Shown here: positions 1 to 32,933 of the stretch, in pieces
How the letters are laid out: each line of letters opens with the position of its first letter
Position numbering within the stretch: position 1 is the stretch's first letter
Origin: Crenothrix polyspora
Lineage (GTDB): Bacteria; Pseudomonadota; Gammaproteobacteria; Methylococcales; Methylomonadaceae
NCBI RefSeq assembly: GCF_900163745.1
Contig: NZ_FUKJ01000002.1
Span: forward strand, 1-32,933
Length of the DNA: 32,933 bases
Direction: 5' to 3'
Notes under the pieces: model-generated
The model's input: only the letters and a program-made list of their open reading frames with translations
The model's database searches: none
What the model was told of the DNA's origin: nothing
Position numbers and translations under genes: made by a program

Positions 1-409
1 CCATTGCACCGATGCCAGCGGGCGCAGCTTCCTGCATCAACAATCCCCGTTGTGCGACCAGCTTGATGCCGTCTTCAAAAGACAGGGCGTTTGCACACAC
101 TAATGCCGTGTATTCCCCCAGGCTGTGGCCCGCAAACCAGGCGGGACGTAGTGCGCTTTGTTTGCACCAGACTTGCCATAGCGCAACACCAGCCGCTAAT
201 AGGGCAGGTTGGGTGTTATGGGTTTGATTCAGCTCTTCCGCAGGTCCCTCTGAAACGAGTTGCCACAGATCTTTGTCCAAGACATCAGAGGCGACAGCAA
301 AAAGCTGACGCACTTCAGGATGGGTATTGGCTAGTTCTGTTATCATGCCTACAGACTGGGAGCCTTGGCCAGGGAAAACGAATGCCAGATTATTGAGTGT
401 TTGGGTCAT
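1..409 (-). CDS. fabD: Malonyl-CoA:ACP transacylase, 5' part, cut by window edge
   Basis: FabD transfers malonyl from CoA to acyl carrier protein, supplying the chain-extending unit for fatty acid synthesis in the cytoplasm. The frame opens with ATG at 409 and stays open to the window edge, giving about 136 N-terminal residues of the usual ~310. The start MTQTLNNLAFVFPGQGSQSV carries the family's FPGQGSQ oxyanion-hole loop. The nucleophile elbow GHSLGEY, with the catalytic serine, is present near residue 95. It begins 8 nt after the fabH stop, so the two are co-transcribed in the order plsX-fabH-fabD. The C-terminal half, with the catalytic histidine, lies outside the window. Identity is near certain. 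Confidence 0.96.
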   Translation of the reverse strand, partial: MTQTLNNLAFVFPGQGSQSVGMITELANTHPEVRQLFAVASDVLDKDLWQLVSEGPAEELNQTHNTQPALLAAGVALWQVWCKQSALRPAWFAGHSLGEYTALVCANALSFEDGIKLVAQRGLLMQEAAPAGIGAM

Positions 410-417
410 GAGTTTGA

Positions 418-1386
418 TTAATATCTGATTAGGGCAGAACCCCAGGTAAAGCCTGCGCCAAAGGCTTCCAATAATACAATTTGTCCGCGCTGTATACGGC
501 CATCGCGCACACCCTCGTCAAAGGCGAGCAGCACTGATGCAGACGAAGTGTTACCTTGGCCTTCAATTGTCACAATCACCTGATCCATCGACATGTTTAA
601 TTTTTTAGCGGTAGCAGCGAGAATACGAATATTTGCTTGATGCGGCACTAACCAATCAACATCCGATTTTTGCAAATTATTGGTTTCTAATGTTTCATCC
701 ACGATACGGCCTAACGTGTTAACGGCCACCTTGAATACTTCGTTGCCACGCATCTGAATAAAGCCCGCTTCATCTGGATTTTCAGGGGCCGTTGCTTGAG
801 GATTTGGACAAAAGAGTAGGTCTTCATATTCACCATCGGAATGAATATGGGTTGAAAGTATGCCTGATTCATCGCTTGCTTCCAATAACACAGCACCGGC
901 ACCGTCCCCGAATAAAATACAAGTTCCGCGATCCGTCCAGTCAGTAATACGCGAGCACAGCTCGGTGCCAACAACCAGAATTTTTTGTGCGGCACCGGAT
1001 TTAATATATTGGTCGGCAATGCTTAAGGCAAAGATAGCGCCGGAGCAAGCGGCCTGCACATCAAAGGCCACGCAGTTTTTTATGCCCAAGCGTTTTTGTA
1101 ATAAACAGCCGGTACTGGGGTAAACCCGATCTGGCGTACCGGTGGCAACAATAATCATATCAATCTGTTCAGGATCGATTTGCGCCATATCCAGGGCTTG
1201 TCTGGCAGCAGCTTCCGCCATGCTGGAAGCTGTTTCATGCGGTGCTGCTATCCGACGGCTTTTAATGCCGGTACGTTCAAAAATCCAGCTGTCAGAGGTG
1301 TCGACCATTTGTGAGATATGCTCATTGGTGCGAACTTCTTCCGGCAAGTAACCACCCGTGCCTATAACTCGTGCGTAACGCTTCAT
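418..1386 (-). CDS. fabH: 3-oxoacyl-ACP synthase III (KAS III)
   Basis: FabH condenses acetyl-CoA with malonyl-ACP and starts type II fatty acid synthesis. The protein is 322 aa, normal for the family. The Cys-His-Asn triad is visible: Cys114 in [10 protein letters not shown], His249 in VPHQANIRI and Asn279 in GQGNTSSAS. The N-terminus [13 protein letters not shown] is typical. The start codon overlaps the plsX stop by 4 nt (ATGA-type coupling) and fabD follows after 8 nt. Nothing unusual was seen. Confidence 0.98.
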
Positions 1387-2411
1387 GCGATTTTCCTTAC
1401 CGCCAAGGTTTTTTCAATTTGCTCGCTTATTTTGCGTATCACATCTTTTTTGACTTCAATTTCTGCTAGTTTTATGGCGGTTTTAAACGCCAAGCTGTCA
1501 GCACCGCCGTGGCTTTTAATCACCAAGCCGCGCAAACCTAGAAAACTTGCGCCGTTATAAAGCCTTGGGTCTATACGATCTTTGAAAGATTTAAGGACAG
1601 GGTAGGCGATTAAACCGACCAGTTTGGTCAATAGATTTTTTGAAAAAGCGGCTTTCAATGCGGTACTGATCATTTTAGCGGCACCTTCTATGGATTTCAG
1701 CGCAACATTGCCGACAAAGCCATCTGCGACAATCAAATCGACGGCAATAGTACCGGCATTGAGAGAATTGCCTTCCACATAGCCGATATAATTTAAATGC
1801 GAGCCTTCCAGCAGTTTTGCGGCGGCTTTCACTTGCTCATTACCTTTGACATCTTCTTCGCCAATATTGAGTAGGCCAACTTTGGGATTTTCAATGTTTT
1901 CAACGGCTTTGACCAGTTCATTGCCCATGACGGCAAACTGAAACAGATGTTCGGCGGTACAATCCACGTTAGCGCCTAGGTCGAGGACATGGGTATGGCC
2001 TAACGTAGACGGCAAGGTTGAAATAATCGCAGGACGATCAATGCCGGGTATCATTTTTAGCACGAAACGTGCGGTCGCCATTAAAGCGCCGGTGTTACCT
2101 GCGCTGACACAAGCATCCGCCTGGCCATCACGTACCAGGTTGATAGCGACACGCATTGAGGAGTCTTTTTTGTTTTTTAGGGCTTTAGAGGGTGATTCGT
2201 CCATCTCAACGCGCTGGGAGGCGTGCCGGATGACTAGCCGATCCTGATAGTCATGGGGTAATTGTGACAAATGTTGCTGGATAACTGTTTCATCACCCAC
2301 CAGGATGAGCTTCAGTTCTGCGTTGTCTTTTAGGCAGTCCAGTGATGCGGGTATGGTCACTGATGGGCCAAAATCCCCGCCCATTGCATCAATAGAAATT
2401 GTTAGGCTCAC
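1383..2411 (-). CDS. plsX: Phosphate acyltransferase PlsX
   Basis: PlsX converts acyl-ACP and phosphate to acyl-phosphate, the donor for PlsY in phospholipid synthesis; it acts at the inner face of the membrane. The conserved opening [20 protein letters not shown] places the start at GTG 2411, giving 342 aa (E. coli PlsX is about 356), with an AGGAG about 12 nt upstream. The frame continues to an ATG at 2468, but that adds 19 residues without family similarity and has no ribosome site. Further family segments are [20 protein letters not shown] and [11 protein letters not shown]. It sits 86 nt after rpmF and overlaps fabH by 4 nt. Confidence 0.97.
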
Positions 2412-2497
2412 GCTTACGAATGACTCCTGAGTTATTTTTAAAGACGCCGAATCAGCTAGATTCGGCATACCATCATTCTAAAGCTAGGGAATGATTG

Positions 2498-2680
2498 TTA
2501 TTCGTCGTCAGTGTTGTTGACGATTTGACGACCTTTAAAAAAGCCATCTGGTGTCATGTGATGACGCAAATGCGTTTCTCCGGTAATCGGATCCTGAGAC
2601 AAGGCTTTTGTGGTTAACGCATCGTGTGAGCGACGTTGTCCGCGTCTTGAACGCGATATTTTACTTTTTGGTACTGCCAT
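2498..2680 (-). CDS. rpmF: 50S ribosomal protein L32
   Basis: This is the small basic protein L32 of the large ribosomal subunit, 60 aa. The opening [20 protein letters not shown] is diagnostic. There are no cysteines, so this is the zinc-free form common in gammaproteobacteria. Its start overlaps the end of yceD by 20 nt, and plsX follows, matching the conserved yceD-rpmF-plsX order that links ribosome and membrane lipid supply. Confidence 0.98.
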
Positions 2681-3200
2681 TTAAATCTCCAGTATTTTTT
2701 AAGTTAGCTAAAATGGAAAAAGGGTTTTTTTTATGCGTTTGCCCAGTGTCTGTATCACTGTTTTTGATGTCTTTGTGTAAAGCCAAACAATCATATGGAT
2801 GCTTAGGGTAGGTGGGCAGAGTTAACAATAATTCGTCTTCGATGATTTCTTTGAGAAATACAGTATCAGTGTTAATTAACAACGGCTCAAAGTCTTCGGG
2901 TAGTCTGTTCGCCTGCTCTATGGTCTTGACAATGCCGAGTTTTACGCTGTGTTTAACAGGCCAAACGACAGCTTGCAAACAGTTTTGGCAGCACAGGTTT
3001 AATTCTGTTTCAAGTGTGCCTTCGATTTTGGGAAGGCGTCCTTCACGGCCAAAAAAAAGCGCTACTGTCACAGAGCCGGTGTCGGCTATCAGCAAATCAT
3101 TTAAGCGATCCAGGCCGCTTACGGGTATTTGTCCTTTTAACTCGCCACGGTTATCGGCAAGCTGCAAAGGATCTATATATTCAGGTAATCGATATAACAT
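2661..3200 (-). CDS. yceD: YceD / DUF177 family protein
   Basis: This is a 179-aa DUF177 protein. The family is linked to 23S rRNA metabolism and is nearly always encoded before rpmF, as here; the biochemical role is not settled. The family's Cys-pair segment is seen as [13 protein letters not shown], followed by the acidic stretch [17 protein letters not shown]. Start ATG 3200 ([15 protein letters not shown]) gives the usual length (E. coli 173 aa). The frame stays open to 3323, but that extension would run into the uvrD ribosome site and looks non-coding. Confidence 0.9.
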
Positions 3201-3325
3201 AACTTGATAATGATATATGGAAACCGAACATGCGTCAAACCAACGATAGTACCCCGAAGCTATAGTTAGTGGTAAAGTGGGCAATAAATCTATTATTTTT
3301 TGTATATTTAGGAGGATAAACATCT
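3201..3325. promoter_or_regulatory. Divergent intergenic region yceD / uvrD
   Basis: This 125-bp spacer must hold the promoters for the leftward yceD-rpmF-plsX-fab operon and for rightward uvrD. It is A+T-rich near uvrD. An excellent Shine-Dalgarno AGGAGG lies at 3310-3315, ten bases before the GTG start of uvrD. No promoter hexamers are assigned with confidence. Confidence 0.5.
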
Positions 3326-5536
3326 GTGAGCAGTGACATCAACGCGACAACCGCCGCGAAAAACGAGGTGGTGACAACCCTTATCAGCACTTTGAATGAT
3401 GCGCAGTGTCAGGCAGTGACCACGCCTGCGCAGTCGGTACTGGTTTTGGCCGGTGCCGGTAGCGGTAAGACGCGGGTTTTGGTGCATCGCATCGCCTGGC
3501 AAATTCAGGTGCGGAATGTATCGATGCACAGTATTTTGGCGGTGACTTTTACCAACAAAGCCGCAAAAGAAATGCGCGGCAGAATTGAGGCCTTGTTGCA
3601 AGTGTCTGCGCGTGCCATGTGGATAGGGACTTTTCACGGTGTGGCGCATCGCTTATTGCGTAGCCATACCAAACAGGCGAAATTGCCGGACACTTTTCAG
3701 GTAATGGACAGTGCCGATCAATTAAGATTAATTAAGCGTTTGCTGGTGACGCTGAATCTGGATGAAGACAAATGGCCGCCACGGCAAATCCAGTGGCATA
3801 TCAATGCCCAGAAAGATGAAGGCATAAGAGCCAAGGATTGCATTGCCGGCTATGATCTCTATCAGCAAAATCTGTTAAAGATTTATCAGGCTTATGAAGC
3901 GTTGTGCGAGCGTTCAGGGCTGGTCGATTTTGGTGAATTGCTACTGCGTGCGCATGAGTTACTGCGTGATAATCCTGACGTATTGAGATTTTATCAGCAA
4001 CGTTTTAACCAGGTTCATGTTGATGAATTTCAAGATACCAATGCCATACAATATGCGTGGTTACGGCTATTGACGCAAGGTCAGGACAATATTTTTGTGG
4101 TGGGGGATGACGACCAATCTATTTACGGTTGGCGGGGTGCAAAAATTGAAAACATCTATAGCTTTCAAAAGCATTATCCAGATCATCAAGTGGTCAAGCT
4201 TGAACAAAACTACCGATCCACCGGCATGATTCTTAAGGCTGCGAATGCGGTGGTGGCTAACAACGAGGGCCGGATGGGTAAAGCGTTGTGGACGGCTTCG
4301 GCTGATGGCGATCCTATCGCCTTATACGCGGCATTTAATGAGCAGGATGAAGCTTATTTTGTGGTTGAGCGTATTCGTTCCTGGTTCAATGACGGTGGTA
4401 AATATAGCGATGTGGCTATTTTGTATCGCTCTAATGCGCAATCGCGTCAGTTTGAAGAACGCTTAATGACCGCCGCTATACCTTATCGGGTTTACGGTGG
4501 TTTGCGGTTTTTTGAACGGGCGGAAATTAAAAACGCGCTGGCTTATTTGCGCTTGATCGCCAATCGCCATGATGATGCGTCATTTGAACGTGTTATCAAT
4601 ACTCCGACGCGTGGCATAGGGGCGAAAAGCCTGGAAGATATGCGCACTATAGCGCGGGAACTGGCTATATCGATGTGGTCGGCGATGATGGTATTGCTGG
4701 ATCAGGGGCACTTATCGGGGCGTGCCAACAATGCCTTGCTGGCTTTTGCGCAGCTGATTAAAAACCTGGATCAACTGGTCGAGGGCTCGGAGCTTTACGA
4801 AAAAGTGCAGTTGGTGATTGAAAAAAGTGGCTTGCTTGAGTTCCATGAAAAAGAAAAAGCCGATAAGGGCGATGAAAAGGTAGAGAATTTAAAAGAATTG
4901 GTCAATGCAGCACGATTGTTTGATTTTGATAGCAACCTTGAAGGTATGGAAAACCTCAGTGAGCTGGATATGTTCCTGGCTTATGCGACCCTGGAATCTG
5001 GCGATATGCAGGCCGACGATTTTGATGAATGCGTACAACTGATGACCTTGCATTCGGCGAAAGGCCTGGAATTTAAACTGGTTTTTTTGGTGGGCTTGGA
5101 AGAAGGCCTATTTCCATCCCAGCAATCGCTTGATGATGTCGGGCGTTTACAGGAAGAGCGCCGCCTGTGTTATGTGGGCATTACCCGTGCGATGCAGTAT
5201 TTGTACTTAAGCTATGCAGAATCCAGACGCTTATACGGGCGCGAAAGCTACCCCAGGCCGTCACGGTTTTTGCGTGAGATACCCGCTGAATGTATCCAAG
5301 AAGTGCGGTTACGTGCCGAGGTGAGTCGTCCGGTTACTGCTATTAAACCTAAATCTGCTAGTTTGCAGACAGCCGGACAATATCGCTTGGGGCAGCGGGT
5401 AAGCCATGTTAAGTTTGGCGAAGGGGTAATATTGCAAACAGAAGGTGCGGGGGATCAGGAACGGGTGCAGATTAACTTTAGGCAAGTGGGTATTAAGTGG
5501 TTGATGCTGGCTTATGCAAAGCTGGATGTTTTGTAG
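3326..5536 (+). CDS. uvrD: DNA helicase II, UvrD/Rep superfamily 1A
   Basis: UvrD is a 3'-5' DNA helicase for nucleotide excision and mismatch repair and for clearing stalled complexes. At 736 aa it matches UvrD (E. coli 720). Superfamily 1 motifs occur in order: Walker A AGAGSGKT, motif Ia FTNKAAKEM, motif II VDEFQDTN, motif III VGDDDQSIYGWRGA, motif IV EQNYRST, motif V TLHSAKGLEF and motif VI YVGITRA. The C-terminus (about residues 685-736, GQRVSHVKFGEGVI) is the Tudor-like UvrD/PcrA tail that contacts RNA polymerase. GTG 3326 is chosen because AGGAGG sits 10 nt upstream. It is monocistronic and converges on the polyphosphate operon. Confidence 0.96.
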   Translation: MSSDINATTAAKNEVVTTLISTLNDAQCQAVTTPAQSVLVLAGAGSGKTRVLVHRIAWQIQVRNVSMHSILAVTFTNKAAKEMRGRIEALLQVSARAMWIGTFHGVAHRLLRSHTKQAKLPDTFQVMDSADQLRLIKRLLVTLNLDEDKWPPRQIQWHINAQKDEGIRAKDCIAGYDLYQQNLLKIYQAYEALCERSGLVDFGELLLRAHELLRDNPDVLRFYQQRFNQVHVDEFQDTNAIQYAWLRLLTQGQDNIFVVGDDDQSIYGWRGAKIENIYSFQKHYPDHQVVKLEQNYRSTGMILKAANAVVANNEGRMGKALWTASADGDPIALYAAFNEQDEAYFVVERIRSWFNDGGKYSDVAILYRSNAQSRQFEERLMTAAIPYRVYGGLRFFERAEIKNALAYLRLIANRHDDASFERVINTPTRGIGAKSLEDMRTIARELAISMWSAMMVLLDQGHLSGRANNALLAFAQLIKNLDQLVEGSELYEKVQLVIEKSGLLEFHEKEKADKGDEKVENLKELVNAARLFDFDSNLEGMENLSELDMFLAYATLESGDMQADDFDECVQLMTLHSAKGLEFKLVFLVGLEEGLFPSQQSLDDVGRLQEERRLCYVGITRAMQYLYLSYAESRRLYGRESYPRPSRFLREIPAECIQEVRLRAEVSRPVTAIKPKSASLQTAGQYRLGQRVSHVKFGEGVILQTEGAGDQERVQINFRQVGIKWLMLAYAKLDVL

Positions 5537-5581
5537 GTGGCAAGCAGCGTTAAACGCGGGTATTTATTTTGTGCGGCAGGG

Positions 5582-6424
5582 TTAGCCATCCAAAAGATCA
5601 AAATATGACTGCCGGTCAAGTGGCATAAACCAATCGCCGTTATCAAAATGCGAAACCAGCGTGGCGCTGGCATATTTAGAAAAACCACTGTGCTGTAGCT
5701 CAAAGGTACGGATCAAATCCAGCATCCAATAGGGGACTTCGCCGACCATGCACTTTAATTCCAGCACCACGCTGGCATCGCCGCTTTTAGTGTTGGTGGC
5801 ATAGATGGTTTCGTTGTCATAGTGGGTCATGCCATAGGTGGCGAGAAGATTGTAGTCATCCTGAACACGGTATTGCATGTGGGCATCCAGCGTCACCCGT
5901 GAGTATTCGTCTATGGTAGAAAAAAAAGCGCGTCGGCGGTAGGTGGTTAATATTTTCGGTTCAATGGCATAGGTGGTCGCTAAGCGTAAAAATAGCTCTT
6001 TGTTGGTTTTCTCGGCATGGGAATCAGATTCAGGTGGCCGGAACGCAGGGTCGGTTAATATATAGGGCCATTGATGCGCTTGTGCGGTGGCGCGGTATTT
6101 GGTGACTACGCCGGAAGCGCCGGTACGATGTTTGACTTCCAAAAAATAGGGGCCTACATCGCCATCGCCGTAAAAACGGGTACGCATGTTAAAGCGTATT
6201 TCCTTGCCGCCTATGCGCTGCTTTAAAAATTCATAGCCCGGTGAGTCAAAGTACAAACTACCCACTTTATAAAAATAATTGTCGGCTTTGGTCTTGACGG
6301 AATAATTGTCCAGATCGCAATACAGGCTGATAAAGTCGCTGATGGGTTCAACATAAGACCAGGGGATTTGGTATTTCAGTTCATAACGTTCCAGTACCGG
6401 TGGCAGTAAATTGATCTTGGACAT
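5582..6424 (-). CDS. VTC-domain polyphosphate polymerase
   Basis: This is a 280-aa protein of the VTC (triphosphate tunnel) family. The yeast homologue Vtc4 makes polyphosphate from ATP on a metal-lined beta-tunnel. The paired basic and acidic tunnel residues are all visible: ERYELKY (E12, R13, E15, K17), SLYFDSP (56-62), RFNMRTR (R77, R81, R83), LEVKHR (E96, K98), TKYRA (K109, R111), TYRRR (161-165), LELKC (E222, K224) and FSKYA (K250). It looks catalytically complete and lacks SPX or membrane segments, so it is probably cytoplasmic, perhaps held by the DUF4956 partner. It is the last gene of the operon, 7 nt after the TolC-like gene. The substrate is inferred from the family. Confidence 0.88.
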   Translation of the reverse strand: MSKINLLPPVLERYELKYQIPWSYVEPISDFISLYCDLDNYSVKTKADNYFYKVGSLYFDSPGYEFLKQRIGGKEIRFNMRTRFYGDGDVGPYFLEVKHRTGASGVVTKYRATAQAHQWPYILTDPAFRPPESDSHAEKTNKELFLRLATTYAIEPKILTTYRRRAFFSTIDEYSRVTLDAHMQYRVQDDYNLLATYGMTHYDNETIYATNTKSGDASVVLELKCMVGEVPYWMLDLIRTFELQHSGFSKYASATLVSHFDNGDWFMPLDRQSYFDLLDG

Positions 6425-6431
6425 CGTCGGT

Positions 6432-7745
6432 TTACCCGTGAACGCGAGGCTGCTGCGCCGTTTTTTGTAGTGTCGCCGGTTGTAAGGCGGGTATCTTGGT
6501 ATGCAGCCAATTACGCAGTGGCTGAGCGGTTAATTGCCCGGCAATCGTCAGGTAGCCGACGTAAAGTGTTAATGCCTCTTGGTGTATATCCAGTAATTCT
6601 TTAAGCTTTTTGGCGTGTTCAATATGTAAGGCCAGTGCCAATTGCGGGTTGGATTTCGCGTAGTCTTTTTCCAGGCGTGCGTTGAGTTTATCCATTTGCT
6701 TTTGCGTCACTTGCCATTCTTCCAGCAGCCATTTCATTTTGGTACGTTTTTCATCAAGGCCTTGTGCCGTCGTGTAAGTGCTGTCATGAAGCTTGAAATG
6801 AGCGTCATACATGTCGTGGCGCGTTTCGGTGGTTTGAAAATTTTCTGTGCCTAGCGGAATGTTAACCCCCACCATAAAGCCCAGTTTGAGGTCTTTTTTG
6901 GGATCGTCAGTGTCATCAACCTGAAATCTGAGCAAATTTATGCCCAATTGTTGCGTAGATTTTTTGTGTTGGTTTTTCGCTTTGGCTTGCTCCAAATCCA
7001 GACGGGATTTGATCACTTCAGGAATCTGCCGTGGCTCAATGGCCTGAGCCATGATACTGTGCATTTGTGGCACGGAAATCAGCCAGTCCAGCGCATTGCT
7101 TGAAGCCATTAATGTTTCTTTGCTGTTGTCTGGTATCTTTAATTGGCTTTGCAAATCGTGCAAACGCCGTAAATTTAAGTCAACCATGTCTTTGGTTTGC
7201 TCGAAAGCGATTTCGACATCCAATAGGTTTTCTTCATTGAATTCGGCGCTATTGACCAGGCTACGATTCAACTGCACCTGCTTGTTCAATAATTCATTGG
7301 ATTCCAGTAAAAAATCCGTCTGGTTACGTTGTGCGATAAGTTCCAGTATCAGGTTGTAACGTCGGCTTAATTCGGTATTCAGCGCTTCATTGTATAGGGC
7401 ATCTTCCTGATGGGAGCGTAGTTGCAGAATTTTTTGTTCAGCATCGCGCTGTCCCCAGGCTTTGGGCTTTACACGAATGCCATAACTTTGGCTGTAGACA
7501 TCTGCGATGCCTTTGTTTAAGTCGGCGGGCTGAGTCTCATCCGCAGCATTGACGCGAATTTGCGATTCTTCAATCCAGGAGCTTAAGCCATTCAGTTCAG
7601 GAATATCTTTGCGGGTGGTGTTAACGGTGTCAAGTTCGGTCTGCGCCGCCAGTAGAAACGTGTTAATGGCGGGTAGTTCGGTTGCAAAGACGTGTGCAGG
7701 GACGCTGGACAGAAGCAACGAAATCAAGAATAGCCTTAAAGTCAT
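6432..7745 (-). CDS. TolC-like outer membrane efflux protein
   Basis: This 437-aa protein has a signal peptide (hydrophobic 4-14, probable cleavage after HVFA at 22). The mature part is mostly long charged, heptad-like helices (about 95-200 and 330-420). The segment LGFMVGVNIPLGTENF near 290-305 resembles the beta-strand 'LGFxVSIPL' part of outer membrane efflux proteins. It is somewhat short for TolC (471) and divergent, so outer membrane channel is the best but not the only reading. It starts 2 nt after the stop of the HlyD-like gene and is followed after 7 nt by the VTC gene. An adaptor, a TolC-like duct and a polymerase in one operon suggest a trans-envelope route. Confidence 0.72.
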   Translation of the reverse strand: MTLRLFLISLLLSSVPAHVFATELPAINTFLLAAQTELDTVNTTRKDIPELNGLSSWIEESQIRVNAADETQPADLNKGIADVYSQSYGIRVKPKAWGQRDAEQKILQLRSHQEDALYNEALNTELSRRYNLILELIAQRNQTDFLLESNELLNKQVQLNRSLVNSAEFNEENLLDVEIAFEQTKDMVDLNLRRLHDLQSQLKIPDNSKETLMASSNALDWLISVPQMHSIMAQAIEPRQIPEVIKSRLDLEQAKAKNQHKKSTQQLGINLLRFQVDDTDDPKKDLKLGFMVGVNIPLGTENFQTTETRHDMYDAHFKLHDSTYTTAQGLDEKRTKMKWLLEEWQVTQKQMDKLNARLEKDYAKSNPQLALALHIEHAKKLKELLDIHQEALTLYVGYLTIAGQLTAQPLRNWLHTKIPALQPATLQKTAQQPRVHG

Positions 7746-7747
7746 GG

Positions 7748-9709
7748 TTACTGTGCAGCACCGTCTAATGTCAGTTTTTGGTATTTTGAAGTATTGTTTT
7801 TGCCTTCATCAAAAACCACAACAAGTGATGCGATATCAGGGCGATAGGTAACGCCCTCGGCATTAACGTCAGGAAAATGCGCCAAGTTTTTAAGACTGTT
7901 ATCTTTAAGCATAACGCGCCACAAATAGCTATTTTTTGCCGAGGTACGCGCCACACTCAACAGGAAGAGGCGGTCATCCACTACCAACATATCCGATAAT
8001 TGTGTGGGTTCACCGGTATTGGGATCTTTTAAGGCAAGGGTTTGCCAGATTTCGGCAGCGGTGTCTTTACCTGCAAAAATAGCCTCCAGATTATTCAGTT
8101 TCATAATAACTGTAGAGTTTCCATCAATAAAAGGCGCTTTAAAACCCAGATACAGTGCGTTATCTTTAACAAAGTGCGATTCAATATCAATACTGTGATC
8201 GCTCATGGCTTGCGTTAAAAATGTGGCCACTTTTGATTCTGGCTGCTTATCCTTGATTGCGGTTAACACTTCAAACAAGTCAGCTTCTTGCTGCGTGGTT
8301 ACCTGGTTATGCTGATATTTAAAGCGCAACAGTTTTTTACGTTTGGATTTTAATTCATCATTTTTGTTATAAGCCAGTGAGCTGCTGACATAAATATAGT
8401 CACCATCGGTACTGATGCTTTCAAGGTCATCAATCGAGGTGTCGTCTTGCATGACCAGTTTGTCGGTAACCACAACATTTTTGTCCAAGATGAAAATACC
8501 AGGCCGGTCATCATCCTGCTCATCGCTAAGCAACAAATAATGGCTTTCTTTAGGATTCCAGAGCAATGCCGAAGCTTCTATATTTGTCATATCAATTTTG
8601 GGGTTGGCAGTAGTGAGTGTGGGTAATGGGGCGGCCTTGCGCGTATCTTGAGATCCTGCATGGACTTTACCAATTAGCGTTAACCATTGAAACGGTGGTT
8701 CTTTTTGGCTTAAAAAAATATCCACTTTTTCGCCAAAAAGCAGTGAGTTTTTGGTTGTCAAGCGTACCACGACTTCACGCCCCCAGGCGTTGATCAGCGG
8801 ATCCTTTTTGATGCGCTCAGGGTATTCGACAATACGGTTACCCAGGCTTTCTACAATGCCTTCCAGTGGCGGTTCATCATGGTTAAGTGTAATCGATTTT
8901 ACCCAAACGGTTTGACCTATGCGTACTTCGTTAAGAATATTTTCCTGAATAAAGCCTTTGACATTGGTGGGGGCCAGGCTATTTACGGTCATAATCGGTT
9001 GAAACGCAGCCACCAGATCGCCGGGTTTAAAGTGAATACTGCCTATGCGACCATTAAATTGAGCGTTAACTCTTAGGCTTTTGTTTTGCCGCTGCAATTC
9101 GGTTTTATTGCCTTGCAGTTCAGCAATCTGGGCATCGACCGGCCTGCGTGTTGCATTCAATTGCTGGGTCAGGTTATTAATTTCTGCCTGTATGGCTTGA
9201 GCAGCATAGTGGCGTTTTTTCTCCAGGTCGGCAATCTCAAGTGTTTCTGATGTGGGTGTTTCTTGCGCTATGTGCGTTCCGGAAATGCTTTCGGCAAGCA
9301 TTTTATTGTGCTGTATCAACTGTAGTCGTGCTTCAATTTCATGAATTTTTTGGTCTATATCCGCCAATGTAGATTCTTTGTTGGCGACTAAACTTTCAAT
9401 TTGACTGGTGATGGTTTGGTGCGCTTCATTTTTTTCCAGCTTAAGTTTTTTGATTTGTTCATCCAGAGTGTTTTGGCTTGACGTTAAATCGTGGCGTTTG
9501 ACTTCCAGTATTGCCATGCCCTGGGCAACGTCTTCACCTTCTAACGCTAGCGTCTGTATGATTTCAACAGGGTACTGAAAACTGATGTTTTGCTCGCGAT
9601 TATCGGCGATACCGAAAAAATGCTCAGATTTACGGTTAAACGAATCGGCTAATTTGAAGATGCCAACCATGGCTAAAATCCAACATAAAGGCAGTATTGC
9701 TTTTTTCAT
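7748..9709 (-). CDS. HlyD-like periplasmic adaptor fused to a beta-propeller-like domain
   Basis: This is a 653-aa fusion. Residues 4-21 form one membrane anchor. Residues 42-72 (PVEIIQTLALEGEDVAQG) and 213-245 (RIGSIHFKPGDLVAAFQPIM) are the two halves of a lipoyl fold, separated by a coiled coil of about 140 residues. Residues 246-335 look like the adaptor beta-barrel. Residues about 375-653 form a separate domain with repeated strands, including LLWNPKESHYLLLSDEQ and LESISTDGDYIYVSSSLAYN. This resembles DUF3616 / phytase-esterase-like propellers. Start ATG 9709 follows AAGAG; a TTG at 9730 is also in frame. It lies 10 nt after the DUF4956 stop and 2 nt before the TolC-like gene. The fusion is unusual for an adaptor. 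Confidence 0.78.
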   Translation of the reverse strand: MKKAILPLCWILAMVGIFKLADSFNRKSEHFFGIADNREQNISFQYPVEIIQTLALEGEDVAQGMAILEVKRHDLTSSQNTLDEQIKKLKLEKNEAHQTITSQIESLVANKESTLADIDQKIHEIEARLQLIQHNKMLAESISGTHIAQETPTSETLEIADLEKKRHYAAQAIQAEINNLTQQLNATRRPVDAQIAELQGNKTELQRQNKSLRVNAQFNGRIGSIHFKPGDLVAAFQPIMTVNSLAPTNVKGFIQENILNEVRIGQTVWVKSITLNHDEPPLEGIVESLGNRIVEYPERIKKDPLINAWGREVVVRLTTKNSLLFGEKVDIFLSQKEPPFQWLTLIGKVHAGSQDTRKAAPLPTLTTANPKIDMTNIEASALLWNPKESHYLLLSDEQDDDRPGIFILDKNVVVTDKLVMQDDTSIDDLESISTDGDYIYVSSSLAYNKNDELKSKRKKLLRFKYQHNQVTTQQEADLFEVLTAIKDKQPESKVATFLTQAMSDHSIDIESHFVKDNALYLGFKAPFIDGNSTVIMKLNNLEAIFAGKDTAAEIWQTLALKDPNTGEPTQLSDMLVVDDRLFLLSVARTSAKNSYLWRVMLKDNSLKNLAHFPDVNAEGVTYRPDIASLVVVFDEGKNNTSKYQKLTLDGAAQ

Positions 9710-9719
9710 CCCAGTTCTC

Positions 9720-10406
9720 TTATAAGTCAACAGTCGCTTCTTGCATCATTAAACTCAATCCTTGGAGTTCTTTAATAGTTTTCAGTTCGACCATAAAATT
9801 GTCATAGCTCATTTTTTTGCGTAATTTAATATGGTAGGCGTAATCCAGACGCTGGCCTTGGGCAATTTCTCTGAGGGTTACCAGTGCAAAAGCACGGCAA
9901 TATTTATCTAACAGGGTTTCTAACTGTTTTTTGTCTTCATTGTTTGTGGTGGGCAGATTAAATCTGAGCATGCCGTCAAAGTAACTGTTAGGGCCTAGCG
10001 GCGAATAGTACAAAAGAATGGTGGCCAGGGCGAAACCTACCGTTCCGGTAATGGCAACCGGGAAGGCATAAGCCCCACAGGAAATACCTTCGGCAAGTGA
10101 TGCAAACATAAACAGGGTGTCGCGTGGGTCTTTAAAATTGGTTCTAAACCGGATAATAGACATCGCCGCCATAATGCCGATGCCGCGTGACATGCTATCG
10201 CCTACCGACTGAATAACCACTGCGGCGATAATTGAAATCAGTACAATCGATTGCACATAGTTACGTGAATACGACAAACCTCTAAAGGTTTTCTGGTAAA
10301 CATAAGCCAGCAGTGTTGATAGCACAAACGCCAGTAGAATAGTGAATATTAACGTCCAAACGCTGGCATTTTCAGCAGCAGTTTGTACGGTTATGGCATC
10401 AAACAT
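9720..10406 (-). CDS. DUF4956 membrane protein
   Basis: This is a 228-aa inner membrane protein. Hydrophobic segments lie at about 15-37, 50-69, 72-86, 97-112 and 113-135, followed by a soluble C-terminal domain (about 145-228). The motif SIIRFRTNFKDPRD at 83-96 is the signature of DUF4956, a family of unknown function. In many bacteria it sits beside VTC-type polyphosphate polymerases (general knowledge), as it does here. It is the first gene of the operon, with a good AAGGA about 7 nt before ATG. A role as membrane partner or channel for polyphosphate is inference. Confidence 0.88.
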   Translation of the reverse strand: MFDAITVQTAAENASVWTLIFTILLAFVLSTLLAYVYQKTFRGLSYSRNYVQSIVLISIIAAVVIQSVGDSMSRGIGIMAAMSIIRFRTNFKDPRDTLFMFASLAEGISCGAYAFPVAITGTVGFALATILLYYSPLGPNSYFDGMLRFNLPTTNNEDKKQLETLLDKYCRAFALVTLREIAQGQRLDYAYHIKLRKKMSYDNFMVELKTIKELQGLSLMMQEATVDL

Positions 10407-10423
10407 AATTGTCCTTGCATGAT

Positions 10424-10500
10424 TTGGGAATAATCAACAAAAAAGTTCAAGTAAAAACGATACGACAACACGATACTTAATTGTAAGTATCGTGGTCACG
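10424..10500 (-). promoter_or_regulatory. Operator-like repeats and palindrome upstream of the DUF4956 operon
   Basis: A perfect 11-bp inverted repeat (cacgatactta at 10469-10479, taagtatcgtg at 10484-10494, loop 4) lies 63-88 bp before the DUF4956 start. The heptamer ACGATAC occurs at 10457-10463, again at 10470-10476, and inverted at 10487-10493, so three copies share one face of the region. No T-run follows, which argues against a terminator. A degenerate FNR-like site (ttgggaataatcaa, 10424-10437) is also present. Most likely this is a regulator-binding site or leader hairpin of the operon. Confidence 0.5.
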
Positions 10501-10768
10501 ATTGTTCGAAATTCTAGATTTAAATGAGCAATTGTTGGCATTAAAACATCGATAACTTCCGTGCCAAGGTTGTTAATGCTGCATCGGCACACATTATTTA
10601 GTGCGCTGTCATCATAGTTTAATATTTCAATGGTAAAGCACAAGCTATTTTTAATAATGTCAAATATATTTACAATTATTTGTTTATTATATTGACCATC
10701 AATTAGATGTGCTAAAAATTAGCTGGTAAGCGCATTTTTTTTGTAAAAAAGTCAGACGCTTCTAAAGC

Positions 10769-10822
10769 GTGTGAAAAAGTGGGCAGCCGCGTTTTTTGTG
10801 TGCTTCACACCATAGCCCACTT
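10769..10822 (+). ncRNA. Possible structured RNA with alternative pairings
   Basis: Two complementary pairs interlock. gtgtgaa (10769-10775) pairs with ttcacac (10804-10810), and aagtgggc (10777-10784) pairs with gcccactt (10815-10822). The second pair can instead enclose a small hairpin, gtgtg-ctt-cacac (10798-10810), which excludes the first pair. This is either a pseudoknot-like fold or a two-state switch, on either strand. No T-run or nearby gene fixes its function. Chance pairing cannot be excluded. Confidence 0.25.
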
Positions 10823-10974
10823 AATATCCTGTACTTTTCTGAATAATCTGATAGAGGTGAACAAGTGTTAAAACGTTAGTTTCGTGCTTTGAAAAAGAGG
10901 GTAGGCGGACGCTTACAGCAATTCCCGTAATCAATTTATTTTAGTGACCGGCGTTGCAATCTTAATTTGAAAGC

Positions 10975-11144
10975 TATCCACTCGGTGTTCAAGTTTTTTT
11001 AGCTTGACTATAACGAACCCAGATAAATCAAGGCGTTTACGTCAATGGAATCAGATACCGAATGATAGCGCATACAGCTGCATACCTTAGATTTAGTGGG
11101 ATTTTCTAAAATCAAGAATTAAAAACTTGAACACCGAGTATCCA
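10975..11144. mobile_element. MITE-like element, 158 bp, with 6-bp target duplication
   Basis: Perfect 18-bp terminal inverted repeats, ctcggtgttcaagttttt at 10981-10998 and its complement at 11121-11138, bound a 158-bp segment without an ORF. The hexamer tatcca occurs directly outside both ends (10975-10980 and 11139-11144), as expected for a target duplication. This is the structure of a non-autonomous insertion element; the parent transposase family is not known to me. Confidence 0.8.
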
Positions 11145-11161
11145 GGTTATTTAAAGCATTA

Positions 11162-11204
11162 TTGATTCATATCAATTTGGGATTAAGCAAGCGTGTGAGA
11201 ATGG
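11162..11204 (+). promoter_or_regulatory. FNR box and class II promoter of small lipoprotein A
   Basis: ttgattcatatcaa (11162-11175) is a perfect match to the FNR consensus TTGAT-N4-ATCAA. A -10-like gagaat at 11197-11202, preceded by an extended TGn, starts 22 bp after the box. That puts the box near -41.5, the class II activator position. A leader of about 85 nt then leads to the ATG at 11294. Confidence 0.75.
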
Positions 11205-11293
11205 TCACCAGCCGATAGAGGCTGCTGAATCTCCTTCTTATCGAAACAATGATTGAGAAAGGCAGATATTTAAATTATGCACAAGAGGATATT

Positions 11294-11452
11294 ATGAAAA
11301 CTATTAGCCAATTATTATTGTTATTGACCGCCGTTGTTACACTGACCGCATGTGTTGATTCAGATGGCGGTAAGATGCAAGGCGGTACGCAAGCAGATAA
11401 AGTGACTGGTTATAAACATGGCCAAAATAAAGAAAATAATCAAAATCAATAA
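11294..11452 (+). CDS. Small lipoprotein A (FNR-controlled)
   Basis: A 52-aa predicted lipoprotein: MKTISQLLLLLTAVVTLTAC has a signal peptide and a lipobox (LTAC) with lipidated Cys20. The 32-residue mature part is polar, rich in Gly, Lys, Gln and Asn, and has no known domain. The start ATG 11294 is chosen because it gives the signal peptide directly and follows agagga; an upstream GTG/ATG in frame (11249) would spoil the signal sequence. It is paralogous to the lipoprotein at 16431 (same MKTI-Q start, same Cys20, similar promoter and leader). A perfect FNR box suggests expression at low oxygen. Function unknown. Confidence 0.75.
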   Translation: MKTISQLLLLLTAVVTLTACVDSDGGKMQGGTQADKVTGYKHGQNKENNQNQ

Positions 11453-11484
11453 GCAACTGGATTGCGCTGGCAGATTATGAGCTG

Positions 11485-11518
11485 AGAGTGAGAAACGGCA
11501 AAAGTCGTTTCTCACTCT
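11485..11518. terminator. 13-bp perfect hairpin between lipoprotein A and fnr
   Basis: agagtgagaaacg (11485-11497) and cgtttctcactct (11506-11518) form a perfect 13-bp stem with an 8-nt loop. It lies between the 3' ends of two converging genes. There is no clear T-run on either side, so it is a hairpin that probably protects or terminates both transcripts, not a textbook intrinsic terminator. Confidence 0.55.
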
Positions 11519-11564
11519 ACTGTTTGCCCGTTTTATGAACAGTACTTTTGTGGTGATGGCGTTT

Positions 11565-12305
11565 TTAGGCAATAAAGGACAGTTGATCATCAGGCATACA
11601 GGGTTTGACAATAGCCTTAAGTGATGTTATGTCGTTGATTTGAATGCCGCGTTGCTTGACGGTAATGATGCCGTCTTTATTTAATTCAGTGAATTGGCGA
11701 CTTACTGTCTCAACCGTCAGCCCCAGGAAATTGGCAATATCTTGCCGACGCATACTCAAATTGAATTCTGTACTGGAAAACCCTAAGCCTGAATATCTAC
11801 GCGACAGCATCAGCAAAAATGTGGCCATTTTTTCTTTGGCCGAACGATGTCCCAGCATGATGATTTTGTCGTGGTCGGAGCTGATTTCTTTGCCTAAAAT
11901 GCGCATCATTTGGTGCTGTAAGCTGGGTATCTGGCTGCACAATTCGTTGAGATGAGAGAGCGGCAGTTCGCAAACAGTACTGGTTTCTAACGCAACAATA
12001 GAGCAAGTGCTGCGGCCATGCTGCAAAGCATCTAAGCCCATTAACTCACCAGGCAAATAAAAACCTATGGTTTGCTCGCTGCCATTGTCATCCGCTATAA
12101 AGCTGCGAAACGAGCCTGATTTAACCGCATACAGGTTTTGACATGTATCGCCCTGAAGATAGAGATATTCATCCGTATGAATGGGGCGCTTATTTTTAAC
12201 AATGGTTGCCAGCTGCTGTACTTCATTTTTTTGTAGCCCATAGGGCAGGCACAAGTCAGACAATCTGCAATCTGGGCAAGAAATCTTGTGTACGTTGGAT
12301 TCCAC
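11565..12305 (-). CDS. fnr: FNR-type oxygen-sensing transcription regulator
   Basis: This is a Crp/Fnr regulator of 246 aa. The iron-sulphur ligands are intact: C10, C13 and C19 in CPDCRLSDLC, and C112 in ETSTVCELP (E. coli C20, C23, C29, C122). The cNMP-like beta-roll spans about 30-140. The recognition helix LTVETVSRQF keeps the E-x2-SR that reads TTGAT. Start: GTG 12305 has a near-perfect AGAAGGA six bases upstream. An in-frame ATG at 12326 would add 7 residues, has no ribosome site and lies inside the FNR box 12320-12333. With the GTG start the box is in the leader, as expected for autorepression. Genes and sites around it suggest a low-oxygen regulon. Confidence 0.93.
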   Translation of the reverse strand: MESNVHKISCPDCRLSDLCLPYGLQKNEVQQLATIVKNKRPIHTDEYLYLQGDTCQNLYAVKSGSFRSFIADDNGSEQTIGFYLPGELMGLDALQHGRSTCSIVALETSTVCELPLSHLNELCSQIPSLQHQMMRILGKEISSDHDKIIMLGHRSAKEKMATFLLMLSRRYSGLGFSSTEFNLSMRRQDIANFLGLTVETVSRQFTELNKDGIITVKQRGIQINDITSLKAIVKPCMPDDQLSFIA

Positions 12306-12319
12306 TATCTTTCCTTCTA

Positions 12320-12379
12320 TTGACATAGATCAAGGTATCATCAAATCGCTACTATATAGTAGTCGCGTCATAAAGTGAA
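12320..12379. promoter_or_regulatory. Shared FNR box with back-to-back promoters
   Basis: ttgacatagatcaa (12320-12333) matches the FNR consensus at 9 of 10 positions. A 14-bp perfect palindrome, ctactatatagtag (12349-12362), contains TATAGT on both strands. Rightward, TATAGT at 12355-12360 starts 22 bp after the box, a class II activation arrangement for the gene at 12447. Leftward, TATAGT at 12356-12351 has TTCACT at 12379-12374 as a -35 with a 17-bp spacer. Transcription of fnr would then start near 12344, so FNR bound at the box would block it. Confidence 0.65.
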
Positions 12380-12446
12380 TGAGATACCGAAAAACGGGTA
12401 GTCTTGAGTGTGCTTGTCTTCAATTCACCTGGATTTATATCAGACC

Positions 12447-12827
12447 ATGAAAAACATAACGTTTCATCAATGGATTTCGGAATCTGCTTATTACAGGGCA
12501 AAAGTCACGCATTTTGCCCACGATAAGGCGTTGGATGACGGGCAGATTGCTGAACATGAATATGTAAAAACTCAAATTGCACGTTATCTATCTGCTGCTG
12601 AAGAAGATGGCGCGATAACCATTTTGGGTCTACAGCAGTTGGCAAAGTCAGTTGGCGTTAAAGGCGCTGAAAATCTCACGCTGGAAATAGAGCTGGTTCA
12701 AGCCATTCAGCAGGTGGCTTACCAAAATCCCTGCTTTCGCTCTGAGCATTTTACAGGTTGTCATGAAGGTGATGGCTGTCAATGGCGGGCTGAATGCCGA
12801 AAATTGATTGCGGAATGGTGTCGATGA
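12447..12827 (+). CDS. Small SAP/Rho-N-like Cys-rich protein, function unknown
   Basis: A 126-aa soluble protein starting MKNITFHQWISESAYYRAKV. The middle part, ITILGLQQLAKSVGVKGAEN followed by LELVQAIQ-like residues, resembles a SAP or Rho-N helix-turn unit. The C-terminus has a cysteine pattern CF-x8-C-x5-C-x-W-R-x2-C that I associate with small SAP-like proteins of unknown role and that could bind metal. The start ATG 12447 is preferred; an upstream GTG at 12408 is in frame and neither has a strong ribosome site. Its promoter carries the FNR box shared with fnr, so it is probably induced at low oxygen. No enzyme activity can be assigned. Confidence 0.65.
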   Translation: MKNITFHQWISESAYYRAKVTHFAHDKALDDGQIAEHEYVKTQIARYLSAAEEDGAITILGLQQLAKSVGVKGAENLTLEIELVQAIQQVAYQNPCFRSEHFTGCHEGDGCQWRAECRKLIAEWCR

Positions 12828-12854
12828 CCGGAGGGTAAGATTTTACGTATGTAT

Positions 12855-12970
12855 TCACTTCCCCCTTTGAAAAAGGGGGAGAGTTTACGAGGGGTGGAGG
12901 GGGATTTATTTAAAAAATCTCCCTTTATGCCCTTTGGGTACTAACCCCTCTTTGAAAAAGAGGGGGACTG
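12855..12970. repeat. Paired GC-rich hairpin repeats between genes
   Basis: Two hairpins of the same design lie 65 bp apart. At 12860-12880, tcccccttt and aaaggggga form a 9-bp stem around GAA. At 12945-12965, cccctcttt and aaagagggg form a 9-bp stem with the same GAA loop. Between them lie further G-runs and C-runs (12890-12935). This resembles dispersed extragenic palindromes found across many bacterial genomes. It fills the 272-bp spacer between the SAP-like gene and the oxidase operon and may end the former's transcript. Confidence 0.65.
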
Positions 12971-13099
12971 AATGATTACGATTTTACTTCCTCCATTTTT
13001 CAAGGGAGTTCACAATAATGTATGCTGAGTTTTTAGGCATTTTATCAATACTCTAAATTTTAAATAGATGTTTTACGTTGTTAAGTGTTAGTGGGAATC

Positions 13100-13252
13100 A
13101 TGAATAAAATAAGCGAAGAAGAACGTCAGCGTATTCTCGAAAGCTCGCCTGTCGGTACGTTTGCTTTGATGGCGGCGGTTGTGGGTAGCATGGTTATCGG
13201 TTGGTTGTTTTTATACTTTGGCGTGTTTATTCCACGCGGCATAATCAATTAG
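13100..13252 (+). CDS. ba3-type oxidase small subunit IIa
   Basis: A 50-aa protein, MNKISEEERQRILESSPVGT, with a single transmembrane helix at about 20-43 and a short tail (FIPRGIIN). A one-helix protein directly before subunits II and I of a ba3-type oxidase fits cytochrome c oxidase subunit IIa (CbaD-like), which supplies the helix missing from the one-helix subunit II. It stops 8 nt before the subunit II start. Role is inferred from size, topology and position. Confidence 0.72.
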   Translation: MNKISEEERQRILESSPVGTFALMAAVVGSMVIGWLFLYFGVFIPRGIIN

Positions 13253-13260
13253 GTTTAATC

Positions 13261-13887
13261 ATGCAAATTGAAGCTATTATCCAAAAATGTCATGATTCAA
13301 TCGGCAGTTGTGTCGATTTTATTCGGGATTTTTGTATTCAATTACGATCGATACATCTTGATCACCTGGAAAAAAAGTGGATTAGCATTGCTTTGCTGGT
13401 GGTTGCGCTTCTGGTTGCTATCATTACCATTGATGCGTTTTTTCATGGGGTTAACCCACCCAGTAAGGTTGAAACCATTGATTCTGCCAAGCTGCATTTA
13501 AGCAAAGAGTTTGCAGAAAGCAATTTGGGCGTGCAACTTGATGCCAATGGTGACATTGTCGTCCGCATGGTGGCAGGTCGGTATTCATTTTTCCCTAAAC
13601 ATATTGCCGTTCCGGCAGAAACCAAAATAACGTTCCGCTGGGTGAGTATGGATGTATTGCACGGCGTACATATCCCGATGACCAACATGAGTACCATGAT
13701 CGTGCCGGGTTATGTCGCAGAAATAACGACCTCGTTTCCCAAACCCGGCGAATATCCGGTGTTATGTAATGAATATTGCGGCTTAGGACATAATCACATG
13801 TGGAGCAATATTTCTGTGATTGCCAAAGAAGATTGGATCGCATCTTCGAGTATTGCCGCTGCCAAAAAGGAATCAAACAATGAATGA
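13261..13887 (+). CDS. Cytochrome c oxidase subunit II, ba3-type
   Basis: Subunit II carries the binuclear CuA centre that accepts electrons from cytochrome c. The protein is 208 aa with one transmembrane helix (about 42-60) and a periplasmic cupredoxin domain. CuA ligands are visible: His in MDVLHGVHIPM, then the loop CNEYCGLGHNHM with two Cys, Glu, His and Met. ATG 13261 gives the proper N-terminus; an upstream GTG overlaps the IIa gene. The stop overlaps the subunit I start by 8 nt, so they are translationally coupled. Confidence 0.93.
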   Translation: MQIEAIIQKCHDSIGSCVDFIRDFCIQLRSIHLDHLEKKWISIALLVVALLVAIITIDAFFHGVNPPSKVETIDSAKLHLSKEFAESNLGVQLDANGDIVVRMVAGRYSFFPKHIAVPAETKITFRWVSMDVLHGVHIPMTNMSTMIVPGYVAEITTSFPKPGEYPVLCNEYCGLGHNHMWSNISVIAKEDWIASSSIAAAKKESNNE

Positions 13888-15508
13888 TGCAGCAGAGCGA
13901 AAGCTAGCATTAAGCCATTTATGGGTGGCTTTTATAGCCTTTATTGTGGCTTGTTTTATGGGCGAATATCAGGTCTTGGAGCGCAGTGGTTTGATTCCCG
14001 CGCTCGATTCACCCACCGTCTATTTTGCCTCGGTCAGCACCCACGGGGTGTTGATGGGCTTTGTATTAACCACTTTTTTTATTATGGGTTTCGGTTACTA
14101 CACCGCTACCACCAGCCTGAAAGTGCCGGTATGGAATAATACGCTGGCATGGTCTGGCTTCTGGATTTCTTTGTTGGGTACGGTGATGGCGGCTATTCCG
14201 CTACTGACTGGTAATGCGTCTGTTCTATATACCTTTTATTTGCCAATTCAGGCGCATGTTGCGTTTTACTTTGGGGCGACATTACTGATTGTCGGCTCAT
14301 GGATCTGGTGCGGCATCATGGTGGTGATGTTCAAGCAATGGAAGCAAGCCAATCCTAAACAACCCGTGCCTTTGGCTATGTTTGCCACCACAGCTAATGC
14401 CTTGTTATGGTTGTGGACCAGTGCCGGTGTCGCTGTAGAAGTGCTTTTTCAGGCGATACCACTGGCATTGGGCTGGATTGATACGGTTGATGCGGGCTTG
14501 GCCAGAACCTTATTTGCCTGGACGTTGCATCCCATCGTGTATTTTTGGCTGATCCCCGCTTACACGGCTTTTTACGTGTTTGTTCCCAAACAGGCGGGTG
14601 GATTTTTGTTTAGTGATGAAGCCGCTAGAGGCGCGTTTATTGTGTTGGCGGTATTCTCTCTACCCATCGGCTTCCACCATCTGTATATGGATCCTGAGCA
14701 AGCCAAGGGCTGGAAATTATTGCATGGTATTGGTACGTTTGTCGTCTCCATACCGACTTTGGTAACCGGCTTTACCGTGATTGCATCACTGGAAATTGCC
14801 GGACGTTTACGGGGCGGCAAAGGGCTGTTTGGCTGGATAGGTAGCTTGCCCTGGAGCAATTCTATGGTGCTGTCGGCCATCTTGTCGCTGTTGATGCTGA
14901 TTCTTGGCGGCTTTGGTGGAATTATAAATGCCAGTTACGCCATGAACGCGATGATACATAATACCGCTTGGGTGCCAGGTCATTTTCACCTGATTTTTGC
15001 CGGTACGACCGTCATCATGTACTTTGCGATTGCTTATTATTTATGGCCGATGCTGGTGCAAAAACCGTTGTTTTCCAATTCGATGGCATTAATTCAATTA
15101 TGGACGTGGTTTATTGGCATGGGTATTTTAACCACACCTTGGCATGTCTTGGGTTTGCTTGGACAACCACGGCGTATTTCTAGTGTGGTGTATAACACCT
15201 TGCTGACTTTGGCCTGGAAACCCTACGAATTGGCCATGATATTTGGCGGTTTAATTCTGTTGGGTTCGGCGTGTTTGTTTATCTATAACCTTGCCAAAAC
15301 GCAATTGAACCCAGCGCCTACAGAAGCATTCACCCAACAAATTGAATATGCCGAGTCTATCCATCCTGTTAAAGAGCTACCCGAATATCTTAATGATTTT
15401 AAACTCTGGAATCGGGTGATTGCCGTATTAATGCTGATCAGTTTTGGTGTGCCTATCTTACAGTTCTTTTTTATGAATACCTTTGGTTCACCTGGTTGGG
15501 GATATTGA
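13880..15508 (+). CDS. Cytochrome c oxidase subunit I, ba3-type
   Basis: This 542-aa polytopic membrane protein is the haem-copper catalytic subunit that reduces oxygen and pumps protons. Ligand motifs are in place: STHGVLMGF (low-spin haem His), LHPIVYFWLIPAY (CuB His with the His-x3-Tyr cross-link), GFHHLYMDP (two CuB His) and PGHFHLIFAGT (haem His pair). The B-family motif order and the short subunit II indicate a ba3-type, high-affinity enzyme. It overlaps subunit II by 8 nt, and its stop overlaps the cytochrome c start (TGATG). Confidence 0.95.
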   Translation: MNDAAERKLALSHLWVAFIAFIVACFMGEYQVLERSGLIPALDSPTVYFASVSTHGVLMGFVLTTFFIMGFGYYTATTSLKVPVWNNTLAWSGFWISLLGTVMAAIPLLTGNASVLYTFYLPIQAHVAFYFGATLLIVGSWIWCGIMVVMFKQWKQANPKQPVPLAMFATTANALLWLWTSAGVAVEVLFQAIPLALGWIDTVDAGLARTLFAWTLHPIVYFWLIPAYTAFYVFVPKQAGGFLFSDEAARGAFIVLAVFSLPIGFHHLYMDPEQAKGWKLLHGIGTFVVSIPTLVTGFTVIASLEIAGRLRGGKGLFGWIGSLPWSNSMVLSAILSLLMLILGGFGGIINASYAMNAMIHNTAWVPGHFHLIFAGTTVIMYFAIAYYLWPMLVQKPLFSNSMALIQLWTWFIGMGILTTPWHVLGLLGQPRRISSVVYNTLLTLAWKPYELAMIFGGLILLGSACLFIYNLAKTQLNPAPTEAFTQQIEYAESIHPVKELPEYLNDFKLWNRVIAVLMLISFGVPILQFFFMNTFGSPGWGY

Positions 15509-16191
15509 TGATGACACGAATGCTTGTATTAATGGCGGCACTTGTTGCACCGATATTGGGTCATGCGGTTGAATCTGGTTCGCAGATTGCCTGGACGACT
15601 GAAACTTTAAAGTTGGTTAAAAAAGGCAATGTTGAAAAAGGCAAGAGTCTGGCAGAGTCTTGTAAATCTTGTCATGGTGAATTTGGGCAAGGTATGTCAT
15701 CAGAGGTTGTTGATGATGAAACCATCCCTGCAATCCCTGCATTGGCAGGTCAGGTGGCCAATTATACGTTTAAACAGTTGCGGGATTATTTTAACGGCGA
15801 TCGTAGCAATGATTCGATGACTTCAATCGCCAAGGGCTTAACCGAGCAGGATGCCGCTGATTTGGCGGCGTGGTATGCCTGGTTGCCAGCACCGAAACAG
15901 AAAGTGGGTAATAATGAGAAGCTTGCTATTGCCGAAAAAATGGTAAGAGAAGGTGATGGTAAGCGTATTTTGCCGCCTTGTTTTGTCTGTCATGGGGCTA
16001 ATGGCCAAGGCGAAAAGATGGATATTCCAAGTTTGGCAGGGCAACACGCAGATTATTTTGAACGAACGCTGCTGGCTTATAAAAACGATCAGCGCCATAA
16101 TGATATTTACAGTCGTATGCGCTTAATTGCCAAGCAGCTCAAAGATGATGAAATTAAGGCGTTGGCGCGTTATTATCAGAATATGCAATGA
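15508..16191 (+). CDS. Dihaem cytochrome c, c4-like
   Basis: This is a 227-aa periplasmic protein with a signal peptide (MMTRMLVLMAALVAPILGHA) and two haem c sites, CKSCH and CFVCH, about 110 residues apart. Each lies in a similar half beginning GKSLAESCKSCHGEFGQG or KRILPPCFVCHGANGQG, so it is a tandem class I dihaem (cytochrome c4-like) protein. The start ATG 15508 overlaps the subunit I stop. It is the last gene of the oxidase operon and is probably the direct electron donor to CuA. Confidence 0.92.
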   Translation: MMTRMLVLMAALVAPILGHAVESGSQIAWTTETLKLVKKGNVEKGKSLAESCKSCHGEFGQGMSSEVVDDETIPAIPALAGQVANYTFKQLRDYFNGDRSNDSMTSIAKGLTEQDAADLAAWYAWLPAPKQKVGNNEKLAIAEKMVREGDGKRILPPCFVCHGANGQGEKMDIPSLAGQHADYFERTLLAYKNDQRHNDIYSRMRLIAKQLKDDEIKALARYYQNMQ

Positions 16192-16204
16192 TTGTAAGTC
16201 CGAT

Positions 16205-16285
16205 ATAGGTTGGGTTGATGCGGTTTCAACCTAACACATGGATGCGGTAACTGTTGGGTTACGAAAATCATGTAACCCAACCTAT
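16205..16285. repeat. Nested inverted repeat after the oxidase operon
   Basis: ataggttgggtt (16205-16216) is complementary to aacccaacctat (16274-16285). Inside it, gttgggttac (16253-16262) pairs with gtaacccaac (16272-16281). The 3' arm can therefore pair with either of two upstream partners. It looks like a dispersed intergenic repeat and may act as the 3' end of the oxidase mRNA; there is no T-run. Confidence 0.55.
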
Positions 16286-16302
16286 GCGGCTGGTACGCTT
16301 TA

Positions 16303-16343
16303 TTGAACTATATCAAAGCAATATTAATCAATCAGGTGAGCAT
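16303..16343 (+). promoter_or_regulatory. FNR box and class II promoter of small lipoprotein B
   Basis: ttgaactatatcaa (16303-16316) matches TTGAT-N4-ATCAA at 9 of 10 positions. A -10-like gagcat (16338-16343) starts 22 bp after the box, exactly as in the promoter of lipoprotein A. The region from the box to the ATG aligns with the lipoprotein A region along its length, including the leader motif gccgataaaggc (16352-16363). Confidence 0.7.
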
Positions 16344-16430
16344 GGACACATGCCGATAAAGGCGCGTGTCTGTGACTAATCGAAAACCGATTAAGCAAGG
16401 CAAATTTATAATTTATAACGGGAGAAGGTT

Positions 16431-16583
16431 ATGAAAACGATAAACCAGATAGTATTGTTATTGACAGCTGTTTTTGTATTGGGCGGATGTATTGATCCCG
16501 ATCAAGGTGGCCAACGAGGTAAGTCAGAAGGTAGAGATTACACAGACGCTGCACAACAGCAGTCGAGTAGTCCGCAGAAGTGA
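16431..16583 (+). CDS. Small lipoprotein B (FNR-controlled paralogue)
   Basis: A 50-aa predicted lipoprotein: MKTINQIVLLLTAVFVLGGC has the same length of signal peptide as lipoprotein A and the lipidated Cys at the same position (20). The mature part begins IDPDQGGQRGKSEGR and ends in a Gln/Ser-rich tail. It has a strong ribosome site (gggagaagg) before ATG. The FNR box and leader match those of lipoprotein A, so the two arose by duplication of the whole gene with its promoter. It is too short for many gene finders. Function unknown; association with the neighbouring low-oxygen genes is inferred. Confidence 0.72.
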   Translation: MKTINQIVLLLTAVFVLGGCIDPDQGGQRGKSEGRDYTDAAQQQSSSPQK

Positions 16584-16611
16584 TAGCACTTATGTTTGTC
16601 ACAAGGTATCC

Positions 16612-17571
16612 TTAAGATATAAATGCTTTAGCTTGAAGATCAGCATGATAAGACGAACGAACCATCGGCGCACTGGCAACTTGTTTAAAGCCTAATGCGG
16701 TTGCCATAGCGCCGTATTCATTAAATTGTTCGGGTGTTATGTAGTCTTTAACCGGTAAATGCGCCTTGCTGGGTTGTAAATATTGGCCTAATGTCAGCAT
16801 GGATGCGCCGTGCGCCAGCAAATCTTTCATGACTTGATGGACTTCTTCCTGTTCTTCGCCCACACCTAGCATCAAACCGGATTTAGTCGGTACGTGCGGC
16901 AGAGCTTGGTTGTACTGGCGCAGTAAATCCAGCGAACCCAAATAATCAGAGCCAGGGCGCACCTGTTTATACAATCTGGGTACGGTTTCCAGATTGTGAT
17001 TAAAAACGTCACAAGGCTCTTGCGCCAGGATATTAATCGCTTTTTCGATACGGCCACGAAAATCGGGCACCAGAATTTCTATTTTAGTCGCTGGGCTTTG
17101 TTGGCGAATCTTATTAATGCAGTCTGCAAAATGGCCTGCGCCGCCATCTCTTAAATCATCACGATCTACCGAAGTAATCACGACATATTTTAAGGCCATA
17201 GCGGTGATGGCATCAGCCAGATGTTGGGGTTCGTTTGTGTCCAATGGCAACGGTTTGCCGTGCGCGACATCACAAAACGGGCAGCGCCGGGTGCATAAAT
17301 CACCCATAATCATAAAGGTCGCCGTACCGTGGTTAAAACATTCGGCCAGATTGGGGCAAGCGGCTTCTTCGCAAACCGTGTGTAATTCGTACTGGCGTAA
17401 TAGTTGTTTGATGCGGGTGATCTCGTTGCTGGTCGATACCTTGACGCGTATCCAATCGGGTTTACGCAATACGGTTTCGGGATGTTCCACTTTAATCGGG
17501 ATACGCGATAGTTTTTCGCTGTTACGCTGGTGCGATTGCGGGGTAGAACGCGAGGGTGCTTGATAAGTCAT
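16612..17571 (-). CDS. lipA: Lipoyl synthase
   Basis: LipA is a radical SAM enzyme that inserts two sulphurs into protein-bound octanoyl groups. The protein is 319 aa. The auxiliary cluster cysteines C67, C72 and C78 ([12 protein letters not shown]) and the radical SAM cysteines C93, C97 and C100 (CTRRCPFC) are all present, as is the C-terminal RSSYHA with the serine that ligates the auxiliary cluster. It overlaps the lipB stop by 4 nt, forming a lipB-lipA pair. Confidence 0.98.
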
Positions 17572-18173
17572 CTGTGTAATGCCGTGGTGAGGGCGTGGGC
17601 AACGCGGTTTGCAAGTTCGTAAGTTTCGATGATTATACCTAGATCGGCCAGTTGCGTGACTTTTAGATCAGCATAACCGCAGGGATTAATGTGATCAAAC
17701 GGGCGTAAATCCATGTTGTTATTGAGGCTTAAGCCATGATAGCTACAGTTTTTTTTGATGCGGATGCCAATGGAGCCGATTTTGTTGGTGCCAACGTATA
17801 CACCGGGCGCATCAGCTCTGGCTTTGGAATCTATGTTGTAAGCTGCTAAAACATCGATCATAGCTTGTTCTAACAGGCTAACCAGTTGGCGGATATTGAG
17901 CTTTAAACGGGTTAGATCCAGCAGGGTATATATAACGACTTGGCCAGAGCCGTGATAAGTGACTTGGCCGCCACGGTCGCAGTGGATGACGGGGATGTTG
18001 CCGGTATTTAATAAATGTTCGCGTTTGCCGTTCAATCCTAGCGTGTAGACCGGTGGGTGTTCGACTATCCATAGCTCATCTTCGGTTTCAGGTGTGCGAT
18101 CGACAGTAAATTGCTGCATGTCGCGCCAGATGGGTTCGTAGTCTTGGATGCCGAGGTGGCGGATGGCGGTCAT
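17568..18173 (-). CDS. lipB: Octanoyl-ACP:protein octanoyltransferase
   Basis: LipB moves octanoyl from ACP to lipoyl domains, the step before LipA. The protein is 201 aa. Catalytic residues are seen: K131 in [10 protein letters not shown] and C143 in [12 protein letters not shown]. The [12 protein letters not shown] segment is also present. In related genomes lipB directly follows ybeD; here 4.4 kb of foreign-looking DNA lies between them. Confidence 0.97.
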
Positions 18174-18451
18174 TAGTAGGGTGGAGCGTAGTGGTTTGTA
18201 ACGTTCGCAAAGTTAAGCGCTACGAACCGGCGAAGTTTGTGAGTGCCCGCTTGAATACTGTTCAAAAGGTTCAGATTGCTGTTCGCTATTGCTCTGGCAA
18301 TCTAACCTTGCTCGTTAGCCTGCCAAACTATGCACAGTGGCTAAATTAACACTGTCCAAAAATGCCACGAATGCTACCGACCTACAGGATTTGCGGCTTG
18401 CATGATACAAACGCATACAATTTGTTTGCTCATTAAAAATATAGTAATGGC

Positions 18452-19270
18452 TCATTTTTTTCGTTTTCTTGCATCAAAGGAAGTAATGGCCTGTTCACCA
18501 TACAGAAGTACGAAATTGTCATCGGGTATTTCAGGCCACCAAGGGTGAATAATTTTATCTAAGTTCATTGTAACTTCGATTTCATCATCTATCCCTAATC
18601 TACGATAATCAGATAAGCATGTCATATAGTCATATTTAATTGTTTCAGGTTTATCAAAAGTGACCATAAATGCCACAGGAAAAAACTTAAGAAACCATAT
18701 TGAAAAAACTTCAAGAGGCCCATCAGTAAATATACCCATAGCGCAATCTCTTGCCATAACGTGATGCTTATATGGAAATGGCCAGCAATAAATATTTAGC
18801 GAATCCGGTAGATGCTGGCTTGGATCTAAAAAATAGGCTTTAAGCGGCTCTGTAATTTCTCCTTTTTCATGTCTACCAACTCCTTGGGCATCAATATGTC
18901 CCAATAATGATCTAATTACACGTTGAGGTTTTGTTTTGATATTTATTGCTGGAGATATATGAAATTGTGTTTTCAGATATAGAGCTAAGTCATTTACAAA
19001 ACTTATAAAACTTGGATCATATTCCGTGCCCAATAAACCATTGTTACAGTTTTCGCATAACGTTCTGTATTTCACGCCATTTTGAGATATTGTCCCTTTT
19101 GATAATGGTAATTTTTGTTGTAAATGTACGTGAATTCCATATATTTCTTTTGATGTCGCTTTCATACAGCCCTTTGGGGGCGTATGGTCTTCTGAGAGAG
19201 AGCCGTATTTTCCGCATATGTTACAAACCCCTCTTTTAGGTCCCCTCGTTTTTATTAAAATAGCCACCAT
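18452..19270 (-). CDS. HNH-like zinc-binding protein of unknown function
   Basis: This is a 272-aa protein. The N-terminal part has CNICGKYGSLSEDHTPPKGC followed by LCENCNNGLLGTEYD. This is the Cys-x2-Cys ... (E/D)H-x-PPK ... Cys-x2-Cys layout of HNH-type nucleases that act in mobile and defence loci. The remaining ~190 residues are not recognisable. It has no obvious partner; the next gene upstream is the broken HsdR-N gene. Base composition is A+T-rich compared with lipB, in keeping with transfer. Nuclease activity is plausible but unproven, since the full His-Asn-His set is not obvious. Confidence 0.6.
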   Translation of the reverse strand: MVAILIKTRGPKRGVCNICGKYGSLSEDHTPPKGCMKATSKEIYGIHVHLQQKLPLSKGTISQNGVKYRTLCENCNNGLLGTEYDPSFISFVNDLALYLKTQFHISPAINIKTKPQRVIRSLLGHIDAQGVGRHEKGEITEPLKAYFLDPSQHLPDSLNIYCWPFPYKHHVMARDCAMGIFTDGPLEVFSIWFLKFFPVAFMVTFDKPETIKYDYMTCLSDYRRLGIDDEIEVTMNLDKIIHPWWPEIPDDNFVLLYGEQAITSFDARKRKK

Positions 19271-19342
19271 ATCTCCAATAAAAATCAGTGAGTTATGGAT
19301 TCGATTAATTCACAAGACATAATTTTTTTCACATATCCTTTG

Positions 19343-20510
19343 CTAACCGATTTGAACAATATAATTTTTGGCTGACGCAATAATTTTTTCCTTGTGCTCA
19401 AAAATATCATCAACTACAGAGACAAGGATTTTTTCTTCCTTTTTATCGGTACCAAAAACACTAAGATACTTTTTGCCGCCATTAAAATACAAACGAGCTA
19501 TTGGTTTTCTATTGTTATCGTCTAACAATATACCGAAATAAGATAAGGTATCTCTGTATATGACACGATTTAAGTCGACAACATCTTTAAGAATAGATTT
19601 TACGATGTAAAATCCTTCTAATTCTTCTTGAGTAGTAAGAATCTTATTTTCATCAGCATGTTGTACGGGCTGTATTGGCTCGACTGGAGTTGCAGTAGAT
19701 GGTTCGGCAATTGATAAAGCTGATTTGAGCCTATCATTTAGCTTATCGTTAATAAGTTGTTGGAATGCTTTGGTAATGACGGGAATAAACTGCTCTTTTA
19801 CCTGTGCCGTGACGCGGCCAGTATAAATGTTATTTAACACAAACTTCAAAAACTCATCCGACGGGTTTATGAGTTGCTCGCTAATGATATGTTTGATTGC
19901 TTTGGTGTATTTTAGTTCGCTAGCAGATGATAGCAACTCATCTATGTTAAAGGCTGCTTTAGTGAATTTTTTCAGCTCATTGACTATAACTTCATCAATT
20001 TGTTGAATTGAGAACTCTAAAAATGGTTTGTTGTCCATTTTGTTAGGTTCATCCAAATCCGTGTAAAATTTGTAAATAATGCCGTCAGTTAATACACTAA
20101 TTCTTGCATCCGTAGTGTGAAAATATCTGTGTAGCTGTGACTCATGCTGAGCATCAAGTTTGGCATCAACCATTTTACATTCTAAGTAATCGACCATAAG
20201 TTTTTTAACATTTTATGGCTCGCGCACCACGAAACATGAACATTGGGTGTTAAAAAACTTTTGAACGACTACTTATGAGCATAGAAATATTGCCGTTTAC
20301 TACAATTGCATAATCAACTTTCTCGCCTTTTTTGATACCAATATCGGCAGTGAATTCAGGAATGACTTCTTCAGGGTCAAAAATGTCATAACCTAACGCA
20401 TTGATAAAAGGCATAATAAAAGCTGTTTTAGTAGCCTCCTCCGTAGCAATTGAATCTTTCTGCTTAGAAATTTTCGATGAAATTTGATTTAAACGGTCAA
20501 TTAAGTCCAT
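19343..20510 (-). pseudogene. HsdR-N-type restriction protein gene split by an 89-bp MITE
   Basis: Two fragments belong to one former gene. The N-terminal fragment (20510 to 20274, MDLIDRLNQISSKISKQKDS) runs through EVIPEFTADIGIKKGEKVDY to ISMLI, then into unrelated SSRSKVF and a stop (frame end 20250). The C-terminal fragment (from 20182 down to 19343) resumes at ECKMVDAKLD. Removing 20185-20273 plus one TA restores LIECKMVDAKLD, a 358-codon frame typical of type I restriction N-terminal domain proteins. The insertion falls inside the PD-(D/E)xK core, between the Asp of KVDYAI and the Glu/Lys of IECK. The element's right end supplies an in-frame ATG (20197) for the downstream part, but it has no ribosome site. 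The product is almost certainly inactive as a nuclease. Confidence 0.85.
20183..20275. mobile_element. 89-bp MITE with TA target duplication (IS630/Tc1-mariner-like)
   Basis: The element 20185-20273 is flanked by TA at 20183-20184 and 20274-20275. Its ends are imperfect inverted repeats of about 26 bp: agtagtcgttcaaaagtttt from one end against agtaatcgaccataagtttt from the other, both continuing ttaaca. TA duplication is the hallmark of IS630/Tc1-mariner transposition. Excising it with one TA repairs the interrupted gene exactly, which is direct evidence of insertion. Confidence 0.88.
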
Positions 20511-21054
20511 TACTTGCTCTCTTATTTAAAGTAGGGGGATTCAAAATGTACAAAAGCCAAACTACAATTATAAAGAGTAATTTTCATGCTTACTATGCAT
20601 TAATGTAAATCTAAGTGGTGTGTCTTCCAAAGATATTAATACATTTAAGCAAAACCCGCACCAATAAAATAAAATACCTGCAATCAATGTGTTATAGTCG
20701 TTATGCAAAATAAAATACACATTTATGTAAAAAATACCGACGAACACTTGGATTCAGATCATTTGCATCAAGATAGCAATAAATCACTAAAGTAACCATG
20801 CGGAAAAGGCCATACACCGCCATGATGTGTTTTGCGCTGAACAATAAACGAAGCTATTGAAGTAAACCCAGTAAAATTTAGCGAGGAGATGAGGAGATAG
20901 GGCATTGATTTATGTAAAATAATTTGACGATACGAAACAAAAGAGCCTAACGTTAAGTAGACACCTTGATTTTAGGTGTATTTAAAAAATTCAGAAATCG
21001 GTGTCTATTACGTACCAATTTCTTTACGAGCTAACAACATGGTCGATTTTTTCT
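20511..21054. other. A+T-rich gene-free stretch upstream of the broken restriction gene
   Basis: No gene is supported from 20511 to 21054. It contains a 30-codon open frame (20703-20795) without ribosome site. From 20951 it holds a copy of the sequence found downstream of higA (20951-21054, cognate 21847-21906). The motif gtagacacc (20957-20965) has a near-inverted partner ggtgtcta (20999-21006). Otherwise I see nothing in it. Confidence 0.5.
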
Positions 21055-21230
21055 TTAGGCGGCGATTTCAACATCCCACCCTGGGAAAACCAATACGGCT
21101 GGATGACATTTGAGCGCTTTTGCTAAAATTTTTGCTCGCTCCACACCTAAGTTTACTTTGTCATGCTCAATTGCAGAGAGAGTAGATTTGGAATCCACTA
21201 TAACCTGTCAGTTCAGCTAATTCATTTTGA
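21055..21230 (-). pseudogene. Broken duplicate of the higA 3' end
   Basis: The C-terminal half of the HigA-like antitoxin (21907-22161) occurs again here: STLSAIEHDKVNLGVERAKI, then LAKALKCHPAVLVFPGWDVE, ending IAA and stop at 21055. Upstream, around 21190-21205, about 7 extra bases shift the frame (ELTG then a different frame before the conserved STLSAIEHD), and similarity ends near 21230, before any start. Flanking non-coding sequence is also duplicated (20951 onward), with a 31-bp insertion between ttcttta repeats. This is a segmental duplication relic. Confidence 0.85.
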
Positions 21231-21255
21231 ATTTGTTTTTTACTAAAACCGAAAA

Positions 21256-21528
21256 TCAGCCATGTTCTACAAGCCGACCTTCCACATACTTGTGTAAAAC
21301 ACTAGAAATAAGTGTTTGATAAGGTAAGCCCTCACTTAAAGCACGCTTTTGAAGTAACCGTAAATCCTTAGATGAGATGCGAATATTTATACGGCTATCT
21401 TTTTGGAACGTAGCCGTAGCATATTCTTTATGTTGTTTAAGCTCAGATTCAACGTTTGAAACTTGCGTGAGAGTGCCAGACTCAAAAGCTTCTAAAATTT
21501 CTTGTTCTTCGAGATCAAGTTTTTTCAT
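21256..21528 (-). CDS. CopG-like antitoxin of a BrnT-type pair
   Basis: A 90-aa protein MKKLDLEEQEILEAFESGTL... with a ribbon-helix-helix-like C-terminal part: RINIRISSKDLRLLQKRALS, then PYQTLISSVLHKYVEG. This is the usual architecture of CopG/BrnA-type antitoxins, which bind toxin through the N-terminus and DNA through the ribbon. It overlaps the toxin gene upstream by 14 nt, in toxin-then-antitoxin order. It is bracketed by the two copies of the higA 3' end. Confidence 0.8.
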   Translation of the reverse strand: MKKLDLEEQEILEAFESGTLTQVSNVESELKQHKEYATATFQKDSRINIRISSKDLRLLQKRALSEGLPYQTLISSVLHKYVEGRLVEHG

Positions 21529-21802
21529 GTTTTTTGCCTACATAATGTTTTGTGGCTTTTCGGCTTGGAATGATGGTTTTTAGAAAAATTTCTTCATCCG
21601 ATTCAACGAAAGGAACCAGATAGACATAGTCTTCGATGATAACAACCGATATTTTCTGATTTGGATACCGCTCTTTGTTAGGGTGTTCCAAAATATCAAC
21701 TTCATCACCGTTTTCGATATGAAAGATTACATCCTCAAAACCAATGTTTCGTTCTTTTTTGAGAAGTTTATTTTTTTCGGGATTCCAGACATAGTGCTTC
21801 AT
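21515..21802 (-). CDS. BrnT-like toxin
   Basis: A 95-aa protein, MKHYVWNPEKNKLLKKERNI, with GFEDVIFHIENGDEVDILEH and ending in FLKTIIPSRKATKHYVGK. The W(D/N)-x-x-KN opening, the FEDV segment and the SRKATK tail fit BrnT-type RNase toxins of the RelE fold, though it is a divergent branch. It overlaps its antitoxin by 14 nt. Just upstream, gatagcgtactatg (21813-21826) is an imperfect palindrome that could be the operator. Confidence 0.72.
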   Translation of the reverse strand: MKHYVWNPEKNKLLKKERNIGFEDVIFHIENGDEVDILEHPNKERYPNQKISVVIIEDYVYLVPFVESDEEIFLKTIIPSRKATKHYVGKKHEKT

Positions 21803-21906
21803 TTAAATATGATAGCGTACTATGTGTGCCTTGTGTACTCAAAAAGCGTTAAGTAGACAGTGTGTTTTAAAATTTAAAAATCAGTGCCTATCACGTACCA
21901 GTTTCT

Positions 21907-22161
21907 TTAGGCAGCGATTTCAACATCCCACCCAGGGAAAACCAATACGGCGGGATGACATTTAAGCGCTTTTGCTAAAATTTTTGCTCGTTCCACACCT
22001 AAATTTACCTTGTCATGCTCAATTGCGGAGATGGTAGATTGGGGGATACCTGTCAGTTCAGCTAATTCATTCTGACTTAATTCTTGAAGTTCACGAATTA
22101 TTTTCACCGATTCACCGACAGAGACATCAATTCTTTTTTTAGCTATTTGGTAATCATTCAT
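21907..22161 (-). CDS. higA: HigA-like XRE antitoxin
   Basis: This is an 84-aa helix-turn-helix protein. ELSQNELAELTGIPQSTISA is a classical XRE helix-turn-helix, followed by IEHDKVNLGVERAKILAKAL. The start ATG 22161 lies one base after the toxin stop and behind CGGA; an in-frame ATG at 22182 would overlap the toxin. It neutralises the RelE/HigB-like toxin encoded before it and probably represses the pair through the palindrome at 22441-22460. Its 3' half and downstream sequence recur, broken, at 20951-21230. Confidence 0.88.
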   Translation of the reverse strand: MNDYQIAKKRIDVSVGESVKIIRELQELSQNELAELTGIPQSTISAIEHDKVNLGVERAKILAKALKCHPAVLVFPGWDVEIAA

Positions 22162-22162
22162 A

Positions 22163-22444
22163 TTATTTTTTCCGATAATCATGAGGAGTTACTTTTTCAA
22201 CTAGAACAAACACTTCATCCATATTCGTTTGATATATAACCCGATACTGTTTATTTAAGCGCGAGGATCTATATCCGCTCCATTTGCCCTGCAAAACCTC
22301 ATCAGAAAAACCTTTGATCAACATCAATCCCTGTGGGCCAGAAATACCAACAATATCTTTCCATTTTTCATATTTTTTCTGTACTTCAATTGGGCATGAT
22401 TTTAATTGCTTTTCGACTCGTTTATGTTCGTATATTTTCCACAT
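22163..22444 (-). CDS. higB: HigB/RelE-like mRNA interferase toxin
   Basis: A 93-aa RelE-superfamily protein: MWKIYEHKRVEKQLKSCPIE, then GKWSGYRSSRLNKQYRVIYQ, ending KVTPHDYRKK. The conserved basic middle (R-S-x-R-L-N-x-x-Y-R-V) and the terminal H-D-Y-R are the usual RNA-cleaving elements of this fold. The toxin precedes the antitoxin, as in higBA. It is the right-most gene of the island, next to ybeD. Confidence 0.88.
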   Translation of the reverse strand: MWKIYEHKRVEKQLKSCPIEVQKKYEKWKDIVGISGPQGLMLIKGFSDEVLQGKWSGYRSSRLNKQYRVIYQTNMDEVFVLVEKVTPHDYRKK

Positions 22445-22460
22445 ACTATAAATAGTATGT
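22441..22460. promoter_or_regulatory. Palindromic operator of higBA
   Basis: acatactat (22441-22449) and atagtatgt (22452-22460) form a perfect 9+9 palindrome with a 2-bp centre. It covers the toxin start codon (22442-22444). This is the position expected for antitoxin-mediated autorepression. Confidence 0.7.
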
Positions 22461-22535
22461 CAGATTGCAGGAAAGGTCAACTTTTAGGTAGCATAAAAGC
22501 TATTACATAACACAAGAGCCTTTTAAGAATGGCAG

Positions 22536-22799
22536 CTATAAAACCATCAAAATATGCGGATGACCACTTAAATCTTGATAAATGGCATCCAATTGGGGTT
22601 TGCTGGTTGCCGTTATGGTAACCGTCACCGAAAGGTATGTGCCGTTTTTGCTGGGCCGAGTCGACACGCTGTCTTTAGTAACGCTATCAGTATGGCGACG
22701 GATAATGTCCAGCACCAGTAAATCAAGTTCCACGTCCGCTTTCCCCATTGCTTTAATGGGAAATTGGCACGGGAATACTAATAGCGTTTCTTCACTCAT
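22536..22799 (-). CDS. ybeD: YbeD / DUF493 family protein
   Basis: An 87-aa protein with the DUF493 pattern LLVFPCQFPIKAMGKADVEL near the start and the ACT-like end QLDAIYQDLSGHPHILMVL. E. coli YbeD lies between dacA and lipB and has a regulatory-type alpha-beta fold of unclear function. Here it overlaps dat by 4 nt on one side, and the island separates it from lipB on the other. Confidence 0.93.
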   Translation of the reverse strand: MSEETLLVFPCQFPIKAMGKADVELDLLVLDIIRRHTDSVTKDSVSTRPSKNGTYLSVTVTITATSKPQLDAIYQDLSGHPHILMVL

Positions 22800-23638
22800 G
22801 CTAATGATTGTTTGTAGGTTTGAAACAGTTGATTCATTTTATGCCAGACAGGGCCAGGCTTACCATCGGCAACCGCTTTCTCATCGCATTCAACCACCGG
22901 AATGATTTCGCGGGTAGAACTGGTGATCCAAATCTCGCTGGCAGTTTGCAGCGCTGCCAAACTGAAGCTCTCTTCTTTACAGGGAATACCATTTTTTTGA
23001 GCAAGTTCCAAAATCACATCACGGGTAATGCCGGGCAATATCTCAGAACTTTTGGGTGGTGTCATTAACACGCCATCAATAACGGCAAATACGTTGCTTG
23101 CCGCACCTTCGGTAACGTAACTGTCCTTCACTAACAGCGCTTCTGCACAGTTTTGGTCGATCGCTTCTTGCCGGTGCAAAATATTGGCCAGCAAAGTGAT
23201 CGCCTTGGTGTTGCAAAGCTTCCATCGGCTATCTGGCATAGTCAGCACTTTAACACCGCTATCGCGCTCTGCCATAGGCACAATCGGCGAACACATGGCG
23301 AACACGGTCGGCGGGGTGTTTTCCGGAAAGCCATGATCTCTTTTCGGCGCAGTACCACGCGTGATTTGCAGGTAAATATACTGATCCTGCGTGCCGATTA
23401 ATAACGGCGTTAAAATGGCCAGCCATTGTTCACGGGTATGCGGATTGGCTAAGCGTATGGTTGCGAGACTGTTCTCCAGTCTCTCCATGTGTTCTTGGAA
23501 ATGAAATAAGCGGCCAAAATAAGACGGAATGACTTCATAAATACCGTCACCAAACAAAAAACCCCTGTCCAGGACGGATATTTTGGCTTCGCTCAACGGC
23601 AGATAGTCGCCATTCAAATATACGGTATTACTTGTCAT
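22796..23638 (-). CDS. dat: D-amino acid aminotransferase (class IV)
   Basis: A 280-aa PLP fold-type IV aminotransferase. VLDRGFLFGDGIYEVIPSYF is the class IV N-terminal signature. The PLP lysine is in CNTKAITLLANIL, and TEGAASNVFAV binds the cofactor phosphate. D-alanine transaminase, interconverting D-Ala and D-Glu, is favoured by the position between the carboxypeptidase dacA and ybeD in a cell wall operon. A branched-chain enzyme is less likely. It overlaps dacA by 11 nt. Confidence 0.88.
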   Translation of the reverse strand: MTSNTVYLNGDYLPLSEAKISVLDRGFLFGDGIYEVIPSYFGRLFHFQEHMERLENSLATIRLANPHTREQWLAILTPLLIGTQDQYIYLQITRGTAPKRDHGFPENTPPTVFAMCSPIVPMAERDSGVKVLTMPDSRWKLCNTKAITLLANILHRQEAIDQNCAEALLVKDSYVTEGAASNVFAVIDGVLMTPPKSSEILPGITRDVILELAQKNGIPCKEESFSLAALQTASEIWITSSTREIIPVVECDEKAVADGKPGPVWHKMNQLFQTYKQSLA

Positions 23639-24851
23639 CTGATTTTTCCATCATTTGTAACACGCTGTCAGTCAGTCGCCTAAAAATACTGCCTTTTTCA
23701 ACGGCTTTAAGCGCAATTAAATCTTTATTGGCAATGACTTCGCCTTTTAGGGTGACATTGACAGAACCGAATTTGTCTCCGGCTGTAACAGGGGCGATAA
23801 TTTTTTTATCAACATTAACCACGGCTTTTAAATCTTGATAATGGCGGCGTGGCACGGTGACGTACAAATCTTCTGTCAAACCTAGGGGTAAGGTTTTTTC
23901 TTGACCTTTCCATATTCTAGGCTCAGATAAGGCTTTTTTGCCTTCATATAAACGGTGTGATTCAAAAAACCGGAAGCCGTAATTCAACAAGGTCTGGTTT
24001 TCCACGGCTCGGGCGGTCTGGCTTTTGGTGCCCATAACGATGGAAATAAGCCGCATTTCTTCTCTTAGCGCAGAAGCGACCAGGCAATAGCCGGCTTCTT
24101 CGGTATGCCCGGTTTTAACGCCATCAACCGTGCCGTCGCGTGATAGCAACAAGTTGCGGTTTTGCTGGGTGATTTTATTGTAGGTAAATTCTTTTTGTGA
24201 AAACCACTTGTAGTATTGCGGAAATTCTTTAATCAGCGCACGGGTCAGAATGCTGAGATCGCGTGCGGTAGTGTAATGCTCTTCAACCGGCAAACCATCG
24301 GCATTTTTAAAATGCGTGTTGACCATGCCTAAACGTTCGGCATTCTGGTTCATCATTTCAGCAAAGGTGTTTTCATCGCCAGCAACATGCTCGGCGAGGG
24401 TAACGCTGGCATCGTTACCGGATTGAATAATGACACCCTGCAGCAAGTCTTCAATTTTGACACGGTCGTTGACCTGGACAAACATTTTAGAACCGCTGGT
24501 TTTCCAGGCTTTTTCACTGACTGTCGCCACATCATCCAGATGCAAACGACCGCTTTCGATTTCTCTAAATACCACGTAGGTGGTCATTATTTTGGTTAGG
24601 CTGGCAGGTGCGAGTTTGGTGTCGGCATTATTTTCAGCCAATATTTTGCCAGTGTGAAAATCCAGCAGGATATGGCTACTAGCCGCTATGGTAGGTGGCG
24701 AAGGTGTCATCACCTTCGCCACTTGCGCTATGGCAGGTGGTGTAGCAGAGGGTATGGTCTTCGCATCTTCGGCAAGTGCCTGTGTGGAGATGCTCAGTAA
24801 TCCAACCAATAAGACAGGGTAAAAACGGGTAAAACCTTTAGAAAGTGTCAT
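23628..24851 (-). CDS. dacA: D-alanyl-D-alanine carboxypeptidase (PBP5/6)
   Basis: This enzyme trims the terminal D-Ala from peptidoglycan stem peptides in the periplasm. The protein is 407 aa with a signal peptide (YPVLLVGLLSISTQALA). Active-site motifs: S84-x-x-K87 in APASLTKIMT, S144-G-N146 in IQSGNDAS and K246-T-G in DGVKTGHT. The C-terminal beta domain and amphipathic end (SIFRRLTDSVLQMMEKSDDK) match PBP5 membrane anchoring. Start ATG 24851 is preferred to an in-frame ATG at 24926, because it places the signal peptide at the N-terminus and avoids overlap with rlpA. Confidence 0.95.
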   Translation of the reverse strand: MTLSKGFTRFYPVLLVGLLSISTQALAEDAKTIPSATPPAIAQVAKVMTPSPPTIAASSHILLDFHTGKILAENNADTKLAPASLTKIMTTYVVFREIESGRLHLDDVATVSEKAWKTSGSKMFVQVNDRVKIEDLLQGVIIQSGNDASVTLAEHVAGDENTFAEMMNQNAERLGMVNTHFKNADGLPVEEHYTTARDLSILTRALIKEFPQYYKWFSQKEFTYNKITQQNRNLLLSRDGTVDGVKTGHTEEAGYCLVASALREEMRLISIVMGTKSQTARAVENQTLLNYGFRFFESHRLYEGKKALSEPRIWKGQEKTLPLGLTEDLYVTVPRRHYQDLKAVVNVDKKIIAPVTAGDKFGSVNVTLKGEVIANKDLIALKAVEKGSIFRRLTDSVLQMMEKSDDK

Positions 24852-24903
24852 TATATATAGAGAAAGTTCCAGTAAAACATTCTTTATATTGTAGCATGTG
24901 GTT

Positions 24904-25671
24904 TTACATTTGTTTGGCGTAAGCAATAAATTGTGTGTTTTTGATGCCTATTTTTGACAGCTTGTTGGTCAGTTGGTCGGCATGGTGTTCTGATTTCAAA
25001 GGGCCGATTTGCACAGTGTAAAATGTTGATTTTTTATAATTTGATTGCTTGATGCTAGGCGTTGGCATATTTTGTGCTGAAATTGTGCTTTGCATGGCTT
25101 GAGCTGATTTTTGGCTAGGGAAGCTGCCAACTTTTACATAAATATCCTGTTCAGGCGATGGTGCGGCTGCTGCTTGCTCGTCATGTGCTGCCCTGCGCGG
25201 TTTGCCTATTGCTTTAATAACGACAGAACCGGCACCTTTGCTATGAATGCCGAGTTTTTTGGCAGCGGCATAGGACAAATCTAAAATTCTGTTACCGTGA
25301 AATGGGCCTCTGTCGTTGATGCGAACAATAACGCTACGGTGATTGGCAGGGTTGGTGATTTCGGCGTAAGACGATAAAGGCAGGGTTTTGTGGGCGGCGG
25401 TCATGGCGTACATATTGAATTTTTCGCCAGTGGCAGTTTTTTTGCCGTGAAATCCAGGGCCATACCAGGAAGCAATGCCTTTTTTGATGTATCCGGTGAA
25501 GCGGGGAAGGAAACCGTCCTGGTCAGAAGAGTCGTCTGATTGGACATTGCCTGAAGAGGCGGGGGAAAGTATGGTGCTGTGATAATCTTTTCGAGAAGCT
25601 TGAGCGGTTAGGCTGTGGGTAAACATAAAACACAGCATAACGCCCGAAACAGCTAATTTTAATCTGGTCAT
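24904..25671 (-). CDS. rlpA: RlpA-like septal/peptidoglycan protein with SPOR domain
   Basis: This is a 255-aa exported protein. Residues about 65-155 form the double-psi beta-barrel: GIASWYGPGFHGKKTATGE, RINDRGPFHGNRILDLSYAA. Residues about 175-253 form a SPOR domain that binds denuded glycan. RlpA is a lytic transglycosylase in some species. The signal peptide ends in SLTAQAS, and no lipobox Cys follows, unlike the lipoprotein form in E. coli, so it is probably soluble in the periplasm. Its start overlaps the mltB stop by 4 nt. Confidence 0.92.
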   Translation of the reverse strand: MTRLKLAVSGVMLCFMFTHSLTAQASRKDYHSTILSPASSGNVQSDDSSDQDGFLPRFTGYIKKGIASWYGPGFHGKKTATGEKFNMYAMTAAHKTLPLSSYAEITNPANHRSVIVRINDRGPFHGNRILDLSYAAAKKLGIHSKGAGSVVIKAIGKPRRAAHDEQAAAAPSPEQDIYVKVGSFPSQKSAQAMQSTISAQNMPTPSIKQSNYKKSTFYTVQIGPLKSEHHADQLTNKLSKIGIKNTQFIAYAKQM

Positions 25672-26660
25672 GGAAAAGAACCCTTTTTATTTAAGATAGA
25701 TTCACTTAGCTGAAAAACCGCCATGGCGTATAAGGGGCTGTGGTTATATCGGGTAATGACATAAAAATTGTTCAAACCCGCCCACAACTCGTTGCCCTGT
25801 GGTTGTTCAAAGCTAAGCAGCTTTACTTCAGTGTCTAAAGGTAACGCTTTCGATGTAGTTAAGTTGAGTGATTCTAACTCAGCTATTCTTAACTCTGGCT
25901 TAAGGTCTTTACTTAATTTGGTTTTGTAAGCGTCATTTTGGGCTGTTATAGGCACGGCAATTGCTTGGTTTTTTTGCCAGTGATGTTCGGCCAAGTAGTT
26001 GCCAATACTGGCGATAGCGTCATCGGGGGTGTGCCAAATATCGGCACGGTCATCATGATTGAAATCAATTGCATAACTTAAAAAACTGCTGGGCATAAAT
26101 TGCGGCATGCCCATAGCACCGGCATAAGAACCGGTTGGATTGAGTGGATCGAGGTGTTCTTTTTTGCACAGCACTAAAAAATTTTCTAATTCGCTAGAAA
26201 AAAACTGGCTACGCGGCGGATAAGCAAAGGCGAGCGTTGATAAGGCATCGATTACGCGGTAGTTACCGGTTTTTTGGCCATAAAATGTTTCAACACCTAA
26301 AATAGCAACGATGATTTGCGCGGGCACGCCATATTGCTGTTCCGCTTTCGACAAAGCTTGTGTATTGTCCTGCCAGAATTTTACGCCTGCGTTAATACGC
26401 GCCTCGGTCATAAATATTTTCCGGTACTTATACCAGGGCATGCCTTCGGCAGGGGACGATATTTTCTTGATAATGTCATCTTTTATTTCAACAGCTTGAA
26501 ATAAAGTATTCAATTCCGCTTTATTGTAGTGACGGCTAGCCACCATGCGATCAATAAAGGAATTCATTGCATCGTGTTGTTTGGGCGGGTTAGTACACGA
26601 TGCCAGTGCTAGATAAGCACAACACAAGATGCTACGCAGAACAGGGTTTGATAGTTTCAT
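25668..26660 (-). CDS. mltB: Membrane-bound lytic murein transglycosylase B
   Basis: MltB cleaves peptidoglycan glycan strands. The protein is 330 aa with signal peptide and lipobox LALASC (lipidated Cys22). The catalytic Glu124 lies in AILGVETFYGQK. Further family signatures are YPPRSQFFSSELENFL and GAMGMPQFMPSS. It follows rodA without a gap and overlaps rlpA by 4 nt, within the elongasome operon. Confidence 0.95.
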   Translation of the reverse strand: MKLSNPVLRSILCCAYLALASCTNPPKQHDAMNSFIDRMVASRHYNKAELNTLFQAVEIKDDIIKKISSPAEGMPWYKYRKIFMTEARINAGVKFWQDNTQALSKAEQQYGVPAQIIVAILGVETFYGQKTGNYRVIDALSTLAFAYPPRSQFFSSELENFLVLCKKEHLDPLNPTGSYAGAMGMPQFMPSSFLSYAIDFNHDDRADIWHTPDDAIASIGNYLAEHHWQKNQAIAVPITAQNDAYKTKLSKDLKPELRIAELESLNLTTSKALPLDTEVKLLSFEQPQGNELWAGLNNFYVITRYNHSPLYAMAVFQLSESILNKKGSFP

Positions 26661-27791
26661 TTAACGGGGTAACAATTTTCTATGGGTGTGTATCGACATT
26701 AAAATGCCGAAACTACATTGCAAGGTTACGGCTGACGTACCGCCGTAACTGATTAAAGGTAAGGGCACACCCACTACCGGCAGTATGCCGATAACCATGC
26801 CGATATTCACAAAAACGTAGACAAAAAAAGTAAATGCCAGACTGCTGGCCAGTAAGCGGCAGTAAATATCCTGGGCTTGCACGGCAATATAAAGGCAGCG
26901 TCCGATAATAAACAAATACAGCGTCAGTAAACCTAGGCAGCCAAAAAGTCCAAATTCTTCGGCAAACACTGCAAAAATAAAATCGGTATGGCTTTCCGGT
27001 AAAAAGTTTAGCTCGGATTGGGTGCTGCCAGTCCAGCCTTTGCCGTAAATACCACCGGAACCAATGGCGATTTTTGATTGAATAATATGATAGCCTTTCC
27101 CCAAAGGATCGGCTTCCGGGTTGAGCAGGGTAATGACCCGCGCTTTCTGGTAAGGGATCATAAAATGCCAGATGATCGGTGCCAAGGAAGCAAGCACGCC
27201 AACAATGGCCAATATAAACCGCCAGGATAGGCCGGCAAAAAACAGCACTCCGGCTCCGGCGCTAGCCACTAATATGGCGGTACCCAAATCCGGTTGTTTG
27301 GCGATTAATAATGTCGGTACTAAAATCAGGAGGACAGCGATAAATAAATGTTTTGATTTTGGCGGCAAGGGGTGTTCTGACAGATACCAGGCGATCATCA
27401 TCGGCGTAGTGATTTTGATGATTTCTGAGGGTTGAAATTTCATAAAACCCAGGTCTAGCCAGCGCTGTGCGCCTTTGCCTATTGTGCCCATGATTAACAC
27501 GGCAAGCAGCAGAAAAATACCTAAACCAAATAAACCTGCCGAAAAGCGTTTAAATTGGGCGGGGTTAACCTGTGCCAATAGTATCATCAGGCTAAAGGCC
27601 ATCAGCATACGCGTCGCCTGACGCGATAAGACGCCCATGTCTTGTCCGCCTGCGCTGTAGAGGATGATAAGGCTCAGTGATGAGGTAAGCACCAGGCCCA
27701 CAAACAAAGGGATATCGATATGCAGCCTTCTAAGGACATTGCCAATCAGTGAAGGTTGTTGAAAATGCTCATGGCGGGTTTCGGTTCTCAC
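26661..27791 (-). CDS. rodA: Peptidoglycan glycosyltransferase RodA (SEDS)
   Basis: RodA polymerises glycan strands for cell elongation together with PBP2. The protein is 376 aa with about ten membrane helices. The SEDS catalytic region is seen in AIGSGGIYGKGWTGSTQSEL (with the ESHTDFIFAVFAEEFG loop following), and the conserved end is GVPLPLISYGGTS. The start is GTG 27791, supported by AGGAGG at 27797-27802. The gene therefore begins 23 nt inside the end of mrdA. Confidence 0.97.
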   Translation of the reverse strand: MRTETRHEHFQQPSLIGNVLRRLHIDIPLFVGLVLTSSLSLIILYSAGGQDMGVLSRQATRMLMAFSLMILLAQVNPAQFKRFSAGLFGLGIFLLLAVLIMGTIGKGAQRWLDLGFMKFQPSEIIKITTPMMIAWYLSEHPLPPKSKHLFIAVLLILVPTLLIAKQPDLGTAILVASAGAGVLFFAGLSWRFILAIVGVLASLAPIIWHFMIPYQKARVITLLNPEADPLGKGYHIIQSKIAIGSGGIYGKGWTGSTQSELNFLPESHTDFIFAVFAEEFGLFGCLGLLTLYLFIIGRCLYIAVQAQDIYCRLLASSLAFTFFVYVFVNIGMVIGILPVVGVPLPLISYGGTSAVTLQCSFGILMSIHTHRKLLPR

Positions 27792-29640
27792 CGTTACCTC
27801 CTAAAAATTGTTTGATAACTTTGGCAGCAATAGGCGCTGCCACTGAACCGCCGTGCCCACCGTGTTCGGCAATCACGGCAACGGCAATCTGGGGATTGTC
27901 GGCGGGTGCAAATGAAATAAACAAGGCATGGTCGTGCAGCTTAAAGCCGATACTCCTTTCGTTATATTTTGCGCCTTGCTTAATATTAAATACCTGGGCA
28001 GTCCCCGTTTTGCCGGCAATTTGATAGTTGATGCCGTGGCCAATGCTTTTTGCTGTTCCGCCAGCACCATGCACCACGTTAACCATGGCTGAAAAAATGC
28101 TGCTGACATTGCTGGCATTTAGATTAAGGTTGTCTTTATGGGTTTCGGGGCCTTTGGTGGTTGCGGCGGCAGCAACAATTTTATCGACTAAAAAAGGGGT
28201 GACAACACTGCCCTTGTTGGCCAAGGTTGCAGTCGCCCTGGCCAGCTGTAAAGGTGTTACCAATGTAAAGCCTTGGCCTATCCCGGTAATGAGGGTTTCG
28301 CCAGGATACCAGCGTTGCTTTTTTTCTTTAAGTTTCCAGTCTTTGGAGGGGTATATGCCGGCTTTTTCACCGATAAGATCAATGCCCGTTTTTTCGCCAA
28401 AGCCCATTCGCTGCATAAAATTATGCATGCGTTCTATACCCAGCAGATTGGCGAGACGATAAAAGTAAACGTCACAGGATTGAGTAATGGCTTCGTTCAT
28501 ACCGACAGAGCCATGGCCGGTTTTTTTCCAGTCGCGGAAACGGTGTTTATCATTAGGTAATTGATAAAAACCTGGACAGTGTAGCCGGGTCTGCTTGCTT
28601 ATAGCTTCATATTCAAGCCCTGCCAAAGCAATAAACGGTTTAACGGTAGAGCCGGGCGGATACAGTCCCCGTAAGGCGCGGTTATAAAGCGGCTGGTCAT
28701 CTGAGGAGGTTAACGCCTTGTATTCGGCACTGCCTATGCCTGACACAAAGGGATTAGGGTCAAAGCCTGGCCTACTGGCAAAAACCAGTACGCCGCCGGT
28801 TTTAATTTCAATGGCCACGACAGCGCCATTGAATTTGTCCAGGGCATCGTAAGCGGTTTTTTGCAAATCCATATCCAGGGTAAGATATAAATTCGCACCC
28901 GCAATCGGGTCAACTTCATTCAGGGTTTTAAGGGCGCGGGCCTGCACGTTGGTTTCCATTTCTGCATAACCTGTTTTGCCATGCAGTATTGCTTCATAAG
29001 AGCTTTCTATGCCGAGTTTGCCAATATAGGTAGAGCCGCCGTATTCCGCAATCGGCAAAGATTTCAGTTCTTTTTCGTTAATGCGTCCTACGTAACCCAC
29101 GACATGGGCGGATAATTCCTTGAAGGGATAGTTTCTAACCAAATGCGTTTTAATGTCAACACCTGGAAAATACGGCCTGACCACGGCAAATTTCACCATT
29201 TCATCGTTGGACATATTGGTCAATAGCGTTGTGGGCGCAAAGCGCTTTTGGCGTGCTCTAAGTTTGTGAAACTGCTCAATTTTTTCGTCTGGAATGTTTA
29301 ATAGCTTTTGCAGGCGCAGCAAGGTCTCGTTAAGGTTTCCTGGGGTATCGCCAATTTTATCCGGCGTTATTTCCAGTTTGAAGGTTTGGGTGTTTTCCGC
29401 TAGCACACGTCCGCGTCGATCATAAATCATGCCGCGCGTTGGTACTAAAGGTATAATTTTGATGCTGTTTTCTTTGGCCAGTGTTGCGTAATGAATATGG
29501 CCGACGATTTGCAGGTAAATGAGCCGCACAATCAGGCCGGAAGTCAGCACGGCAATGGTGATAAATGCGGCAACTATCCGGTTGAGAAATAAGCGCTCTT
29601 CCAGAAACTTATCCCTCATAGGGTATGAGCGAGATGGCAT
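27769..29640 (-). CDS. mrdA: Penicillin-binding protein 2 (elongasome transpeptidase)
   Basis: PBP2 cross-links peptidoglycan during elongation and activates RodA. The protein is 623 aa with one N-terminal membrane helix (about 21-45), a pedestal domain and a transpeptidase domain. Active-site motifs: S331-x-x-K334 in YPPGSTVKPF, SCD in TQSCDVYFYRL and KTG in IAGKTGTAQVF. Start ATG 29640, with AAAGG upstream, is 14 nt after the mreD stop. Confidence 0.97.
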   Translation of the reverse strand: MPSRSYPMRDKFLEERLFLNRIVAAFITIAVLTSGLIVRLIYLQIVGHIHYATLAKENSIKIIPLVPTRGMIYDRRGRVLAENTQTFKLEITPDKIGDTPGNLNETLLRLQKLLNIPDEKIEQFHKLRARQKRFAPTTLLTNMSNDEMVKFAVVRPYFPGVDIKTHLVRNYPFKELSAHVVGYVGRINEKELKSLPIAEYGGSTYIGKLGIESSYEAILHGKTGYAEMETNVQARALKTLNEVDPIAGANLYLTLDMDLQKTAYDALDKFNGAVVAIEIKTGGVLVFASRPGFDPNPFVSGIGSAEYKALTSSDDQPLYNRALRGLYPPGSTVKPFIALAGLEYEAISKQTRLHCPGFYQLPNDKHRFRDWKKTGHGSVGMNEAITQSCDVYFYRLANLLGIERMHNFMQRMGFGEKTGIDLIGEKAGIYPSKDWKLKEKKQRWYPGETLITGIGQGFTLVTPLQLARATATLANKGSVVTPFLVDKIVAAAATTKGPETHKDNLNLNASNVSSIFSAMVNVVHGAGGTAKSIGHGINYQIAGKTGTAQVFNIKQGAKYNERSIGFKLHDHALFISFAPADNPQIAVAVIAEHGGHGGSVAAPIAAKVIKQFLGGNGENRNPP

Positions 29641-29654
29641 GGCTTGCTAACCTT

Positions 29655-30137
29655 TCACTTGCTACTATGCAGAAGACGGATAAAACGTAGCGATTTGTAA
29701 ACGACCGGCCAGCACAGTGTGCCGCTCACTACGGGCAACCAGAATGTTGCGCTCAGTTGCCCTGGCGTTTCCAGGTTTTTCACCCAAAACAGCAAAAGCT
29801 GGGATAGCAGCAAAAATAAAAAAATGAACAATTCTTGCTGAATCAAAGGGAATGGCCGGAGGCGTTTGTGTAATTTGATGCAAACGTAGCTGACTATCGA
29901 GTAAGCCAGCGCATGTTGTCCGAATGCCCTGCCGGTCAGCACATCAGTCAGCAAACCGAATACCCAGGCATGGAAGATACCAACACGTTCAGGTATGGCG
30001 ATAGTCCAGTAAATGAGCGCCAATAACACCCAGTCCGGATTAAATATTTCGATAAAGTCTGGCCAGGGCGCTATTCTCAAAGCCATGGCCATAATTATTG
30101 TCGTAATAATACGGCCAAACTTGTAGTAATTATTCAT
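29655..30137 (-). CDS. mreD: Rod shape-determining protein MreD
   Basis: This 160-aa polytopic membrane protein (about five helices) has family segments RIAPWPDFIEIFNPDWVLLA and GLLTDVLTGRAFGQHALAYS. MreD is the inner membrane partner of MreC in the elongasome. It overlaps the mreC stop by 8 nt. Confidence 0.95.
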   Translation of the reverse strand: MNNYYKFGRIITTIIMAMALRIAPWPDFIEIFNPDWVLLALIYWTIAIPERVGIFHAWVFGLLTDVLTGRAFGQHALAYSIVSYVCIKLHKRLRPFPLIQQELFIFLFLLLSQLLLFWVKNLETPGQLSATFWLPVVSGTLCWPVVYKSLRFIRLLHSSK

Positions 30138-31020
30138 TGCTCGGTTTTACGGGTGCTGGTGGGCTCTTCTGTATTGGTGGTGCGTTCAAGAGCACAGGGC
30201 TGGATTTGCTCCACACGATCATCAATTCCCTGTTTCTATCCAGCATAGCTTTGGGGGTTGCGGTAATGGTTGGAAACGGTTTGGTCGATTCAGGCGTAAA
30301 GTTATCGACGATACCCACCGGATAGCCTGGCGGAAAAATGCCGCCTAACCCTGACGTAATAAGCAGATCGCCAGGACGAATATCGGCATTATTAGGCAAA
30401 AAAGGCAGGTTAAGCCGATTAATCTGGCCGCTGCCCACCGCAATGGTTAACAAGCCGTTACGATTGACTTGTACCGGGATAGCGTGATTCAAATCAGTAA
30501 TCAGCATGATTTCCGAGCTAAATGGTAAGGCTCGAAAAACCTGGCCAACTACGCCGTTGGTATCGAGTACCGGTTGCTGCGGGTGTACGCCAAAACGTGT
30601 GCCTTTGTTGACGACGACAATATGTTCATAAGGCACCATTTTAATTGACAGCAGCTCAGCGATTAAGACTTGCTCGCCGAGTTTGAAAGAGTTTTCCAGC
30701 AGCGCCCTAAGATGGATGTTTTCTTTTTCTAGCGCATCAAACTTAAGCAGCCTGGATTTGGTTATAAATTGATCTTCGCGTAATTTTTTATTTTCTTCTT
30801 TCAAGACTGAATAAGCGCTGACTGACTCTTTAGCGTTTTTCAATGCCACAATAGGCGTATCGACCAAATATTTTACCGGATCAACCAAAACAGACAGGCT
30901 TGAGCGCAATGCGTCCAGGCGAGGACTTTTGTGTTCAGTTACCAGTAAAGCAATAGAGGCAATGAGAGCCACAAGTAAGCGGGTGGTGATGGATGGGCCG
31001 GTAGCAAATATAAGTTTTAT
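30130..31020 (-). CDS. mreC: Rod shape-determining protein MreC, with probable non-standard start
   Basis: MreC is a bitopic protein that links MreB filaments to PBP2. It has a coiled coil (about 70-110) and the paired beta domain: NKGTRFGVHPQQPVLDTNGV, SGLGGIFPPGYPVGIVDNF. The first ordinary start is GTG 30972, but it has no ribosome site and cuts the membrane helix. Open frame upstream encodes IKLIFATGPSITTRLLVA, which aligns with the E. coli MreC start MKPIFSRGPSLQIRLILA. The codon in the Met position is ATA (31020-31018), with a GAGAT eight bases upstream. I therefore extend the gene to 31020, where it would start with ATA. An upstream stop (TAA) precedes, and no ATG, GTG or TTG lies between. 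Confidence 0.85.
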   Translation of the reverse strand: MKLIFATGPSITTRLLVALIASIALLVTEHKSPRLDALRSSLSVLVDPVKYLVDTPIVALKNAKESVSAYSVLKEENKKLREDQFITKSRLLKFDALEKENIHLRALLENSFKLGEQVLIAELLSIKMVPYEHIVVVNKGTRFGVHPQQPVLDTNGVVGQVFRALPFSSEIMLITDLNHAIPVQVNRNGLLTIAVGSGQINRLNLPFLPNNADIRPGDLLITSGLGGIFPPGYPVGIVDNFTPESTKPFPTITATPKAMLDRNRELMIVWSKSSPVLLNAPPIQKSPPAPVKPSNE

Positions 31021-31054
31021 AGCGGGTGATCTCGTATTTGGTTAATAAAGCCAA

Positions 31055-31081
31055 GCGACCGGATTGAGTTATTTCGGTCGC
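31055..31081 (-). terminator. Hairpin between mreB and mreC
   Basis: gcgaccg (31055-31061) and cggtcgc (31075-31081) form a 7-bp GC-rich stem with a 13-nt loop, in the 100-bp spacer after mreB. On the transcribed (minus) strand only a weak T-rich run follows. It could lower read-through, giving more MreB than MreC and MreD, or mark a processing site. Confidence 0.4.
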
Positions 31082-31120
31082 CATCTGAATGTGCCGCTTA
31101 TTTTTTTACGGTTAATCTTT

Positions 31121-32638
<1,518 letters not shown>

Positions 32639-32926
32639 ATGTCGTTAACGGCGAGTGATGTAAAGAAAATTGCGCATTTGGCGCGGCTAGGGATAGATGA
32701 GCTGGATATTGAGGCATACACCAATGACTTATCTGGCATGTTGAATTTAATGGTGCAGATGAGTGATTTGAACACCGACGGCATAGAGCCTATGGCGCAT
32801 CCTATGGAACAGGGTCAACGTTTAAGAACAGATGAAGTGACCGAGCAGGATCAGCATAAACAATTTCAGGCGATTGCGCCACAAGTAGATTCGGGACTTT
32901 ATTTAGTGCCCAAGGTTATTGAGTAA
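32639..32926 (+). CDS. gatC: Aspartyl/glutamyl-tRNA amidotransferase subunit C
   Basis: GatC is the small subunit of GatCAB, which converts misacylated Asp-tRNA(Asn) and Glu-tRNA(Gln) to the amides. The protein is 95 aa: SLTASDVKKIAHLARLGIDE at the start and IEPMAHPMEQGQRLRTDEVT in the middle are family hallmarks, and the end is typical (YLVPKVIE). ATG 32639 gives the right N-terminus; an upstream in-frame start at 32618 overlaps the terminator T-run. gatA and gatB probably follow beyond the window. Confidence 0.95.
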   Translation: MSLTASDVKKIAHLARLGIDELDIEAYTNDLSGMLNLMVQMSDLNTDGIEPMAHPMEQGQRLRTDEVTEQDQHKQFQAIAPQVDSGLYLVPKVIE

Positions 32927-32933
32927 GGACACT

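Follow-up and report, generated by a model that had tools for sequence, protein, structure and literature searches.

A conserved four-gene operon as a candidate pumpless route for polyphosphate export in diderm bacteria

Introduction

Why should the gene for a predicted polyphosphate polymerase lie in one operon with genes for a periplasmic adaptor and an outer-membrane duct, and with no gene for a pump? The question is raised by a 32,933-nucleotide stretch of Crenothrix polyspora DNA, which at its full length is called the window here. Surface and secreted polyphosphate are known in bacteria, the exit route is not settled, and the available text of a gonococcal study supposes that other gene products may move the polymer across the outer membrane (PMC10237660); the operon is a concrete candidate for such a route in other bacteria.

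Results

Operon layout

The operon occupies positions 5582–10406 of the window on the minus strand and carries, in coordinate order, the VTC, TolC-like, adaptor and DUF4956 genes separated by 7, 2 and 10 nt (Table 1); the tight four-gene set with gaps of 10, 2 and 7 nt described in a first-pass annotation of the sequence is thereby borne out, every ORF lying where it had been placed. The adaptor ORF as listed opened at a TTG at 9730, giving an overlap with the DUF4956 gene, and its ATG start gives the span in Table 1. The absence of a pump, also noted in that annotation, holds as well, in that ORFs and Pfam searches revealed no ABC, RND or MFS gene among the four. No such transporter occurred among the neighbour families with at least two members (77 neighbours scanned; 25 of 83 families listed), and the sole ABC set identified beside any related locus is Pst-like, an importer. 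The window yielded no Rfam match, and neither the promoter scan (17 against a shuffle mean of 12.4, SD 3.9) nor the terminator scan (10 against 7.7, SD 2.8) gave a clear excess.

Table 1. Genes of the minus-strand operon, with positions in the window
Predicted product	Position	Strand	Remark
VTC-domain polyphosphate polymerase	5582..6424	-	280 aa
TolC-like (outer membrane efflux protein superfamily) duct	6432..7745	-	437 aa
Periplasmic HlyD-like adaptor with C-terminal beta-propeller	7748..9709	-	ATG start
DUF4956 inner-membrane protein, MgtC superfamily	9720..10406	-	Pfam DUF4956

The polymerase and its membrane partner

The VTC protein matches Pfam VTC (E 3.7e-35; 122 bits against a cut-off of 23), which is its sole Pfam match at E up to 1, neither SPX nor the VTC membrane domain being found. 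A single-sequence search against solved structures gave no match, but the family profile did match Vtc4 (3g3q, 1.6e-12), and R81, R83, K98, K109, R164, R176, E222 and K250 align with Vtc4 R264, R266, K281, K294, R361, R373, E426 and K458, respectively. These eight equivalents of catalytic and tunnel residues are invariant in 26 aligned VTC sequences, that of the window included (the alignment omits L046, truncated by a contig end), which together with the Vtc4 alignment confirms the earlier claim of intact tunnel residues; those of Vtc4 other than R264, R266 and E426 we take to be basic tunnel or catalytic residues. Considering the conserved catalytic residues, we infer that the protein synthesizes polyphosphate from the gamma-phosphate of ATP. 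The genome harbouring the operon also encodes PPK1, and the VTC protein should therefore be dispensable for an ordinary cytosolic polyphosphate store. In Vtc4, according to the available text of PMC9911596, synthesis is coupled with translocation via a basic channel; in the accessible parts of two further papers 'VTC' denotes another domain (PMC6514570) or the subject is the eukaryotic VTC (PMC10657179).

The DUF4956 protein (Pfam, 1.8e-12) has an AlphaFold model (pLDDT 83.5) with five helices within residues 16–134 and a beta-alpha domain at 144–221. Residues 68–221 match the MgtC profile (hhalign, P 96.9, E 1.3e-10; controls 0.2), a comparison that begins after the first helices because the first MgtC row is short at its N-terminus; the single-protein match to Pfam MgtC is weak (E 0.6). 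The C-terminal domain (residues 140–228 only) resembles ACT/ferredoxin-like folds (Z 8.6–10.6); for the whole protein Foldseek returned nothing at E ≤0.001, and no sequence relatives with a solved structure were found. DUF4956 is thus an MgtC-like membrane protein with an ACT-like C-terminal domain, and it has conserved basic loops at residues 43–49 (GLSYSRN) and 86–96 (RFRTNxKDPRD). ACT-like domains are typically ligand-sensing, and MgtC, the look-alike of DUF4956, acts as a regulator rather than as an established channel. MgtC is also cited as a regulator in the available text of PMC12345266.

The adaptor and the duct

HlyD Pfam models match the N-terminal half of the adaptor with scores slightly under their cut-offs, and NCBIfam adaptor models match at up to 6.2e-13, yet far under theirs. 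The AlphaFold model (pLDDT 83.8) comprises an N-terminal helix (5–24), lipoyl/barrel domains, a long alpha-hairpin (73–210) and a beta-propeller (about 360–650), and Foldseek ranks EmrA (4tko, 9.7e-14) first and EmrAB–TolC (8zal) second. The protein is a HlyD/MFP-type periplasmic adaptor whose single-protein matches lie below curated cut-offs. YjiK is the nearest structural neighbour of the propeller (3qqz, Z 20.3), and there is likeness, too, to human apyrase (1s18, Z 18.0) and, about equally, to glutaminyl cyclases (Z 17–18). Neither this propeller nor the MgtC-like and ACT-like character of DUF4956 had been noted in the first-pass annotation. The propeller is missing from 18 adaptors (19 short ones minus that of L062, which has propeller pieces immediately downstream), and the adaptor alignment comprises only 19 propeller-bearing adaptors. 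The pattern RxxxLxxxxxxS/T, given in the available text of PMC3391258 as the TolC-binding motif of the adaptor tip, does not occur within residues 1–260 of the window adaptor and is present in 2 of 42 adaptors. Among 369 genomes of the class (at most three candidates per genome scored), full-length matches to the window adaptor were confined to three, all of them operon carriers (G000, G354 and G297), with partial matches in 12 others.

The window TolC-like protein by itself has no Pfam match, and the family profile searched against solved structures gave no TolC match. OEP is matched by 9 of the 28 aligned family members (best 5.8e-7), and profile comparison of the family with OEP gives a probability of 96.8 and E 2.9e-10, the adaptor and VTC profiles, run as controls, giving no match (0.5 and 0.1). 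The 437 aa protein is accordingly placed, at profile level only, among the outer membrane factors of the TolC superfamily, and the HlyD-like adaptor and TolC-like protein of the first-pass annotation are both supported. By eye, the N-terminus of the TolC-like protein is hydrophobic and signal-like.

Conservation of the four-gene set

When 84,980 species genomes were scanned for either of two short peptide patterns of this DUF4956 subfamily, 55 loci emerged; being restricted to these patterns, the scan missed more distant relatives. All four genes are found in 42 of the 54 loci with a callable gene, at or near full length in 40 and incompletely in L058 and L060; nine loci are interrupted by contig ends and three are true exceptions. 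Set aside before the 54 were L091 and L092, which at 28–29% identity belong to a different DUF4956 type, and L081, for which no DUF4956 ORF was called. Apparent duplicate contigs were counted once (L010=L036, L013=L060, L014=L037, L024=L065, L025=L049), L085 was counted despite a frame break in DUF4956, and the VTC gene of L060, outside the first tally span, is included in the final count; L071 was dropped from the adaptor count, its match being a cross-match of its TolC-like ORF.

Carriers belong to the Gamma- and Alphaproteobacteria, Nitrospirales, Campylobacterales, Desulfobacterota, Fibrobacter, Spirochaetia, UBP6 and Sumerlaeota. Two main gene orders occur (DUF–HlyD–TolC–VTC and HlyD–TolC–VTC–DUF), and nearly every locus not cut by a contig end has this DUF4956 subfamily beside a VTC polymerase. 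Pairwise distance correlations among the four proteins (42 loci, the window and L011 included) range from 0.83 to 0.94, values reached by 0 of 999 permutations; the two Nitrospirales copies are nearest the gammaproteobacterial ones for DUF4956, VTC and the adaptor, but not for the duct. The four genes are a single conserved, co-diverging module, and joint conservation, for which the first-pass annotation had proposed a neighbourhood comparison and whose absence it would have taken as a refutation, extends over many bacterial groups.

In the true exceptions, L057 and L069 retain DUF4956, adaptor and duct and have no VTC gene, either at the locus or in the rest of their genomes, which may be incomplete, and L048 has VTC with no adjoining TolC-like gene; the parts may therefore function separately. 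At the 48 DUF4956 columns conserved to at least 95%, the VTC-less L057 and L069 depart at 10 and 6, against a median of 0 and a maximum of 7 in VTC-bearing loci, the six of L069 falling inside the range of distant VTC-bearing loci. Loop 43–49, D144 and Q222 are altered in the loci that have no VTC.

Chance or a local oddity was ruled out as the origin of the operon by its conservation across distant groups. An origin from phage or plasmid was rejected, since viral contigs held no related locus, PHROGs gave no match and plasmids gave two weak VTC matches (28% and 24% identity).

Discussion

We suggest, with a probability of about 0.5, that the operon encodes a pumpless, synthase-driven machine that would export polyphosphate across the entire envelope. 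At the inner face, VTC would turn ATP gamma-phosphate into a polyphosphate chain and pass it to DUF4956, whose basic loops and ACT-like domain would serve as docking site for VTC and make up the path through the inner membrane; the adaptor, with its EmrA-like hairpin and extra periplasmic propeller, would join this path to the dedicated TolC-like duct, by which the chain would leave the cell. Polymerization and membrane potential would stand in for an ABC, RND or MFS pump, the cytoplasm being negative, so that the potential favours exit of a polyanion.

In favour of export we count the conserved module, its co-divergence, the specificity of the adaptor to operon carriers, the invariant catalytic residues, the Vtc4 precedent for coupling and PPK1; the earlier case for export gains further from phosphate-uptake genes next to 6 of the 54 loci and from the altered DUF4956 where VTC is missing. 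Against it we count the MgtC likeness of DUF4956, the missing RLS/RLT motif, the two loci without VTC and the one without an adjacent TolC-like gene, the 48 of 54 loci with no phosphate-uptake gene identified beside them, the CotH genes within 9 kb of 10 of the 54 loci, and deletions in Streptococcus intermedius. There, in the available text of PMC12345266, deletion of the related polymerase gene (SIR_1593) brought no reported decrease in aggregation, which did fall when the MgtC-ACT and CotH genes were deleted. A polymerase deletion lacking the MgtC-ACT phenotype speaks against tight coupling; the export reading put forward at first is partly supported, in that the four genes recur together and co-diverge, the operon is pumpless and the catalytic residues are conserved.

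The duct might instead export another cargo (polysaccharide, protein or metal complex), with polyphosphate made just locally, to supply energy or phosphoryl groups or to act as counter-ion, and with DUF4956 as an MgtC-like regulator tuning VTC or phosphate status. The MgtC-like character and ACT-like domain of DUF4956 fit this explanation, as do the duct kept without VTC in two loci, the S. intermedius deletions, and the trio of CotH, polyphosphate polymerase and DUF4956 genes that the available text of PMC7112168 reports beside Gram-positive Pel polysaccharide clusters; VTC and DUF4956 are, however, constant partners of the adaptor and duct, and no single cargo family stands out in the 77 neighbours (25 of 83 families listed), where CotH (8), LTD (8) and phytase-like genes (7) are commonest, and we regard such a cargo as possible but unlikely. 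The abundance of CotH and LTD agrees with another proposal, that the machine supplies CotH-type kinases at the surface or in the periplasm, along with further secreted proteins, with polyphosphate for extracellular phosphorylation, either as donor or as substrate. The set would be the version of a CotH–VTC–DUF4956 system that crosses the outer membrane. Four CotH genes lie elsewhere in the window genome (contigs C63 and C287), and among the 369 class genomes CotH is found in 7 of 9 with VTC against 18 of 360 without (Fisher p 9e-8); five of these seven carry CotH inside the VTC locus itself (G266, G311, G414, G418, G505) and are thus hardly informative on the four-gene arrangement. The genes adjoining the window operon are others than CotH, half of the 20 VTC-bearing operon genomes tested have none (among them G085, in two contigs and rated 100% complete), both VTC-less genomes carry it, and known CotH kinases use ATP, which makes the proposal improbable.

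A phosphate overflow or scavenging cycle, in which imported phosphate would go into a polyphosphate store located in the periplasm or farther out and be freed by the propeller (of the phytase-like/SdiA-regulated type) or by a separate phytase-like protein, seems to us more improbable still. It would account for the phosphate-uptake neighbours, namely PiT beside L040, L044, L065 and L051 (the last also with PhoU_div), PhoU_div beside L089, and a PstS-like protein, PhoU, two permeases and an ATPase beside L045, for phytase-like genes downstream of VTC in L037, L040 (after PiT) and L060, and for the likeness of the propeller to apyrase; yet the propeller is nearest to YjiK, glutaminyl cyclases score about like apyrase, and 18 adaptors do without it. 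Returning to polyphosphate export, its truth would mean a tripartite envelope conduit that works without a pump. It is rather doubtful that the operon represents a widespread pumpless secretion class of diderms, with a polymerase motor, an MgtC-like conduit and surface polyphosphate as an extracellular currency of energy and phosphoryl groups, on which CotH-type kinases, for example, might draw where present.

Comparison with known systems

With the eukaryotic VTC complex (Vtc1/3/4) the operon shares the VTC catalytic domain and conserved tunnel residues and, as a proposal, the coupling of synthesis to membrane passage described in the available text of PMC9911596; it differs in that no SPX or fused VTC membrane domain was found, in having DUF4956 as the membrane partner, and in adding an adaptor and outer-membrane duct. 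In Gram-positive bacteria, the accessory genes at Pel clusters (S. intermedius SIR_1592–1594) likewise pair a polymerase with an MgtC-ACT (DUF4956) protein, but the available texts mention no adaptor or duct with them (PMC7112168, PMC12345266), and the window operon has no adjoining CotH. Our literature searches found no report of a HlyD/TolC version of the polymerase–DUF4956 set. EmrAB–TolC, MacAB–TolC and type I secretion share the EmrA-like adaptor and TolC-superfamily duct, in contrast to which the operon has no ABC, MFS or RND transporter, a propeller fused to the adaptor, and no RLS/RLT tip motif. In synthase-dependent exopolysaccharide secretion, polymer growth is thought to drive export with no separate pump, as it would in the machine proposed here, whereas the operon would handle an inorganic polymer, has TolC/HlyD parts and encodes no glycosyltransferase among its four genes. 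Finally, the MgtC family shares with DUF4956 the membrane helices and C-terminal ACT-like domain, but what distinguishes this DUF4956 subfamily is its place next to a VTC polymerase, and it thereby gains a likely role as polymerase partner.

The operon and its distribution

The analyses presented here demonstrate that the Crenothrix polyspora operon is a conserved module, in which a polymerase with conserved catalytic residues is encoded together with an OEP-type duct, an EmrA-type adaptor and a DUF4956 membrane protein, and that none of the four genes encodes a pump, as the first-pass annotation had held. Its description as four minus-strand genes with gaps of 10, 2 and 7 nt was also confirmed, coordinates included. 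Upstream of DUF4956 no ORF of at least 90 aa occurs in the window before 11565; an imperfect inverted repeat there (74% complementary) is possibly a small repeat element. The genome is incomplete (467 contigs, 88% complete), and the window is one entire contig.

Features of the operon and its flanks
Feature	Position	Strand or orientation	Type
DUF4956	9720-10406	-	ORF
Adaptor	7748-9709	-	ORF
TolC-like	6432-7745	-	ORF
VTC	5582-6424	-	ORF
Gene taken to be UvrD-like	3326-5536	convergent to operon	
Inverted repeat, 50 nt	10980-11029 / 11090-11139		

Within the family sample, VTC relatives occur in 7/201 genomes (G numbers), six of them of the window type, and the five besides the window keep the same gene order as far as their contigs reach (that of G115 stops inside the adaptor; G067 is split by insertions). 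The class sample holds VTC in 9/369 genomes: three with the four-gene type (G000, the window genome; G354; G297), five with the CotH type, in which a CotH gene accompanies VTC (G266, G311, G414, G418, G505), and G304 (locus L029), where the gene after VTC and DUF4956 codes for a phosphate-selective porin O/P, a different outer-membrane partner. A scan of genome contigs yielded 57 loci (L numbers), reduced to 54 by removing two of another DUF4956 type and one without a called DUF4956 ORF. All four genes are at or near full length in 40 of the 54; L058 has them with VTC truncated by the contig end, L060 has them interrupted by insertions, and nine loci end before the missing gene (L038, L042, L050, L051, L052, L062, L067, L071, L077). 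The exceptions are L057 and L069, without VTC, and L048, without a TolC-like gene. We take the lineages named in the titles of the locus records to be diderm; several titles read only 'bacterium'.

The distances of the four genes co-vary (r 0.83–0.94, reached by 0/999 permutations), a correlation that fits co-transfer and shared ancestry alike and does not separate them. In the two Nitrospirales copies, however, DUF4956, VTC and the adaptor are nearest to gammaproteobacterial sequences, and the duct is nearest to an alphaproteobacterial one. In the copy of a Bathymodiolus methanotrophic symbiont (L060/L013), DUF4956 is broken by an insertion bearing IS66-type genes and the TolC-like gene by a second one, which includes a 371-aa gene on the opposite strand; this suggests operon decay in the symbiont.

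The polymerase and DUF4956

VTC is the sole domain detected in the window VTC protein, and a profile built from 26 aligned VTC sequences finds yeast Vtc4 at 1.6e-12. In the profile alignment, R81, R83, K98, K109, R164, R176, E222 and K250 of the window correspond to Vtc4 R264, R266, K281, K294, R361, R373, E426 and K458; all eight are invariant in 26/26 sequences, in line with the intact tunnel residues claimed earlier. K281, K294, R361, R373 and K458 of Vtc4 are presumably functional sites. Replacing R264, R266 and E426 inactivates Vtc4, according to an excerpt of PMC9911596. Judged from sequence, the VTC protein would thus synthesize polyphosphate. Relative to the window protein, the Crenothrix polyspora VTC of L010/L036 has 23 extra residues following position 34, an insertion absent from the other 25 aligned sequences.

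The DUF4956 model (pLDDT 83.5, pTM 0.67) places five helices within residues 16–134 and a beta-alpha domain at 144–221, the latter resembling ACT-like and ferredoxin-like folds (Z 8.6–10.6). Profile comparison with 15 MgtC proteins gave a probability of 96.9 (E 1.3e-10) over residues 68–221, and control adaptor and duct profiles gave no match to MgtC (0.2 each). This link is not new, since an MgtC-ACT architecture has been published for Streptococcus intermedius SIR_1592 (excerpt of PMC12345266); DUF4956 is named in streptococci (excerpt of PMC7112168), and SIR_1592 is taken to be the DUF4956 homologue of the trio of CotH, polymerase and MgtC-ACT genes to which it belongs. By the positive-inside rule, the basic loops 41–49 and 89–96 would face the cytosol.

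Behind the L057 duct gene stands a convergent UvrD-like gene of the kind that the window has after VTC, an arrangement that looks like loss of VTC, and VTC was found in neither the L057 nor the L069 genome, both possibly incomplete. Of 48 DUF4956 columns conserved at ≥95%, 10 are changed in the L057 protein and 6 in that of L069; for the 42 VTC-bearing loci the median is 0 and the maximum 7, the high values belonging to distant lineages (L088, L066, L086, L070) and to L085, whose DUF4956 gene has a frame break. The changes common to L057 and L069 (S45, R48, D144, Q222, and also G184, deleted in one) may be read as marking a VTC-docking face, and general decay of DUF4956 after loss of VTC would look similar.

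The adaptor, the duct and their neighbours

In the adaptor model (pLDDT 83.8), a helix occupies the N-terminus and a propeller the C-terminus; lipoyl and barrel domains and a hairpin (73–143 and 154–210) are also present. With pTM at 0.48, the packing of the domains is uncertain. EmrA is the top match of the first half by both structure and profile. YjiK is nearest to the propeller (Z 20.3 over 219 residues, rmsd 3.1), ahead of human apyrase (Z 18.0) and glutaminyl cyclases (16.8–17.9), a likeness of fold without implied function. Four Campylobacterales loci with short, propeller-less adaptors (L050, L054, L056, L058) have a separate propeller-type gene divergently upstream of DUF4956, which Pfam assigns to the SdiA-regulated/phytase-like type in L056 and L058. 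Family-level profiles place the duct in the OEP superfamily.

Phosphate-uptake genes adjoin 6/54 loci: PiT in L040, L044, L065 and L051 (the last with PhoU_div too), PhoU_div in L089 and, directly after VTC in L045, one PstS-like, one PhoU, two permease genes and one ATPase gene. CotH lies ≤9 kb from DUF4956 in 10/54 loci, and CotH and LTD each number 8 among 77 scanned neighbours. CotH is present in 12/22 genomes examined (10/20 with VTC, plus both VTC-less genomes), a sample skewed to CotH because 5/20 VTC genomes (L056, L063, L066, L082, L086) carry it beside the operon. The window genome has four CotH-kinase genes, in two pairs on contigs C63 and C287, away from the operon contig. PPK1 occurs in 12/22 genomes, the window genome among them, and is absent from the complete Desulfonema magnum chromosome. 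The rumen-type loci L072 and L073 have, upstream of the adaptor, a gene for a C25-type (gingipain-like) peptidase, and a gene of similar length occupies that position in L074, L078 and L079; these loci and related ones have a gene of 303–321 aa after DUF4956, for which Pfam gave no match in L072.

Mechanism and relation to known systems

We suggest that VTC synthesizes polyphosphate, which would pass through DUF4956 and may then leave the cell by way of adaptor and duct. The membrane potential favours exit of a polyanion from a negative cytoplasm, and this would account for the lack of a pump. The polyphosphate of yeast vacuoles depends on both the proton gradient and a lumen-positive potential (excerpt of PMC9911596).

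Outside Pel loci the S. intermedius-type trio was reportedly not found in synteny (excerpt of PMC12345266). The CotH-type loci found here (e.g. L015, L026, L027, L028, L030) may bear on that restriction. In the open-licence PMC literature we found no report of a VTC-HlyD-TolC set among the matches listed, and no paper in which 'polyphosphate polymerase' and 'TolC' occur together; DUF4956 is mentioned in 3 papers there. The module would be a union of known synthesis-coupled translocation with a known kind of duct, a combination that we found nowhere described.
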